A stretch of 61,021 nucleotides of DNA from Bacteroidetes bacterium HGW-Bacteroidetes-7 (GTDB taxonomy: Bacteria > Bacteroidota > Bacteroidia > Bacteroidales > UBA932), in NCBI GenBank assembly GCA_002842465.1, contig PHDA01000016.1:1-61021 (forward strand). The letters are read 5' to 3'. Shown here one piece after another: positions 1 through 61,021 of this stretch. Each line of letters begins with the position of its first letter. The first letter of the stretch is position 1. Both the position numbers and the translations under genes were made by a program. The notes below the pieces were generated by a model. It worked only from the letters and a program-made list of their open reading frames with translations. It was not told the origin of the DNA and searched no databases.

Positions 1-1058
1 TCTTTTTCGGCATCTGTCAGCTTAGTCTTATAATCTTCCAGTGCTTTATTGTCTACTACTGAGTCTCTGCTAAATAATTCAATTTTCGCAATCTGTTCGC
101 TTAAAAAAGAGATGCTGTTTAATTTGGAAACAAATGTTGCATTCTGCTCCATCATTCTGGCCTGTGCCATAATCTTTTCTTCCAAACTTTGCAACATTAT
201 TGTCGAACTTGTCTTTTTCAGAAGGATATCGTAGTAAATAATTTCATACTCTTTTGCAAGAGATGAAACTTGCTTTGTCTGCTCTTCGTAGTTAATAATC
301 TTTTTTTCTACGTAGTACTGAGTAAGCGAGTCTTCTGACATTCGTAATCGTCGGCCTAATTCCGCAAGAGTTCTCCTAAAGTAATCAATTACATCATTGG
401 TTTCTCCAAACCTAAGAAATCCGTACTGTTTTACATATTCTTCATTAAGTATAACGAGAGTGTTGTATGCTATCCCCGGATCATCTGCTGAATATTCTAT
501 ATCAAGCATATCGCTGTTGAACATCCTTTTGACATTAATCTTTTTTAATGCATCATAACTATAATGAGGATGGTACCAGTTAAACAAACCATACACAAAG
601 TTTTGAGGGGAGGCTCTCTCATATCTCTTTAAATTCGCAACAGTAGAATCTTCTGAATTCTTGTTAATAAGTACTCTTACATCTTTTGGTGTTATTGCAA
701 CAAGTCTTCTGTAGTTTGCAGCCTTTATATGATTATTATCTTTGATTGAATCACCATGAATCATATTTTGTGCATACAACCTTAGCGAAACCTCTCTCAG
801 TGTAGTTCTGGCCTTAATTATACTTATCAGGTTGTCAATACCGTTATTTACTCCATTCCAGTCAACCCTTGTCCCCTCCAGACCTGATTCTATTGTAAAT
901 CCCGATGCAATACCAGTATAAACTGTTGTATTAACTTCGTAGATTCTAACAAGATTTTTAGTTTGGTAAATAGCAAACAGAGCTGCAAGTAAAGGAATTA
1001 TTATCAGCCAATATCTGATTCTGTACAGCAACTTGATAACCTGGGTTAATATTTCCAT
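1..1058 (-). CDS. Wzz/chain-length-determinant-like polysaccharide transport protein (3' end outside window)
   Basis: The reading frame starts at an ATG at 1058 and stays open to the window edge, so the C-terminus is missing. It lies six bases after the stop of the TolC-like gene. The product begins MEILTQVIKLL and has one membrane segment at about residues 16-32, then a long periplasmic region rich in charged heptads (predicted coiled coil). This is the layout of Wzz/GumC polysaccharide co-polymerases, which span the inner membrane and set polysaccharide chain length or export. Whether a C-terminal tyrosine kinase domain follows cannot be seen. The neighbouring sugar transferase and TolC-like gene support a role in exopolysaccharide or capsule export. 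The family call rests on topology and context, with no sharp catalytic motif. Confidence 0.7.
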   Translation of the reverse strand, partial: MEILTQVIKLLYRIRYWLIIIPLLAALFAIYQTKNLVRIYEVNTTVYTGIASGFTIESGLEGTRVDWNGVNNGIDNLISIIKARTTLREVSLRLYAQNMIHGDSIKDNNHIKAANYRRLVAITPKDVRVLINKNSEDSTVANLKRYERASPQNFVYGLFNWYHPHYSYDALKKINVKRMFNSDMLDIEYSADDPGIAYNTLVILNEEYVKQYGFLRFGETNDVIDYFRRTLAELGRRLRMSEDSLTQYYVEKKIINYEEQTKQVSSLAKEYEIIYYDILLKKTSSTIMLQSLEEKIMAQARMMEQNATFVSKLNSISFLSEQIAKIELFSRDSVVDNKALEDYKTKLTDAEK

Positions 1059-1064
1059 AATGTG

Positions 1065-1790
1065 CTAATTCATTATCTTGTAGTTTGATAGAATCTCAAG
1101 TTTATAAAGTGCAATGGTAAGTTCAGCTTTAACGTTTTCAAGTTGGACTTGGGATTGTGATAGCTGCCCTCTCGCAACGCTAAGCTCCTGGGAGGTACCT
1201 CTTCCCGCAATGAAGTCTTTCTGAGCAATCTCAAAATATGACTGAGTTTCAATAACCAAGTCATAAACAAACCTTAGCACATTAAACATCTGTTTTGCCT
1301 TGGCATATTGTTCAACAATCTTCATCTTCTGTTCATCGTGCCAAAGATCCCTCTCTTTTAATGTCTCATCAATTTTTAGCTTTTGCCTTCTTATTCTGTT
1401 TTTTCTGTCAAAAACCTGATCAAGAGGCACTCTTAATGTGGCGCCTATATTGTACCATAATTGATCATTTACAGTATATTGATATACTGGAGCCATCTCA
1501 ATACCACCATCGTAATAAGAGTTAATTCCCATAATACCATACTGATAACTTCCCTGAATTGATATATAGCTAAGCCATCTACGTCTTTCTGTTTTGAGCA
1601 CAAGTTCTTCTCCCTCCTGTCTAAGGTTATAGAACTCAACCATAGCACTGTTTCTGGCGCTTTCAAACAAAACCTCTATCGGAGGCAATTCGAGCTTAAC
1701 AAGCTCTTCATCTTGTACTTGCCCTTTGACAGATGAAACAAAAGACAATAAAGTTGCAATAACTAAAAGCGTCCGTATTAACCTATACAT
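1065..1790 (-). CDS. Short TolC-family-like outer-membrane/periplasmic protein
   Basis: The 241-residue product has a clear signal peptide (about residues 1-23, ending SSVKG). The rest is rich in long amphipathic helices with Gln, Glu and Arg heptads, including a C-terminal stretch of the TolC helical-hairpin type (GRGTSQELSVARGQLSQS). It is about half the length of a normal TolC, so it may be a single repeat that oligomerises or a reduced family member. Its start overlaps the end of the upstream sugar transferase by eight bases, and the Wzz-like gene follows directly, so the three are probably co-transcribed. A role as the outer part of a polysaccharide export path is inferred from this position. 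Start is ATG. Confidence 0.6.
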   Translation of the reverse strand: MYRLIRTLLVIATLLSFVSSVKGQVQDEELVKLELPPIEVLFESARNSAMVEFYNLRQEGEELVLKTERRRWLSYISIQGSYQYGIMGINSYYDGGIEMAPVYQYTVNDQLWYNIGATLRVPLDQVFDRKNRIRRQKLKIDETLKERDLWHDEQKMKIVEQYAKAKQMFNVLRFVYDLVIETQSYFEIAQKDFIAGRGTSQELSVARGQLSQSQVQLENVKAELTIALYKLEILSNYKIMN

Positions 1791-2955
1791 TTTCTTTCTG
1801 AATAAAAGCAGTAAAAGTTTTTAAAATTATTTTCAGGTCCATTGAGATTGAGTAATTCTTTGCATAGAAGATATCTAGTTGCTTTCTCTGCTCAGGAGAT
1901 AATTTGCCTGAATCTCCTCTTTTTTCTACCTGCCATAAACCTGTTAGGCCACTTGGACCCATAAATCTGTCAATATAATTGTCAGAGGTGAGTTTTTCAG
2001 CTTCATACAAAGGCAACGGCCTGTTACCTACAACAGACATATCCCCTTTTAAAATATTTATGAGCTGAGGAAGTTCGTCAATGCTATATTTTCGTATAAC
2101 CCTTCCTATTTTGGTTATGCGGGGATCATTTTCATATTTTACAAAATTCTCTTTGTTTCGTGTCCTCTGTTCATTGAGAAAATCAGACTCTTTAACAACC
2201 TGATCATCTGAGTAATATAAGGCCTCCTTCTCGATAACCTCTGCAGTTATTGGAATTGTAACCTCGTCAACATAATCATAATAGCTACTGACATCAGCCT
2301 CTTTATACTGATTATGTTCCATGAATTCTTTAAGTCTCTTGTCGGCATCTTTGTACATAGATCTAAACTTTAAGAAGTCAAATACATTGTAATTACTGCC
2401 AACCCTCTTTGATTTATAGACAGCAGGCCCCCTGCTTTCTATTACAATTGCTAAAGAGACCAATATAAGCAACGGAAGCAGGACGATTATTGCAATTAAT
2501 GAAAAAATAATGTCAAAAGCTCTTTTCCAAAGGGGACATTTGTATATACCAAGTGACTGCTGCTCCCTGGATGCAAAGGTGATAAGATCCTGATGTGTTG
2601 CTACAAACTCAACACCATTAAGCAGTCTTTCCTCTGAAACATTTGGATGTATGGTGTCACTGATTCCCATCCTTTGATATTTGGGTATCTCCTCTTTATC
2701 AATCTTTTTGGTAACAAGAACTATATATGAGTTTGGGAAATTTTTCTTGAGATATTCTATTCTGGAAGAATCAAGTTTAGCTCCTCCCTTTTCGTAAAGA
2801 ATCATTAAAGGGAAAGACTCTGTGTTCTCTTGCCTCTTGATTAACTGTTCAGCTTCGACATGGTCACCCGAAATAATTAATTCATCTTTTAAGATTGACC
2901 GAAAATGGTTTATAATCTCTTCATTTTTGCCGACATATATTGTGATAACATTCAC
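1783..2955 (-). CDS. Undecaprenyl-phosphate sugar-1-phosphate transferase with N-terminal degenerate receiver domain
   Basis: The C-terminal part (from about residue 140) is a bacterial sugar transferase. It has one membrane helix (RAFDIIFSLIAIIVLLPLL), the cytosolic motif LKFRSMYKDA, then DPRITKIGRVIRKYSIDELPQL, GDMSVVGNRP and GLTGLWQV. These enzymes move a hexose-1-phosphate from a nucleotide sugar to undecaprenyl phosphate, the first step of repeat-unit synthesis. The first ~120 residues look like a response-regulator fold that has lost its acidic pocket: YEKGG stands where the phospho-acceptor Asp is expected. The start is GTG, overlapping the stop of the upstream receiver gene (GTGA), which implies translational coupling. 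Substrate sugar is unknown. Confidence 0.85.
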   Translation of the reverse strand: MNVITIYVGKNEEIINHFRSILKDELIISGDHVEAEQLIKRQENTESFPLMILYEKGGAKLDSSRIEYLKKNFPNSYIVLVTKKIDKEEIPKYQRMGISDTIHPNVSEERLLNGVEFVATHQDLITFASREQQSLGIYKCPLWKRAFDIIFSLIAIIVLLPLLILVSLAIVIESRGPAVYKSKRVGSNYNVFDFLKFRSMYKDADKRLKEFMEHNQYKEADVSSYYDYVDEVTIPITAEVIEKEALYYSDDQVVKESDFLNEQRTRNKENFVKYENDPRITKIGRVIRKYSIDELPQLINILKGDMSVVGNRPLPLYEAEKLTSDNYIDRFMGPSGLTGLWQVEKRGDSGKLSPEQRKQLDIFYAKNYSISMDLKIILKTFTAFIQKENV

Positions 2956-3317
2956 GATACTAGTTTTTTAAGTCTTACTTTCAGCTCCATAGGGTTGAAG
3001 GGTTTTGAAATATAATCATCAGCACCCTTTTCTAAAAGGTCAATCTTTTGTGAAGTACTGTCTTCACTGGAAAGCACAACAAACGGAATTGAGCGAAAAA
3101 GATCGTTTTTCTTAATATAGTCCAAAAAATCAATCCCGCTCATGTTGGGCATGTTTAAATCTGAAATTATCAAGTCAGGAAGATTGCCTTCGGTAAGCCA
3201 TGCAATAGCCCTTATTGGGTCCTCAAAATATATGCACTCAAAAGTCTCTGCAATATAGACTTGAATTACCTTGGCAATAGTCGGTTTGTCATCCACAATC
3301 AATACTTTTTTTTTCAC
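2952..3317 (-). CDS. Single-domain response regulator (receiver only)
   Basis: The 121-residue product is a complete CheY-like receiver without an output domain. The acidic pocket (VDD near residues 8-10), the phospho-acceptor Asp at about 53 (in SDLNMP), the Ser/Thr switch residue near 83 and the conserved Lys at about 105 (SKPF) are all present, so it should be phosphorylatable. The start codon appears to be GTG. Its stop overlaps the start of the sugar transferase gene, which carries a degenerate receiver domain of its own. I infer that the pair may control polysaccharide initiation by protein contact rather than transcription. The partner kinase is not identified; the receiver-kinase at 4485-5621 is a nearby candidate. 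Confidence 0.85.
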   Translation of the reverse strand: MKKKVLIVDDKPTIAKVIQVYIAETFECIYFEDPIRAIAWLTEGNLPDLIISDLNMPNMSGIDFLDYIKKNDLFRSIPFVVLSSEDSTSQKIDLLEKGADDYISKPFNPMELKVRLKKLVS

Positions 3318-3484
3318 GAGGTTTTGCTGTTATAGGTTAGTTATAATAATATGTAAATATATGAAAAAGTAATTATTTACTGACTCTTAAAGAAGACTTT
3401 TGAAAAAACAATTTGCTTATGCTTATTAAGATTTGAAGAATTGCTATATTAGTGGTGAACAATATTTTTAAAAAAAACTAATTA

Positions 3485-4516
3485 ATGGGAATTAAAGCAA
3501 TCAAATTGTACTTCAGAATCATTCTTACGGCTATTTCTGTCTTTATTGTTTTATTGTCTTTATCTGCAATCTGGGCTCATAAAATTGACCCTTCAACTAG
3601 TATTGGAGTACATTACATATTGTTTTTTTACCCCTCTTTGATAGTTATCAATATCATCCTGTTTGTCTGGTGGTTAGTTAAAAAAAGAAGATTAGCGCTG
3701 ATACCTCTTGTCGGGTTAATTCTTAATCTCTCATTTATTCTATCGTCAGTAAAATTTACCCGAGGGCTCAATCTTTCAAAGGAGGGATCAATTTCCGTTA
3801 TGTCGTACAATGTACACTACTTTTCAAGTGGAGAAACTTCCAACCTCCCTTTAATCGCAGCAATGATCTCGGATTACGATGCAGACATAGTATCTCTGCA
3901 GGAGGTTCAGCCACATCCTCTGTTTAGTCTTAATGAAATAAAGCAGGAGTTTGATAAGTTCCCTTATTCATTCATTCATGTTGGTAATCATCTTGAGATC
4001 GGCATGGCAGTATTCAGCAAACACCCAATCATCAAAACTGAGAGGATAAAATTTGAGGATAGTGGTAACGGAATTATGTTGGTCGATGTACTTTTTCGTG
4101 GGGATACCATTCGTATTATTAATGCACATCTTCAGACTACGGGTATTTCAGGAATTAAAAGGTTTAATGCTAAAAAAATAATTAATTCAATCGGAGGGAA
4201 TTTAATAAAAAGATCATGGCAGGCAAAGTATGTGAGAGAGTTGATAGACAAAACAAAATACCCTATTATAATCTGTGGAGATTTTAATGACATGCCTCAA
4301 AGCTATGCTTATCATACAATTATCGGAAATGATCTGATTGATAGCTTCAAGGAGGCTGGGAGTGGATTCGGTGGTTCCTACAGTAATATAATGGGCTTAC
4401 TAAGAATAGATTACATCCTCCACTCAAATCACTTTAAAGCCATAAAATTCAGGCGAGACAAATCAAAATTCAGTGATCACTTCGCTATTTTTTCGGTGCT
4501 GGAATATCAAAACTAA
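3485..4516 (+). CDS. Membrane-anchored endonuclease/exonuclease/phosphatase (EEP) family protein
   Basis: The 343-residue product starts with about three hydrophobic helices (residues 8-30, 40-63, 68-90), followed by an EEP metal-dependent phosphoesterase domain. Family motifs appear in order: MSYNVHYF, DIVSLQEVQ (metal-binding Glu), INAHLQTT, IICGDFNDMP, IDYILHS and SDHFAIF (catalytic Asp-His). The topology puts a hydrolase domain next to the inner membrane; the substrate (nucleic acid, phospholipid or other phosphodiester) cannot be told from sequence. Start is ATG. The last 32 bases overlap, convergently, the end of the receiver-kinase gene. It stands alone on the plus strand among minus-strand genes. 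Confidence 0.85.
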   Translation: MGIKAIKLYFRIILTAISVFIVLLSLSAIWAHKIDPSTSIGVHYILFFYPSLIVINIILFVWWLVKKRRLALIPLVGLILNLSFILSSVKFTRGLNLSKEGSISVMSYNVHYFSSGETSNLPLIAAMISDYDADIVSLQEVQPHPLFSLNEIKQEFDKFPYSFIHVGNHLEIGMAVFSKHPIIKTERIKFEDSGNGIMLVDVLFRGDTIRIINAHLQTTGISGIKRFNAKKIINSIGGNLIKRSWQAKYVRELIDKTKYPIIICGDFNDMPQSYAYHTIIGNDLIDSFKEAGSGFGGSYSNIMGLLRIDYILHSNHFKAIKFRRDKSKFSDHFAIFSVLEYQN

Positions 4517-5621
4517 AGGTTGACCCCTTGCCCTCTTCTGAAACAAACCAGAGGCTACCTCCGTTCCTTCTTACAAATTCATCACATAGAAGTAATCCAA
4601 GACCCGAACCCTCTTCGTTTCCTGTTCCAAAGCTGGTAAAGTGGGTGTCTGTCTTAAACAATAGTTTCTGTTTTTCTTGGTTGATTCCTGCTCCATAGTC
4701 CTTGATGTCAACAATAACTCTGTTATCCTCCTCGGTAATTTTTATCTCAATCCGGGAACCATCAAAGCTGAATTTTATTGCATTGCTTAACAGGTTTCTT
4801 AAGGCTGTTTTAGCCATGTCAATATCAATTCTGGCAATTCTATCTGTACTCCCCGAAAGTTCAATATCTATGTTTTTAAGCTTAGCTACTCCTCTAAGTA
4901 CCTCAACAACACCGTTAACCAGATTCATGATTTCAACATCATCCTGGAATACGCTGTTGAGTCTGCCGGTCTGGCTTTTTGTCCACTTAAGAAGATTGTC
5001 CAGCAGTGTAAAGCTGTCATCTGTAAGACGATTTGCCATTATGAGGAGGTCATACATGTCGGGGTCAACACTCTCTTTGGTAATTCCGTTTATTAGCACC
5101 TCCATTACCATTCTGATTGAAGCAATAGGAGACCTAAGGTCGTGTGCAATTACAGAATATAATTTATCCCGACCGAGAATGGTCTTTCGTAACTCCTCTG
5201 TCTGTCTGGAAATTGTTCTTTTGGCTGCAATAAGTGATATCTGGTGATTTATACGAGTAAGCAGTTCGTCTTTATTAAAGGGCTTGGAAACATAGTCAGC
5301 TGCACCTAATTGAAAACCTTGAACTATGTCATCTGTTGAATTAAGAGCTGAGAGAAAAATTATTGGAATATCTGCCATTTCGGGAATCTCTTTTAGCTTT
5401 TTTGCTACTTGGTGTCCATCCATTACAGGCATCATAATGTCTAGAAGTATAAGGTCGGGGCTTTGCTCCATAACAATCTCCAAGGCATCTTTCCCGTTAT
5501 ATGCCGAAATGGTTTTGTATCCTGCTTTTGAGATAAGAAGCTTTAGTAAAAGTACATTTGCATCTACATCATCTACAATAAGTACAGTAAAATCTGAGTT
5601 CTTAAAATCCATTTCGTTCAT
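4485..5621 (-). CDS. Cytosolic receiver-histidine kinase hybrid (REC-HisKA-HATPase)
   Basis: The order is receiver first, kinase second. The receiver has IVDD, a phospho-acceptor Asp at about residue 61 ([11 protein letters not shown]) and the Lys of SKPF. A linker leads to the dimerisation helix with the phospho-His (VIAHDLRSP, His about 160), then the ATPase domain with the N box ([12 protein letters not shown]), DYGAGI and GSGLGLLLC. No membrane segment is seen, so it is a soluble kinase that probably takes its input through the receiver. An in-frame TTG further upstream would extend it, but the ATG at 5621 (or the next at 5612) is preferred. Either way the start overlaps the 3' end of the UDP-glucuronate decarboxylase gene. 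The target is unknown. Confidence 0.85.
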
Positions 5622-6552
5622 TTCCCAGTTTTTTAAAATAGCCAATAGTTTTTATCAGACCATCATCCAGTTTAACTTTTGGACTCCAGTCAAGAAGTTG
5701 CTTAGCGTAGCTGATATCAGGCTGTCTCTGTTTAGGATCATCTTCAGGTAATTTTTCGAAAATAAACTTTGATGACGATCCGGTAAGGGCTACAATTCTT
5801 TCTGCCAGCTCTCTGATTGTATATTCATCCGGATTACCTATGTTAACAGGTCCGATAACGGTATTATCGGTAGCCATCATCCTTATCATTCCCTCTACAA
5901 GATCGTCAATATACTGAAAACTTCTGGTTTGCATTCCGTTACCATAAAGGGTTATCTCTTTATTTGCCAGGGCCTGTGTTATAAAGTTTGAAACAACACG
6001 GCCGTCATTCGGATGCATATTGGGACCATATGTATTAAATATCCTTACAATTTTAATTCTTACCCTGTTTTGCCTGTGGTAATCCATAAAAAGCGCCTCT
6101 GCACACCTCTTCCCCTCATCATAACAGGAGCGAATCCCTATGGGATTTACATTCCCCCAGTAACTCTCATCCTGAGGATGAATAGCCGGATCACCATACA
6201 CTTCACTGGTTGAGGCCTGCAGAATTTTTGCATTCATTCGCTTTGCAAGGCCAAGCATATTTATTGCCCCCATTACAGAGGTCTTTATTGTCTTAATGGC
6301 ATTGAATTGGTAGTGTACAGGTGAGGCTGGGCATGCAAGATTGTAAATCTCATCAACTTCGACATGATATGGGTTTATCACATCGTGTCTTACAAGTTCA
6401 AATCGCGGGTTTCCAATCAGGTGAATTACATTAGCTTTGGAGCCGGTAAAAAAGTTGTCCAGACATATTACATCGTGTCCCTCATTTACAAGCCTGGAGC
6501 AAAGGTGTGAGCCTATGAATCCAGCGCCACCGGTAACCAGAATTCTCTTCAT
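5602..6552 (-). CDS. UDP-glucuronate decarboxylase (UDP-xylose synthase), SDR family
   Basis: The product starts [18 protein letters not shown], a Rossmann NAD-binding motif. It carries the catalytic Thr/Ser-Tyr-Lys set in ASTSEVYGD and [13 protein letters not shown]; the second string is a hallmark of UDP-glucuronate decarboxylases. These enzymes convert UDP-glucuronate to UDP-xylose for polysaccharide assembly, which fits the nearby export and transferase genes. The ATG at 6552 is preferred over an upstream TTG (6579) because a promoter-like TATCTTTG sits between them at 6568-6575 on this strand. Length of about 316 residues is normal for the family. No UDP-glucose dehydrogenase is visible, so UDP-glucuronate must come from elsewhere. 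Confidence 0.9.
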
Positions 6553-6648
6553 AATTTTTGTATTAAACAAAGATAACAAAATTTGACTTTTAGTATTTAC
6601 CTTTGATATATAAGTTACAAATCATAAGATAGTTTTTGCAAAATAAGC

Positions 6649-8112
6649 ATGATTAGTATTCAGACAAAAATACACGACAGATATTCGGTTGAGTTTAAAA
6701 CATGGTTAAAAGCTGACACTAGCCTACTAATTAACAAATTTGCCGTAAACATCTGGGTATTTATCCCTTACAACCTTGACATCAACCGCTCTACCTACTC
6801 AAAAAACATGTTCTACAGGGATATCCGAACCAATATAAGGCTCATTACTCCTGTTTATAACCTTGAAAATATTGCCAACGAAAATTCAGAACCTCTCTTG
6901 TTTCTTAGGCAATCATTTCTGAAACTGGCAGAAACCCCTGATTCAAACAATATTGCCGACTTTGAGTACAACATAAAAATGTTCTCGGCAATCTTTAAAA
7001 GCTCTTTACGTAATTATGTTTTTCATATTATGGGAGAGCAAAGCACTCAGGCCAGAGATGCTGAATGTAAAGTGCTGATTATTGAGACAGAAAAAGTACT
7101 AAAGGAGTACAGAAACCTTTTTGAAATTATTCGAAATGGGAATATTCCTAAAGAATGTTCCGATTACTTTAAGTTTGGGGATGAGTTTTTAGGAAATATC
7201 GTAAACAGACAGTTTTTTAGACTATTAAACTATCTTAAACAACATGACTCAGGCGTATATTCTTCTAAAAAAGAGATTTTTTTAAACCTTCTTAAAGAAG
7301 AGATCCTGTACAGAAAAGAGAGGGGTTACCCAATTGTTGACAAAGAGAGTTCGAATATGAATCGTGACCTGGTCTACAGGTCAGGGGCTCTAAAAAAATA
7401 TGCTGAGAGCGAACTTTTCCTTAATGCTATCAAAAAGAGAGATGCGGTGCTTGTAGAGCAAATTTATCTTAGCTTGGCTGCCGGGATTTCAATGATATTT
7501 GCCACAGCAATAGCGTTCTCGTTTCAACTGAGGTTCGGCAGTTTTACTATGCCTCTGTTTGTAGCTCTTGTTGTAAGTTATATGCTAAAGGATAGGATTA
7601 AAGACCTTGTAAGATACTATTTTGCACACAAGCTAAAGGAAAAATATTTTGATAATGTAACCACCATAAGTTTGAACAATGTTCAAATCGGCTGGAGTCG
7701 AGAGGGAGTTGACTTTATCAAAGAGGAGAAGGTTTTACCCAAAGCAATGAAGATACGGGACCGGACTCCTCTCCTTGAGTCAGACAACAGAAGTTCTGAG
7801 GAGAAAATCCTGCTTTACAGAAAACTTGTGGAGATTGACCGCGAACAGCTTGATAAAAATTCGGAGTACTATATCTCAGGAGTAAACGACATTTTACGAT
7901 ATAACATCTCCACATATTTGAATAAAATGGATGACCCTTATGTTCCTCTTTATGTGGTATCTCCTGATGTAGATTATGAGGAGGTCATAGGAGAGAAGAT
8001 CTATTATCTGAACTTTGTGATTCAACTTAAATACGGAGAGCAAGAGTCCTTTAAAAGATATCGATTGGTCTTTAATCGTACGGGCATAAATGAAATTGAG
8101 GAGTTGTTTTAA
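6649..8112 (+). CDS. Unrecognised protein with two central membrane helices
   Basis: I do not recognise this family. The 487-residue product has a soluble, charged N-terminal part (~1-270), a pair of hydrophobic helices in tandem (about residues 275-292 and 298-313, the second starting FTMPLFVALVVSYM), and a soluble C-terminal part (~320-487). There is no signal peptide. The layout suggests a hairpin in the inner membrane with both large domains in the cytoplasm. Start is ATG; a TAnnTTTG-like box (TACCTTTG, 6598-6605) lies about 45 bases upstream. It is monocistronic, with a hairpin plus T-run after the stop. Base composition matches its neighbours, so nothing suggests transfer. Confidence 0.75.
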   Translation: MISIQTKIHDRYSVEFKTWLKADTSLLINKFAVNIWVFIPYNLDINRSTYSKNMFYRDIRTNIRLITPVYNLENIANENSEPLLFLRQSFLKLAETPDSNNIADFEYNIKMFSAIFKSSLRNYVFHIMGEQSTQARDAECKVLIIETEKVLKEYRNLFEIIRNGNIPKECSDYFKFGDEFLGNIVNRQFFRLLNYLKQHDSGVYSSKKEIFLNLLKEEILYRKERGYPIVDKESSNMNRDLVYRSGALKKYAESELFLNAIKKRDAVLVEQIYLSLAAGISMIFATAIAFSFQLRFGSFTMPLFVALVVSYMLKDRIKDLVRYYFAHKLKEKYFDNVTTISLNNVQIGWSREGVDFIKEEKVLPKAMKIRDRTPLLESDNRSSEEKILLYRKLVEIDREQLDKNSEYYISGVNDILRYNISTYLNKMDDPYVPLYVVSPDVDYEEVIGEKIYYLNFVIQLKYGEQESFKRYRLVFNRTGINEIEELF

Positions 8113-8137
8113 CTCCTCAATCCATTCCCGCAGATTC

Positions 8138-8166
8138 AAAACTGCTCTTTACAGAGCTTGGTTTTT
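8138..8166 (+). terminator. Probable Rho-independent terminator between convergent genes
   Basis: The segment contains GCTCT-ttac-AGAGC. The stem can extend outward as AAAAC pairing with GTTTT across a small interior bulge, and a run of five T follows on the plus strand. It sits 26 bases after the stop at 8112 and touches the stop codon of the convergent gene at 8165, so it could act in both directions. The A/T outer stem is symmetric enough for that. This is a visual fold only; no energy was computed. Confidence 0.45.
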
Positions 8167-9328
8167 AGTTTCTTATTTCGGAAATCTCTTTAATTGCTTC
8201 AATAGCCGCATCAACCTCCGCTTCTGTAGTAAACGCACCGATACTCATCCTTACAGTACCGTGCATATCAAAGGTTCCAATTTGTTTATGAACCAGTGGT
8301 GCACACTGAAGGCCTGTTCTTACAGCAATATTGTAATCAACATCCAGCATTGTTCCAACATCACCGGCCTCAAAACCTGCAATATTGAACGATAGTACCG
8401 GATTATGTTTCTCTCTTCCATTGGCACAGTAGGTTGTCACACCTTTTATTTTATTTACCTCTGTTACCAGTTTATCCCATAGATCCATCTCTCTTTTGTG
8501 AATATTCATAATACCCTCGGTGGTAATCCACTTAACTCCGGCAAAAAGTCCGGCTACACCAAGCAGATTTAGGGTTCCGTACTCCAGACGATAAGGATAC
8601 TCCTCCAGATGACCTCTGTATGCCGATCTTACTCCGGTTCCTCCCGCTCTTGTGTGGTTAATATGAACCCCTTCACGTACATATGAGCCTCCGATTCCTG
8701 TAGGGCCCATCAGACACTTGTGCCCTGTAAAGCAGTAAACATCAATTTGAGACTCTTGCATGTCAACATCTACCGACCCTGCGCCCTGACTTCCGTCAAC
8801 AACAAAGAGAACACCCTTCTCTTTACAAATCTTTCCGATTTCTGTAAGCGGTTGAATTGTTCCCAACACATTAGAGCAGTGTGTTACAATCACAAATTTT
8901 GTGTTCTCCTTAATGGCATTTTTAATGTCTTGAGGGTTAACATACCCGTCAAAATCAAAAGGCACATAGGTTACCTCAATTTCACCTTTCTGTTCTAAGA
9001 CGTACAGGGGCCTCAAAACTGAGTTGTGTTCAAGCATGGTTGTAACCACATGGCAGCCCTTTTCGACAAGTCCGTTGATGATAAGATTAAGCGAATCTGT
9101 TGCGTTATAACTGAAAGTTAGCCTGTTGTGATCTTCTCCTCCATTAAAGAGTTTCGTCAGCATCTTTCTTGTACCGTTCACAACCTCCTCTGCCTCAAGA
9201 GCTGCATCAAAGCCCGATCTTCCGGGACTTACCCCTTTGTCTCTGAAAAAGCTGTCCATAAATGTATAGACCTCTTCCGGTTTGGGATAGCTGGTCGCAG
9301 AGTTGTCCAGATAAATAAGTTTGGCCAT
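8165..9328 (-). CDS. Class V aminotransferase, cysteine desulfurase family
   Basis: The 387-residue product has the fold-type I PLP signature of cysteine desulfurases: IYLDNSATSYPKP at the N-terminus, a cofactor-stacking His (MLEHNS, about 101), DGSQGAG with the pyridine-binding Asp (~178), the Schiff-base Lys at about 204 (FTGHKCLMGPTG) and a Cys in the substrate loop (GLQCAPLVHK, ~342). It most resembles the branch often annotated only as 'cysteine desulfurase family protein', rather than housekeeping IscS or SufS. It starts 12 bases after the stop of the DsrK-like gene, so it is the last gene of the dsrC-dsrM-dsrK operon. A role in giving persulfide sulfur to DsrC is inferred from this position. 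Confidence 0.9.
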   Translation of the reverse strand: MAKLIYLDNSATSYPKPEEVYTFMDSFFRDKGVSPGRSGFDAALEAEEVVNGTRKMLTKLFNGGEDHNRLTFSYNATDSLNLIINGLVEKGCHVVTTMLEHNSVLRPLYVLEQKGEIEVTYVPFDFDGYVNPQDIKNAIKENTKFVIVTHCSNVLGTIQPLTEIGKICKEKGVLFVVDGSQGAGSVDVDMQESQIDVYCFTGHKCLMGPTGIGGSYVREGVHINHTRAGGTGVRSAYRGHLEEYPYRLEYGTLNLLGVAGLFAGVKWITTEGIMNIHKREMDLWDKLVTEVNKIKGVTTYCANGREKHNPVLSFNIAGFEAGDVGTMLDVDYNIAVRTGLQCAPLVHKQIGTFDMHGTVRMSIGAFTTEAEVDAAIEAIKEISEIRN

Positions 9329-9340
9329 ATTAAGTTTAGT

Positions 9341-10624
9341 TTATTGTTTATTTATAACCAGGGCGTCTGCCACTATTTCGGCAATTGTCATAATCTTAAC
9401 CCCTAGTTTGTATGTATGATTCAATTGTTGAAGTTGATCTACGCAGTTATGACACGGAGTAATCACCACTTTTGCACCACTTTTTGCAATCTGTTGTGCC
9501 TTAATTGCCCCTATCTTAATGCGTCTTTCGTTATACTCGCTCATTGCAAGAGCTCCGCCTCCCCCTCCGCAGCAGAAATTGTCCTCGCCGTAGGGACTCA
9601 TCTCCTGAAGGTCAGATACTGCGCTTTTTACTACAAACCTAATTTCGTTAAAGAGGCCTCCATTTCTAACAAGGTTGCAAGGGTCATGTATAGTGACCTT
9701 AGTGCTGTTTAATGATTTATCAAGAGTTATTTTACCTTCGCGAATGTAAGAGGCGATTAATTCTACCGCAGTTATTGTCTCAAAATCAAATTTTGTCTTC
9801 AGATAGCCCGGTCCCTCCCATCTTGTTGCCCTTGAGCCGTGCCCACACTCGCCAAGCACAAGTTTTTTACCTCTTAATTTATGAATCTCGTCATATAGAT
9901 ATCCGGCAATTTGAGCAGCCTGGTCGTTATTACCATTAAAAAAACCATAATTGGTTACATCATAGTACTTTGAAGAGATAGTCCAGCTCTCGCCCGCAGC
10001 ATAGAAGACCTTAGCAATTGCACTTATTGAAAGTGGGAAAAATTTAGGTTCTCTTGGATTTAAGGTGTAGAAAACATTTTTATCTGTTTCGTCAAGAGGA
10101 ATTCTTGCATTTGCATCTTCCATCTCGTCAATCAGCTCCTCCTCCATCCATTTAATTGTATCAACAAACTCCTCCTGAGGAATCGCCATGTTGTTACCTG
10201 TATTCAAAGCGGCATCTACTGTCGATTGAAGCGTTGCAGGAACCATGTTCATAACTGCAAGCATCTCTCTGCCCTTTCTGACAATGTAAGGAATATCAAC
10301 CCCGATAGAGCAGTGTTTTACACACCTGCCGCACATTGTACATGCCCCAAAAAGCATATCAACCATCTTGTCTGCCATCTCTTTGTCCAACTCTTTAGCA
10401 TTAAAGAGCGAAGGGGCTATTTTCCCTGTAAATGTGTTGTATCTTCTGTAAATAGATGAGACCAGTTCAGCCTTTGCTCCTGGAACATACTGCGGTTCTT
10501 TGAACGCCAGGTAGTACATGCAGCTTTCGGCACAAAGACCGCATTTAACGCAAGAGTTCATGTTTGTCTCCAGCTTACTGTCATCTTTTTTGCTTAATAT
10601 CTCAAGTGGTTTTTTTATATCCAT
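9341..10624 (-). CDS. DsrK/HdrD-like iron-sulfur oxidoreductase
   Basis: The N-terminal third binds two [4Fe-4S] clusters (CVKCGLCAESC near residue 28 and CTMCGRCVKHC near 100). The C-terminal half has the cysteine-rich CCG set that binds the non-cubane site of heterodisulfide reductases: GECGH, HDPCNLVRNGG, FCCGGGGG and PCHNC. This is the arrangement of DsrK and HdrD, which reduce disulfides or trisulfides with electrons from a membrane partner. The partner, a DsrM-like cytochrome, is the gene directly upstream, with its stop at 10642. I chose ATG 10624 because AGGGG lies seven bases before it; ATG 10639 is also possible. It could also be read as a generic (Fe-S)-binding protein, but the adjacent dsrC argues for DsrK-like function. 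Confidence 0.85.
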   Translation of the reverse strand: MDIKKPLEILSKKDDSKLETNMNSCVKCGLCAESCMYYLAFKEPQYVPGAKAELVSSIYRRYNTFTGKIAPSLFNAKELDKEMADKMVDMLFGACTMCGRCVKHCSIGVDIPYIVRKGREMLAVMNMVPATLQSTVDAALNTGNNMAIPQEEFVDTIKWMEEELIDEMEDANARIPLDETDKNVFYTLNPREPKFFPLSISAIAKVFYAAGESWTISSKYYDVTNYGFFNGNNDQAAQIAGYLYDEIHKLRGKKLVLGECGHGSRATRWEGPGYLKTKFDFETITAVELIASYIREGKITLDKSLNSTKVTIHDPCNLVRNGGLFNEIRFVVKSAVSDLQEMSPYGEDNFCCGGGGGALAMSEYNERRIKIGAIKAQQIAKSGAKVVITPCHNCVDQLQQLNHTYKLGVKIMTIAEIVADALVINKQ

Positions 10625-10641
10625 CTCATTTCCCCTCATCT

Positions 10642-11277
10642 CTAATTTTTCTTTGATACAGGCCAGGTTCCACGTCTTCCGTAAAAGTAGCCAAGATGTA
10701 TCCTGGCAAAGAAGAAGTAGAGCAAATGTTTTGTTTTTCCTAAAGGTAACCAGATAAAGAAAGCTGCAGCTGTAATGTAGTATAAAACAGGAGGTATAGC
10801 ACTTATTATAATAAGAGCTGTAACAGCCTGAATTGCAGTGGTAAGAAAATTCGAAATATAATCGTCTGCAGAAGAAAAATATCTTAGTTTATCTGTAATT
10901 AACCTCTTTATTAATATCCCTGCTCCGGAAATGGCTGATATTGCAAGACCTCCTGCTACTAAATAAATAATAATCTGAGGTAAACTTTCAAGAATATCTG
11001 ATAAAAGTAAAATTACAGGAAACATAAAAAGTGAAGTAAAAGTTCCTATATGATAGACAATCCCGGCAAAATAAGTAGGCATATGCATGTAGGCACTCTC
11101 TTTTGCTTTAGGGGACATAGCGCCTGTAAAGGAGTATACTATACCATCCTTTACGCTTCCGCTTGGTTGTGATAACTCTTTAGGTAAACCAAGTTTTATG
11201 AGATTTACCAGTTTTGTTGTTAAAAGAGTTATGCAAAGAAAGGCAGATATTACTGCCAGTATTTGATACCACTCCAT
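10642..11277 (-). CDS. DsrM/NarI-like membrane cytochrome b subunit
   Basis: The 211-residue product has about five hydrophobic helices and ends with HLLYFFFARIHLGYFYGRRG, a C-terminus resembling DsrM. Candidate haem-b ligands are His residues in YMHMPTYFAGIVYHIG and in the last helix. NarI/DsrM proteins take electrons from menaquinol and pass them to the iron-sulfur partner, here the DsrK-like protein encoded next. It is short for DsrM, so it is probably a minimal version. I start it at ATG 11277; an upstream TTG (11313) would overlap dsrC but adds a non-membrane stretch. The gap from dsrC is about 26 bases. Confidence 0.78.
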   Translation of the reverse strand: MEWYQILAVISAFLCITLLTTKLVNLIKLGLPKELSQPSGSVKDGIVYSFTGAMSPKAKESAYMHMPTYFAGIVYHIGTFTSLFMFPVILLLSDILESLPQIIIYLVAGGLAISAISGAGILIKRLITDKLRYFSSADDYISNFLTTAIQAVTALIIISAIPPVLYYITAAAFFIWLPLGKTKHLLYFFFARIHLGYFYGRRGTWPVSKKN

Positions 11278-11303
11278 TTTATAAAAAAATTGTAGCAGAA
11301 CGG

Positions 11304-11621
11304 CTATACGCAACCATCTGGTTTAGGAAGACCGGCAACTCTGCAAGCTCCTCTTGCAGGGCCTAACGGAAAAAGGTCATAAATTTCACGAAGTTTAATT
11401 CCGGTCTCCTGACAAATTTTTCTGATCATAGGAGCATTGCCATGTGTCTCAAAATTATCTCTGATAATTTTAAGGATAGCCCAGTGTTTTTCGTTAAGTA
11501 GATCAATTCCGTCAGATTTTGCAATGAGAGCCGCAACCTCTTCATTCCATTCAGATGGATCGGAAAGAAATCCGTCTCCATCTACGTCAAAAACTCTTCC
11601 TTCAATCTCAAGTTTCGCCAT
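11304..11621 (-). CDS. dsrC: DsrC sulfur-carrier protein with both redox cysteines
   Basis: The 105-residue product belongs to the DsrC/TusE/DsvC family: MAKLEIEGRVFDVDGDGF at the start, then LNEKHWAILKIIRD, and a C-terminal arm ending GACRVAGLPKPDGCV. The penultimate Cys104 (CysA) and Cys93 (CysB, 11 residues before) are both present. TusE proteins for tRNA thiolation keep only CysA, while true DsrC uses both to form an intramolecular disulfide or a trisulfide with sulfite-derived sulfur. So the sequence points to DsrC proper, the substrate of a DsrMK complex. It is the first gene of the operon. No dsrAB sulfite reductase is encoded in this window. Confidence 0.9.
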   Translation of the reverse strand: MAKLEIEGRVFDVDGDGFLSDPSEWNEEVAALIAKSDGIDLLNEKHWAILKIIRDNFETHGNAPMIRKICQETGIKLREIYDLFPLGPARGACRVAGLPKPDGCV

Positions 11622-11678
11622 AGTAGTTTCAATGTTTCATTTTGGGTTAATTGCCGACGAAGTTAGAAAAATTATTAA

Positions 11679-11710
11679 TTTGCCCCAAAAACATTATTGA
11701 GTTACATTTG
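11679..11710 (+). promoter_or_regulatory. Bacteroidota-type promoter of fhs
   Basis: TTTG (11679-11682), a 20-base spacer and TACATTTG (11703-11710) match the known Bacteroidota housekeeping promoter pattern (TTTG at -33, TAnnTTTG at -7). Predicted transcription start is near 11716, about 37 bases before the fhs ATG. Confidence 0.65.
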
Positions 11711-11753
11711 TTTTATAATAAAAAGTAATTGTTTTACATCAAATTTTATTAAA

Positions 11754-13415
11754 ATGACAGATTTGGAAATTGCCCGCACTATTAAAATGCAACCCATTAC
11801 AGATGTTGCAAAAAAGCTTGGTATTGATCCGGACGATCTGGAACTATACGGTAAGTACAAGGCTAAATTACCCCTAAAGTATATTGACAGAAATAAATTC
11901 GGCAAACTTGTGCTGGTCTCTGCAATTTCACCAACACCTGCCGGTGAGGGTAAGACAACCGTCTCTATCGGACTTTCGCAAGGATTGAACAGAATTGGGA
12001 AAAAATCGGTGGTAGTTCTCAGAGAACCATCACTTGGACCTGTATTCGGAATTAAAGGCGGTGCAACCGGGGGAGGTTATTCTCAGGTTTTGCCCATGGA
12101 GGATATTAACCTCCATTTTACCGGCGACTTTGCAGCTATCGAAAAGGCTCACAACCTACTTGCAGCACTTATAGACAACAACATCCAGAGTAAAACCCGC
12201 TCTTTGGGGCTTGATCCGAGAACTATCTCCTGGAAGAGAGTTATGGATATGAACGACAGGTCTCTAAGGACAATAGTTGCAGGACTTGGAGGCACCACTC
12301 ACGGAATACCGCGTGAAACCGGCTTTGATATTACAGCTGCTTCAGAAGTTATGGCTATTCTTTGCCTATCAAAGAATTTGGAGGATTTGAAAGAGAGATT
12401 GGGTAAGATTTTCATCGGCTTCACCTTTGATAAAAAGCCAATTTTTGCAAAAGATCTCAAAGCACAAGGTGCAATGGCGGCACTGCTTAAAGATGCGATA
12501 AAACCAAATCTTGTTCAGACAATTGAAGGAACCCCGGCAATTATTCACGGAGGGCCTTTTGCAAACATCGCTCAGGGAACAAACACAGTAATCGCCACTC
12601 AGACAGCAATGTCTCTTACAGACTTTACGGTTACCGAGGCAGGTTTCGGTTTTGACCTTGGAGCTGAAAAATTCCTTGATATTAAATGCCGGAGTGCAAA
12701 ATTATCGCCAAATGCAGCGGTACTTGTTGCAACAGTTAGAGCACTTAAGTACCATGGTGGAATGGCTCTTAAAGATATTAAAACTCCTAATGTAGATGCA
12801 TTGGCAAAAGGAATTGTAAACCTGGAAAAACATGTCGAAAACATAAGGCTTTTCAGCCTCAATCCTGTTGTGGCTATAAACCGTTTTGTAACTGACTCTC
12901 AGGAGGAACTTGATTTTATTCTTAACTTCTGCAAAAGCAAAAATATTCCTGCAACCATTGCCGATGTTTGGGCAAAAGGTGGCGAAGGCGCAGAGAACCT
13001 TGCAAGGTTGGTTGTAGAGGCCACAAAAGATTGTTGCCCTAATTTTGCTCCTCTATACCCTTTGACCGACACTGTTGAACAGAAAATTGAGACAATCGCC
13101 AAAAAGATTTACGGGGCTGAGGCAGTTGACTATACAGCTAAGGCAAAGGCAAATCTTAAGAAGATTGAGAGCCTTGGGCTTGGTGGTCTTGCAATATGTA
13201 TGGCCAAAACTCAAAAGTCACTCTCTGATAATCCTGATCTCTTAGGTCGTCCAAAAGATTTTGTAATTACGGTGCGCGAGATAGAGATTGCTTCCGGTGC
13301 GGGATTTCTGGTTCCAATAACCGGAGAGATTATGAGAATGCCGGGGTTGCCTGAAGAGCCCTCTTCAGAGAGGATTGATATTGACAACGATGGCAATATA
13401 ACAGGTCTCTTTTAG
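11754..13415 (+). CDS. fhs: Formate--tetrahydrofolate ligase
   Basis: The 553-residue product makes 10-formyl-THF from formate, THF and ATP in the cytoplasm. It shows the family's P-loop (TPAGEGKTT), the FGIKGGATGGGYSQV region, INLHFTGD and GPFANIAQGTN. Length is normal (about 555). I start at ATG 11754; an open extension to a TTG at 11697 would cross the promoter and is rejected. The gene is single and convergent with the his operon, its stop only four bases from that of hisIE. A biochemical link exists: HisF releases AICAR, whose return to the purine pool needs 10-formyl-THF. It can also serve anaerobic one-carbon metabolism. Confidence 0.97.
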   Translation: MTDLEIARTIKMQPITDVAKKLGIDPDDLELYGKYKAKLPLKYIDRNKFGKLVLVSAISPTPAGEGKTTVSIGLSQGLNRIGKKSVVVLREPSLGPVFGIKGGATGGGYSQVLPMEDINLHFTGDFAAIEKAHNLLAALIDNNIQSKTRSLGLDPRTISWKRVMDMNDRSLRTIVAGLGGTTHGIPRETGFDITAASEVMAILCLSKNLEDLKERLGKIFIGFTFDKKPIFAKDLKAQGAMAALLKDAIKPNLVQTIEGTPAIIHGGPFANIAQGTNTVIATQTAMSLTDFTVTEAGFGFDLGAEKFLDIKCRSAKLSPNAAVLVATVRALKYHGGMALKDIKTPNVDALAKGIVNLEKHVENIRLFSLNPVVAINRFVTDSQEELDFILNFCKSKNIPATIADVWAKGGEGAENLARLVVEATKDCCPNFAPLYPLTDTVEQKIETIAKKIYGAEAVDYTAKAKANLKKIESLGLGGLAICMAKTQKSLSDNPDLLGRPKDFVITVREIEIASGAGFLVPITGEIMRMPGLPEEPSSERIDIDNDGNITGLF

Positions 13416-13419
13416 AGAG

Positions 13420-14031
13420 CTATTTCATTCTCGAGAACAGTTCATCCTCAATATCTGTAAATGACAGGTTGAAGTTCTCAAGCAAAACCATAAGATGGTA
13501 TATGAGATCGGCGGTTTCATATACCAATCTTTTTTTATCCCCCTTTATAGCCTCGATTATTGTCTCAGCAGACTCCTCTCCCACCTTCTTAGATATCCTT
13601 TCGACACCTGCCTCAAAAAGTTTTGTGGTATATGAGCCCTCAGGCATCTCTTCATGCCTTTTTCTAATAACATCGTTCAGTTTTCCCAAAAAACCCTCAC
13701 TGTCTCGTCCCTGAAAACAGCTGACAGAACCTGTGTGGCACACCACCCCTGCAGGATTTACCCTTATCAGAATTGTATCATTGTCACAGTCTGCCTCATA
13801 GCTTACTATTTGAAGAAAGTTCCCACTGCTCTCTCCCTTTATCCAGAGCCTCTGTTTTGAGCGGCTGAAAAAAGTAACAAGCCCTGTTTTCAGGCTTTTC
13901 TCCCAAGATTCAAGGTTCATATATCCCAACATAAGCACCTTAAGTGTTTTATCGTCCTGAATAATTGCAGGAATTAGCTGAAGTGGGTTTTGGAAAACAC
14001 CATCTTGTATATTTGTTTTACTATTATTCAT
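13420..14031 (-). CDS. hisIE: Bifunctional phosphoribosyl-AMP cyclohydrolase / phosphoribosyl-ATP pyrophosphatase
   Basis: This is the last gene of the his operon, catalysing steps 2 and 3 of histidine synthesis. Residues ~1-110 are the cyclohydrolase (MLGYMN, TFFSRSKQRLWIKGESSGN, then a Cys-containing zinc region with EADCDNDT and GVVCHTG). Residues ~115-203 are the helical MazG-like pyrophosphatase (YTTKLFEAGVERISKKVGEESAETIIEA). The fused order I-E is usual in Bacteroidota and enterobacteria. Start is ATG. A 154-base AT-rich spacer separates it from hisF. Confidence 0.95.
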   Translation of the reverse strand: MNNSKTNIQDGVFQNPLQLIPAIIQDDKTLKVLMLGYMNLESWEKSLKTGLVTFFSRSKQRLWIKGESSGNFLQIVSYEADCDNDTILIRVNPAGVVCHTGSVSCFQGRDSEGFLGKLNDVIRKRHEEMPEGSYTTKLFEAGVERISKKVGEESAETIIEAIKGDKKRLVYETADLIYHLMVLLENFNLSFTDIEDELFSRMK

Positions 14032-14185
14032 ATCTATTGTTCTTTGTGTTTTTTAAACCGTTTTCTGATTTGTTTGCTTAATTGTTCTTTGAATTGTTTT
14101 CTGAATATTTATAATTTTTCTTTTCTATCTGATGTTATACAGCTTTAAGAGATATGTTCAACTGATTACTAACCTTTATTTGAAG
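14032..14185 (-). other. AT-rich spacer inside the his operon, with short repeated motifs
   Basis: No gene fits here. The segment is strongly AT-rich and holds two copies of ATTGTTCTTTG (14036-14046, 14081-14091) and two of GTTTTCTGA (14060-14068, 14096-14104), as plus-strand text, in the same order. This looks like an old partial duplication. No clear promoter pair or terminator hairpin was seen. Confidence 0.4.
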
Positions 14186-14950
14186 TTAAACTTTGGTAAT
14201 CCTAACCGGAATTCCGCAAGATTCAAGATATCGTTTTAATGTTGGAATCGGTACGGTTCCCTCATGGAAAACCGAAGCTGCAAGGGCAGCATCAACACCA
14301 CTATTCAGAAACAGCTCGCTAAAGTGCTCTGCCTTACCTGCCCCTCCTGATGCTATTACAGGTATGTTTAAAAGGCTGCATAATTTAGCTAATGTCTCAA
14401 CAGCAAAACCTTGCTTAGTTCCATCGTGATCCATTGATGTAAAGAGAATCTCACCGGCTCCCCTTGATTCTGCCTCCTTGGCCCACTCAAAAAACTCCCT
14501 TTGGGCACTTAATTTTCCCCCATTGCTCATGACATCCCATCTATCTGATGAAAATTTTGCATCAATTGCCACAACTACAAACTGAGAACCATATCTCTTT
14601 GCAACTTTTTCAATTAAAGAGGGATCCCTTAATGCAGCACTGTTTAACGAAATTTTATCTGCCCCCGAATCGAGCAATCTGGCTGCATCGTCTGCTGTTG
14701 ATATTCCTCCACCAACCGTAAATGGAATATTCAGCGTTGATGCAACTCTCTTTACAAGAGAGAGAAAAGTGCCTCTCCCCTCGTTGGTAGCACTGATATC
14801 AAGATAAACTAACTCATCAGCACCTTGTTGAGAGTACATTCTTCCCATCTCAACAGGGTCACCCATAACTCTCAGGTTTAAGAAATTAACCCCCTTAACT
14901 GTCTCTCCTTCGTGCACATCAAGGCACGGTATTATCCTTTTTGCAACCAT
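14186..14950 (-). CDS. hisF: Imidazole glycerol phosphate synthase, cyclase subunit
   Basis: The 254-residue (beta-alpha)8 barrel starts MVAKRIIPCLDV, with the catalytic Asp of step 5 near residue 11 and the second catalytic Asp near 130 (VVAIDAKF). Phosphate-binding loops TVGGGI and ASGGAG are seen. With HisH it converts PRFAR and glutamine-derived ammonia to imidazole glycerol phosphate and AICAR. It overlaps the end of hisA by 19 bases, which suggests translational coupling. Confidence 0.97.
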   Translation of the reverse strand: MVAKRIIPCLDVHEGETVKGVNFLNLRVMGDPVEMGRMYSQQGADELVYLDISATNEGRGTFLSLVKRVASTLNIPFTVGGGISTADDAARLLDSGADKISLNSAALRDPSLIEKVAKRYGSQFVVVAIDAKFSSDRWDVMSNGGKLSAQREFFEWAKEAESRGAGEILFTSMDHDGTKQGFAVETLAKLCSLLNIPVIASGGAGKAEHFSELFLNSGVDAALAASVFHEGTVPIPTLKRYLESCGIPVRITKV

Positions 14951-15684
14951 TTTATTAACTCCTTAGCATTAATTCTATTTTCGTAAAAGGCTTTTCCCAC
15001 AATAACGCCGTCTGAACCTGTCTCTATAACCTGTGCAATATCTTCTGTTGATGATATCCCTCCACTTGCAATTAGTGTGATGTTTGGAAACACCTCCCTG
15101 ATTTTCCTGTATAACTCCAATGATGGCCCTTCAAGCAATCCGTCTTTTGAGATATCTGTACAGATAATCTTTGTGATTCCAAGTGTAGTAACACTTCGTA
15201 TAACATCATATACTGTTTTATCTGTTTGCTCTTTCCACCCTTTTACCGAAACCATTTCTTCTCTCACATCGGTACCAACAATAACTCTGTTTGGACCAAA
15301 ATCAGTAACAATTGATTCCAGTATTTGGGGACTTTCTGTAGCAATGCTTCCACAAATTACCTCTGTAGCGCCAGCTTCAAAGCACTTTTTTGCGCTTTCA
15401 AGGCTCTTTACCCCTCCGCCAAACTGGATTACAACATCTACCTGAGATGCTATTCTTTCAAGAACCTTAAGATTTACAGGTAAACTTGCTTTTGCCCCTT
15501 CAAGATCTACTATATGTAACCTGCTGTATCCTGCTATTTTGAAAGCCTTTGCCACTTCAACCGGATCTGATGAGTACTCTTTGATAGTGTCATAGCAACC
15601 TTTGGTTAACCTTACACATTTACCATCGTAAATGTCTATTGCAGGTATTACCTCGAATTTTGTATTTTTTTGGTTATCTCCCAT
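14932..15684 (-). CDS. hisA: ProFAR isomerase
   Basis: This 250-residue (beta-alpha)8 barrel is homologous to HisF. It has VIPAIDIYDGKCVRLTKG at the start (catalytic Asp in AID), the QFGGGVKS phosphate loop, a second Asp in GTDV, and IASGGISS. It catalyses the Amadori rearrangement of ProFAR to PRFAR, step 4 of histidine synthesis. Start is ATG. A 132-base spacer separates it from hisH, and the downstream end overlaps hisF. Confidence 0.97.
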   Translation of the reverse strand: MGDNQKNTKFEVIPAIDIYDGKCVRLTKGCYDTIKEYSSDPVEVAKAFKIAGYSRLHIVDLEGAKASLPVNLKVLERIASQVDVVIQFGGGVKSLESAKKCFEAGATEVICGSIATESPQILESIVTDFGPNRVIVGTDVREEMVSVKGWKEQTDKTVYDVIRSVTTLGITKIICTDISKDGLLEGPSLELYRKIREVFPNITLIASGGISSTEDIAQVIETGSDGVIVGKAFYENRINAKELIKWLQKG

Positions 15685-15816
15685 TTTTAACTCGATTTTA
15701 ACTCTTTTTTAAATTTTAATCACAAAATGTAAGTAAGTATGCATGTAAGTTCGCATGTCTATATGCACGTATATAATTAACAATCTTCAGTTTGCATTAA
15801 ATATATGGTAATAGAC
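15685..15816 (-). other. AT-rich spacer between hisH and hisA with a 12-bp tandem repeat
   Basis: No gene is seen. On the plus strand TAAGTATGCATG (15734-15745) is followed directly by TAAGTTCGCATG (15746-15757), then a further decayed ATGCACG copy. The rest is AT-rich. A near-match to a -7 box (TACATTTTG on the minus strand, one base too long) lies just downstream of the repeat. No function is assigned. Confidence 0.4.
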
Positions 15817-16428
15817 TTAATAATTCTTACTCGTGTTTAAGAAATTCATCAAAAACCTCTCTCCGGCTACTCCGCTCTTTTCAGGGTGAAATTGCGTTCC
15901 GACAAAATTATCTTTAATAAGAGTTGAGCCAAACTCAACCCCGTATTCGGTTGTAGTTAGCACTGAAACCCCCTTTTCCGGTGCAAATGAGTGTACAAAA
16001 TAGAACCACTCACCTTGTTCAATTCCATCAAAGAGCCCTACACCTAAACCATTTGCTTTGTTTACACCATTTACTCTGTTCCAGCCCATATGAGGAATTT
16101 TTACCCCCTCTCCACCAAGTTTTAATACTCTCTCGGGAAAAATAGACAGACATTCAGTCCCTCCCTCTTCGCTGAATGAGCACATAACCTGCATCCCTAT
16201 ACAAATTCCAAGTACCGGCACCTTTAGTGTTTTAATGGTTTCAGCCAGATCTCTACTATCTATCTCTTTCATTACTTCAGATGCTTCACCCACACCCGGA
16301 AGAATTACATGAGATGAGGCTTTAATTTCATTTGTGTTGCATGTAACCGTATAGTCAAACCCGGCTCTTTTTACAGCATTACAAAGCGAAAAGATATTTC
16401 CTGTTCCGTAATCTATTATTGCTACCAT
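15817..16428 (-). CDS. hisH: Imidazole glycerol phosphate synthase, glutamine amidotransferase subunit
   Basis: This class I glutamine amidotransferase of 203 residues supplies ammonia to HisF. It begins MVAIIDYGTGN, has the nucleophile Cys in LGICIGMQVM, and the His-Glu pair in GTQFHPEKS. The preferred start is ATG 16428; a TTG at 16443 would overlap the hisCB stop. It comes 11 bases after the hisCB stop. Confidence 0.96.
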   Translation of the reverse strand: MVAIIDYGTGNIFSLCNAVKRAGFDYTVTCNTNEIKASSHVILPGVGEASEVMKEIDSRDLAETIKTLKVPVLGICIGMQVMCSFSEEGGTECLSIFPERVLKLGGEGVKIPHMGWNRVNGVNKANGLGVGLFDGIEQGEWFYFVHSFAPEKGVSVLTTTEYGVEFGSTLIKDNFVGTQFHPEKSGVAGERFLMNFLNTSKNY

Positions 16429-16439
16429 ATCTTCTAAAA

Positions 16440-18080
16440 TCAAATAATTCCTTTACTACTGGGTACAGACTGAGAGTTACCCGAAGCTAATGCCATCTTA
16501 AGAGCTCTTGCAAAAGCTTTAAAAACAGCCTCTGCTTTGTGGTGGTCATTCTCTCCCTCTGCCTTGACATTTAGCGTGAATTTTCCTGCTGAAGCAAGGG
16601 TTGAAAAGAAGTGAGAAAACATTTCGCAAGGGAACTCTCCAATTTTTTCTCCTCTAAAATCAACCTTCCAGCTAAACCCGGCTCTTCCTCCAAGATCAAT
16701 TAAGACTGTTGCCTCTGATTCGTCCATTGGCAGAGAAAAACCATATCTTTCATAGTTGCCTGCTGATGTGAAATATCTGTTGAGGGCATCTCCAAGCACA
16801 ATTGCAACATCCTCTACAGTGTGATGGACATCTACCCAAAGATCTCCGGAAACATCAACATCAAGAGATATTCCCCCGTGTGTTGAAATCTGATCCAGCA
16901 TATGGTCAAAAAACCCGATTCCGGTGTTTAGATATGATAAACCGCCACCTGTGAAGTCCGCTTTGAGAGTTATTGCAGTCTCGCGGGTTATTCTAGTCAC
17001 CTCCACAAATGGATTCTCAGTAGCAGCCAAGGTCTCTTTACCAAAATTTGAAATAAGCATTAAGAGTCTGTCGTTCTCTGCAGGTTTTCCTATTGAAATT
17101 CTAAGACAACCTTCACAACCGTTTGTTTTACTTCTGTCTCTTACAATAACTCCATTATTAAGCAACAAATTATACATTCCTGATGCTTCTTTGAATTTCA
17201 CTAACAGAAAATTTGCGCTGCTATCATAAACCTTGAGCACTTCTGAAAGTTCTGTAAGACCAAGTTTAACCCTTTCCCTCTCTGAAATAATTTCGGCTAA
17301 AGTTTTGCTTCCCTCTTTTATCCTTCTGATTGCCATCTCCTGGCTTACTCTGTTAAGATTATAGGGATACTTAACTCTGTTAAGGTAAGAGATCACCTTG
17401 CTATCACCAAAGGCAAAACCTACCCTTAATGCTGCCATTCCCATAGATTTTGACATGGTCTGCAAAACAACAAGATTAGGATACTCTTTTAGTAGAGGAA
17501 TATAGCCGGAATCCCCCGAAAAATCTCCGTAAGCTTCATCAACAACAACCAACCCCTTAAATTCTTTTACTACACTAAGGACAGTCTCTTTATCAAGCAG
17601 ATTGCCCGTTGGGTTATTGGGTGAGCAGAGGAAAATCACCTTTGTATTTTTGTCAATCAACTTTAGTAGTGCTTGGGAATCCAGACTGAAATCATCTTTA
17701 AGAGGAGCCTCTCTGTATTCGATATCATTTATTGAAGCGGCAACCTTGTACATACCGTAGGTTGGTGAAATAGATAAGATATTATCTCTGCCCGGTTCAC
17801 AAAAAACTCTTATAACAAGGTCGATTGCCTCGTCACTACCATTTCCGGCAAAGATCATATCCTCATTAACTCCTTTTATCAAAGCCAGTTCACGCTTTAA
17901 TATTTTATGATGAGGGTCGGGATATCTGTTATAGCCAGTATTGTATGGGTTTTCGTTTGCATCAAGGTATGTTCCATAGCCCACATTACTCTCATCTCTT
18001 GCTGTTGAGTATGGGGTAAGCCTTTTTATATTTTCCCTAACTATTGATTCGGGAAAGTTTTCTGAAATTGGAGTAGTCAT
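16440..18080 (-). CDS. hisCB: HisC-HisB fusion: histidinol-phosphate aminotransferase / imidazoleglycerol-phosphate dehydratase
   Basis: One open frame of 546 residues joins two enzymes. Residues ~1-350 are a HisC aminotransferase: LDANENPY, SPNNPTGN, VVDEAYGDF, the PLP Lys near 211 (MSKSMG) and CLRISIG. Residues ~355-546 are the IGP dehydratase: GFFDHMLDQISTHG, VDVHHTVEDVAI, HFFSTLASAG and GENDHHKAEAVFKAFARA (metal-binding His clusters). It carries steps 6 and 7 of the pathway. The usual Bacteroidota HisB joins a phosphatase with the dehydratase instead; that phosphatase is absent here. No frameshift or stop lies at the junction. Start is ATG 18080; the TTG two codons upstream was rejected. 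Confidence 0.95.
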   Translation of the reverse strand: MTTPISENFPESIVRENIKRLTPYSTARDESNVGYGTYLDANENPYNTGYNRYPDPHHKILKRELALIKGVNEDMIFAGNGSDEAIDLVIRVFCEPGRDNILSISPTYGMYKVAASINDIEYREAPLKDDFSLDSQALLKLIDKNTKVIFLCSPNNPTGNLLDKETVLSVVKEFKGLVVVDEAYGDFSGDSGYIPLLKEYPNLVVLQTMSKSMGMAALRVGFAFGDSKVISYLNRVKYPYNLNRVSQEMAIRRIKEGSKTLAEIISERERVKLGLTELSEVLKVYDSSANFLLVKFKEASGMYNLLLNNGVIVRDRSKTNGCEGCLRISIGKPAENDRLLMLISNFGKETLAATENPFVEVTRITRETAITLKADFTGGGLSYLNTGIGFFDHMLDQISTHGGISLDVDVSGDLWVDVHHTVEDVAIVLGDALNRYFTSAGNYERYGFSLPMDESEATVLIDLGGRAGFSWKVDFRGEKIGEFPCEMFSHFFSTLASAGKFTLNVKAEGENDHHKAEAVFKAFARALKMALASGNSQSVPSSKGII

Positions 18081-18107
18081 TGTCAACTTTTTTATTGTTA
18101 TAGTAGC

Positions 18108-19388
18108 TTAACGCTTTTGCTTAAGCCTAATCTCCGCGGCATTTTTGTGTGCATCCAGCCCTTCGGCAGCTGCCATAACCGAAATTACCGGTCCAAGGTT
18201 TTTAATGCCGTCATTGGTTAATTCCTGAAATGTAATTGTCTTCCTAAAGCTCTCCAGGGAGAGTGAACCTGAAGATCGGGCCCATCCGTTGGTTGGAAGC
18301 GTGTGGTTAGTCCCGGAGGCGTAATCCCCTGCACTTTCCGGTGACCAATTTCCAATAAATACACTTCCTGCTGCAGTTATCTTATTAGCAATTTCCCATG
18401 GATTCTTAAGTGCAATAATGAGGTGTTCGGGAGCATAATCGTTTGAAAAACCAACCATGTTATCTCTCTCCTCAAACACAATAACCCTGCTTGTTTCAAG
18501 TGTTCCTTCAATCTCTTTAACCCTTGGCAAAGAGCGCTTCTGCTTCTCAACTGCATCTATACATTTTTGCGCCAGTTGTTTTGAGTTGCAAAGCAATATG
18601 ACTTGAGAATCTGAACCGTGCTCTGCCTGAGAAAGCAAGTCTGAAGCAACAAAATCAGGATTTGATGTTTCATCGGCCATAACCAACAATTCCGATGGGC
18701 CTGCAACCATATCTATTGACACATACTTACTTACAAGCTGCTTAGCTACAGAGACATATTGATTTCCTGGTCCAAATATTTTATCAACCCTCTCAATACT
18801 CTCTGTTCCAAAAGCCATAGCGGCTATAGCCTGCGCTCCGCCAACGGTTACCACATCGGTAACTCCGGCTTTATATGCTGCATATGCAATAGCGGGGTTA
18901 ATTGTCCCATCTTTTGCAGGGGGTGTGAAGAGGGTTATCTTACTGCACCCGGCAATCTTTGCAGGCAGAGCCAACATAAGAACAGTGGAGAAGAGTGGCG
19001 CAGAACCTCCGGGAATATAGAGGCCAACCCTTTCAACGGGCAAATGTCTCATAAGACATCTTACGCCCTCTGATGTCATCAGGTCAATATCTTTACTAAT
19101 CTGAGCCCTGTGAAACCTCTCTATGTTTTCGCAGGCAGTATCAATTGCCCTTTTAAGCTGATTATCAACCTTAAACTCCGAATCTGTCAGAAGTCTTTTG
19201 TCTGCATAAAGTGATTTAAGCTCAACTCCGTCATATTTTTGAGTAAGATCGTATAGAGCCTTGTCTCCTTGTTGTTTCACATATGAAATTATCTCAGAGA
19301 CTCTAAGTTCAACAACCGGGTTATCTCCCGATGGTCTGGCCGAAAGCTCGGGCCAAAGTTGAATTTCAGGTTCTAAATAGAGCTTCAT
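18108..19388 (-). CDS. hisD: Histidinol dehydrogenase
   Basis: The 426-residue product carries out the last two oxidations, histidinol to histidine, with NAD. It has the conserved GLYIPGGSAPLFSTVLM, FGPGNQYVSVAK, DMVAGPSELLVMAD, the catalytic Glu-His region YAPEHLI, and the zinc-site Gln/His in LLSQAEHG. Its start touches hisG: hisD begins at 19388, the last base of the hisG stop codon. Position second in the operon fits the classic his order. Confidence 0.97.
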   Translation of the reverse strand: MKLYLEPEIQLWPELSARPSGDNPVVELRVSEIISYVKQQGDKALYDLTQKYDGVELKSLYADKRLLTDSEFKVDNQLKRAIDTACENIERFHRAQISKDIDLMTSEGVRCLMRHLPVERVGLYIPGGSAPLFSTVLMLALPAKIAGCSKITLFTPPAKDGTINPAIAYAAYKAGVTDVVTVGGAQAIAAMAFGTESIERVDKIFGPGNQYVSVAKQLVSKYVSIDMVAGPSELLVMADETSNPDFVASDLLSQAEHGSDSQVILLCNSKQLAQKCIDAVEKQKRSLPRVKEIEGTLETSRVIVFEERDNMVGFSNDYAPEHLIIALKNPWEIANKITAAGSVFIGNWSPESAGDYASGTNHTLPTNGWARSSGSLSLESFRKTITFQELTNDGIKNLGPVISVMAAAEGLDAHKNAAEIRLKQKR

Positions 19389-20239
19389 TAGGGTAAAATT
19401 TTATCAAGCGAGAGGACAAGAATTCCTTCTGCACCAATGGATTTTAACTTTTCAATTTTTGACCAGATATCTTTCTCTTCTACAACAACGTGCATCGAGC
19501 ACCATCCCTTTTGTGCAAGAGGTAATATTGTAGGGCTTCTCATACCTGGAAGAATAACTATAGCATCTTCAATCTTCTCTTCAGGAAGGTTTAATAGCAT
19601 ATACTTCATCCCACGACTTCTCTCAACTGCCTCAAAACGTGCTATCAGCTGATTTACCTCTGCCCTCTTCTGTTGGTCAAGTTCTCTGTTACTAACCAAG
19701 ACGGCCTCTGAGTAGAAGACCTTTTCAACCTCTTTTAAGCCGTTGGTAATGAGGGTTCCCCCCGAACTAACAATATCAAAAATGGCATCGGCCATACCCA
19801 CAGAGGGTGCCACCTCTACAGAACCTGCTATTTTATGAATCTCTGCCTTAATGCCCTTTTCAAGAAAATACTGGGAAAGGATGGCCGGATATGATGTAGC
19901 AACACGTTTTCCGTTAAAATAACCAAGGCCGTTGTAATCTGTTGTTTTGGGTACGGCTAGAGATATTCTGCATTTACTAAATCCCAGATAGTGAGCGATG
20001 TCAATACTCAAACCTCTCTCTTCAACCTCATTTAAACCAACAATACCTATATCGGCAACACCCATAGCTACTGCTCCGGGAATATCATCATCCCTTAGAA
20101 ACAGAACCTCCATAGGAAAGTCCCCACATTTTGCCAGTAATTTTCTTTTGCTCTCTTCAATTGAGAGTCCCGCTTCTGAGAGTAACTGCATGCTCTCGTC
20201 GCTTAATCTTCCTTTTGCTTGTACTGCAATTCTTATCAT
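19388..20239 (-). CDS. hisG: ATP phosphoribosyltransferase, long form
   Basis: This is the first enzyme of histidine synthesis and the feedback-controlled step. The 283-residue length and a C-terminal ACT-like domain (about 205-283) mark the long HisG form, which does not need HisZ. Motifs include VQAKGRLSDES at the start and the PRPP-binding region near DIVSSGGTLITNG. The ATG at 20239 lies about 14 bases after the T-run of the attenuator, so the gene is transcribed only by read-through of that hairpin. Confidence 0.96.
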   Translation of the reverse strand: MIRIAVQAKGRLSDESMQLLSEAGLSIEESKRKLLAKCGDFPMEVLFLRDDDIPGAVAMGVADIGIVGLNEVEERGLSIDIAHYLGFSKCRISLAVPKTTDYNGLGYFNGKRVATSYPAILSQYFLEKGIKAEIHKIAGSVEVAPSVGMADAIFDIVSSGGTLITNGLKEVEKVFYSEAVLVSNRELDQQKRAEVNQLIARFEAVERSRGMKYMLLNLPEEKIEDAIVILPGMRSPTILPLAQKGWCSMHVVVEEKDIWSKIEKLKSIGAEGILVLSLDKILP

Positions 20240-20252
20240 AATAGATGTGTGT

Positions 20253-20287
20253 AAAAAAAAAGAGGGCTAACCTTTCGGTAAGCCCTC
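20253..20287 (-). terminator. his attenuator terminator hairpin
   Basis: On the minus strand GAGGGCTTACC, a GAAA tetraloop and GGTTAGCCCTC form an 11-bp stem with one T-T mismatch, followed at once by nine T (plus-strand A run 20253-20261). It lies between the leader peptide and hisG. An alternative 8-bp pairing between 20341-20348 and 20276-20283 (CGGTAGGC with GCTTACCG, one G-U) would break the stem, giving a mutually exclusive antiterminator. Confidence 0.85.
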
Positions 20288-20311
20288 AAACTATAATATA
20301 TCTTATTTTAT

Positions 20312-20401
20312 TTATCTCATAGATACAAATAGCCATTCTTGCCTACCGTTAAACTGCAGGTGATGATGATGTAGTGAATGGATATTTGAAATAATGTTCA
20401 T
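20312..20401 (-). CDS. hisL: his operon leader peptide (attenuation sensor)
   Basis: A 29-codon frame starts with ATG at 20401 and ends with TAA at 20312-20314. Its product contains NIHSLHHHHLQFNG: four consecutive His codons plus one more three codons earlier. It starts about a dozen bases after the predicted transcription start. The gene right after it is hisG, and a terminator lies in between. A ribosome stalled on the His codons for lack of charged tRNA-His would stand just before CGGTAGGC, the proposed 5' arm of the antiterminator. The peptide has no other likely role. I name it hisL by analogy with other his leaders. Confidence 0.88.
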   Translation of the reverse strand: MNIISNIHSLHHHHLQFNGRQEWLFVSMR

Positions 20402-20419
20402 CTCTCTTTTTTCAGGTGT

Positions 20420-20452
20420 CAAATGTAATGCAATTTTATTCTAATTCACCAA
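20420..20452 (-). promoter_or_regulatory. Promoter of the his operon
   Basis: On the minus strand TTGG (20449-20452), a 21-base spacer and TACATTTG (20420-20427) match the Bacteroidota -33/-7 pattern, with one substitution in the -33 box. Predicted transcription start is near 20413, giving a short leader of about a dozen bases before the hisL ATG. Confidence 0.65.
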
Positions 20453-20469
20453 TTTTTTTAAATAAATTA

Positions 20470-21246
20470 TTAATAAACATGTATACTTCCTTGTGCTGCA
20501 GGAAGATAATTAACACCCAACCAGGTTATCATAAGCATTACAAATGCTAAGGGAAGTATCCATAATATGACTCTGAGAGGGTATTTTTGTACTCTTGCGT
20601 GAATGTAAATAACATAAACTGCTGCTGTAATAAATGCCCAAACCTCTTTTGGATCCCATGTCCAGTAATCTCCCCAAGCCTCTTTAGCCCATATTGCACC
20701 CAGCAACATTCCGGTCATCAAAAAACCAAGCCCTATGTACGTTAAATTGTCAATTAACGGCATTAACCTTTCGCTTTTACTCTTTAACTCCCTTATAGCG
20801 ATGAATGATGCTATTGTTGCAGCTCCAAACATTGCATAAGAGAGAATATAGACCGTAACATGAGGTACAAACCATATACTTTGAAGTGCAGGCATAAGGT
20901 TGGTAAAGTGTATTTCGGGCTTTAACAGATTAACCGCAATGAATACCCCCGAAACAAGAACACTGTACCCGACCAACCATTTGTACCTCCACCTTAACCA
21001 GGTTCCAAACCCTACCAGAGTTATGAAAAATGAGTACCAAAGTCTTGTCTCTCCCATTGTTCTCAATGGAGGGTGCCCAATATCTCTCCACAGAAGGAGT
21101 ATGAAGGCCAAAAATAGAGCAAGCCCGGCAGAAATAAGAATATTGCCTGTAATAGCAGTTTTCTTATTTAGGTATAGTGATGCTACTCCAATTATCCAAA
21201 GCAACATACATGCTAGTGAAAACCAAATAAAATTGTCCCACATCAT
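20470..21246 (-). CDS. ccsA: System II cytochrome c biogenesis protein CcsA/ResC
   Basis: The 258-residue membrane protein has about eight hydrophobic helices and the tryptophan-rich WWD haem-handling motif (WGDYWTWDPKEVWAF, about residues 175-190), plus flanking His candidates (PHVTVY, IHARVQ). CcsA with CcsB exports haem and attaches it to CXXCH motifs outside the inner membrane. Its start overlaps the ccsB stop (ATGA). It ends the nrfH-nrfA-ccsB-ccsA unit, so its likely clients are the two cytochromes encoded just upstream. Confidence 0.92.
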   Translation of the reverse strand: MMWDNFIWFSLACMLLWIIGVASLYLNKKTAITGNILISAGLALFLAFILLLWRDIGHPPLRTMGETRLWYSFFITLVGFGTWLRWRYKWLVGYSVLVSGVFIAVNLLKPEIHFTNLMPALQSIWFVPHVTVYILSYAMFGAATIASFIAIRELKSKSERLMPLIDNLTYIGLGFLMTGMLLGAIWAKEAWGDYWTWDPKEVWAFITAAVYVIYIHARVQKYPLRVILWILPLAFVMLMITWLGVNYLPAAQGSIHVY

Positions 21247-22373
21247 GATTTACCTCCCTTCCAAAATAGTGTTATTGCACCAAAAATCATCATTATCATA
21301 CCTATGTAGGCAGGAATTATCCAAGGATCATATACCAGTTCAAAAAGTGACCAGACAGAGTCTCTCCCTCTTGCAGAATCGTAAGAGTGCTGGTATATTT
21401 TCCAACCTCCAATTGTCATTGGGTGGTTCACCCTTATTATTCCGTTTTTGACCTTTCCGCTTTGGGTATAAGCCTCAACCTTTGATCTGAACTCTTTGGG
21501 TTCAGGAGAGGTCATTGCTACACAGTAAGTACTGTCCAGGCTAAGGGTCTTAAAGTGTTGAAAATAGTTGCCGCAACTCACCCAACCTTCTGTTGCCTCA
21601 TCGGAATATATATCAGTCACCCTCACAAAGGCAGCCGGAGCATATCCTGGTTTATATACGACAGAATCTACAGTCAGAGTCCTGTTTTCGATGGTTGCAA
21701 AAGCATTCAGGTTAGCCTCAAAATAGAAGGGGCGCTTTTCAGGAAGAGCTATTCCGGTATTTCTTTCAATAATAGCAAGTTTAGGCGGATACTCATCCAT
21801 TTCAAAATCTTCCAGACTGATTGCAATCGGTAACTCTACAGCCTCAGCTCTCTCCTTACCGCCGCTCTTTTCTGCACGCCACTCCACCTTACCCTCAAAC
21901 ACCCTCATAAAATATCTTGCCTTATCTGCAGAACCCGGGCCGGCAGAAAAAAGAAGAATAAGCAGACCAATGTGATTTAGCATGAAAGAGATATCTTTTC
22001 TGAACTTAAAAATTCTGAGCCTCATTAGCACAGATGCTGTAAGGTTTATCAGCAAAGCCAGATAAATTAGTGTAAATGGCCATGAACTCTTTGCCGAGTT
22101 ACCCGGAACCAGACCCATATAGAGAGCAATAATTGCAACAGTACTAATAAGGATAATTGAAAGGGAGCCCGAAGCCAAATGCTTCAAAGCCCCTTTAAAA
22201 AGAATCAGTAAAACCGGTATCGCGGTTATAAGAATAAGATTTGCCGGAAAGGCAAGTATCTCTCTGTTAAAACCACCGGTAATTACCTGCAGAGCAAGCC
22301 CTGCGACAGTAATGGCAGCTACAATAACGGCCTCTATAGCAATCTTTTGTTCTCTCTTGCCTTTGCCAACCAT
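21243..22373 (-). CDS. ccsB: System II cytochrome c biogenesis protein CcsB/ResB
   Basis: The 376-residue protein has about four N-terminal membrane segments (residues ~13-135), a large periplasmic domain (~150-345, with VNHPMTIGGWKIYQHSYD, typical of ResB), and a last helix (IPAYIGMIMMIFGAITLFW). ResB-type proteins hold reduced apocytochrome for haem ligation by CcsA. In many Bacteroidota CcsB and CcsA are fused; here they are separate but overlapping. The start overlaps the end of nrfA by 40 bases. Confidence 0.88.
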   Translation of the reverse strand: MVGKGKREQKIAIEAVIVAAITVAGLALQVITGGFNREILAFPANLILITAIPVLLILFKGALKHLASGSLSIILISTVAIIALYMGLVPGNSAKSSWPFTLIYLALLINLTASVLMRLRIFKFRKDISFMLNHIGLLILLFSAGPGSADKARYFMRVFEGKVEWRAEKSGGKERAEAVELPIAISLEDFEMDEYPPKLAIIERNTGIALPEKRPFYFEANLNAFATIENRTLTVDSVVYKPGYAPAAFVRVTDIYSDEATEGWVSCGNYFQHFKTLSLDSTYCVAMTSPEPKEFRSKVEAYTQSGKVKNGIIRVNHPMTIGGWKIYQHSYDSARGRDSVWSLFELVYDPWIIPAYIGMIMMIFGAITLFWKGGKS

Positions 22374-23824
22374 TCCGGTACCTTTTCTGCAATAAATTTA
22401 TCTTTAGCGCCTTTAAGTTTTGGCATATCCAGGCCAATGTATTGTTGAGCCTTCTCTTTTGTTGAGATATCCGGAACAGGGATCTCCTCTGTTACGCCTA
22501 GTTGTTTGAGAACCTTGTTAACCTCAAGCTGTGCCTGATAGCTCTTATCAAGACTGTGAGAAAGAATTCTTTGCGTCTCAACCGGTGCATGAAAAGATGC
22601 TCCATGGGATGCAACTGCAAAGTCCCATCGCCATTGTGCAGCCCTTAATAATTTAAGTACCGGCTCCATCTGTTTTTCTGTAGCACCCTTATCCCAGGCA
22701 AACTTAGCTCCAACGTGAGCTTTTACAAGCTCTTCCTCCACCCTGTCTCTGGTCTCAAGAATCTTATCCTGATACTCGTATACATACTTAAGCAGATTCT
22801 CTTCACTGTCTCTGTGACATGTCTGGCAAGTACGGTCAATATATAAAAGGGGCGAAACAAGATGGTGGTCGCTGTACTTTATTGCTCCGTCAGATTTATA
22901 TGGCATATGGCAATCGGCACAAGAGAGACCTCTCTGAGCGTGTGGCCCCATCATGAAAAGCTCATAGTCCGGGTGTTGCGCCTTTAACATAGGTGCTTTA
23001 CTGAGTGTATGAATCCAGTCTGTAAAGCCAACTTCGTCATAGTATTTTTCCATATCCTCCGCAGTCATACCCTTGTCCCAAGGGAATGTAAGGTATTTGC
23101 CATCACCCTTGAAGTAATACTCCACATGGCATTGGGCACAGGCGAGAGAGCGACGATCCTGAATTGTTGATTTGCTAATATCTTTGCCCATTCTGTCAAA
23201 CGCTTCTGTGAGTGCAGGCCTTGAGATGGCAATATTCATATTCTCCGGGTTATGGCAATCGGCACATCCAATTGGATTAACTACCTCATGTCCAAATTCT
23301 GACCATTTTGACTTGTAGAAGTTCTCAATACCCACCTCAGCCATGAGTCTTGGTACGTCAGGACTTTTACATGCCCAGCAAGTTGCCGGTTGCATGTTCT
23401 CTTCAATAGTCATTGGAGCCCCTGTTCTGAGGGTGTGAACTACATCTTCAACCGCATAAGCATGGCCTCTTGGAGCCGAATAGTCTCGCGAAAATGCATA
23501 GCCGGCCCACAATACAACCATATTTGGTCTCATCTCAAGAACATCAACGAATTTGTTTCCGTTGTGTTTACTCTCGAACTCCATCTCCTTTGTTTTTATC
23601 CAGGTTTCGAACTCGCGCGGGTAATTTTCACCCCAGATTTCGCTTCTGGATTCTATACCTTTAATCTCAACTCTTTTATTGTTGAAAAGAGTTGCAATCT
23701 CTGCCCTTCTCTCTGTAACTGATGCTGCAAGCAGCCCCAGCAGAAACACGACCACTATTGTGCCGGCAAAGAGGGTCCACAAAAGTGCAACCCGGTGTTT
23801 TTCGAAGTATTTTTTAACTTTCAT
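22334..23824 (-). CDS. nrfA: Ammonia-forming cytochrome c nitrite reductase, catalytic subunit
   Basis: The 496-residue pentahaem cytochrome reduces nitrite to ammonium with six electrons. Haem sites appear in order: CWACK (about 149-153, the lysine-ligated active haem), CADCH (~187), CAQCH (~229, followed by VEYYF with the active-site Tyr), CADCH (~302) and CQTCH (~333). The catalytic His of KAQHPDYE is near 284. An uncleaved N-terminal helix (residues ~12-34) anchors it. It begins 11 bases after the nrfH stop. NrfA enzymes can also reduce sulfite in vitro, which is of note given the dsrC locus in the same window. Confidence 0.97.
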   Translation of the reverse strand: MKVKKYFEKHRVALLWTLFAGTIVVVFLLGLLAASVTERRAEIATLFNNKRVEIKGIESRSEIWGENYPREFETWIKTKEMEFESKHNGNKFVDVLEMRPNMVVLWAGYAFSRDYSAPRGHAYAVEDVVHTLRTGAPMTIEENMQPATCWACKSPDVPRLMAEVGIENFYKSKWSEFGHEVVNPIGCADCHNPENMNIAISRPALTEAFDRMGKDISKSTIQDRRSLACAQCHVEYYFKGDGKYLTFPWDKGMTAEDMEKYYDEVGFTDWIHTLSKAPMLKAQHPDYELFMMGPHAQRGLSCADCHMPYKSDGAIKYSDHHLVSPLLYIDRTCQTCHRDSEENLLKYVYEYQDKILETRDRVEEELVKAHVGAKFAWDKGATEKQMEPVLKLLRAAQWRWDFAVASHGASFHAPVETQRILSHSLDKSYQAQLEVNKVLKQLGVTEEIPVPDISTKEKAQQYIGLDMPKLKGAKDKFIAEKVPEWLAKARENKRLL

Positions 23825-23835
23825 AGAGGTAAGTT

Positions 23836-24405
23836 TTATCTTTTCATCATCTTATTAAGCCACTGAGGTACTGGCGACTCCGGCAGGGGAACGATAGCAT
23901 TAGGACTCATCGCAAGATTAGATATCATCCCGTGAGGAACATCTCTGTGACAATCCCAACAGGCACGAGCTTCGCCCTTCTCTACCTGGGCGTATTTTAC
24001 CATTCCAGTTTTTACAAACTCGGTATTGAGCTGGGTGTGACATCTGATACAGTTTTCCATAATAGCTCCGTAACTCTCGCTTCGCGGCCTTATCACCTGC
24101 GGTTCCATCCTTAGCGTGAAAATGGCTGCGTGGTAAAGACCATCTTTTGCTTTAAATGCGTAACCCCTTATGAAGTTGTCCTGTGGCACGTGGCAATCGT
24201 TACAATTGGTCCAGGGTTGATGTGAGCTCTTTTGCCATGATTGGTAATAAGGTGCCATAATATGGCAATTGACGCAGGCTGATGGGTCATCCGAAAGGTA
24301 TGAAGCCATACGGGAAACATATGCCAGATAAAATAAGAGACCCACCGCTATTCCAAGTAGAATAACGGTAGGTACTATAAGTTGCCGTGGGAATATTCTC
24401 GCCAT
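23836..24405 (-). CDS. nrfH: NrfH tetrahaem menaquinol dehydrogenase subunit
   Basis: The 190-residue NapC/NirT-family protein has an N-terminal anchor helix (VPTVILLGIAVGLLFYLAYV) and four haem motifs, CVNCH, CNDCH, CIRCH and CWDCH. It takes electrons from menaquinol and passes them to NrfA. I start it at ATG 24405 (MARIFPRQ); extension to 24450 would overlap the peptidase stop and is less likely. A lone -7-like box TATATTTG (24429-24436, minus strand) lies just upstream, so nrfHA may have its own promoter besides read-through. Confidence 0.93.
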   Translation of the reverse strand: MARIFPRQLIVPTVILLGIAVGLLFYLAYVSRMASYLSDDPSACVNCHIMAPYYQSWQKSSHQPWTNCNDCHVPQDNFIRGYAFKAKDGLYHAAIFTLRMEPQVIRPRSESYGAIMENCIRCHTQLNTEFVKTGMVKYAQVEKGEARACWDCHRDVPHGMISNLAMSPNAIVPLPESPVPQWLNKMMKR

Positions 24406-24446
24406 AGGCTTGTGTTTATCTGTTATAACAAATATAACAAAATAAA

Positions 24447-27020
24447 TCAATAACCCATTCTATAATCCAATTCAATAGCGCTCATCCCCTTATCCATCCA
24501 CTCCGGCATAGGTTTGCCTTTGAGGTAATGGTCAAAGAACTGCATCATTCTAATTTGAAAGTCCACCTTGTTCTTAAGCTTCTGAGGCCAGTGAACCTCA
24601 CCTGTGTAGTTTAACATCCAAACAGGTTTCCTGAGTCTCTTGAGAGCAACAAAGTACTCTATTCCCTGATACCATGGAACGTGGCCATCCTGGTCATTGT
24701 GCATGATGAGTATAGGGGTAGTAACTTTATCCATTGTAAAAATTGGCGAATTCTCGATGTATCTCATAGGTGACTCCCAAGGAGTTTTGCCGATTCTGCT
24801 CTGCTGATGCTCATATTGGAACGACCTGTTAAGGCCTGTACCCCATCTGATGCCTCCGTATGCACTGTACATGTTCACAACCGGAGCACCAGACTCTATT
24901 GCTGCAAAGAGATTTGTCCGGGTTGCAAGGTAAGCAACCTGATATCCTCCCCAGCTGTGACCCTGAGCCCCGATTCTGGCAGGATCTACAAATCCCATGT
25001 TGACTACAGCCGAAATTCCCGGCATTATGCAGTTGAAGGCACTCTCACCAGGGTAACCCTCTTTATAAACAATGTCTGTGTTAAGTACTATGTAACCATT
25101 GCTTGTGTACATATGGTAATCAATTGTAGAGCGGTGCGCCTCAGGCGTTCTGTGGGAATGTAGAGCCGATGAGTTTTTATCATAGAAGTTGACAATCATA
25201 GGGTACTTCTGAGAAGGGTCAAAATTTTCGGGTTTGTAAAGAACTCCCTCCATTTTGTGCCCATCAAGTGAAATCCAGCTTATTAACTGAGCGTCTCCCC
25301 ATATAAATTCGCTTTGTTGAGGGTTGGCATTTGTAATTTTTACCGGTTTTTTAAATTTTGAATCAGTTAACCATATATCAGGAAATTCTCTGAATGTCTC
25401 TCTGGTAAAGATAAAAGTATCTGTATTCTTTGCCTTTGAGATATCTGACAACATAGCTTTGCCTTCATACAACAAAGCCGGCTCTTTACCCTTTTCAGGA
25501 ACAAAGGTAAAATATGAGCTCTCCTTTGTTGTATTGTCGAAACCGGTTAGAATAATGCTCTTTTTAAGGTCTATCTCCTCTGAATCATCAATAGGTGAGT
25601 ATCTGTATGTTATGTTCTTCGTTTTTCCGTTTAGGGTTATGTTTATGGGAGCCTCTTTTGCAAGGGGATCTACCATCCAGATATCGTATCTGTCGTAAAC
25701 CAGAAAATATTTGTCTCCTGTACTCCATCCTGCAGCAGAGTAGGAAGATGGCCAGTCAGGAACGTCGTTCTCCTGATCATATGCCTGAATGTTTTTAGGG
25801 CTGGTTATCTGTTTTATCTCCATTGTCTCGGGTGAAACGGCAAACCAAGCGCTGTCCGAATCGCTGTACCAGTAAATAAACCTTCCCTCAGGAGATACCC
25901 TTGGCTGACCGGTTGCCCCATCTTTAAGCATAGAGGCTCTCTGCAGAGCTGTGTTTACAATGTAAATATCTACTTTAGAGCGCCCTTCCCACATTCTTTC
26001 TACTGCATATCTGTTATCCGAAAGAGCAATTACAAAATCGGAGTTACCCTTATTAATCAGTCTGGACTCTGTTGTATTTTCGTTTGTTATCTGTGACGAT
26101 TCTCCGGTAGTAAGGTTATAAACATAAAGAAAACTTCGCTCAGAATCACGCTTTTTATCCACAACCTGCTGAGTAAATTGTTTACCCTCGTTCCAATGCC
26201 AAATTTGAACTTCCGGAAAATCCTCCTTTGAAATGGTTGTGTCTCTTTTCATTGGCTCAGGTCCAACACCGTAATAAACTTTAGTTCCATCCTGCGAAAT
26301 TACAACATCTCTTTTATCAGAAACACCCGTTGCAACTTTTTTGGTCTTTGCATTATTGTCATAAAGGTAGAGGTTACCGGAGGCGATAAATGAGACCAAA
26401 TCACCCTTTTCACTAATAAATGTTTTCACTCCTTTTGGCGCCTTCTTCATTAAAGTATCCGGATTGGATTGTCCCGGTTTGTGAAGGAGAATATTGCCTT
26501 CTGAAATATAGACAATTCCGGGCCCCTCTTTTGCAATTTTAAAGTCAATTACCTTTCCCAGTGAGATTTTACTACCACCCTTAAGTGTCTCAATAACCAG
26601 AGTTGAATCATGCAATCTGTAAACTACCTCTGAGCTGTATCCCTTTGGAATTGAAAAATCTTTAACCCCCTCTTTTATCTTTTTATCTCCTGATTTAAGG
26701 TTATAGACTATTAATGAGCTTTTTTTATCGGCACCTCTTTTAAAAAGCAGATATTCTGAGGCTTTGTCGAATATCAGTGAAGATGAAGAATCTGCTGAGA
26801 GCAACTCTTTTCCCTTGTTATCATATAGCTTAACCGTTGATGCTCCTTTCCATGGTTCAAGCTTAACGGCTACAAATTTACCGTCAGGTGATATCTCCTT
26901 TTCGGTAATTCTGTTCCACTTAATAACATCGTCGATTGTCATGCTTCTTTTTGTTGTCTGAGAAGCTACCGTCAGGGCCGCTGTCAAAACAAGTACAGAT
27001 AAAACAACTCTTTTAATCAT
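24447..27020 (-). CDS. Secreted S9 family (prolyl oligopeptidase-like) serine peptidase
   Basis: The 857-residue product has a signal peptide (about residues 1-20), a long beta-propeller-type region (~30-560) and a C-terminal alpha/beta-hydrolase peptidase domain. The nucleophile is in GHSWGGYQ (Ser about 689), the Asp in HNDQDGHVP (~778) and the His in TGEVHWP (~810). Such periplasmic peptidases trim short peptides, often dipeptides, for asaccharolytic or protein-using Bacteroidota. It follows glsA by 24 bases and precedes nrfH by 41. Exact cleavage preference cannot be read from sequence. Confidence 0.9.
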   Translation of the reverse strand: MIKRVVLSVLVLTAALTVASQTTKRSMTIDDVIKWNRITEKEISPDGKFVAVKLEPWKGASTVKLYDNKGKELLSADSSSSLIFDKASEYLLFKRGADKKSSLIVYNLKSGDKKIKEGVKDFSIPKGYSSEVVYRLHDSTLVIETLKGGSKISLGKVIDFKIAKEGPGIVYISEGNILLHKPGQSNPDTLMKKAPKGVKTFISEKGDLVSFIASGNLYLYDNNAKTKKVATGVSDKRDVVISQDGTKVYYGVGPEPMKRDTTISKEDFPEVQIWHWNEGKQFTQQVVDKKRDSERSFLYVYNLTTGESSQITNENTTESRLINKGNSDFVIALSDNRYAVERMWEGRSKVDIYIVNTALQRASMLKDGATGQPRVSPEGRFIYWYSDSDSAWFAVSPETMEIKQITSPKNIQAYDQENDVPDWPSSYSAAGWSTGDKYFLVYDRYDIWMVDPLAKEAPINITLNGKTKNITYRYSPIDDSEEIDLKKSIILTGFDNTTKESSYFTFVPEKGKEPALLYEGKAMLSDISKAKNTDTFIFTRETFREFPDIWLTDSKFKKPVKITNANPQQSEFIWGDAQLISWISLDGHKMEGVLYKPENFDPSQKYPMIVNFYDKNSSALHSHRTPEAHRSTIDYHMYTSNGYIVLNTDIVYKEGYPGESAFNCIMPGISAVVNMGFVDPARIGAQGHSWGGYQVAYLATRTNLFAAIESGAPVVNMYSAYGGIRWGTGLNRSFQYEHQQSRIGKTPWESPMRYIENSPIFTMDKVTTPILIMHNDQDGHVPWYQGIEYFVALKRLRKPVWMLNYTGEVHWPQKLKNKVDFQIRMMQFFDHYLKGKPMPEWMDKGMSAIELDYRMGY

Positions 27021-27044
27021 ATTTAATTTTTGTTAGTATTAGCA

Positions 27045-27959
27045 TTAAAATACAGAAATTCCTATGTCGGTTGTGAACTTTTCCAGGGTGGCAATTCCCC
27101 TGTAGGAGTTGCCGTTTTGGTTCAATTCAGGACTCCACACAGCGATAGAGAGCTTTCCGGGAATTATTGCAACAACGCCTCCGCCTACACCGCTTTTACC
27201 GGGAAGCCCAACACGGTAGGCAAAATCACCGGATTCGTTGTAAAGACCGCAGGTCAATAACAGTGCGTTCATCCGCTTTGCGCTTCTGTGCCCTGTAACT
27301 CTATTTCCCGAAAGTGGGTTTAACCCTCCGTTTGCAAGGAAAAGGAAAGAGCGGGCAAGTTCGGCAGTATTCATACTTATACTGCATTGGTGGCAATAGA
27401 TGTCAATTATTGTGTCAACATCACTTTTAATGTTGCCAAAGCTCTTCATAAAATTTGCAAGGGCTATATTTCTGTGAGAGTGGTCAAGTTCTGACTGGGC
27501 AACCTCTTTGTCGTAGTAAATATCGTCCTGTGAGCTGATCTCTCTTACAAAATCCAAAATTGCCTGCTTTGGCTTTGGAAACAGTTGGGTGATCATGTCG
27601 GTCACCACCAGTGCTCCTGCGTTGATGAATGGGTTTCTGGGAATACCCTTCTCTTGTTCAAGCTGGATAAGGGAGTTAAATGCAGTACCTGATGGCTCTC
27701 TTCCAACCCTCTCCCAGATTTTCTCCTCAAAATGGCCTATCACCATTGCCAGAGAAAAGACTTTAGAAATACTTTGAATTGAAAATTTTGTTGTGGAATC
27801 ACCTATTGAAAACTCCCCTCCTTCGAGATCACACACTGATATCGCATATGAATCGGGGTTTATCTTAGACAGCGCAGGAATATAATCGGCAACCTTTCCC
27901 TCTCCTCTGAAATTTTTAAACTCTTTATAAATATTCTCAACTACCTCTTTATACAGCAT
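27045..27959 (-). CDS. glsA: Glutaminase A
   Basis: The 304-residue product belongs to the serine beta-lactamase-like glutaminases that hydrolyse glutamine to glutamate and ammonia. The catalytic Ser-X-X-Lys is in FSIQSISK, the Tyr/Asn region follows (NPFINAGALVVTDM), and GKSGVGGGVVAIIPG is typical. Start is ATG 27959; an upstream TTG frame (27980) would run across a TATATTTG box (27978-27985, minus strand) likely to be this gene's -7 element. It lies between potassium uptake genes and a secreted peptidase. Confidence 0.94.
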   Translation of the reverse strand: MLYKEVVENIYKEFKNFRGEGKVADYIPALSKINPDSYAISVCDLEGGEFSIGDSTTKFSIQSISKVFSLAMVIGHFEEKIWERVGREPSGTAFNSLIQLEQEKGIPRNPFINAGALVVTDMITQLFPKPKQAILDFVREISSQDDIYYDKEVAQSELDHSHRNIALANFMKSFGNIKSDVDTIIDIYCHQCSISMNTAELARSFLFLANGGLNPLSGNRVTGHRSAKRMNALLLTCGLYNESGDFAYRVGLPGKSGVGGGVVAIIPGKLSIAVWSPELNQNGNSYRGIATLEKFTTDIGISVF

Positions 27960-28004
27960 ACAAAACAGTTTATTAAACAAATATAACCAATTATAACGGC
28001 AGGA

Positions 28005-28685
28005 CTACTTTCCAAAACGGCTCAGATTTGCAAATGAGCCGAGGAGTATAATTATGTCCTCTTCATAAAGTGTAATGTCTCCCTTTTCAACATCAACAAC
28101 CCTTACCTCTTTGTGTTTTGCTCCAAACATATTTGTTATTTCGACCTTCCTTTTGAGGCTTATAAATTTTACTTTATGGTCCGACTTAAAGTTAATCATC
28201 GAAAGCTTGAGTCCTGCGAACCTCTTTGGAAGATACATCTGAACAATAAAGGTATCGTCATCAAGCTTATAGGAGCTAATGTAGTTTTGCATCTCAAGGC
28301 TTAATGCATATTTCTGGGCAGCGTCTTTTTCAGGGAAGATAATATGTTCTACTCCCAAAAAACTTAAAACAGTTGCATGAATTTCGCTCACAGCCCTAAC
28401 AATCAACTTATTTACACCATATTCCTTAAAAATGGCATAGGCCATTAGTGACTCTCCGAACTCCTTCCCGAGAGCAATAATCACCCCATCAGCACTCTCC
28501 AGGGGCAAAACACTCAGGTTGTTCTTATCGGTAACATTAAGACATACTGCAACCGATATCTTAGATTTTATATCCTCTACCCGCTCTATGTTTCTGTCAA
28601 CACCCACAACTTCGTAACCCATTTGGGTGAACCGTTCGGCCAATACCGAACCAAAGTTTCCTAATCCAACAATAATGTACTTCAT
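28005..28685 (-). CDS. trkA: TrkA/KtrA-type potassium channel regulatory subunit
   Basis: The 226-residue cytosolic protein has an RCK_N domain (VGLGNFGSVLAERF nucleotide-binding loop, GVDRN acidic end of strand 2) and an RCK_C domain in the last ~80 residues. It gates the TrkH-type channel encoded just upstream in response to bound nucleotide. In many organisms the RCK_C domain also binds c-di-AMP, and a CdaA synthase is encoded at 36476-37267, so control by c-di-AMP is plausible but not shown. Single-domain size fits KtrA rather than the two-unit TrkA of E. coli. Confidence 0.9.
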   Translation of the reverse strand: MKYIIVGLGNFGSVLAERFTQMGYEVVGVDRNIERVEDIKSKISVAVCLNVTDKNNLSVLPLESADGVIIALGKEFGESLMAYAIFKEYGVNKLIVRAVSEIHATVLSFLGVEHIIFPEKDAAQKYALSLEMQNYISSYKLDDDTFIVQMYLPKRFAGLKLSMINFKSDHKVKFISLKRKVEITNMFGAKHKEVRVVDVEKGDITLYEEDIIILLGSFANLSRFGK

Positions 28686-28695
28686 AAAATGAGTT

Positions 28696-30495
28696 TTAGT
28701 TAATTAATATATCGGCTCCCGGATAACGGTATCTGTTTTGAGTGTGTGATCGGATAAACGAGCTTAGCAAAGTAATAATACCTACTCTTCCGGCAAACAT
28801 CAAAAAAGTAATTACAATCTTTCCTGCCTGGAGTAACTCTTCGGTAACTCCCATACTTAAGCCTACTGTTCCAATTGCTGATACAACTTCGAAAAACAAC
28901 TTAAGCGGCTCAATATCAGGGTTTATTTTAACAAGAATAATGTGTGTCGTTACAATTGTTATTATTGAAAAAACAACTGCCGCAAAAGCTCTGGTTACAG
29001 ATAGTGCCGAAATCTCTCTTCCGTGAAATTCAACCCTGTCACTACCCCTCACCAATTGAGCAGCATTTCTGATCATAAGTGCAAATGTTGTAACCTTAAT
29101 TCCACCGGCAGTTGATTGAGGAGCTCCACCTATCCACATAAATATCAGAAACATATATAATGTAACCGTTTTGAGTGCAGAGGTGTCTACTGAGTTAAAT
29201 CCTGCAGTTCTGGGAGTAACAGAGTTAAAAAATGCTTGTATAATTTTATCCTCATCGCTGAATTGAGAAAGGATTCCGTTCCACTCAAAAAGCAACAGGT
29301 AGGTCATTCCGGTTACAATCAGTATTGCGGTTGTTCTCAAAACAATAATTGAATTCATATCCCACTCTCGAACAAATCTGGTAAATTTTCCGTATCTGAT
29401 ATACATGTAAGCCTGTCTAATCCGATGACCTGAAATTCTGAGAATATTTGAAAAGATCGGAAATCCTATCCCGCCAAAAATAATTAGCACCGAAATTATC
29501 AGGTACAGTGGCCCAATGTTTATAAGAACAGGGTCGGCCAGATTTTGGGGCATTGTTGAAAATCCTGCATTACAAAAGGCAGAAATTGAGTGAAATACCG
29601 AAAAATAGATTTTTTCCCACTCCTCCATCTGAAGGTGGGGAGCTGTATAAATATAGATAAGCACAGCCCCGGCAAGTTCCATTATGAATGTAACTGTGAT
29701 AATTCTGGTAACCAGAGATCTCAGCTTTGAACTTCTGTTGCCGGAAATAATATCCTTTATGACATACTCGCTATTAACAGTAAAGCCCTGGGTAAAGAAA
29801 ACCGCAAAAAATGTAGTAATAGTAATCACTCCCAGACCTCCTGTCTGTATAAGAAAAAGAACAATAAGCTGTCCGCTCAGTGTAAATGTTTCAGAAAACG
29901 GTACTGATACAAGGCCGGTTACGCAGGTAGCAGAGGTGGCAGTAAAGAGAGCATCAGTAAAAGCAATCCCGTTATATGTAGAGTTTGGGAACATCAGCAA
30001 AGCTGTACCGATGGTTATAATTGATAAAAAACTAACCACAAAAATCAGATTCGGGTGCACCGATTTGGACAAAATCTTGACAAGTGCTCCAGATATCTCC
30101 ATTATTGAAACATAGAGAATAACTGCTATAACAAAGCGGTAGTTATAATAAAAAGGCAAATTAACCGACTGTCCAAAAATGGTAATGTCAAAAGCAACGA
30201 AAATTGATGCTGCGAGAAACAAGAGTGATAACCATCCCTTTTTAGCCGAACTCTCCCTTGATAAAAACCCTTCCATTATCCTTAAAAGGTGGAGGAAGAA
30301 AAAGAAGATTATTACCAGTTTATAAATATCATACAACCGAGCCTGTATAATCTCTTTTTGTTCAAAACCAATACTATAAACAACAAATATTATGCTGGCG
30401 ATACTAATAAAAAAGGCACCCCACGATGCTGTTGCCAGCAAGGGTGCCCTGATTTTTTTAAGTATTTCTCCTATTTTATAGTAAAGGTATCTCAC
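28696..30495 (-). CDS. trkH: TrkH/KtrB-type potassium transporter
   Basis: The 599-residue membrane protein shows four selectivity-filter loops (SATCVTGLV, SAFCNAGFS, VTPRTAGFN, SAIGTVGLS) typical of the Trk/Ktr superfamily. Some 130 residues of extra hydrophobic helices come before the core, making it longer than KtrB. Potassium moves with sodium or proton gradients. The start looks like GTG overlapping the C69 peptidase stop (GTGA), so the two genes are coupled, and trkA follows after 10 bases. Confidence 0.92.
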   Translation of the reverse strand: MRYLYYKIGEILKKIRAPLLATASWGAFFISIASIIFVVYSIGFEQKEIIQARLYDIYKLVIIFFFFLHLLRIMEGFLSRESSAKKGWLSLLFLAASIFVAFDITIFGQSVNLPFYYNYRFVIAVILYVSIMEISGALVKILSKSVHPNLIFVVSFLSIITIGTALLMFPNSTYNGIAFTDALFTATSATCVTGLVSVPFSETFTLSGQLIVLFLIQTGGLGVITITTFFAVFFTQGFTVNSEYVIKDIISGNRSSKLRSLVTRIITVTFIMELAGAVLIYIYTAPHLQMEEWEKIYFSVFHSISAFCNAGFSTMPQNLADPVLINIGPLYLIISVLIIFGGIGFPIFSNILRISGHRIRQAYMYIRYGKFTRFVREWDMNSIIVLRTTAILIVTGMTYLLLFEWNGILSQFSDEDKIIQAFFNSVTPRTAGFNSVDTSALKTVTLYMFLIFMWIGGAPQSTAGGIKVTTFALMIRNAAQLVRGSDRVEFHGREISALSVTRAFAAVVFSIITIVTTHIILVKINPDIEPLKLFFEVVSAIGTVGLSMGVTEELLQAGKIVITFLMFAGRVGIITLLSSFIRSHTQNRYRYPGADILIN

Positions 30496-32186
30496 TGTAT
30501 TACCTTAAGTCTCTCTCCGGCCTCCTCCTTAACGGCTCTCTTCCATTTCTCATTATAACCAGGGAAAAGTGGAGATGCCGGGATATTTTTGCCGCTGCCA
30601 TTGTCTATAAAGCAACCCGGCTGGCTCTCTTTTTTAACATTTCCGTCAATATATTTAATAAGGAGGTATCTGTCAAGCTGCACCCATTTTTCAAAAAGGT
30701 GCTGAGCTGTATTAACCGAATAGTCTGTCAGAAACTCTCTCGCTTTCTGAGGAGATTCCTTGTAAATAGACATTGCTGCTGCATCAATAGCAGATGTTCT
30801 GTCCAAAGCTGTAAGCTCGTGCTCATCAGCTGCACGTTTGATATCTACAGACATCATGTCATACCTTAGATATGCAAAATTTGAAACCCTGCTGAAGATC
30901 CAGAATGCCGATGTTGGCGAGTATTTGGTCATGTGGCCGTTACCCTCCCTGAAACATTCAGGAACCCTAAGAGAAGATGAGTAGATTGGGGTAAGTGCAG
31001 AGGTAGCTGCAGCGTCAACTCCAAACCAGAGAATTCCTCCAATCTCATCCGGTAACCAGCTTCTAGCCTGACCTAACAGCCAAAAACCTGTTTGCTGAGT
31101 TCCTATTGCTCTTTCGTTTGTATATCTCTGTCCATCAACCTCAAAACTCATTGGCCTCCATCTGTAAGGCAATGCATGTCCGCCGGCTCCAATATCCTTT
31201 GTCATATCAAGAGCAGTGCCTTCGTAATGATCTCTCATAACATCGGCAACCATCTTAACCGTTACCTTCTCTTTTGGCTTAATGTAAAGCGGCATTCTGT
31301 TCTTAGGGTTGTGTCCCATTGCGTAGTCAAGGTATTCGGTGTACTCTTTGTCACCAATCATACCTCCGCCAAGAATATTGAACGCAGCCCACACCCTTGC
31401 CTCACAACCTCTCATTCCGCTGAATGTAAGAGGAGCATAGGTGTCAGAGAAGCTGAAATCTTTATCAGCACCTTTATAGAGCCCACTCTCTTTTGCAAAT
31501 GAGATTACATCAGGCGAGTAGAGGCAGTTTGCAGGATCGTTCAATGGAAAAGTGGTAATTCTTGCCTGGTTTGCGTGTGCAGAGATATATCCGTCCGGAA
31601 TTCTCATCGCTACCCAAACAGCGCCTTTGTTCACATTTTTCCCGTTGACCAATTTTGTCCCTTTGCCAATCATCTCCATAATCCAAACCTCATCCTTATC
31701 TGCAATAGAGAAAGATTCTCCTGATGAGTAATATCCGTATTCCTTAACAAGATCGGTCATAACCTTTATGGCCTCTCTGGCTGTCTTTGCACGCTGAAGG
31801 GCAATGTATATCAAAGAACCGTAATCCATGATACCTGTAGTATCCACCAGCTGATTCAAACCACCAAAAGTAGATTCGGCAATAATAAGCTGATGCTCAT
31901 TCATGTTGCCAACTGTTGTGTATGTCTTTGCAATCTGAGGAATTTCACCCAGGAATTTTCCTGTGTCCCATTCATAAATTTTTAGCATAGTGCCCGGTTT
32001 ATGTTCTGCCCCTTTACGGAAATAGAGCTCTCCGTAGAGTTGGTGTGAGTCGGCAGAATATGTTACCATCACAGAACCATCTTTGCTGGCACCCTTGGTT
32101 ATGAGTACATTTGTACACGATTCACCCTTGTTTGGAAGGGCAAGTATCAAAACCGCAATTAAAATTGTAGTTAAGCCTTTTTTCAT
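30492..32186 (-). CDS. Secreted C69 family dipeptidase
   Basis: The 564-residue product has a signal peptide ending just before Cys24 (GES|CTNVLITKGAS). In C69 peptidases this Cys becomes the N-terminal nucleophile of an Ntn-hydrolase after processing. The following SKDGSVMVTYSADSH and the NEHQLIIAESTFGG region are typical. Length matches larger Bacteroidota members. It probably cleaves dipeptides in the periplasm. A TATATTTG box (32249-32256, minus strand) upstream is a possible -7 element. It heads the run with trkH and trkA. Confidence 0.92.
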   Translation of the reverse strand: MKKGLTTILIAVLILALPNKGESCTNVLITKGASKDGSVMVTYSADSHQLYGELYFRKGAEHKPGTMLKIYEWDTGKFLGEIPQIAKTYTTVGNMNEHQLIIAESTFGGLNQLVDTTGIMDYGSLIYIALQRAKTAREAIKVMTDLVKEYGYYSSGESFSIADKDEVWIMEMIGKGTKLVNGKNVNKGAVWVAMRIPDGYISAHANQARITTFPLNDPANCLYSPDVISFAKESGLYKGADKDFSFSDTYAPLTFSGMRGCEARVWAAFNILGGGMIGDKEYTEYLDYAMGHNPKNRMPLYIKPKEKVTVKMVADVMRDHYEGTALDMTKDIGAGGHALPYRWRPMSFEVDGQRYTNERAIGTQQTGFWLLGQARSWLPDEIGGILWFGVDAAATSALTPIYSSSLRVPECFREGNGHMTKYSPTSAFWIFSRVSNFAYLRYDMMSVDIKRAADEHELTALDRTSAIDAAAMSIYKESPQKAREFLTDYSVNTAQHLFEKWVQLDRYLLIKYIDGNVKKESQPGCFIDNGSGKNIPASPLFPGYNEKWKRAVKEEAGERLKVIQ

Positions 32187-32311
32187 TCGTTTTTATTTTA
32201 ATTAATAATATTATAGGAGTTTTATAAATAAAACTTATCCATTTTTTACAAATATAATATTAATTTTGTTGGTAGGCGGACTTAGAGTAACCTCGCTAAA
32301 AAATTACTGAT

Positions 32312-32719
32312 ATGACTTATAAGTATAAAATTTTCTCTCTTTTAATCGCATTGTTGATCTTTTCCCCGGCATTTTCACAAAACAACCCTCCCCCACAGAA
32401 AAGTCCTGTTGAGATTGCCGCCGAACAGGCAGATCGTCTCCAGATTGACCTTAAGCTAAATGACTATCAAACATTTCTTGCCGACTCCATTCTGCAGGCC
32501 AATATTGCAGGCGTAACAGAAGAGTTCGAAAGAATGAGAGCCGGAGGTATGCAAAACCCCGACAGTTACAGAGAGGTTCAGAATAAATGGAGAACTAAGA
32601 CAGAAGATGCCTTTGAAAAATTTATGACATTTGAGCAATTTGACAGATATTTAAGAATCTCAGGAGTCTCCACAAAGGAGAGAAAGAAACGGTTAGAGAA
32701 GAAAGAGGGAGCTAAATAG
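32312..32719 (+). CDS. Small secreted protein of unknown function
   Basis: The 135-residue product has a signal peptide (about residues 1-22, ending SPAFS|Q). A charged helical domain follows with LKLNDYQTFLADSILQ and a Lys/Glu-rich tail. The helical make-up and position of the LNDYQ-type motif recall small periplasmic Spy/CpxP-like proteins of Bacteroidota, but the match is too loose to name it. A TAATTTTG box at 32261-32268 is a possible -7 element. Its end overlaps the convergent phosphatase gene by eight bases. Confidence 0.7.
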   Translation: MTYKYKIFSLLIALLIFSPAFSQNNPPPQKSPVEIAAEQADRLQIDLKLNDYQTFLADSILQANIAGVTEEFERMRAGGMQNPDSYREVQNKWRTKTEDAFEKFMTFEQFDRYLRISGVSTKERKKRLEKKEGAK

Positions 32720-33515
32720 CGGTAAAGAGCGGTTTCCTCTTTTCATAATTCACCACATATTTGTAGCCCATATTTTTTAGTACAGCCCTGAAGTTCTCAA
32801 ACTCCTCTCCCAGTCGCTCTTTTGAGTGAGCGTCAGAGCCAAGGGTAATAATTTCTCCTCCAAGTTCACGGTATCTTAATAGAATGTCCCTGTCAAGAAC
32901 AGGTATTGCACCATTTCTTAACCTATAGGTATTTGTGTTGATTTCCAACGATTTCCCATTATAAATCAGTGACCGGAAAATTGTATCCAATATATCTGCA
33001 AAATCACGATAGTGAATAGTGCGGGTTTTATAGGGTGCATACCGAGCTATATAGTCGTAGTGACCAAGTATATCAAAATCTGGGTACGCCACCACCATCT
33101 CTGCCATAATTTCCAGGTATCTTCCGTAGGCCTCTTTCTCTGTTTTGCCCTCATAATATTGGCCCTCGTAAGGGTCAACTCCATCCACAAAGTGTATGGA
33201 TGCAATAATGGTATCAAAACTGAAGGTTGAGAGAAAGTCCTTAATTTCAACAAGATTACATGGCTGAAGTCCAATCTCAATTCCCGTTAAGAGTTTAATC
33301 GATGATTGTTTCGCCACCTCGTAAATCTCGGCCTGTTGCTCGGCTGGATCAAACGCAAACTTGAGGTTGTCACCGGGAGCCTTGAGATCAAGGTGGTCGG
33401 TAAATGTAATCCCTGCCAAACCGTTGGCAAAGGCATACTCAGCCGCTTCGGCTATGCTCATCCGGCTGTCTGGCGAGTAGCTGCTGTGTGTGTGAGTATC
33501 TACATATTTATTCAT
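32712..33515 (-). CDS. hisK: PHP-family histidinol phosphatase (HisK/HisJ type)
   Basis: The 267-residue product has PHP metal-site motifs: VDTHTHSSYSPDS at the start, FTDHLDL, GIEIGL, a His in IASIHFVDG, ILGHYDYIARY, and GSDAHSKERLG at the end. This is the trinuclear-metal phosphatase family that hydrolyses histidinol phosphate in Bacillus and others. In this window it has a specific reason to exist: the his operon lacks the HisB phosphatase domain. It is 12 kb upstream of that operon. Other PHP substrates cannot be excluded from sequence alone. Confidence 0.82.
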   Translation of the reverse strand: MNKYVDTHTHSSYSPDSRMSIAEAAEYAFANGLAGITFTDHLDLKAPGDNLKFAFDPAEQQAEIYEVAKQSSIKLLTGIEIGLQPCNLVEIKDFLSTFSFDTIIASIHFVDGVDPYEGQYYEGKTEKEAYGRYLEIMAEMVVAYPDFDILGHYDYIARYAPYKTRTIHYRDFADILDTIFRSLIYNGKSLEINTNTYRLRNGAIPVLDRDILLRYRELGGEIITLGSDAHSKERLGEEFENFRAVLKNMGYKYVVNYEKRKPLFTAI

Positions 33516-33527
33516 ACCTGTACCGGT

Positions 33528-33941
33528 TTATCTGCCTAAATCGACAACCTTCCACTCTTTATCAATTTTTGAGAGCGAAAGCGTGTTTTCTATTCCGTTT
33601 GGAAAACTTGGAAGTACTACAATGTAGGTGACAATAACAGTATCCTTTTTTGAATCAGTATCAACAGATTTTATCTCAGTCTTTACTTCTGATGTCTGTT
33701 TTATGACCATTTCCCTTACTCCATCATCAAGAGATTCGATGCTTTTAAGTGAGGCAGTAAGCTCCTGTGCAAGCTCTTCTGTGCAAAGCAATGCCGCCGT
33801 ATTGTAGTCAATTTTAAAAAATGCATCAAGAAACTCCTTAGCTTTCAGTTCAGCCGTCTTTTCTACCCTGTTGCATGATGCAGCAAAGAAAAACGACATA
33901 ATAGCCAATGATACAAATGTAACTGTCAAATACCTTTTCAT
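33528..33941 (-). CDS. Small predicted lipoprotein, DUF4878-like
   Basis: The 137-residue product has a lipoprotein signal (FFFAASC, Cys about 23), so it is likely anchored in a membrane. The mature part looks like a small NTF2-like (cystatin-like) fold with a helical AKEFLDAFFKIDY stretch and C-terminal strands ending KEWKVVDLGR, as in DUF4878-type lipoproteins. Function is unknown. It lies between mutS2 (15 bases) and hisK (12 bases) on the same strand, so it is likely co-transcribed. Confidence 0.72.
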   Translation of the reverse strand: MKRYLTVTFVSLAIMSFFFAASCNRVEKTAELKAKEFLDAFFKIDYNTAALLCTEELAQELTASLKSIESLDDGVREMVIKQTSEVKTEIKSVDTDSKKDTVIVTYIVVLPSFPNGIENTLSLSKIDKEWKVVDLGR

Positions 33942-33955
33942 AGTAATAAAGTTTT

Positions 33956-36475
33956 TTAGTCTTCTAGTTTAACAATGGTTATTCCGGACCCTCCCATCTG
34001 AATGCTTTCATCCCGAAAAGAGCTCACTCCTCCCATTGTTTTTATATATTTTCTTATCTCTTCCCTAAGGATTCCGTTGCCCTTGCCATGTAAAATTCTC
34101 ACCTCTGAAACACCAACCATTATTGCATCATCAATAAACCTGGTTACTATTTCAAGAGCCTGTTCAAGCCTCTCTCCTCTGATGTCAATTGAGGGTTTAA
34201 ACTCAAGTTTTCTGTTGGTTATCTCCTGGCTCTCTTTTACAGAAAACCTCGCCTGAGAGCCCTTTTTAGAAACAACTGAATATTCGTTGTTGGAAATTCT
34301 TTCAACTTTATCTTCAGCCAATCTGCTCATCACAGATCCTATTGCCACATTTACTGTTTTACCGTCTGCACTCAGCACCTCACCAACCAATTCTCCCCCT
34401 TTGATACGAACCTTGTCTCCCTTCTTAAGTGGCAATAATTGTTCACTTCTGCTCTCTTTAACAATTTCAGGCCCCTTTTGTTTGGGAGAATTCTCTCTCT
34501 CATTGCGCTTATTGTCTCTCCTCTCTCTTCTTTGCTTAAGCAGCTCCATTTTTCTGGCAATCTTGTCATCGGTATCATCATGAGTGGCTTCCTGCGAATC
34601 CTTTATAAAGTCGGTAAGAGCTTTTCGCACAACTTTAGTTTTCTCTTTATCGGCCTGACTTTCACGAATTTCCCTTATAGTTGCCTCTATCTTTTTATTT
34701 GCCTCATTCAAAAGCTGTTCAGCCTCTGCTTTAGCACTGCTTATGATTGACTTTTTAAGCACCTGAATATCCGATAGCTCTTTTTGATATTTATCGGTAA
34801 TGTTTTCAAGAGTTCTGTCTGTACTCTTTATTTTAGCCAGACGCTCTTCCCATGCCCTGCGGTTTTTTGCAATTTTTTTTAGGTGGCGTTCAAGGTCAAC
34901 AAAGTCTGTTCCTGCTCTCTCTTCTGCCTTTTTGACAACATCTTCGGGCAAACCTATCTTTCTGGCCAGTTCAAAAGCAAATGAGCTGCCCGGTGTGCCG
35001 GTTTCAAGTTTAAAAAGCGGCTTAATATTTTGAACATCAAACTGCATACCTCCGTTTAACACCCCTCTGCTGCTGCTGGCGTAAAATTTCAGATTTGAAT
35101 AGTGGGTGGTAATGATTCCAAAACAACCACGTCTCTCAATCTCTCCGAGAATTGCTTCTGCAATTGCACCTCCTGCAGTTGGCTCGGTTCCCGCTCCAAA
35201 TTCGTCTATTAGTACAAGGCTTTTCTCATTGGCTCCCTCCAGAATTGCTCTCATATTGGTCAGGTGAGAACTATATGTACTAAGGTCATTATCGAGTGAC
35301 TGCTCATCACCAATATCTATGAAAATATCGTTAAACAGAGTCATTTCCGAGTTCTCGCCCGCAGGAATCAGGAACCCACATTGGAACATATACTGTAAAA
35401 GGCCTACTGTTTTAAGACACACCGATTTACCTCCTGCATTTGGCCCTGAAATAAGCAGAATGCGCTTCTCTCCATTTAGTGAAAGAGTTAGTGGAACAAC
35501 CTCTTTACCCTCTTTCTTAAGTGCTTTTTCAAGCAAAGGGTGTCTTGCATTTCTGAGGCTTAGCTCTCTTTGGTCTGCAATAACCGGCATTCCTGCACCC
35601 ATAGATGCAGCCAGTCGTGCCTTTGCCCATATAAAGTCAATTTTGGCAAGAATCTCTGCCGACAAAAGCAATTCAGGGGCATAAGGTCTCAGGAAGTCTG
35701 AAAATTCTGCCAGGATTTTGATTATCTCTCTTTGCTCTGCAAAATGTAGCTCTTTTACAATATTGTTAAGTTCAACTATTTCAAGAGGTTCAATATACAG
35801 GGTTTTGCCGGTAGCAGATTCATCAAGTACAAAGCCGGGAACCTTTCTTTTATTGGAGGCGGTAACAGGAAGCAACATCCTTCCGTCCCTAATAGTAACA
35901 GAGGCATCCATGTCAATTATGCCATCACTCTGCGCACTTTTAAGGATAGAGTTAATCTTTCTTGCAATCGAGCTCTCCTTCTCTTTGATTGCCTTTCGAA
36001 TAGCAGCCAGATCTTCACTTGCATTATCCTTAATCTCACCGAATCTGTCAAGCAGAGAATCAATCCTCCTTGAAACTTCAGGGAATAGAATAATTGGCTC
36101 AACCAGATTTTTTAGATATGGATATTGACTCTCTTTTGTCTTATTGAAAAAAAGCTGAATCTGTCTGAGGGTTTCCAGAGATGTCCTTAGCTTAATTATT
36201 GAATTTAAATCCAGATAGTAGGATGTGTTTTCAAGTCTTGAAATAAATACTGCTGTATCAACATAGCCGGAATCGGGAAAACCTTTCTCCAGCATAGAGA
36301 TTACTCTCATTTCGTCAGTCTGGCACAGTCTTATCTTAAGCTCCTGAGGATTATTACAGAAATCTGCCTCCTGAGCCATAATTTTTGCGGCTGATGTAGA
36401 ACACATAGACTCAACGGCAGATCTTATTCTGTCGAATCCAAGCTTCTGTTCCGTTCTTTCAGAGTTAATCATCAT
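33956..36475 (-). CDS. mutS2: Endonuclease MutS2
   Basis: The 839-residue product has MutS core and clamp helices, then the ATPase with Walker A (SGPNAGGKSVCLKT, about residue 345), the LVLIDEFGAGTEP Walker B/signature, a long coiled coil (~520-640) and a C-terminal Smr domain (DIRGERLEQAL...RILHGKGNG). MutS2 resolves branched DNA to limit recombination and, in some bacteria, rescues collided ribosomes. The N-terminal mismatch-binding domain of MutS is absent, as expected. It begins directly after the cdaA stop. Confidence 0.96.
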   Translation of the reverse strand: MMINSERTEQKLGFDRIRSAVESMCSTSAAKIMAQEADFCNNPQELKIRLCQTDEMRVISMLEKGFPDSGYVDTAVFISRLENTSYYLDLNSIIKLRTSLETLRQIQLFFNKTKESQYPYLKNLVEPIILFPEVSRRIDSLLDRFGEIKDNASEDLAAIRKAIKEKESSIARKINSILKSAQSDGIIDMDASVTIRDGRMLLPVTASNKRKVPGFVLDESATGKTLYIEPLEIVELNNIVKELHFAEQREIIKILAEFSDFLRPYAPELLLSAEILAKIDFIWAKARLAASMGAGMPVIADQRELSLRNARHPLLEKALKKEGKEVVPLTLSLNGEKRILLISGPNAGGKSVCLKTVGLLQYMFQCGFLIPAGENSEMTLFNDIFIDIGDEQSLDNDLSTYSSHLTNMRAILEGANEKSLVLIDEFGAGTEPTAGGAIAEAILGEIERRGCFGIITTHYSNLKFYASSSRGVLNGGMQFDVQNIKPLFKLETGTPGSSFAFELARKIGLPEDVVKKAEERAGTDFVDLERHLKKIAKNRRAWEERLAKIKSTDRTLENITDKYQKELSDIQVLKKSIISSAKAEAEQLLNEANKKIEATIREIRESQADKEKTKVVRKALTDFIKDSQEATHDDTDDKIARKMELLKQRRERRDNKRNERENSPKQKGPEIVKESRSEQLLPLKKGDKVRIKGGELVGEVLSADGKTVNVAIGSVMSRLAEDKVERISNNEYSVVSKKGSQARFSVKESQEITNRKLEFKPSIDIRGERLEQALEIVTRFIDDAIMVGVSEVRILHGKGNGILREEIRKYIKTMGGVSSFRDESIQMGGSGITIVKLED

Positions 36476-37267
36476 TTAGACACGATTCTTATAGGAGGCT
36501 TCAATTGCTAACCGGAGTTCCGCAATACTATTAACCGCTTTGATTTCACCATTGGATACAAACGATATCTGCCCTGTCTCTTCTGAAACGACAATTACAT
36601 TGGCATCACTATGCTCAGAAATACCTGCAGCTGCTCTGTGCCTCATACCGTATTTTGCGGGTAGATGCGGGTTTTCTGTAATAGGTAATGTACACCTTGC
36701 CGCCATAATCTTGTCTGAGGAAATAACCATAGCCCCATCGTGCATTGGAGCATTTTTGAAAAAGATATTCTCGATAAGTCTTCGGCTTATTTTGGCATCA
36801 AGTCTGTCGCCACTCTCAATCACAAACTCCAGAGATGAGCTTTTTGCAAGAACTATAAGGGCTCCCGTTTTTGATTCCGACATTCTTCTGCAAGCCTGGG
36901 TGATTTCGTTTAGAGCTTCGCCTGAGATAGATTTCCCCTGAGCTCCCAGGAAGATATTAACCAATCTAAGTTTATGGCTTGAGTCCATATACCTTGTTCC
37001 CATTCTGAGAAAGAATCTTCTGATCTCCTGTTGAAAAAGTATTATGAGTGCCAATACACCAACTCCCATAACCTGTCCTAAAATGGCGCTCAACAACTCC
37101 ATTCTCAACGCCTTAACAACAAGCCATATAAAGTAAAAGACAATTATACCCGTGAAGATATTAAGAGCAGCTGTGCCTCTGATTAGTTTATAAGCCTGAT
37201 AAATGAGAATTGCGACAAGAAATATGTCGAGAATGTCAATAAGCTCTATTTTAATAAAATCCAGCAT
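36476..37267 (-). CDS. cdaA: Diadenylate cyclase CdaA
   Basis: The 263-residue product has three N-terminal membrane helices (about residues 10-85) and a DAC domain with the catalytic MHDGAMVIS and GMRHRAAAGISE motifs. It makes c-di-AMP from two ATP at the inner membrane. c-di-AMP commonly controls potassium uptake, so the TrkAH system encoded at 28005-30495 is a candidate target (inference). The stop abuts the mutS2 start. Confidence 0.96.
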   Translation of the reverse strand: MLDFIKIELIDILDIFLVAILIYQAYKLIRGTAALNIFTGIIVFYFIWLVVKALRMELLSAILGQVMGVGVLALIILFQQEIRRFFLRMGTRYMDSSHKLRLVNIFLGAQGKSISGEALNEITQACRRMSESKTGALIVLAKSSSLEFVIESGDRLDAKISRRLIENIFFKNAPMHDGAMVISSDKIMAARCTLPITENPHLPAKYGMRHRAAAGISEHSDANVIVVSEETGQISFVSNGEIKAVNSIAELRLAIEASYKNRV

Positions 37268-37294
37268 AATCGTATAACCACAAACTTAATCTTT

Positions 37295-37969
37295 TTATTC
37301 AACAAATGCTAATGCAGCAAAGCTCAATTTTACACCGTAAGCCTCCACCAACCTCATTCCGCACTCTTTTGCCGTTGCCCCGGTTGTAAGTACATCGTCA
37401 ACAAGCAAAACATGTTTTCCCTCAATTTTTTTGTCCCGTTTCACATAAAAAGCACCACTTACTCCTTTTGACCTTTCTGTTTTATCTTTAAGTGTCTGAG
37501 AAAATGAATATCTGCCACGCTTCAATATGTTTTCTGATGCGGGAACTCCCATTATATCTGAGAGTTCATAAGCTATGACAGCTGCCTGATTGAATCCTCT
37601 CATCCATTTTTTCAAGGGGTGCAAAGGTACGGGAATAATTAATTCGACATCATTAAAAAGACCCCCTTGAACCATCTTTTTACCAAGAATTCCCGAAGCA
37701 TATCTTCCAACTGATTTATCGCCCGAGTATTTGAAATCATACAAAATATTTTTCCACTTACTCTCCTTTCTGTAAATCATCAATGTAGCAACACTCCCCA
37801 CCGAAATTTTTTCTGCAAGAAGTGAGTGTGCCGGATTGGAGGCACAATTCCAAAAGTACGAGTATGGGAGATCTGAAAGACATTCTGTACAGATATGCTT
37901 CTCTCCTCTCACCAACAATCTTTCGCACACCGGGCATATATCCGGGAAAAACAGATCTTTCAGACCCAC
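37295..37969 (-). CDS. comF: ComF family phosphoribosyltransferase-like protein
   Basis: The 224-residue product has an N-terminal zinc-type Cys set (CPVCERLL...CTEC) and a C-terminal phosphoribosyltransferase domain with the PRPP loop VLLVDDVLTTGATAKEC. ComF proteins serve in DNA uptake in naturally competent bacteria; the biochemical role is poorly known. The start looks like GTG sharing one base with the stop of the protease gene. Confidence 0.9.
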   Translation of the reverse strand: MGLKDLFFPDICPVCERLLVRGEKHICTECLSDLPYSYFWNCASNPAHSLLAEKISVGSVATLMIYRKESKWKNILYDFKYSGDKSVGRYASGILGKKMVQGGLFNDVELIIPVPLHPLKKWMRGFNQAAVIAYELSDIMGVPASENILKRGRYSFSQTLKDKTERSKGVSGAFYVKRDKKIEGKHVLLVDDVLTTGATAKECGMRLVEAYGVKLSFAALAFVE

Positions 37970-39585
37970 TATTCAATAAGTTTAATATTTAATGCATTAT
38001 GTAGCTGATCATCACTTCTTATCATACTCTCCACCCTGCCTCTTTGGTAGTAATATCTTGAAGAGATCTCCTCTTCAAGCAGCGCTTTTATTTCGCTCTT
38101 GTTTTTTCTCAGGACTTCGGCTTTACCAGGTTTAATTTTCTCTCCCAATTTTGTAAGATCATCTTTTAACTCGGTATAAAGTCCCTCCCTTACTGCAAGA
38201 GCAATCAGTTTGTCGTACTCCACTTCAGAAGAGGTCCTGTGGTCAAAATTCTTATCAGATGCCCACACAACAAATTTTTCATATTCGGCGTCGGTAAGGA
38301 GAAATTTTGAAGGAGTCGCTATTGATAAATTATTTTTATAATAATCAACAGAATACTCTTGCAATACATCTCCGTAAATGAGGGCCATAGCGGGTCTGCT
38401 ATAGGTTTTAGGCTGGATATAAACATCAGGTGTAACACCACCTCCATCATAGACCGACCTTCCTTTAAGTGTTTTAAACTCCTTTATGAGCGAGTCCGGA
38501 ATATTGCCCAGACTTCCGTCTTCATTTCTTTGTGAGTAGTCAATTGCCTGTACACATCTGCCACTTGGGGTGTAATATTTTGCGGTAGTTAATTTGATTT
38601 TATAGTTAAACCCCACATCTCTTATTGACTGAACAAGACCTTTTCCAAATGTTCTTGTTCCTGCGATTGTTGCTCTGTCAAGATCCTGAAGTGCACCTGC
38701 AACTATCTCAGAAGATGATGCCGAAGATGAGTTAACAAGCACAACAAGGGGTATTAAGGTATCAACCGGCTCTTCTCTTGTATAGTAGATCATATCGGCC
38801 TGACGGAATCTGCCGATTGCCGAAACCACCTTTGTGCCCCTTGGAACAAACAGTGACACAATATCTACTGCTTCGTCAAGAATACCTCCGCCATTACCTC
38901 TAAGGTCAAGGATTACCCTTTTTAGATTTGGGTTTTTCTTCAAATCAAGAAGCGCTCTCTTTACATCTTTTGAACCACCAATGGTAAACCCCGATATTCT
39001 AATATAACCTGTTGTATCTGTTATCATTCCGCTGTAAGGAACATCCGGAAAGTGTATCTTTTCGCGAGTTATTGTAACTCTCTTTTCCAAACCCTCTCTC
39101 AGAGTTTTGATTGTAAATTCAACCTGAGTCCCCGGAGTCCCCTTCATTTTCGCGCTACATTCGTCCACCTGCAAAGGTTCTACCGATACACCATCTATTG
39201 AGAGAATAATATCTCCGGCAACAATCCCTGCACGGGCAGCTGGTGAAAACTCATTCACCTCTGTAATAACTATCCCTTCATTTGTCTTTTTTATGATTGA
39301 TCCGATTCCCCCGTATGAACCTGTCGTTAATAGTTCAAGATTCTCTCTATCCTCTTCGGGTATCAGGACCGTATAGGGGTCCAGACCTTCTAGCATAGCA
39401 TTAATGGCAGCGATAATCATTTTATCGGCCTCCACACTGTCAACATAGAGGTATGATAGTTCTCTTAAGACATTTAACTGAATGTCAAGATTTTTTCCAA
39501 GCTTGAAAGCTGCTGACTGACCTGTGGCTGCCACTGGCACCAAAAGTGTTATAAAAATAAGTGCCCGTAATATAATTCTATTCAT
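37969..39585 (-). CDS. C-terminal processing peptidase, S41 family
   Basis: The 538-residue product has a signal peptide (residues ~1-22), a PDZ domain (~75-165, GGIGSIIKKTNEGIVI) and an S41 protease core with the catalytic Ser in NSSSASSSEIVAGALQD and Lys in FGKGLVQS. CtpA-type proteases cut periplasmic or outer-membrane proteins near the C-terminus. Start is ATG 39585 with GAGGG just before it; a TTG at 39615 lies inside the likely -7 box (TAAATTTG, 39613-39620, minus strand). It is divergent from rdgB. Confidence 0.93.
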   Translation of the reverse strand: MNRIILRALIFITLLVPVAATGQSAAFKLGKNLDIQLNVLRELSYLYVDSVEADKMIIAAINAMLEGLDPYTVLIPEEDRENLELLTTGSYGGIGSIIKKTNEGIVITEVNEFSPAARAGIVAGDIILSIDGVSVEPLQVDECSAKMKGTPGTQVEFTIKTLREGLEKRVTITREKIHFPDVPYSGMITDTTGYIRISGFTIGGSKDVKRALLDLKKNPNLKRVILDLRGNGGGILDEAVDIVSLFVPRGTKVVSAIGRFRQADMIYYTREEPVDTLIPLVVLVNSSSASSSEIVAGALQDLDRATIAGTRTFGKGLVQSIRDVGFNYKIKLTTAKYYTPSGRCVQAIDYSQRNEDGSLGNIPDSLIKEFKTLKGRSVYDGGGVTPDVYIQPKTYSRPAMALIYGDVLQEYSVDYYKNNLSIATPSKFLLTDAEYEKFVVWASDKNFDHRTSSEVEYDKLIALAVREGLYTELKDDLTKLGEKIKPGKAEVLRKNKSEIKALLEEEISSRYYYQRGRVESMIRSDDQLHNALNIKLIE

Positions 39586-39655
39586 CACCCTCTTAGTTGT
39601 TAATAAATTATGCAAATTTAAAGTTTTAGTATCTTTGATGCAATTTTGATTTCAA

Positions 39656-40234
39656 ATGGAGATAATTTTTGCAACCTCAAACCGTCATAAACTTTCAGAA
39701 GCTAAAGGCATTATCGGAACAGATATAATATTGATAACTCCTGCCGATTTAGGCATTACGGAATCAATCCCTGAAGATGCTCCCACTCTGGAGGAGAACG
39801 CCCTCTTTAAAGCCCGATACCTTTGGGAAAAGACCGGGAGAAATGTATTTGCCGATGATACGGGCCTCGAAGTTGAGGCACTTAACGGTGCGCCCGGAGT
39901 CATGTCTGCCAGATATGCATCTGAGGAGTGTGACGCCGGTAAAAATATGCAAAAACTACTCAAAGAACTTAAAGACACCCAAAACAGAAAAGCAAGGTTC
40001 AGAACTGTTGTTGCCCTGATAATATCTGGGGAAACTCATCTTTTTGAAGGTATTGTAAATGGAACCATCCTTGAAAGTCTCTCCGGAACAGGTGGATTTG
40101 GTTACGACCCGCTTTTCCTACCGGATGGTTACACCAAAACTCTTGCCGAACTCTCTTACGAAGAGAAAAATTTAATCTCACACCGGGGAATTGCCATGCG
40201 TAAGCTAGCGAAATTTTTGCAATCAACACAATGA
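39656..40234 (+). CDS. rdgB: Non-canonical purine NTP pyrophosphatase (RdgB/HAM1)
   Basis: The 192-residue enzyme removes dITP, ITP and XTP from nucleotide pools. Family motifs are IFATSNRHKLSEA, FADDTGLEVEALNGAPGV, GTGGFGYDPLF and SHRGIAMRKL. Length is normal. A TATCTTTG box (39630-39637) is a likely -7 element, about 18 bases before the ATG. The stop overlaps recO (ATGA). Confidence 0.96.
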   Translation: MEIIFATSNRHKLSEAKGIIGTDIILITPADLGITESIPEDAPTLEENALFKARYLWEKTGRNVFADDTGLEVEALNGAPGVMSARYASEECDAGKNMQKLLKELKDTQNRKARFRTVVALIISGETHLFEGIVNGTILESLSGTGGFGYDPLFLPDGYTKTLAELSYEEKNLISHRGIAMRKLAKFLQSTQ

Positions 40235-40965
40235 CAGGAAACTCTTCATCTCTTCAGATCATTGTTCTTCATACAATTAAGCACAAAGAAAATGGTGTAA
40301 TAGTTCAGTGTTATACTGATAGAGGAGGCAGAGAGAGTCTTTTTTTAAAATATTCAAATAAATCAAAGGGAAAGATTAATCTCTCCCAATTACACCCCCT
40401 GGCAATTCTTAATGTAGAACTATCCCTTCTGAGACTAGGCAGTATGCATAGCATAAAGGAGGCAACACCTATAATAAGGTTGGCATCGATAAGGGGAGAT
40501 GTTTACAAATCATCAATTGCACTTTTCATTAGCGAACTTATCCTGAGAAGCGTCAGAGAGATTGAAGAGAATGCTCAACTCTATTCATTTTTGAGTAACG
40601 CAATATTGACCCTTGAAAACCTTAAAACAGGGATAGCAAATTTTCACCCCTGGTTTCTGGTTAACTTCTGCAGACATCTGGGATACTCTCCAAAAATTGA
40701 ACATATCCCGGATGGAGAGGTTTTTGATATAGTATCTGCAGAGTATATCAAGAAGCCTGAAATCGAAACCATCTGCTTTAACGAAATTGATAGCATGTTG
40801 CTTTACCGTTTTTTTAAAGCTAACGCACATGAATTGGACCTAATTAAAATTGATGGCAATAAAAGATATCAATTTATTGGCCAGATGATCAAGTATTTAA
40901 GCTTTCACACTGGTACAGAATTAAAAATTGAGTCTCTTGATGTTCTTCACGAGGTGTTTGAATAA
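40231..40965 (+). CDS. recO: DNA repair protein RecO
   Basis: The 244-residue product has the N-terminal OB-fold region (VLHTIKHKENGVIVQCYTD) and the helical C-terminal part (YSFLSNAILTLE, HPWFLVNFCRHLGYSP) of Bacteroidota RecO. RecO loads RecA onto SSB-coated DNA with RecR. The zinc cysteines of many RecO proteins are not clear here, which is common in this phylum. It overlaps rdgB by four bases. Confidence 0.92.
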   Translation: MTGNSSSLQIIVLHTIKHKENGVIVQCYTDRGGRESLFLKYSNKSKGKINLSQLHPLAILNVELSLLRLGSMHSIKEATPIIRLASIRGDVYKSSIALFISELILRSVREIEENAQLYSFLSNAILTLENLKTGIANFHPWFLVNFCRHLGYSPKIEHIPDGEVFDIVSAEYIKKPEIETICFNEIDSMLLYRFFKANAHELDLIKIDGNKRYQFIGQMIKYLSFHTGTELKIESLDVLHEVFE

Positions 40966-40981
40966 TGTCTATATTTGCAGC

Positions 40982-42529
40982 ATGTCACTTTTATCATATA
41001 TTTTCTCCCTCTTAACAAGCAAGCCGCTGAACACACTTGAGGAAACCCGGAAAAATCCGGTGCACTTCCAACAGAAACTGTTCAGCAGTCTGACTGATTC
41101 ACTCAGCCATACAGAATTTGGAAAAGAGCACGGAGTTAAAAAAGGCATCTCGATTAACGAGTTTCAAAATTCAATCCCCCTAAGAGACTATGACAGCTTT
41201 GAGCCATTTATTGAAAGGGTGAGAAAAGGCGAGAAAAATGTACTCTGGGACAAACCAACTATATGGTTTGCAAAGTCCAGCGGAACAAGTACAGCACGAT
41301 CGAAATTTATTCCTATTTCATCCGAATCACTCCACAGTTGCCACTTTTCAGGGATGAAGAAAATGATTGCAACTTATGTAAGCAACAATCCGGATTCCCG
41401 CATTTTTGATGGAGACGCACTTACTCTCGGCGGCAGTGTTACTGTTGACGAACTTGGCATTGGCAAAAGCCACTATGGTGACCTCTCTGCAATATTACTT
41501 AAGAACTCCCCATTTTGGGTAGAGAAGAGAAGAGTTCCCGGGCAAAAAATAGCCCTTTTAGGTGATTTTGAGCAAAAGGTTGAGGAGATCTGCAAAAATG
41601 CCCACAAATATAATGTTACAAATTTTTCTGGTGTGCCATCCTGGAATCTGGTGTTAATGAGAAAAATACTGGACTATACCGGGAAAAAGACACTTCCTGA
41701 AATCTGGCCAAACTTAGAGCTTTTCATGCATGGAGGAATAAATTTTGATCCATACAGAAGCGAATACAAAAAAATAATCCCATCTGAAAAGATGAGATAC
41801 ATGGAGAACTATAACGCATCAGAAGGGTACTTTGCATTCCAGGATAACCCACTAGATAAATCTATGCTTCTACTTACAGACAACGGAATATTTTATGAGT
41901 TTATTCCAATGTCACGTCTAAACGAGGCATTATCCGGCGGGTTTACCAAATTCGACACAATAGAAACGGTCAATACAACAGAAAACTACGCAGTTGTACT
42001 TACTACAAATGGTGGCCTCTGGCGGTACCTTCTTGGCGACTGCTTACGTTTTACATCAACTTTCCCACACAAGATTATCATTTCAGGCAGAACTCAACTC
42101 TTTATCAATGCATTTGGAGAAGAACTTATGATAAACAATGCCGAAAGAGCTATGACCGCTGTTTGTGAGAAGCACATGGCATCAGCTGCAAACTATACCG
42201 TAGCCCCACTTTTCATGCAGGGTAATTCAAAGGGTGCACATCAATGGTTAATAGAGTTTTCCACAAAACCTAAAGATATAACCTCCTTCACATTCGATTT
42301 AGATAAAGAATTAAGGAGCCTGAATTCTGATTATGACGCAAAAAGAAACAATAATGTTACTATGTCTATGCCAGAGGTCGTTGTCTTAAATGACGGAGTT
42401 TTTTACGAATGGATGAGACAAAAGGGAAAGCTAGGAGGTCAAAACAAGGTTCCGCGTCTGTCCGGAGAGAGAACCTATGCCGATCAACTACTTGAAATTC
42501 AAAATTCTTCTTTCGGCAAAATTCAATGA
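40982..42529 (+). CDS. GH3 family acyl-adenylating protein
   Basis: The 515-residue product matches the GH3 auxin-responsive promoter family. It has the ATP-binding WFAKSSGTSTARSKFIP, a central FMHGGINFDPY, MRYMENYNASEGYFAFQ, and GDCLRFTS with ISGRTQLFINAFGEE. GH3 enzymes form acyl-adenylates and, in plants, join amino acids to hormones; bacterial substrates are unknown. I start at ATG 40982, since the upstream frame overlaps recO. The stop overlaps the LuxE-like gene (ATGA), so the two are coupled. Confidence 0.92.
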   Translation: MSLLSYIFSLLTSKPLNTLEETRKNPVHFQQKLFSSLTDSLSHTEFGKEHGVKKGISINEFQNSIPLRDYDSFEPFIERVRKGEKNVLWDKPTIWFAKSSGTSTARSKFIPISSESLHSCHFSGMKKMIATYVSNNPDSRIFDGDALTLGGSVTVDELGIGKSHYGDLSAILLKNSPFWVEKRRVPGQKIALLGDFEQKVEEICKNAHKYNVTNFSGVPSWNLVLMRKILDYTGKKTLPEIWPNLELFMHGGINFDPYRSEYKKIIPSEKMRYMENYNASEGYFAFQDNPLDKSMLLLTDNGIFYEFIPMSRLNEALSGGFTKFDTIETVNTTENYAVVLTTNGGLWRYLLGDCLRFTSTFPHKIIISGRTQLFINAFGEELMINNAERAMTAVCEKHMASAANYTVAPLFMQGNSKGAHQWLIEFSTKPKDITSFTFDLDKELRSLNSDYDAKRNNNVTMSMPEVVVLNDGVFYEWMRQKGKLGGQNKVPRLSGERTYADQLLEIQNSSFGKIQ

Positions 42530-43503
42530 AAGAGAGAATATTCAATATAACCACTCAGGAGGAGTTTGAAAAGATAGCTCTTGAAATATTCAGAATTCAG
42601 AGCACAAAATGCACACCCTACAGAGATTTTATCAATCTGGTGGGAATTGACCCATCAGCCATTAATTCCATTGAAAAAATTCCCTTCTTACCCGTTTCAC
42701 TCTTTAAAACACATTCAATTATTTGCGAAGGACTTGATCCTGAAATTATTTTTACAAGCAGTGCAACAACCGGCATGGTGCCTTCAAGCCATCCTATTGC
42801 CGATTTATCAATTTACAAAGAGAGCTTTTCCCGGGCATTTCGCCATTTTTGGGGAGAACCGTCGGAATATGCAATTTTGGCACTCCTCCCATCTTACCTT
42901 GAGAGAGAGGGATCATCTCTGGTTTATATGGCAGATACACTCATAAAAGAGAGCTGCAACAAAGATTCAGGTTTCTATCTATATGATTTTGGCACACTAT
43001 ATGAAAAACTCATATCTCTCAAAGAGAGAAGTGTAAAAACACTGTTGTTAGGGGTTAGTTTTGCACTTTTAGAGTTTATAAACGAGTATAAAATCAACTT
43101 TCCCGAACTGATTGTAATGGAGACAGGAGGAATGAAGGGGAGAGGTAAAGAGATATCGAGAGAAGATCTCCATTTAGCCCTTAAAAAAGGATTCGGAGTG
43201 GCTAAAATAGCATCAGAATATGGGATGGCAGAGCTACTCTCTCAGGCATACTCGTATGGTGAGGGAGTGTTTAAAACACCGCCCTGGATGGAAATTTTGA
43301 TACGAGATCTATCGAATCCATTTCGTATCCTCAATGGCAATGTCTCCGGAGGAATTAATATTATTGACCTTGCAAACCTAAACTCCTGTTCATTTATCGA
43401 GACTCAGGATATGGGAATAAAAGAGGCCGGAAACACATTTCGTATCTCCGGCCGTATTCAGAATTCAGAATTAAGAGGCTGTAATCTGCTTCTTGAACAG
43501 TAA
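42526..43503 (+). CDS. LuxE-like acyl-protein synthetase
   Basis: The 325-residue product resembles the LuxE/acyl-protein synthetase family of adenylating enzymes: FLPVSLFKTH, IFTSSATTGMVPS (ATP loop), ILALLPSYLEREGSSLVYM, METGGMKGRGKEISRE, and SEYGMAELLSQAYS. LuxE activates a fatty acid as an acyl-AMP and moves it to its own Cys; no lux genes are near. Its natural substrate is unknown. Translational coupling with the GH3 gene suggests a shared pathway. Confidence 0.88.
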   Translation: MKERIFNITTQEEFEKIALEIFRIQSTKCTPYRDFINLVGIDPSAINSIEKIPFLPVSLFKTHSIICEGLDPEIIFTSSATTGMVPSSHPIADLSIYKESFSRAFRHFWGEPSEYAILALLPSYLEREGSSLVYMADTLIKESCNKDSGFYLYDFGTLYEKLISLKERSVKTLLLGVSFALLEFINEYKINFPELIVMETGGMKGRGKEISREDLHLALKKGFGVAKIASEYGMAELLSQAYSYGEGVFKTPPWMEILIRDLSNPFRILNGNVSGGINIIDLANLNSCSFIETQDMGIKEAGNTFRISGRIQNSELRGCNLLLEQ

Positions 43504-43522
43504 TTTACTACCTCAACAGTTT

Positions 43523-46500
43523 TTATATAGCCTGCAACTCTGTGTACAGGTCATTAAGAATCTTCTCGTACTTAGCAGCCTCCTTCTCATACCCTCTGTC
43601 TGCAAAGATATCCTGCAGATAATGCAAATATGAAAGGTTGCTTTCAAGATCACTCTTTGAGATGAATCTACCTCTGAAAGGAGTTGCAAAGAGTTTTATA
43701 GACCTAAGGGTTTCATCTGCAAACATATCAGCAAGCTTGCTCCCCTTCTCTAGCTCCCCCGCCACCAAATAGGTGTCAATACTCTCAATTACAGCAAGTT
43801 CATTAAGTGAGTTTGACATTGCAGAACCGTTGAGTGGAAACTGAGAAGGTAACATCACCTCCTGCATACGATCAAGCACCTCAACAGCCCTGATTGAATC
43901 TCCAGCCTCCATAAGAGACCCGGCAGTCTGACTGAAAATGTTCCTAACAGAGAGAACGGCATTGAATGTTAACAGGTTCTGATAATCAATATTAACTGAA
44001 GGGTCGTTCATATTACCCCATTTGTAAACATTCATTACTAAATTGTACATCACATCAGGCTTAACTCTGCCCGGATTTCCGAAAGTGCTTCTGTTCTTGA
44101 TTGGCACAAACTTATATGCAAATCCATTGTACTCTAGATAATCTCTTATACCTATCTCAAGATCGCCACCCATTGCAACAAAGTAAATAGGTCTTTCCCA
44201 TTTGTAGTTTGCCAACAGATCAAGTATCATCATCTCACTCTTAATCATTGAGTTTTTTCTCTCCGGAAGATCGAGCTGAATTGTGTCAGGAACAAGGTGC
44301 GCCTCAGAGGCATCAATAATACCACTTTCAATTGCCTTTTGCTTATCAACAGGCAAAAGCAACTGTCTTGCGGCAAAGTAGCTTAAAGTTCCCCCAAATC
44401 GTGTTGTTACTTTAGCAGCAGGATTTGATATCAGGTCAATCACTGCCTTTAGTTCAACCGGACGGTTTACCCTCTCGACAACCTCAATCACATCGTTTGT
44501 GCCATATATATACTCATGTCGTGGTATCGAGAATGGCAATGGCTCAGACTCGTAGGTTTTATATTGCATTTGATCAATATACCAGTCTGTTCCCAAAAGT
44601 GAAGTGTTAACAATGCGAACATCTGTTCTCACCCCTTCAACCTCCTGAAGATACCATAACGGGAAGGTGTCATTGTCGCCGTGAGTAACAATTATTGCCT
44701 GCTCTCCGCACGATTGAAGGTAGTTGTACGCTAGGTCTCTTGCAGTGTATCTGTTGCTTCTGTCATGATCATCCCAGTTTTCTGATGCCATCTGTATAGG
44801 AACCAAAAGGACTACTGTACTAACAGCAATTGCAGATATCTTTTCAGGCGCCCACTTTTTGAGTTTGTCATGAATTGCCATAACAGAAAGCCCAACCCAT
44901 ATAGCAAAAGCATAAAACGATCCCGCAAAAGCATAATCCCTCTCTCTCGGCTGGAACGGAGGCTGGTTAAGGTAAACCACAACAGCTATTCCGGTAAGTA
45001 AAAACAGAAGCATAGTTACCCACCAGTTTTGTTTGTCTTTACCCAACTGGTAAAGCAAACCGAAAATTCCAAGAAGAAGCGGAATCATATAGTAATGGTT
45101 CTTGGCTTTATTATTAACAATAAAGTCAGGGCCCTCTCTCTGGTCACCAAGTCTTGTCCTGTCAATAAACCCAATTCCTGACTCCCAGTTACCTTTAATC
45201 AGATCACCCGGACTCTGCGCATGAAGGTCGTTTTGTCTCCCTGCAAAATTCCACATGAAGTATCTGACATACATCCAGTTAATCTGGTAATCAAAGAAGT
45301 ACGCCAGATTATCTTTGAAGGTAGGCATTTTGTGATCGCTACCTGTGATACTCTTGCCTCTTCCCTTTGTGTACTGCTGATAGAATTTTATATAGTCGGG
45401 ATTGTTGCTACTCCACATACGAGGGAACAGCATCTTGGTTTCTGAGTCATATTTTGGTTGTATCGGACCATTTACAGATTCATACTTATCTCCGGTTTTT
45501 GCCCAGTATTTCTTAGATTGCAGTTGATATGTAGAGGCATAGGTCTCTCCATAAATTAGAGGGTTGCTGCCGTACTGCTCTCTTGCAAGATAACGCACAA
45601 GAGAGAATGGGTTATCTGGCTGGTTTTCGTTTGTAGGAGTGTTTGCCGATGAACGGATAATGATAACAGCAAAAGCAGAGTAACCAATTACAATCATTGT
45701 GAATGATAGCATAATAATATTAAGCAACACTTTGGATTTCTTATAAGAGTACCAAATGAGATAGAAAGATGCAGCCAAAACAAGAGATACAAATACTGCC
45801 GCGCCACTGTTGAACGGTAATCCGAATACATTTACAAACAACAGATCAAATATTGCAGCAGCTTTAGGCAGATATGGAATTATTCCATACAGAACGGCAG
45901 CTAAAATAACTGCTGAAATACCCAGTACCATAATACTTCTCTTTTTGGTAACCTCGTATTTTTTGTAATAGTAAATGAAAACCAGGGCAGGAATAGTAAG
46001 TAGATTCAAAAGGTGAACACCAATTGAAAGCCCCATCAAAAAAGCGATAAGAACTATCCATCTGTTTGAGTATGGCTCATTTGCCTCCTCTTCCCATTTT
46101 AACATAGCCCAGAAAACGGCTGCGGTAAAGAGCGAAGACATCGCATATACCTCGGCCTCAACTGCAGAATACCAGAATGTATCTGAAAAAGTGTAAACCA
46201 ATGCTCCCAAAACACCTGCACCCAAAACAGAAATTGCATTTGGCAGATTAAGCTCTTTACCGCCCTTCTCTAGAATCCTTCTTCCAAGGTGGGTAATTGT
46301 CCAGAACAGGAACATAATTGTAAGAGCAGAACAAATTGCACTCATTGCATTGACCATCATGGCAGCCTTTTCCGGCCCTGCAAAGAGGGTAAAGAAGCGG
46401 GCTATCAGCTGAAATACAGGATTTCCCGGAGGGTGGCCGATTTCTAGTTTGTATGAAGAGGCAATAAATTCGCCACAGTCCCAGAAACTTGTCGTGGGTT

Positions 46501-46588
46501 CGATTGTTGATAGATAAACGAATGAGGCAACAAGTAGGAGCGCTGCTCCTATCAGGTTGTCAATCTGTTTGAACTTTTTTAATTCCAT
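43523..46588 (-). CDS. DUF2723 / GT117-type membrane glycosyltransferase-like protein
   Basis: The 1021-residue product starts with a run of about ten or more membrane helices interspersed by loops. It has the family signature near the N-terminus, TTSFWDCGEFIASSYKLEIGHPPGNP, with the acidic DCGE pair that resembles the catalytic loop of protein O-mannosyltransferases. Residues past ~600 are mostly soluble, with HGDNDTFPLWYLQEVEG. Human TMEM260, a relative, is an O-mannosyltransferase. Bacteroidota proteins of this family probably glycosylate envelope proteins or lipids. A TATCTTTG box (46621-46628, minus strand) marks a likely promoter. Confidence 0.88.
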   Translation of the reverse strand: MELKKFKQIDNLIGAALLLVASFVYLSTIEPTTSFWDCGEFIASSYKLEIGHPPGNPVFQLIARFFTLFAGPEKAAMMVNAMSAICSALTIMFLFWTITHLGRRILEKGGKELNLPNAISVLGAGVLGALVYTFSDTFWYSAVEAEVYAMSSLFTAAVFWAMLKWEEEANEPYSNRWIVLIAFLMGLSIGVHLLNLLTIPALVFIYYYKKYEVTKKRSIMVLGISAVILAAVLYGIIPYLPKAAAIFDLLFVNVFGLPFNSGAAVFVSLVLAASFYLIWYSYKKSKVLLNIIMLSFTMIVIGYSAFAVIIIRSSANTPTNENQPDNPFSLVRYLAREQYGSNPLIYGETYASTYQLQSKKYWAKTGDKYESVNGPIQPKYDSETKMLFPRMWSSNNPDYIKFYQQYTKGRGKSITGSDHKMPTFKDNLAYFFDYQINWMYVRYFMWNFAGRQNDLHAQSPGDLIKGNWESGIGFIDRTRLGDQREGPDFIVNNKAKNHYYMIPLLLGIFGLLYQLGKDKQNWWVTMLLFLLTGIAVVVYLNQPPFQPRERDYAFAGSFYAFAIWVGLSVMAIHDKLKKWAPEKISAIAVSTVVLLVPIQMASENWDDHDRSNRYTARDLAYNYLQSCGEQAIIVTHGDNDTFPLWYLQEVEGVRTDVRIVNTSLLGTDWYIDQMQYKTYESEPLPFSIPRHEYIYGTNDVIEVVERVNRPVELKAVIDLISNPAAKVTTRFGGTLSYFAARQLLLPVDKQKAIESGIIDASEAHLVPDTIQLDLPERKNSMIKSEMMILDLLANYKWERPIYFVAMGGDLEIGIRDYLEYNGFAYKFVPIKNRSTFGNPGRVKPDVMYNLVMNVYKWGNMNDPSVNIDYQNLLTFNAVLSVRNIFSQTAGSLMEAGDSIRAVEVLDRMQEVMLPSQFPLNGSAMSNSLNELAVIESIDTYLVAGELEKGSKLADMFADETLRSIKLFATPFRGRFISKSDLESNLSYLHYLQDIFADRGYEKEAAKYEKILNDLYTELQAI

Positions 46589-46673
46589 ATGATTTATCCG
46601 GTAAGTTGCACATTAAAAGACAAAGATACTATTTTGGATTTTTCTACCTAAATTTGCACAAATAAAAAAAAAG

Positions 46674-47021
46674 ATGGCGGAAAATGACTGGAAGAGCAGA
46701 TTAGGTGTCGTATATTCCACCAATTCAGATTTCGGCTACAAAAGTGATGCCCCGGACGAGCAACCAGATACCCTGCACCCCTCTAAACAGAGGCTCGTGG
46801 TAAAAATTGATCGGAGAAACCGAGGAGGGAAGCAGGTGACTCTAATTACAGGGTTCACAGGTAAGGCCGAAGATCTTGAAAAGCTGGGCAAAGAGCTTCG
46901 CACAAAATGCGGAACCGGAGGAAGCACAAAAGATGGAGAGATTGTAATTCAGGGGGATTTCCGTGAGAGAGTTGTCTCGTTATTAGGCTCTATGGGATAT
47001 AACGCAAAGAGGGGTAATTGA
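46674..47021 (+). CDS. SUI1/YciH-family translation factor
   Basis: The 115-residue product has a C-terminal SUI1 domain (about 40-115: KIDRRNRGGKQVTLITGF, KCGTGGSTKDGEIVIQGD). It is a bacterial relative of eukaryotic eIF1; the E. coli homologue YciH may influence fidelity of initiation. The N-terminal ~35 residues are low in structure. Its stop overlaps the next gene's start by one base. It is the first of the run SUI1-DUF4271-hemD-rnpA-yidD. Confidence 0.93.
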   Translation: MAENDWKSRLGVVYSTNSDFGYKSDAPDEQPDTLHPSKQRLVVKIDRRNRGGKQVTLITGFTGKAEDLEKLGKELRTKCGTGGSTKDGEIVIQGDFRERVVSLLGSMGYNAKRGN

Positions 47022-47824
47022 TGCAGATCAGAGACACCATAACTATAACAGACTCGCTGTCAAGTAGATTCATTGTATTTGAGAGGGAGCAAGCTATAAC
47101 ATCCATAAAAGTACTTCCTGTTGATTCTCTTTGGAACACATCTATAATTACACAAAGTCACATCGGAAATATAAAGGAAACACCCACCGGAGAGAGCTAT
47201 CTGGACTCTTCACTAATTGTTTTTTTCATAATAATAACCTTATTTTTTTTTAAAGAGATTTTAAACACGCTTCCCACAATTTTAAAATCGGTGTTTAGTC
47301 ATAAAGAGCATGTGTGGATCGAAGAAAGGTTGTCGGCATCTACACAAAGAAATATAACAGCCCTTATTGCCGCTATTTTTTTTCCGATTTTTCTTACAAT
47401 TACAATCGGTGATACAGTTTCGGCGTACTCAGGAATTCCAAGTTGGTTACAATTTGTTTTCGCTCTTGGACTTGTGATTGTTTACTGGATATTTAAGAGC
47501 CTCGTACTTATTTTTCTTGGCTGGGTAACAAAAAACAAGCAAACTTTCAACCTTATCGGGAAAATTGGTTACAATCACCTTATTATGGCTGTAATATTCT
47601 CAACCCCTTTACTTATTTCCCGATTTTTTATTCCTGAAATTGAATTTTCGCTTTTTTATAAAATACTGATTTATTGCATAGTGTCAATCTATATGCTATA
47701 TTTAATAAGAGTTTATCAGACAATAATTTCAAATCGGTTTTCACATATTTTCTATATTTTGTATCTTTGCACCGTCGAGTTGCTACCTATAGCACTACTC
47801 GCCAATTTTTTACTCTCCTACTAA
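47021..47824 (+). CDS. DUF4271 membrane protein
   Basis: The 267-residue product has about seven hydrophobic helices from residue ~72 on and a short N-terminal soluble part. Its sequence and place before hemD and rnpA match the DUF4271 family seen across Bacteroidota. Function is not known. Start is ATG 47021; a TTG one codon upstream was rejected. Confidence 0.85.
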   Translation: MQIRDTITITDSLSSRFIVFEREQAITSIKVLPVDSLWNTSIITQSHIGNIKETPTGESYLDSSLIVFFIIITLFFFKEILNTLPTILKSVFSHKEHVWIEERLSASTQRNITALIAAIFFPIFLTITIGDTVSAYSGIPSWLQFVFALGLVIVYWIFKSLVLIFLGWVTKNKQTFNLIGKIGYNHLIMAVIFSTPLLISRFFIPEIEFSLFYKILIYCIVSIYMLYLIRVYQTIISNRFSHIFYILYLCTVELLPIALLANFLLSY

Positions 47825-47828
47825 TAGT

Positions 47829-48566
47829 ATGAAAATTAAAAGGATACTCATCTCACAACCCGCCCCGACTAACGGTTCTCCTTATACAGAACTAATATCA
47901 AAATACAAGATTGGAATAGATTTTATTCCCTTTTTTCGTGTTGAGCCTGTGCAGGTAAAAGAGTTTCGTCTGCAAAAGATTAACATTCTCGACCATACGG
48001 CCATTGTCTTTTCATCAAGGACAGCAATTGATGCATTCTTCAAGATTTGTGAAGAGCTTAGAATTACTATTCCTGAAACCATGAAGTATTTTTGTGTTTC
48101 AGAAGCTATTGCACTATATCTTCAGAAATACATTGTTTACCGCAAGAGGAAAATATTTTTTGGAAACGGAAGCAACTGTTCAGTAATTGACATTATCGGG
48201 TCGAAACATAAAACAGAATTATTTCTGCTCACTGTAACCGATAATAATAAATCAGACCTAAATAAGATTTTCACAAAATCAAAGCTTAAGCATTCAAGCG
48301 CTGTACTGGTTAACACCGTGCCTTGTGACCTTAAAGAGGTCAACATAAATGCATACGACATGGTCGTTTTCTATAGCCCATCGGATGTTAAATCTCTTAA
48401 GGAGAACTATCCTGAATTCAAACAGAATTCTATTCTTTTTGCAACTTATGGACTAACTACACTCAAGGCGCTTAAAGCAGCAAAACTAACATCCGAAGTT
48501 GTTGCTCCAACCCCTGAAGCACCTTCAATTGCAAAAGCTCTATCTATATACCTGGAACAAAAATAG
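47829..48566 (+). CDS. hemD: Uroporphyrinogen-III synthase
   Basis: The 245-residue product has the weakly conserved HemD fold: ISQPAPTNGSPYTELISKY at the start, IVFSSRTAIDAFF in the first domain, and VVFYSPSDVKSL and ATYGLTTLKALKAA in the second. It closes and inverts ring D of hydroxymethylbilane to make the tetrapyrrole. Other haem genes are not nearby; the pairing with DUF4271 and rnpA is typical of the phylum. Confidence 0.88.
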   Translation: MKIKRILISQPAPTNGSPYTELISKYKIGIDFIPFFRVEPVQVKEFRLQKINILDHTAIVFSSRTAIDAFFKICEELRITIPETMKYFCVSEAIALYLQKYIVYRKRKIFFGNGSNCSVIDIIGSKHKTELFLLTVTDNNKSDLNKIFTKSKLKHSSAVLVNTVPCDLKEVNINAYDMVVFYSPSDVKSLKENYPEFKQNSILFATYGLTTLKALKAAKLTSEVVAPTPEAPSIAKALSIYLEQK

Positions 48567-48587
48567 CAGTGCACTGCTTTAAAACAA

Positions 48588-48989
48588 GTGAACAGTCAGA
48601 CAAATTTAAAATTTGGAAAAAGCATTAAGCTTTGCTCTGAAATTACCATTTCTGAACTGTTTCGTGAGGGTGTTATTGTATTTAATCATCCTTTTAAAAT
48701 ATACTACCAACCCAATAACCTGAATGTTTCCAGAGTTTTGATATCTGTTCCAAAGAGAGCATTTAAGAGGGCTGTTGACAGAAATTTCATAAAGAGAAGA
48801 ATCAGGGAGGCACTCCGACTAAACAACTTTGCCCGGTTTTTTGAGAACTGTAAAGACATCTCAATTGTTTATATTGGAAAGGAGTTACCCGAAACTGCAA
48901 TATTAAACCAAAAAATCAAGGATGTTCTGGACAAGATTAAAAGAGACCATAAAGATGCTCCTGTCACTTCCGTTTCTAATTCTGATTAA
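48588..48989 (+). CDS. rnpA: Ribonuclease P protein component
   Basis: The 133-residue product has the RNR motif region [21 protein letters not shown] that binds the RNase P RNA and pre-tRNA leader. It starts with GTG at 48588; no closer ATG keeps the N-terminal fold. Its end overlaps yidD by 35 bases, as in many genomes. The partner RNA rnpB is not in the window. Confidence 0.93.
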
Positions 48990-49170
48990 GTGTTATCAGT
49001 TGTGCATCTCTCCGCTTAAACCCCCTACGTGCAGATATACTCCTACCTGTTCGGCTTACTCAATTGATGCCATTAAAAAACATGGCCCCTTTAAGGGCCT
49101 TTGGTTAGCTATCAAACGTATTTTAAGTTGTAATCCCTGGGGAGGAAGCGGTTATGACCCCGTACCCTGA
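48955..49170 (+). CDS. yidD: Membrane protein insertion efficiency factor YidD
   Basis: The 71-residue product has the family's core [19 protein letters not shown] and [15 protein letters not shown]. YidD sits at the inner membrane near YidC. The ATG at 48955 gives the standard length. It overlaps rnpA and, at its 3' end, the convergent acyltransferase gene by 19 bases. Confidence 0.93.
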
Positions 49171-50960
49171 ATATCTTCGGTAAACCCAAATCTCTCCATA
49201 ATTCTTTTCATATCAGGCTCTCCTTTGGCAAGTGCCATAATCTCAGGTTTTGATACCTGCATTAAATCCAGAAGTACCAGACCATCAACACAGTAATTAA
49301 AATCCGGATCTACATTAAATGAGATTATTTTACAGTTGATCTTGAGGTACTTTTTAACCAAAGTTGGAAGTCTGTACTCGTTGTTGCTTAATCTTAAAAG
49401 AAATTTATCAAACTTCTCCAGACTCTCCATTTTGTTAAATAAAAGGTGGTCAACTGAGGTCTTCATATAGTCCGGGAAAAACGGGTTGCTTGGAATAACA
49501 TGCTTTCCAAACTCTTCGGCAGAGTGGCTATTCTTAATGTAATGAACAATAAGACTTCTATAAAACTTTGGATACCAAGAGCTGATACTTACAGGCCCCA
49601 AAAGATATTTAATCTCGGGATGATTTACTACAGAACAAAATAGCCCTTTAATCAGGAGTAAAAGCGGAAGAGCCTCTTTCTGATAATCAAGTACTACAAA
49701 TGAGCGACCCAGCTCCATTGACTTTGAAAGAACAGGATGAAAAGGCTTTTCGTAGTCGAACAATGACCTCGTATAAAACCCTTTAACTCCTTTTGACTTC
49801 ATTATTTCGTTTCCAAAGCCAAGCCGATATGCTCCAACTAGTCTTGTCTTTTGCCTGTCCCAAAGGATAAGATGTTTGTAGTATTCATCAAAGGTGTCAA
49901 GGTCGAGCGGCCTGCCGGTACCCTCTCCTACAGCTCTGAACGCCTCCTCTCTTCTGCGGCCAAGTTCATGCATCATTAAAGGTATGGACTTGGAGTCGGT
50001 AAGGTAACAGCTATAATGACCATTTGTGAATATGTGCTTGTCAGGGCTTAGGGCGTTAATCTCCTTTTGCATTGCCCTTCTGTTTTTTGGAAGCGCAATT
50101 GGCTCAATATTCTTTCTCTCCTCAACCTTTTTAATATTGTTATTAATATTAGCCTCCAGCGCATAAACCCGTGAGCGCACCATTAGGCTCAAGTCCTTAA
50201 GGTCCTTTTGTTCAGTAATTTCAGACTGTAAAATTGCTCTTCCTATACAAAGTTTAAAATTCCTGTTTTTCTTATTAAGAAGCTCTGCCGGAAGTCTGGC
50301 AGTTCTTAGCATTGGATGGATCTTGCCTATCCAGTGAAAAAACCTTGAGTTGGAACCGTGAAAATAAACAGGAACAACAGGGACATTGGAATTTTTAATA
50401 AGTTTAATTACTGAGGGATTCCACTCTTTATCTCTTATAACAGATGTTCCGTAGGTGGTTGAAACCTCCCCTGCCGGAAACAGTGCAATACCTCCGCCCT
50501 GCTGCAGGTATTCAATCGCATTTCTTAATCCTGAGTAGCTCCCTGAAAGTTCCGGCCTGTCACTAAAAGGATTCACCGAAAAGAAAAAATCGTTGATGTT
50601 GGGAATATGAGAAAGTATAAAATTTGAGATTGTCTTAATGTCAGGGCGTATTGAGCTAAAAATATGAAGAAGCAGAATTCCGTCAATTCCTCCATACGGA
50701 TGGTTTGATACAACTATAAAGGGCCCCTCCTGCGGAATGTAATCCATCTCCTTCTCGTTCAAATCAAAAGAGACATTAAAATCTTTGAGTATTGCCGATG
50801 TGAACTCTCTTCCCTTATACTGGGATACACGTGCATAAGTCTTATTAACTCTGTTAAGGCCAATAAGGGACATTATTACCGATGCACCAATATCCCCAAA
50901 AAAGCCACGTAGCTTAAAAGCCCGCTTAACATCAGCTCTCGAAACAAGTTTAGTTGCCAT
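49152..50960 (-). CDS. Fused O-acyltransferase/N-acyltransferase, glycine- or ornithine-lipid synthase-like
   Basis: The 602-residue product joins a PlsC-type acyltransferase (residues ~60-280, [16 protein letters not shown] with the catalytic His, [11 protein letters not shown]) to a GNAT-like OlsB-type N-acyltransferase (~310-590, [28 protein letters not shown]). This order is that of OlsF-type bifunctional enzymes that make acyloxyacyl amino-acid lipids; in Bacteroides two separate genes make glycine lipids. So it likely makes an aminolipid for the outer membrane. Which amino acid cannot be told. The predicted start of transcription is only a few bases before the ATG. Confidence 0.82.
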
Positions 50961-50969
50961 ATCCAAACA

Positions 50970-50999
50970 CAAATATAAGATAATTGTTACTTTTACAAA
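50970..50999 (-). promoter_or_regulatory. Promoter of the fused acyltransferase gene
   Basis: On the minus strand TTTG (50996-50999), an 18-base spacer and TATATTTG (50970-50977) fit the Bacteroidota -33/-7 pattern. The ATG is at 50960, ten bases past the -7 box, so the transcript would be almost leaderless. Confidence 0.55.
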
Positions 51000-51023
51000 A
51001 AAAGAGTTTCCAACCAATAAGAT

Positions 51024-52835
51024 ATGAAAGAAAACCCTCAAAATTCTTCACTTAAAGAGAGAGTTAAGTTGTTACCCTCAGTTCCCGGTGTTTACCGATT
51101 CATTAATAAAGAGGGTTCAATTATCTATATTGGTAAGGCTAAGAGTCTTAGGAACAGAGTCTCCCAGTATTTTCAGCCTGAAGATAGTCTAACTGCAAAG
51201 ACCAGGGTAATGGTATCCCGAATAGCAGCAATTGAGCATACTGTAGTTTACAGTGAGGCTGACGCTCTATTGCTTGAGAATAATCTAATAAAAGAGTATC
51301 AGCCCAAATACAACATAATGCTCAAAGACGGGAAAACCTACCCCTGGATTTGTGTCAAAAAAGAGCCCTTTCCAAGAGTTTACATCACAAGAAGAGTAGT
51401 AAAAGATAAATCTCTCTATTTTGGGCCATACAGCTCAGCTACAATGGCGTACAATCTGATAGAACTTATAACATCATTGTTTTATCTGCGGGACTGCAAG
51501 CTTTTACTCTCAGACGAAGCTATTGCACAACAAAAGTATCGTCCTTGCCTCAAGTATCATATCGGGAAATGCAAAGCTCCCTGCGTTGGAAAGTTCAGTC
51601 ATGCTGAATATAATAACCAGATAGAAAAAATTGTGAAATTACTAAAGGGAGATATCGGACAGATAATATCGGAGTTCCGCGACCAGATGAAGGAGCATGC
51701 TGAGGCCCTTAGGTTTGAAGAGGCGCAAATTTACAAGGAGAAAATCGAACTTATTACAGGTCATAACAACAAATCACTTGTTGTTAGTCAGACAATTACA
51801 GACATCGATGTCTTCTCACTAATATATGATACGGGTATCTCTTTTGGTAACTATATAAGAATAGTAAACGGCAGCATAATACAATCCTTGAATATTGAGC
51901 TAAAGCTCCCTATAGAGGAGAGTAAAGAGAGAGTTTTGAGTCTCTTTATTGCGGAGATGCATTCAAAATTCGGAGACACATCAAAAGAGATTATCGTACC
52001 CTTCATACCTGATAGTGAAACACTTGCTGCAAAATGTCATGTGCCGGTAAAGGGAGACAAATTCAAACTACTTAAACTCAGCGAAACAAATGCAAACCAA
52101 CTGAAAACTGAAAAGATAAAGCAAGAGGAGAATTTAAGGCCCGACGAACACAAAGCAAGAGTAATGAACACCCTGATGAGAGATTTGGGAATGAAGGAGG
52201 AGCCAAGACATATTGAGTGTTTTGATAATTCTAATATTCAAGGAAAATTTGCCGTATCGGCCTGTGTTGTTTTCAGGGATGGATTACCCAGCAAGAAGGA
52301 GTACCGGCACTTCAACATAAAACGGGTTATTGGAGCCAATGATTTTGCAACAATGAAAGAGGTTGTCAACAGGAGGTATTCAAGAACACTTGCCGAGGGT
52401 GGTGAATTGCCTCAATTGATTGTAATTGACGGGGGTAAAGGACAGCTTTCGTTTGCGTGGGAGGCTCTAAGGGAGCTTGGACTTGAGGGAAAAATAAAGA
52501 TAATTGGTATTGCAAAACGACTTGAGGAGCTATTGGTTCCGGGTGACCCGCACCCCCTTTTCCTGGATAAAAACTCAATCTCTCTAAAGGTGATAATGAA
52601 CCTGAGAGATGAGGCGCACAGGTTTGGCATCTCTCACCACAGAGACAAAAGAAGCAAAGGGCAGTTAGAATCAGAGTTAAGCACAATTCCCGGAATAGGC
52701 TCAAAAAGCGAAGAGAAGTTGCTCAGAAAATTCAGAAGTCTGGGTGCAATAAAACGGGCATCATTTGAAGAGCTTAAAGAGGTTGCAGGGGCAGCTGCAG
52801 CCAAGGCAATTACAGTTTATTTTTCGAAAGCCTGA
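51024..52835 (+). CDS. uvrC: UvrABC system protein C
   Basis: The 603-residue product has the GIY-YIG nuclease (VPGVYRFINKEGSIIYIGKA, residues ~20-40), a UVR UvrB-binding motif (~200-235), the RNase H-like second nuclease (ECFDNSNIQG, VIDGGKGQL), and C-terminal helix-hairpin-helix motifs (TIPGIGSKSEEKLLRKF). It makes both cuts in nucleotide excision repair. Length is standard. The end overlaps pnuC convergently by 26 bases. Confidence 0.97.
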   Translation: MKENPQNSSLKERVKLLPSVPGVYRFINKEGSIIYIGKAKSLRNRVSQYFQPEDSLTAKTRVMVSRIAAIEHTVVYSEADALLLENNLIKEYQPKYNIMLKDGKTYPWICVKKEPFPRVYITRRVVKDKSLYFGPYSSATMAYNLIELITSLFYLRDCKLLLSDEAIAQQKYRPCLKYHIGKCKAPCVGKFSHAEYNNQIEKIVKLLKGDIGQIISEFRDQMKEHAEALRFEEAQIYKEKIELITGHNNKSLVVSQTITDIDVFSLIYDTGISFGNYIRIVNGSIIQSLNIELKLPIEESKERVLSLFIAEMHSKFGDTSKEIIVPFIPDSETLAAKCHVPVKGDKFKLLKLSETNANQLKTEKIKQEENLRPDEHKARVMNTLMRDLGMKEEPRHIECFDNSNIQGKFAVSACVVFRDGLPSKKEYRHFNIKRVIGANDFATMKEVVNRRYSRTLAEGGELPQLIVIDGGKGQLSFAWEALRELGLEGKIKIIGIAKRLEELLVPGDPHPLFLDKNSISLKVIMNLRDEAHRFGISHHRDKRSKGQLESELSTIPGIGSKSEEKLLRKFRSLGAIKRASFEELKEVAGAAAAKAITVYFSKA

Positions 52836-53499
52836 TCCAGGTAATCCATCCGTTTATCGAATTGGCCAGATAGAAAATCCACATTATCACCATCAGAGCT
52901 GAGTGAGATTCCCCGTTTATGAGTGCAATACTCCACATTACTATACTTATAATGTTTACTGCAACCCACAGTGTCCATTGCTCCATAAAGCGTCTCACCA
53001 TTAAAAACATTGCAATAACTGACAGGACTGATGTTGCTGAATCTTTTATTGGCTGAGGATCATTAAATAAATATAATATCCATGCCACCAGAGCAGTAAG
53101 AAAAATACTAGTCAACGCAAGATAAACCCTCTCTCGGGCAACCATTCTTCTTGCAACCACAGTAACCGACTCAGCCTCCTCTCTTCTCCTTACCCAACTG
53201 TACCAACCAATAAACTGCATCGGGAAATAGTAAAGAGCGTTAAGTGCTGCATCGCCATAAAGACCGGCTTTATAGGCGATAAAAGCGTAAAGCGAAACAT
53301 TGACAACACCAAAAATGTAGTTTAAAATGTTACCTCTGGCAACCAAAACAACACAAATCACTCCGGTGACTCCGGCCAAAGAGCCTACAACATCAATGCT
53401 CTGCTCAAGTATGGAGTGGATAAGGTTGGCAGCAATAATTCCCAGAATCAGTATCCAGTCAAAAAGGTTAAGCGTGTTAATCTGTCTGAATTTTAACAT
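52810..53499 (-). CDS. pnuC: PnuC-family vitamin-precursor transporter
   Basis: The 229-residue product has about seven membrane helices and the PnuC hallmarks FGVVNVSLYAFIAYKAGLYGDAALN, YFPMQFIGWYSW and NSINGWITW. Family members import nicotinamide mononucleotide/riboside, thiamine or riboflavin by facilitated diffusion, trapped by a kinase. No kinase, TonB receptor or riboswitch lies alongside, so the substrate is open. It follows the metallopeptidase-like gene by 15 bases. Confidence 0.9.
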   Translation of the reverse strand: MLKFRQINTLNLFDWILILGIIAANLIHSILEQSIDVVGSLAGVTGVICVVLVARGNILNYIFGVVNVSLYAFIAYKAGLYGDAALNALYYFPMQFIGWYSWVRRREEAESVTVVARRMVARERVYLALTSIFLTALVAWILYLFNDPQPIKDSATSVLSVIAMFLMVRRFMEQWTLWVAVNIISIVMWSIALINGESHSALMVIMWIFYLANSINGWITWIRLSKNKL

Positions 53500-53514
53500 T
53501 TTAATGACGTTTTA

Positions 53515-56400
53515 TTATAATGGTGTTTTAAACAGAAATTCAAAAAACGATCTTTTTTCTCCCGTGTAACCTACCCTGACACCAATTTCCAGTGGATATG
53601 ATACGCCAATAAGGTTTACATCAAAAATAATATCACTGCCGGCAGAAAATAGTGTCTCGCTCTCTCGCTCTGCGCCGTTTCGTGTGAATGAAACAAAAGG
53701 TATCATCTGAACCCTCTTTATGTATAGAAGAGATGTTAATGAAAAGTCCCCTGTAAAGAGGGGCATTGCATATTCGGCCATTACACCGGCAGCCCATCTG
53801 CTATATCTTGATTCATAGCCTCTTGGAAAACCAATAAGACTTGACATCAAATAATTCTTTTTCTCATAGAACTGCTTCTGTGCCGCCATCGACAACCTGA
53901 TTCCGTGATTTGCCCCTATACCCGGAAGGTATCCGTAAAGCGAAGAGAATATAATTGACCCAAAATTCTCACCTGCAAACGGTACTGACGCAATCTGGAA
54001 AGAGGCCCCGGCCCCAAACCTTGGAAACAGATCTCTGTGAGATTGCCCCATAACGCTGTAAAGACTCACTCCAAAATTTAGGTACTGATAATTTGAAAAT
54101 TTATCATTGTCATAAGAGAAAAAGGAGTCATTGGTATATCTCCAGAGCATTTTTGGAACAACTCCTCTGTACCACCCTCCGCTGTTAAATGTAAGCGGCA
54201 CGTAAACCAACAGATGTGAATTCAAATATGGCTTCCCTTTTATTGTATCTTTCTGTATTATTGGCCTTTGATTCGGCTCCCAAATGAGTGTGCTGCTAAA
54301 ACGGTCTCTATCGTTTATGTCTGCTTTTATTTCAATAACAGGGTAAAGGCCCCGGTAGGTAAATTTGAAGTGACCGGAATGAAACCCTCCTTTCCAAGAG
54401 TAGCCTGCCATTCCAAATGCTGTGCTCAGAGAGTTCTGGGAGTATAGAATAAACCCGGGAGTGGCAATATCATAAACGCTCTCATAGGTTAGACTTTTTA
54501 TATTGTCAATATTGTAATAAACCGGGGCCCATGAGTGAATGTTTATCATCCCCGACAATTTTCCATATCTCTTTGCTTTGTAATTTTTAGTATTTACAGG
54601 TGTCACCGTATCGGCTGTAAACCCCTCTCTTAAAGAGAGATGTTCTGCAATCTCATCTTTATAGAACTTTGAAAAATCTGAGGGAGCCCACAACATTGAA
54701 TCCTGGTTAGCCCTGACGGCACTATACCCCATATGTGAAAAATCAGAATAGAGAAGCTCTTTTTGGTCTTTTGAAAAAGTGAATGAGGCTACCCCGAAAC
54801 GGGCGTTAGTGAGGCGTCTTAAAAACTTTGAATCAGGAGAGTAGCAATAAATGTTATTAACTCCGTTAAGGTCACTTACAAAGAAGAGTTCTCCTCCGCT
54901 TAATCTGAGGCTTTTCAAAGATCTGCTCTGCTCTTTAATCTCCATGCTCCATTCTCCGGTGGCTCTGTTGTAAACATAAATTCCTGCGCCCTTTCCTGTA
55001 AGTATGATGGCATAAATATGGTCTCCTGATGATACTACCTCCTTAAGTTGGGCGCCAAACGGGGCTTCAATAGACTCAATTGGATTAAAGGTCTGGCTGT
55101 CCAGAATTGTAATATTTGATGATCCCTCAACAGGATATGTTACAGTAAAAAGTTCGTTATTGCTGAAGTGGAGAGAAAAATATGCACCCTTTCTGGTATG
55201 ACGTTTTGTTGAACCTGTATACAAATCATATGAGTAGATATCCGAAAAGCTCTCCATCTCCCACCTTGGAGAACCTATAAATTCTGTCCAAAAAAGCTTG
55301 TCCCGATTAATTACAAGCGGCGAACTTACTCTTCCCATATGCCTCAAAATGCTCTCTTCTCCTCCCGGGTTAATCTTTACAAGCCGCCTTATTCTTCCAA
55401 GATCGCTTTTTAACGCGATAGTTGTATCACTCTCTATTTCTGTTAGGTTGAGGTACGACGTAAACTCTTTTTGACTTTTATTTACAACTTTAAATGGTGT
55501 TAATGGCCCTCTTAACGAATCCTCTCTGCTCCACCTCGATGTCATTACACTTTTTAGAAATTCAAAGTTCTCCTTTTTGGTCATGCCGGTAAAATCTCTG
55601 TAAGCTTTTCTGTCTGCCCATGGGTTATAGAATCTGTCAACAATCCTCTTGGTGATTTCGTCAAGATAGTAGTAGTTTCCTGAGTTAAACCGAATGAAGG
55701 AGCTCATCATATAACCAAAACTGTAAACATCGGGAACATAATCTTTGTATGAGCCCATTGTCCATCTGTGCCATCTTCTGAAATCATTGTTTAAAAAGGC
55801 TGCCCTGAAGTACATCAGATGGTCGGGATCTCTCCCTCTTCCGGATGATGTAAGTGCCGTCTCGGCAACCACAGCATCGCCCTCCAGTTTCCATGTATTC
55901 ATGTAGAGACCCACCCCTATTGCTGCCGCCTGTTCTCCTATAAGCCATCCAAGTGGTTTAAAGATGCCCCTTTCAAATTTATTAACCTGGGCAAGGTGTC
56001 TTAACTCATGTATAACCAAGTGTTTTGCCCACTCTGCATGGTACTCACTGTCCCACGGCGGTCTTGTGATTAATTCGATTCGCTTGGGAGCCCACCCTAC
56101 CATTCCGTTACTCATCAGGTTGTAGGGGTGTAAAACTATATCTGTTTTAGATGGGTTCGATCGCAGCGGAGCAAATACTGCATCTCTCAGATGCTCGGAA
56201 TAGAAGGCGTATCTTCTTGCTAATGAGTCAATCTCCCTTGGGTATATAATTTTATGGTCAGCAGTTTCAATGTACATCCACTTAGCCCTTGCGGGATCGC
56301 TACCGGTACTGAAAAACTGGGCATTAAGAGGAATTGTTACAAAAATATTAAGCAACAAAAGAGTGGTAAAAAAAGTATTCAGCGTTGGCCTACTGTTCAT
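53515..56400 (-). CDS. Large secreted protein: zinc-peptidase-like domain, propeller repeats and predicted outer-membrane barrel
   Basis: The 961-residue product has a signal peptide (about 1-27). An N-terminal domain (~40-300) holds HLVIHELRHLAQ, an HEXXH zinc motif. A middle region (~310-590) has repeated strands like a TolB/DPPIV propeller (SGGELFFVSDLNGVNNIYCY). A C-terminal region (~620-961) is rich in alternating aromatic strands and ends in a hydrophobic residue run, as expected of a beta-barrel. It is probably a surface-linked metallopeptidase or peptidase-derived scaffold. I know of no named family for the whole; pnuC follows. Confidence 0.75.
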   Translation of the reverse strand: MNSRPTLNTFFTTLLLLNIFVTIPLNAQFFSTGSDPARAKWMYIETADHKIIYPREIDSLARRYAFYSEHLRDAVFAPLRSNPSKTDIVLHPYNLMSNGMVGWAPKRIELITRPPWDSEYHAEWAKHLVIHELRHLAQVNKFERGIFKPLGWLIGEQAAAIGVGLYMNTWKLEGDAVVAETALTSSGRGRDPDHLMYFRAAFLNNDFRRWHRWTMGSYKDYVPDVYSFGYMMSSFIRFNSGNYYYLDEITKRIVDRFYNPWADRKAYRDFTGMTKKENFEFLKSVMTSRWSREDSLRGPLTPFKVVNKSQKEFTSYLNLTEIESDTTIALKSDLGRIRRLVKINPGGEESILRHMGRVSSPLVINRDKLFWTEFIGSPRWEMESFSDIYSYDLYTGSTKRHTRKGAYFSLHFSNNELFTVTYPVEGSSNITILDSQTFNPIESIEAPFGAQLKEVVSSGDHIYAIILTGKGAGIYVYNRATGEWSMEIKEQSRSLKSLRLSGGELFFVSDLNGVNNIYCYSPDSKFLRRLTNARFGVASFTFSKDQKELLYSDFSHMGYSAVRANQDSMLWAPSDFSKFYKDEIAEHLSLREGFTADTVTPVNTKNYKAKRYGKLSGMINIHSWAPVYYNIDNIKSLTYESVYDIATPGFILYSQNSLSTAFGMAGYSWKGGFHSGHFKFTYRGLYPVIEIKADINDRDRFSSTLIWEPNQRPIIQKDTIKGKPYLNSHLLVYVPLTFNSGGWYRGVVPKMLWRYTNDSFFSYDNDKFSNYQYLNFGVSLYSVMGQSHRDLFPRFGAGASFQIASVPFAGENFGSIIFSSLYGYLPGIGANHGIRLSMAAQKQFYEKKNYLMSSLIGFPRGYESRYSRWAAGVMAEYAMPLFTGDFSLTSLLYIKRVQMIPFVSFTRNGAERESETLFSAGSDIIFDVNLIGVSYPLEIGVRVGYTGEKRSFFEFLFKTPL

Positions 56401-56523
56401 TATAAATACTATAAGATGCTTTTGGATATTCCCGGCAGTTACGAAGGTAGCAAAAAGGTTTCAAATTTTTCAAGGGGTTAATTATATGCTTTATATTTGC
56501 AATTCAATTCAGCATAAAAATTA

Positions 56524-58209
56524 ATGGATATCATTTATCAGGTACTGAAAGTTCTGGGCTCCCTTGGTCTTTTCCTATATGGAATGACACTTTTAAGTGA
56601 GGGGCTTCAGAAGGTCGCCGGAGATAAAATGCGGAGCATTCTTGCGGCAATGACCTCAAACTCATTAAAACGAGTACTCACCGGACTATTTATCACCGCC
56701 ATTATTCAGTCATCAAGCGCAACAACCGTTATGGTTGTAAGCTTTGTGAATGCAGGGCTTCTCTCTCTTGCTCAGTCTGTGGGTGTTATCATGGGTGCCA
56801 ACATTGGAACAACAGTTACCGCTTGGATCATCTCTTTACTAGGATTCAAGGCTGATATCGCTGTTCTTTCAATTCCTCTTATCGGTGTTGGATTTACCTT
56901 TATGATGTTTAAGTCCAAGAGGAAAAAATCAATAGGAGAGTTAATTATTGGCTTTGCACTGCTCTTCCTGGGCCTAAGTTTTCTCAAAGAGTCGGTACCA
57001 GACCTTAAATCAACACCGGAAGTTCTTGAGTTTCTTAAAGAGTGGACAAGTTTTGGCTTTTTATCAGTATTGATATTTGTTGCAATAGGAACTGTACTTA
57101 CAATTGTACTTCAGTCATCCAGCGCAACCATGGCTCTGACGTTGGTAATGTGCTCTTATGGATGGATTCCCTTCGAAATGGCAGCAGCCATGGTACTGGG
57201 GGAAAATATTGGAACTACCATAACAGCCAACATCGCAGCAGCAATAGCAAACGTCTCGGCTCGGAGAGCCGCCCTTGCACACACAGTATTTAATCTTTTC
57301 GGGGTAACATGGGTGCTTATCTTTTTCAATCCGATTCTCAGACTTGTTTCTCATATAACAGTAAGCGTAGGAGCCGGAGACCCATTTATTGTTGCAAGTT
57401 CAACTCTTTATGGGGTATCATTTCTTCACACACTTTTCAACATCACTAATACACTTATTCTTGTTTGGTTTACACCTCAGATTGTTAAGCTTGTCAGTTA
57501 TGTGGTAAAGGCTCCTAAAACCGAAGAGGTTTTCAGACTTCAATATATTCAAGGAGGTATGTTAAGCACTGCTGAATTATCTCTTACACAGGCCAAACAG
57601 GAGATAGTAAGCTTTGCAAAGCTTGCTCAGAAACAGTTTGAATATGCCCGACAGGCCATACACGACAATGACAAGGAGAACTTCGAAGAGCTTTTCTCAA
57701 AACTGGAACACTACGAGCAGATAACTGACCGTGTTGAACTTGAAATTGCCAACTACCTTAATGGTATATCAGAGGGAGAACTTAGTGAAGAGTCAGGGAG
57801 AAGGCTTCAGGCAATGTACACCATAATCAGTGAATTAGAGAGCATTGGAGACTCCGGATACAACATTGCAAGAATACTCCAGCGCAAAAGGGTTCACAAT
57901 AAAAAGTTTGACAAAGATATGATCAAAAAAATTGATCATTTGTTAAATCTTCTGGACAACGCCTTTAATCACATGATTAGTAATTTGGAACTTGGATATA
58001 CCAATATTACCAATATATCCAATGCCGAAGATGCAGAAAATTCTATAAATGAGTATAGAAATCACCTTAAAGAGGAGCACCTTATCAATCTGGAAAACAA
58101 CGTTTACAACTATCAGACCGGCACATTCTACATGGATATAATTGCCGAATGTGAAAAGGTTGGTGACTACATTATTAACGTTTCCGAAGCGATTATTGAA
58201 ATTCAGTAA
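56524..58209 (+). CDS. Na/Pi cotransporter with C-terminal PhoU-like domain
   Basis: The 561-residue product has two NptA-type repeats, each with QSSSATT (residues ~58-66) or QSSSATM (~195-203), among about eight to nine membrane helices. A cytosolic helical PhoU-like domain follows (~350-550). Such proteins move phosphate with sodium; the direction (import or efflux, as in YjbB) is unclear. A TATATTTG box (56492-56499) is a likely -7 element, 25 bases before the ATG. Confidence 0.93.
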   Translation: MDIIYQVLKVLGSLGLFLYGMTLLSEGLQKVAGDKMRSILAAMTSNSLKRVLTGLFITAIIQSSSATTVMVVSFVNAGLLSLAQSVGVIMGANIGTTVTAWIISLLGFKADIAVLSIPLIGVGFTFMMFKSKRKKSIGELIIGFALLFLGLSFLKESVPDLKSTPEVLEFLKEWTSFGFLSVLIFVAIGTVLTIVLQSSSATMALTLVMCSYGWIPFEMAAAMVLGENIGTTITANIAAAIANVSARRAALAHTVFNLFGVTWVLIFFNPILRLVSHITVSVGAGDPFIVASSTLYGVSFLHTLFNITNTLILVWFTPQIVKLVSYVVKAPKTEEVFRLQYIQGGMLSTAELSLTQAKQEIVSFAKLAQKQFEYARQAIHDNDKENFEELFSKLEHYEQITDRVELEIANYLNGISEGELSEESGRRLQAMYTIISELESIGDSGYNIARILQRKRVHNKKFDKDMIKKIDHLLNLLDNAFNHMISNLELGYTNITNISNAEDAENSINEYRNHLKEEHLINLENNVYNYQTGTFYMDIIAECEKVGDYIINVSEAIIEIQ

Positions 58210-58218
58210 TTTATAGCT

Positions 58219-58245
58219 GAATTTCAATAATTATTGCTGAAATTC
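58219..58245. repeat. Small inverted repeat between genes
   Basis: GAATTTCA and TGAAATTC form an 8-bp perfect stem with an 11-base loop, ten bases after the Na/Pi gene's stop. No T-run follows, so it is not a typical terminator. Nearby copies of the same word (GAAATTCAG, 58197-58205) suggest a local slip duplication. Confidence 0.4.
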
Positions 58246-58285
58246 GTACTTATTCCGGAGCAGATACCGGTTAAAACATAAGATT

Positions 58286-59146
58286 ATGAAAAAACTTATT
58301 GTAGCATTACTGCTGTTTACAAGTATAAGCTTAACCGCCTCCAATGACTCAATCCTGCTTGTAACCTCAACCTGGAGCAGTACAAATGTCGCCCCCGGCA
58401 TTGTCCACAGGCAGATTCACTTTTCAAACGGAGAGCTATTCGGGTCAAATCAATTTATTAATATAATCGAGGTTAATCTATCGGAAGGAAGAGCAGTAGA
58501 GATTATCCCGAGTCCTGTGCTTATTGAAACTTCAAAACTTGCCGCACAAAACGAAGCAATTGCTGCGATTAACGGCTCTTTTTTCAAATTTAACTACGAA
58601 CACAACACTGTTGATTACAACTCTGTAGATTATATTAGGAAGGAGGGGCGCAACCTTGCTCCAAATACTTATGACAGAAACAGAAGGGCTATGCACCAAA
58701 GGGGAGCTCTTGCTATTCACAATAATAAATTTTACATCCTCAAGGCCGATCAGCTTAAGGAGTGGGAGAGGTTTATTCTCGCCGACGAGGTAATTACCAC
58801 AGGACCGTTACTCAGGGTAGCTGGAGTTGACGAAGCACTAGAAAACTCATCATTCTATACAACCCGCCACCCGCGTACAGCAATGGCAAAAAAGGAGGAT
58901 GGAACCATTATATTGTTTACAGTAGATGGACGAGCTAAAGAGTCTGTAGGAATGTCTCTCAAAGAGCTTCAAAATACACTAAGATGGCTTGGGGCAACAG
59001 ATATTATTAATCTTGATGGTGGCGGATCAACCACGATGTACATCAACGGAGCAGGTACAAACGGCATAGTAAACCATCCGACCGATAACAGAACATTTGA
59101 TAATTTTGGAGAGAGAAAAGTAGCGAATACTATCATTATCAAATAG
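58286..59146 (+). CDS. Secreted phosphodiester glycosidase (NAGPA/DUF2233) domain protein
   Basis: The 286-residue product has a signal peptide (~1-18) and an NAGPA domain: IAAINGSFFKF, ITTGPLLRVAG, RHPRTAMAKKEDG, and DIINLDGGGSTTMYINGAG. The family is named after the lysosomal uncovering enzyme that removes GlcNAc from a phosphodiester; bacterial members probably act on cell-wall or exported glycans. The glycosyltransferase gene follows after three bases. Confidence 0.9.
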   Translation: MKKLIVALLLFTSISLTASNDSILLVTSTWSSTNVAPGIVHRQIHFSNGELFGSNQFINIIEVNLSEGRAVEIIPSPVLIETSKLAAQNEAIAAINGSFFKFNYEHNTVDYNSVDYIRKEGRNLAPNTYDRNRRAMHQRGALAIHNNKFYILKADQLKEWERFILADEVITTGPLLRVAGVDEALENSSFYTTRHPRTAMAKKEDGTIILFTVDGRAKESVGMSLKELQNTLRWLGATDIINLDGGGSTTMYINGAGTNGIVNHPTDNRTFDNFGERKVANTIIIK

Positions 59147-59149
59147 ATA

Positions 59150-60187
59150 ATGAAAAGAAGGGCACTATTTATCTACACACATCCTTCGACATTTGTAAAG
59201 GGAGACATCACAATTCTTAAGAAGAGATATGATGTAACCGAATATTGCTTCAAAAATCAACCGAAAAAAGTTCTTCCTTTTTCTCTGATAAAGCAGTTTA
59301 TTTTTCTGCTCTTTAAAATTTACAGATATGATATTGTTTATGTCTGGTTTGCAGATTACCACTCACTGTTTCCCATACTATTTTCACGATTTACCGGGAA
59401 AAAGAGCTTTCTGGTAATTGGCGGATATGATGTTTGCAGAGAGAAACAATACGCCTATGGCAGTTTTAGCAATAAATTAAGAGGATCATTTGCATATCTG
59501 TCAATCCGTTACGCCACCCAAAATTTGTGTGTTTCAAAAAACATAGAGAGAATCGTTGCTGCCATTGTTCCAAAATCAAACCACACAACTGTTTACAACG
59601 GAGTATCAATTAAGACAGAATTTGACGGAACTCAGGATAAAGAGCGAATTGTTCTTTGCGTTGCCCTTGTCTCAACCCTTCAGGCATTCTATATTAAAGG
59701 TATAGACAGGTACAACTCTCTGGCAAAAGAGATGAGTGACACACATTTTACTCTTGTTGGCTGCAACCCGGCCATTTTTGAAAAAGCAGGCATCAAAAAG
59801 GCTAAAAACCTTAGGGTAATCCCCGCCCTGGAACACTCAAAACTGGCGCTTTTATTCAGCAAAGCAAAAGTTTATTGCCAACTATCCCGCAGAGAGAGTT
59901 TCTCCCTATCCCTTGCCGAAGCTATGTATCACAACTGCATCCCTGTAATCTCAAACACCGGAGGCATGCCCGAAGTTACCGGAGGACTGGGCTACTGCAT
60001 TAATCCGGAAGCAATCGGTAACATGGCGTACTGCGTTAATACTGACTTCACCATTTGCCTGGCAGATGCTGTCAGAAAAGCCCTTGACGAGCCCCTCAAC
60101 ACCGCCTTCCGCAAACACATCGAGCAGAACTTCTCCGCATCACACAGAGAGCAGGCAATTTCAGCCCTACTATTCAACAGAAACTAA
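59150..60187 (+). CDS. Family 4-like glycosyltransferase
   Basis: The 345-residue product has a GT-B fold. The N-terminal half (YVWFADYHSLFPILFSRFTGKKSFLVIGGYD) is an acceptor domain. The C-terminal half has the donor-sugar EX7E-like region (SRRESFSLSLAEAMYHNCIPVISNTGGMPEV). It probably adds a sugar to an envelope glycan or lipid. Its substrate is unknown. It is the last gene before the repeat region, with no clear terminator. Confidence 0.88.
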   Translation: MKRRALFIYTHPSTFVKGDITILKKRYDVTEYCFKNQPKKVLPFSLIKQFIFLLFKIYRYDIVYVWFADYHSLFPILFSRFTGKKSFLVIGGYDVCREKQYAYGSFSNKLRGSFAYLSIRYATQNLCVSKNIERIVAAIVPKSNHTTVYNGVSIKTEFDGTQDKERIVLCVALVSTLQAFYIKGIDRYNSLAKEMSDTHFTLVGCNPAIFEKAGIKKAKNLRVIPALEHSKLALLFSKAKVYCQLSRRESFSLSLAEAMYHNCIPVISNTGGMPEVTGGLGYCINPEAIGNMAYCVNTDFTICLADAVRKALDEPLNTAFRKHIEQNFSASHREQAISALLFNRN

Positions 60188-60190
60188 ACA

Positions 60191-60208
60191 GTCTCCACGC
60201 CAGTTTGT
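60191..60208. repeat. Decayed end of the 136-bp palindromic element
   Basis: CTCCACGCCAGTTTGTGG within this segment matches the terminal repeat CTCCGCGCCASTTTTGG of the two full elements downstream, with a substitution and an inserted base. No partner arm is found, so it looks like a lone remnant. Confidence 0.4.
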
Positions 60209-60211
60209 GGT

Positions 60212-60234
60212 ATATTGCTGATATACAGCAATAT
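60212..60234. repeat. Hairpin after the glycosyltransferase gene
   Basis: ATATTGCTG and CAGCAATAT form a 9-bp perfect stem with a five-base ATATA loop, 24 bases after the stop at 60187. No T-run follows. It may aid 3'-end stability of the transcript; that is inference. Confidence 0.4.
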
Positions 60235-60275
60235 GAAAATGAGCCAGCTTAGTTAGTTAAAATTAACTAAAAAAT

Positions 60276-60411
60276 CTCCGCGCCACTTTTGGATATGTGC
60301 TTGTTTATCTGGTATTTGCAAAACAGACTAAGGCTATTTTAAGACGAAATTCTCTGAAGTCTCTTTTGCAAGACGTTAAATATTAAGCAGTTGAACAAAA
60401 GTGGCGCGGAG
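60276..60411. repeat. 136-bp palindromic element, copy 1
   Basis: Terminal inverted repeats CTCCGCGCCACTTTTG (60276-60291) and CAAAAGTGGCGCGGAG (60396-60411) are perfect over 16 bp. An inner inverted repeat, TTGCAAAACAGACT (60316-60329) with AGTCTCTTTTGCAA (60358-60371), pairs at 13 of 14 positions. The ends are GC-rich against an AT-rich background. A second copy of exactly the same length lies at 60619-60754. No coding capacity; it could be a MITE, a REP-like palindrome or a structured RNA. Confidence 0.75.
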
Positions 60412-60431
60412 TTATATTGCGTAGAGCACAG

Positions 60432-60618
60432 ATGTCTGCGTTTAAAGCTCACCATAAAGCTACATCTGTTTTTCAGCTTATTTTCTGAAGTGTTTTTCGG
60501 AAAAAGGCTGAGGACCGTTCAACGACCAAAGGGAGGCGTTCCGCAAGCCCCGAAAAAGACAAAGAAAAAAGCGTTAAGAAATACTGCGTTGCGATTGGTG
60601 AGCTTTAAACGCAGACAT
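60432..60618. repeat. 187-bp palindromic element, copy 1
   Basis: The outer arms 60432-60453 and 60597-60618 are a perfect 22-bp inverted repeat (ATGTCTGCGTTTAAAGCT at the start of the left arm). An inner 8-bp stem pairs TTTTTCGG (60493-60500) with CCGAAAAA (60550-60557). The core 60478-60570 aligns with 60925-61015 without gaps over the GAGGAC...GTTCCGCA block. It ends at the base before the second 136-bp element. No gene is supported inside. Confidence 0.7.
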
Positions 60619-60754
60619 CTCCGCGCCAGTTTTGGACATGTGCTTGTCTTACAGTGTGTTGCAAACAAGACTTCTGTGCTTTAATGTCATCTCTTCGCAA
60701 AGTCTGTTTTGTAACAAGCTTAATACTTGACAGTTGTCCAAAAGTGGCGCGGAG
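60619..60754. repeat. 136-bp palindromic element, copy 2
   Basis: Ends CTCCGCGCCAGTTTTGG (60619-60635) and CCAAAAGTGGCGCGGAG (60738-60754) pair at 16 of 17 positions. The inner repeat (60659-60673 with 60700-60714) is retained but weaker. The length equals copy 1, and the inner sequence has diverged while keeping the ATGTGCTTGT block and the palindromic plan. Confidence 0.75.
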
Positions 60755-60893
60755 AAAAGTGCTAAATGCTCAGAAATAAGCAACGGATCATAAGTAAAAG
60801 TTGGGGGGAAGAGAGTTCAACATTATTCCACAGGAATATAAGTATTTAGAAAACAGTTCAGAGGAGTAACCTTTTGTCAATGATCGCACAAAT
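60755..60893. other. Gene-free stretch between repeat elements
   Basis: This AT-rich segment holds no open frame with coding character, no tRNA and no clear promoter pair. It separates the second 136-bp element from the second 187-bp-type element. Confidence 0.5.
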
Positions 60894-61021
60894 CCTCAAC
60901 TCAAAGGCAACATTTGTTTTCCGATAATTTTCTGCGGCTACTTTTCGGGAACGACGAGGACTGTTTGACGACCGAAGGAAGGAGTTCCGCAGTCGCCGAA
61001 AAGTACCAGGAAAATTTGAGG
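60894..61021. repeat. 187-bp-type palindromic element, diverged copy 2 (cut by window end)
   Basis: The core 60925-61015 matches the copy at 60478-60570. Its inner stem pairs ACTTTTCGG (60940-60948) with CCGAAAAGT (60996-61004), plus GGAAC (60948-60952) with GTTCC (60984-60988). CCTCAA near 60894 is the complement of TTGAGG at the last six bases, so the outer arm appears to continue past the window. Left-arm text (CTCAACTCAAAGGCAACA) also resembles that of copy 1. Confidence 0.6.

Follow-up and report, generated by a model that had tools for sequence, protein, structure and literature searches.

A linked set of dsrC, membrane redox-pair and cysteine desulfurase genes in Bacteroidales genomes without a NIR_SIR sulfite reductase

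Respiration of sulfite and sulfate is known to end with the DsrC–DsrMK system. In the DsrC–DsrMK(JOP) system of sulfate reducers, a two-cysteine DsrC, a CCG iron-sulfur subunit and a membrane subunit occur side by side, and quinol-linked reduction of the DsrC sulfur adduct is expected. One report already noted DsrMK without detected DsrAB in some bacteria (PMC10504309). For HmcEF and TmcBC of Desulfovibrio, DsrC or ferredoxin was suggested as the cytoplasmic partner (PMC4215793), and electron exchange with DsrC was proposed for CCG proteins such as TmcB (PMC4215793, PMC10553843). The Tus relay (IscS-TusA-TusBCD-TusE) combines a desulfurase with a protein of the DsrC/TusE family. In addition, DsrC of A. 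vinosum was reported to be persulfurated by E. coli IscS with cysteine, which was abolished by mutation of Cys111; sulfide alone likewise persulfurated the protein (PMC3397948), so a desulfurase is not necessarily a specific loader of DsrC.

The window, a stretch of 61,021 nucleotides from the genome of Bacteroidetes bacterium HGW-Bacteroidetes-7 (92% complete), contains an arrangement related to these systems. Four tightly packed ORFs are located on the minus strand at positions 8165–11621, exactly where the sequence-only reading had placed them, and encode a DsrC, a membrane subunit, a DsrK-like CCG protein and a cysteine desulfurase.

The dsrC gene (11304..11621, minus strand) encodes a protein of 105 aa that matched PF04358 in the Pfam profile search (115 bits, cut-off 24.9) and exceeded the cut-off of TIGR03342 (97.6 bits, cut-off 53.5). 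Its C-terminus, ...GACRVAGLPKPDGCV, holds both of the redox cysteines that had been claimed for it, in the form C93-X10-C104. The CX10C pattern was present at the C-terminus in 80/80 rows of class 1, the DsrC class of the window (76 different sequences), whereas E. coli TusE and all 8 second-type DsrCs read, a sample of 8 loci, had the last cysteine only. With the TusE model NF008562, the protein scored 67 bits, under the cut-off of 191 (E. coli control, 244). On the phylogenetic tree, based on 105 columns and a single TusE row, all class-1 sequences were on one side of a branch with a support of 98. They joined the DsrC of sulfate reducers with a support of 86, and not the Chlorobi-type DsrC, on long branches that, according to a warning of the tree program, were possibly joined falsely; the organism labels of four PDB rows on this tree are those we presume. 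Comparison with solved structures gave 36.6 bits to 7syb, which is listed as a sulfurtransferase and which we read as TusE-type, and 85.6–107.4 bits to seven DsrC entries. Membership in TusE was thus rejected on the model score, the two cysteines, the tree and the solved-structure scores; on the last two the protein falls away from TusE. The genome of the window also has a second DsrC, located beside SQR and DsrE2-like genes.

The gene at 9341..10639 (minus strand) encodes a protein of 432 aa. It has two four-cysteine sites, C30/33/36/40 and C100/103/106/110, a single CCG motif (C321, C356-C357, C396, C399) and, in addition, C265; all 14 of these cysteines were invariant in 24/24 aligned relatives. 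PF02754 (46 bits) and Fer4_8 were both over the cut-off. A Foldseek search with the AF2 model (pLDDT 87.7) identified mycobacterial EtfD as the best match (9ojn, 4e-14), together with HdrB (7bkb_B, 4e-5) and LutA, and the TM values of HdrB chains normalised to the target were 0.54–0.63. The CCG motif, the two ferredoxin-type cluster sites and the HdrB-like fold identify a CCG (HdrD/HdrB-like) oxidoreductase. The earlier assignment as a DsrK/HdrD-like protein therefore held for the CCG cysteines; however, by its model scores the protein is outside the curated DsrK family and nearer to HmcF and TmcB. The scores were 296 bits for HmcF (cut-off 750), 293 for TmcB (cut-off 735) and 229 for DsrK (NF045796, equivalog; cut-off 400), the last model giving 705 and 725 bits with two Chlorobi-type DsrKs as controls. 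Because of the position outside the DsrK model and an identity of 28–29% with Chlorobi-type DsrK, the partner of the protein may also differ. It shares the CCG site with the heterodisulfide reductases HdrB and HdrD, from which it differs by its single full CCG motif and its likely substrate, which would be DsrC and not CoM-S-S-CoB.

Of the four proteins, the membrane subunit is identified with the least certainty. Its ORF (10642–11313, minus strand) opens with TTG at 11313; the likelier start, which is conserved, is ATG at 11277 (MEWYQ...), giving a gene at 10642..11277. The Pfam search gave no match for this protein, and the curated models that responded were HmcE (23 bits against a cut-off of 275) and TmcC (22 bits against 240), both weakly. 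The AF2 model (pLDDT 91.4) has six long helices, and each of its top 8 Foldseek matches was NarI of E. coli, at weak E-values (0.14–0.31); the protein is probably a NarI-like subunit of the DsrM/HmcE/TmcC kind. Among the aligned sequences, H76 and H184 were present in 64/64 rows, H65 in 62 and H194 in 53. Haem binding may be suggested from these histidines, H194 being absent in 11/64 rows. Thus, among curated models, those of HmcEF/TmcBC score highest with the CCG protein and are the only ones to respond, weakly, to the membrane protein; unlike HmcEF/TmcBC, the pair described here scores far below the cut-offs, is linked to dsrC and a desulfurase, and has no multihaem cytochrome among its four genes.

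The fourth gene (8165..9328, minus strand; 387 aa) had been assigned to the cysteine desulfurase family, and its product passed TIGR01977 with 432 bits (cut-off 377). H203, K204 and C342 were invariant in 26/26 sequences; we take K204 to be the PLP lysine and Cys342 the catalytic cysteine position. Cysteine desulfurases, SufS among them, were its best solved relatives, and the best 60 of 65 distinct solved relatives are listed as cysteine desulfurases, selenocysteine lyases or similar, which added no further lead. The operon-type desulfurases formed a clade with a support of 100. The module is flanked in 5 loci by a second PLP enzyme, which is SufS-like.

The conserved linkage of the genes was checked in a draw of 295 genomes of the order, in which class-1 DsrC has 33 carriers (the window and 32 fetched genomes). 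All four genes were adjacent in 26 of them (the window and 25/32 fetched), which is far beyond chance and confirms that the arrangement is real. Module-type DsrK was found in 32/295 genomes, each with class-1 DsrC and none outside the 33 carriers (Fisher p 5e-42 for 295 genomes, kinship ignored), and 32 of the 33 carriers also have the operon-type desulfurase. In the 15 other genomes that exceeded the TIGR01977 cut-off, the copies were only 30–46% identical. In 15 families that include both carriers and non-carriers, the genes are present or absent as a set, except for the operon-type desulfurase, which is absent in G148. Linkage was incomplete in 38 other genomes, 33 of which retain all three of DsrK, DsrC and the desulfurase; the 30 desulfurase copies compared, out of 35 in such genomes, were 67–76% identical to that of the window. 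Across 112 loci, the four module families occurred in 106, 75, 73 and 67 and any other family in at most 14; since no further family recurs beside the four, there is no constant DsrJOP. The desulfurase gene lies on the opposite strand in 4/25 fetched full loci and is therefore not always co-transcribed. Single departures were also seen: in G073, a genome with no close DsrK, dsrC and the desulfurase gene are immediate neighbours; L039 has a split desulfurase ORF; and the DsrK ORF of L034 matches only partly.

Of 296 genomes drawn from the phylum, 6 matched DsrK at E <= 1e-60: that of the window, one module-type genome outside the order, and four in the family f136 (205–207 bits), whose DsrKs, two of the four scored with the DsrK model, appear to be Chlorobi-type. 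With one module-type DsrK genome outside the order, a phylum-wide trait was rejected. Also outside the order, G474 has the M and K genes and the desulfurase, with no DsrC match. The survey of contigs, which covered the best 80 of 441 matches and overlaps the order draw (L083 and G224), included one Ignavibacteriae record. By these searches, the module is mainly a feature of the Bacteroidales. The DsrK search of plasmid records gave no module (1 record, 27% identity); neither did the DsrC search, in which 18 records came from plasmids and 12 from phages, each at <60% identity and, where annotated, mostly TusE or phage DsrC.

The sequence-only reading is, as a whole, partly supported: the chemistry it proposed, in which the desulfurase would load DsrC and the membrane pair would reduce it, fits the evidence. 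None of the three results that it had named as refuting it was obtained: no NIR_SIR sulfite reductase was present, DsrC did not group with TusE, and both linkage and co-occurrence were strongly conserved. On balance, we consider it probable that these genes work together as a single module, with cysteine sulfur serving as electron acceptor. In such a cycle, whose chemical steps, direction, haems and quinone we infer and which may conserve energy, the desulfurase would replace DsrAB as the loader of DsrC. It would convert L-cysteine to alanine, holding the sulfur as a Cys342 persulfide, and pass it to DsrC, whose mobile C-terminal arm bears the accepting Cys104; no TusA or DsrEFH step is proposed, because neither belongs to the four-gene unit. 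Attack by Cys93 of DsrC would release sulfide and leave a DsrC disulfide (or trisulfide). The DsrK-like protein would then re-reduce DsrC at its CCG site, using menaquinol electrons that reach it via b-type haems in the membrane subunit. The net reaction would be cysteine + quinol -> alanine + H2S + quinone. From formation energies, cysteine + H2 -> alanine + H2S yields about -61 kJ/mol, with a couple near -0.10 V; therefore, the reaction with menaquinol would be near equilibrium at standard state. A literature search for the phrase "cysteine respiration" found nothing related.

The sequence-only reading had described an operon without dsrAB, and the genome-wide check agreed: PF01077 (NIR_SIR) was absent from the genome of the window and from 32/32 relatives carrying class-1 DsrC, 29 of which are >=90% complete and <=5% contaminated. 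The one-contig genome G224 likewise has the module and no PF01077. Thus, unlike the system of sulfate reducers, all 33 carriers are without a NIR_SIR protein, and a desulfurase stands where the sulfite reductase would be. A gene could be missing from a genome that is 92% complete; nevertheless, the idea that the genes were displaced from a dsrAB pathway, or stem from contamination, is contradicted by these genomes and is practically negligible. The same absence bears on the direction of the reaction. DsrMKJ was proposed in one account of a sulfur-oxidising pathway to make DsrC trisulfide and reduce quinone (PMC13293266), and a cysteine-derived DsrC persulfide could similarly be oxidised to the trisulfide here, with electrons passing to the quinone pool. 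This seems quite improbable, as no DsrAB would consume the trisulfide and the DsrC is nearer the reductive rows, by a join of which we are unsure. The desulfurase might also be a selenocysteine lyase and the module might handle selenide, since TIGR01977 includes EF2568, termed probably a selenocysteine lyase in one source (PMC2276186), and selD is over the cut-off in the genome of the window. However, selD was over the cut-off in 21/33 class-1 genomes versus 17/26 genomes without the module from the same families, which shows no association, and with 12/33 carriers lacking it at that cut-off selenium is unlikely as a shared purpose. G210 and G129 also hold another TIGR01977 copy ~1 kb from selD, that of G210 being outside the operon clade (43% identity); we regard the selenium explanation as very improbable.

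Two explanations with other purposes for the same proteins are each unlikely, though less so. One is a biosynthetic sulfur relay, in which DsrC would receive sulfur from the desulfurase and carry it, much as TusE does, towards thiolation or cofactors, while the membrane pair would do no more than keep DsrC reduced. DsrC/TusE is indeed a sulfur relay family (TIGR03342), and desulfurases normally supply biosynthesis (PMC13232883, section 9); however, class 1 has both cysteines where TusE and the second-type DsrCs have one, any other family is found next to the module in 14 of 112 loci at most, and the presence of class-1 DsrC in 33/295 genomes seems patchy for housekeeping thiolation. From the Tus relay, the module differs by its added membrane redox pair and by having no TusA or TusBCD among its four genes. 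The other is persulfide and thiol redox balance, in which DsrC would absorb excess sulfane sulfur (polysulfide, persulfide), the desulfurase being one of several inputs, and the membrane pair would reduce it protectively. The same parts would serve for this, the second DsrC with its SQR and DsrE2-like neighbours implies that sulfane sulfur handling exists in the genome, in vitro loading by sulfide alone was reported (PMC3397948), and a Crp-type regulator gene is located near the module in 5 loci. Such a function nevertheless does not account for the retention of a single desulfurase clade in 32/33 genomes, unlinked cases included.

Use of cysteine sulfur as an electron acceptor is therefore the reading we retain. 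In many gut, rumen and sediment Bacteroidales, the four-gene set probably strips sulfur from cysteine and releases H2S with electrons from the membrane. More tentatively, and quite possibly, it is a widespread respiratory or electron-disposal pathway of anaerobic Bacteroidales, including gut Butyricimonas, with cysteine sulfur as the terminal acceptor. A recent review placed the desulfurase iscS among erroneous gut H2S sources (PMC13232883, section 9); if our reading is true, the desulfurase would be a dedicated, electron-linked source of gut sulfide and not an accidental one. Since the carriers include, among the matches listed, named Butyricimonas isolates, the prediction is directly testable. 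Surveys based on dsrAB or asr markers would miss such sulfide production. DsrC and a DsrMK-like pair would work without any sulfite reductase, which for the assembly of Dsr systems would mean that the DsrC–membrane pair can exist with another sulfur loader, and the conserved desulfurase-fed version would be a new sulfide entry in rumen, gut, digester and sediment bacteria.

The window corresponds to contig C22 of its own genome (2.39 Mb, 92% complete), where all four genes of the module lie on the minus strand. The dsrC gene (11304–11621) encodes a protein that passed the PF04358 and TIGR03342 models. The other genes encode a membrane subunit (10642–11277/11313), a DsrK-like protein with PF02754 and Fer4 domains (9341–10639), and a class V desulfurase (8165–9328) that passed TIGR01977, a model described as cysteine desulfurase family. 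Upstream of the module lies a formate–tetrahydrofolate ligase gene oriented away from it. The convergent downstream neighbor (6649–8112, 487 aa) had no Pfam or NCBIfam match, and its family recurred in 5 of 112 loci compared (L072, L073, L074, L079, and L081). Genes for cytochrome c assembly (PF01578) and a ResB-like protein are located at 20470–22373.

In the order Bacteroidales, PF04358 was present in 94 of the 295 genomes drawn, and its matches formed two sets: class 1, with scores of at least 108.7 bits, which was found in 33 genomes and includes the window DsrC, and all remaining matches, with scores of 102.4 bits or less. The CX10C arrangement was kept in 80 of 80 class-1 rows (76 different sequences), and the last cysteine only was carried by the lower-scoring proteins of all eight fetched loci. 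Across the order, more genomes have the lower-scoring type alone (61/295) than have the module. A second DsrC, with a single cysteine, is encoded in the own genome (contig C12, 5002–5295; L002/L051), where its neighbors are a selenoprotein-subtype type III SQR (NF049943, 640 bits against 525) and a DsrE2-like gene that scored 99.7 bits, below 210. On the phylogenetic tree, class 1 lay on one side of a branch (support 98) and joined the DsrC of sulfate reducers (86), apart from the Chlorobi-type DsrC and the single TusE row, on an alignment of only 105 columns and with a program warning of possible long-branch attraction between class 1 and the rows from sulfate reducers. Among solved structures, the window protein matched seven DsrC entries at 85.6–107.4 bits and the sulfurtransferase 7syb at 36.6 bits. 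The window protein also scored well under the TusE model; a grouping with TusE, which the sequence-only reading had named as a refuting outcome, was not seen against the one TusE row.

The same reading had described the membrane pair as DsrM-like and DsrK/HdrD-like. The DsrK-like protein scored 229 bits against the curated DsrK cut-off of 400; two Chlorobi-type DsrKs reached 705 and 725. The HmcF and TmcB models outscored the DsrK model, yet stayed far under their own cut-offs. The best structural match of its fold model (pLDDT 87.7) was EtfD, followed by LutA and methanogen HdrB, among others. The membrane subunit was modeled with six long helices (pLDDT 91.4); its histidines 65, 76, and 184 were conserved and 194 mostly so, and NarI was the only consistent structural match, though a weak one. 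From these model scores, folds, and histidines it is therefore reasonable that the pair works like DsrMK, whereas membership in DsrK does not pass the curated test.

The window aside, 32 class-1 loci were retrieved, and the four genes were adjacent in 25 of them. The desulfurase was on the opposite strand in four of these full loci (L033, L035, L039, and L070), and frames were damaged or incomplete in two (the L039 desulfurase, split in two ORFs, and the L034 DsrK ORF, a partial match). Among the other seven, three genomes of family f2 had only dsrC and the membrane gene. L060 lacked only an adjacent desulfurase; L058 held dsrC and the membrane gene at a contig end, with its membrane-gene–DsrK–desulfurase part on another contig (L154); and L057 had another gene between the membrane gene and DsrK and was interrupted by a contig end. 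In genome G073 (L061, also L230), dsrC and the desulfurase are immediate neighbors close to a contig end; no DsrM was found beside dsrC and no close DsrK anywhere in the genome, and the pair may represent a loss, an assembly gap, or a minimal form. When the neighbors in 112 loci were clustered with minimums of 35% identity and 60% length coverage, the module's own families recurred in 106, 75, 73, and 67 loci, and every other family in 14 or fewer.

The genes also co-occurred at the genome level. The DsrK alignment matched 32 of the 295 genomes, every one with a class-1 DsrC, and G073 was the only one of the 33 class-1 carriers without a match. TIGR01977 was exceeded in 47 genomes, namely 32 of the 33 carriers (the exception being G148) and 15 others. 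Copies over the cut-off in these 15 non-carriers were only 30–46% identical to the window desulfurase; those of the 31 carriers besides the window, unlinked ones included, were 60–82% identical. On the desulfurase tree, a single branch (support 100) set apart the 74 operon-type rows, of which 70 adjoin module genes and four are unlinked; three further copies and 30 unlinked copies from the wider scan were compared by identity only, outside the tree. Carriers and non-carriers were mixed in 15 families, in each of which the markers were present or absent together, save for the G148 desulfurase (family f34); the non-carrier genomes of f34 and f46 are only 68% and 78% complete. The co-occurrence p-values were 5e-42 and 3e-30, with kinship ignored. 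Selenium as a common purpose was rejected: selD passed its cut-off in 21 of the 33 carriers and, within the same families, in 17 of 26 non-carriers. Two carriers (G210:C263 and G129:C162) have a further TIGR01977 copy roughly 1 kb from selD, probably the selenium paralogue.

When the genome collection was searched with the DsrK alignment, 441 relatives were obtained, and the counts rest on the best 80 of these. All 80 were labeled as Bacteroidales or other Bacteroidetes, save one as Ignavibacteriae; among them were Butyricimonas synergistica DSM 23225 and Bacteroidales CF, the latter a complete genome. Forty of the best 80 carried the full set, ordered and on a single strand, and one more had it with a 2.3 kb gap; the others showed dsrC, the membrane gene, and DsrK (5), the membrane gene, DsrK, and desulfurase at a contig end (1), or DsrK alone in the fetched stretch (33). 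In the 38 genomes with the three-gene set or DsrK alone, a match to the operon-type desulfurase was present elsewhere in 35 and DsrC likewise in 35; 33 genomes had the two, and the misses were G589, G593, G605, G621, and G622. Thirty of the 35 unlinked desulfurases were compared, and all 30 were 67–76% identical to the window enzyme. Many of the loci with DsrK alone (L052–L054, L116, and others) are labeled as from the rumen or animal gut. In one such group, dsrC with the membrane gene, DsrK, and the desulfurase each occupy a different site, which offers a natural experiment on whether the module works unlinked. Outside the order, a full-scoring DsrK was found in one genome (G474) of the 296 drawn across the phylum, adjoined by the membrane gene and desulfurase; DsrC was looked for there and not found.

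The domain PF01077, shared by DsrAB, AsrC, and the assimilatory sulfite reductases, was absent from the own genome and from all 32 class-1 relatives in a domain search of the genomes; 29 of these relatives are 90% complete or better, with contamination of no more than 5%. Run on control genomes, this search detected the domain in 11 of 14. For proteins with this domain, the proposal of a module without dsrAB held in the own genome and the 32 class-1 relatives.

Published work offers precedents for the probable mechanism. The DsrC of A. vinosum took up sulfur in vitro from E. coli IscS and cysteine, replacement of Cys111 abolished the loading, and sulfide without desulfurase likewise loaded the protein (PMC3397948). 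Cys111 is the counterpart of Cys104 in the window DsrC. The DsrC trisulfide is held to be reduced by DsrMKJOP with menaquinol as the donor (PMC10504309, PMC13232883), and electron transfer to DsrC was suggested for Tmc and CCG proteins (PMC4215793, PMC10553843). On this basis, the module would catalyze the net reaction cysteine + quinol -> alanine + H2S + quinone. Contact between desulfurase and DsrC is pointed to by the G073 gene pair and by an additional SufS-like PLP enzyme of class V (~495 aa, RGGC.CAG motif) that adjoins the module in five loci (L035, L036, L039, L042, and L147); its three scanned copies were below every curated desulfurase cut-off. The cysteine/alanine + H2S couple lies at about -0.10 V, as roughly estimated from formation energies; therefore, with menaquinol, the driving force would depend on sulfide removal, and we describe the module without claiming energy conservation.

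A pure thiolation relay is an alternative role, but it would need neither the two cysteines nor a membrane reductase. The module might instead run in the oxidative direction, although it comes without a trisulfide oxidase. Persulfide reduction by the module may also be protective. A divergent Crp-type regulator gene near the module in L036, L042, L063, L135, and L147 (one copy identified by Pfam) offers a lead to its regulation.

No description of this gene set was found in the open-licence literature searched, and many papers lie outside that set. DsrMK without DsrAB is not new, because a survey of Dsr proteins already noted it in some bacteria without identified DsrAB; the survey ties its neighborhood analysis to DsrABCMK-containing organisms, and no word beginning with "Bacteroid" occurs in the main text (PMC10504309). 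In human gut MAGs dsrC was counted as a gene (PMC9016944), and in sediment MAGs as a sulfur carrier (PMC12740246). Strain CF was predicted to ferment lactate and ethanol, with the module unmentioned (PMC3868857). The proposed module would share its Dsr-type reduction with the Dsr system and differ in having a desulfurase where that system has a sulfite reductase.
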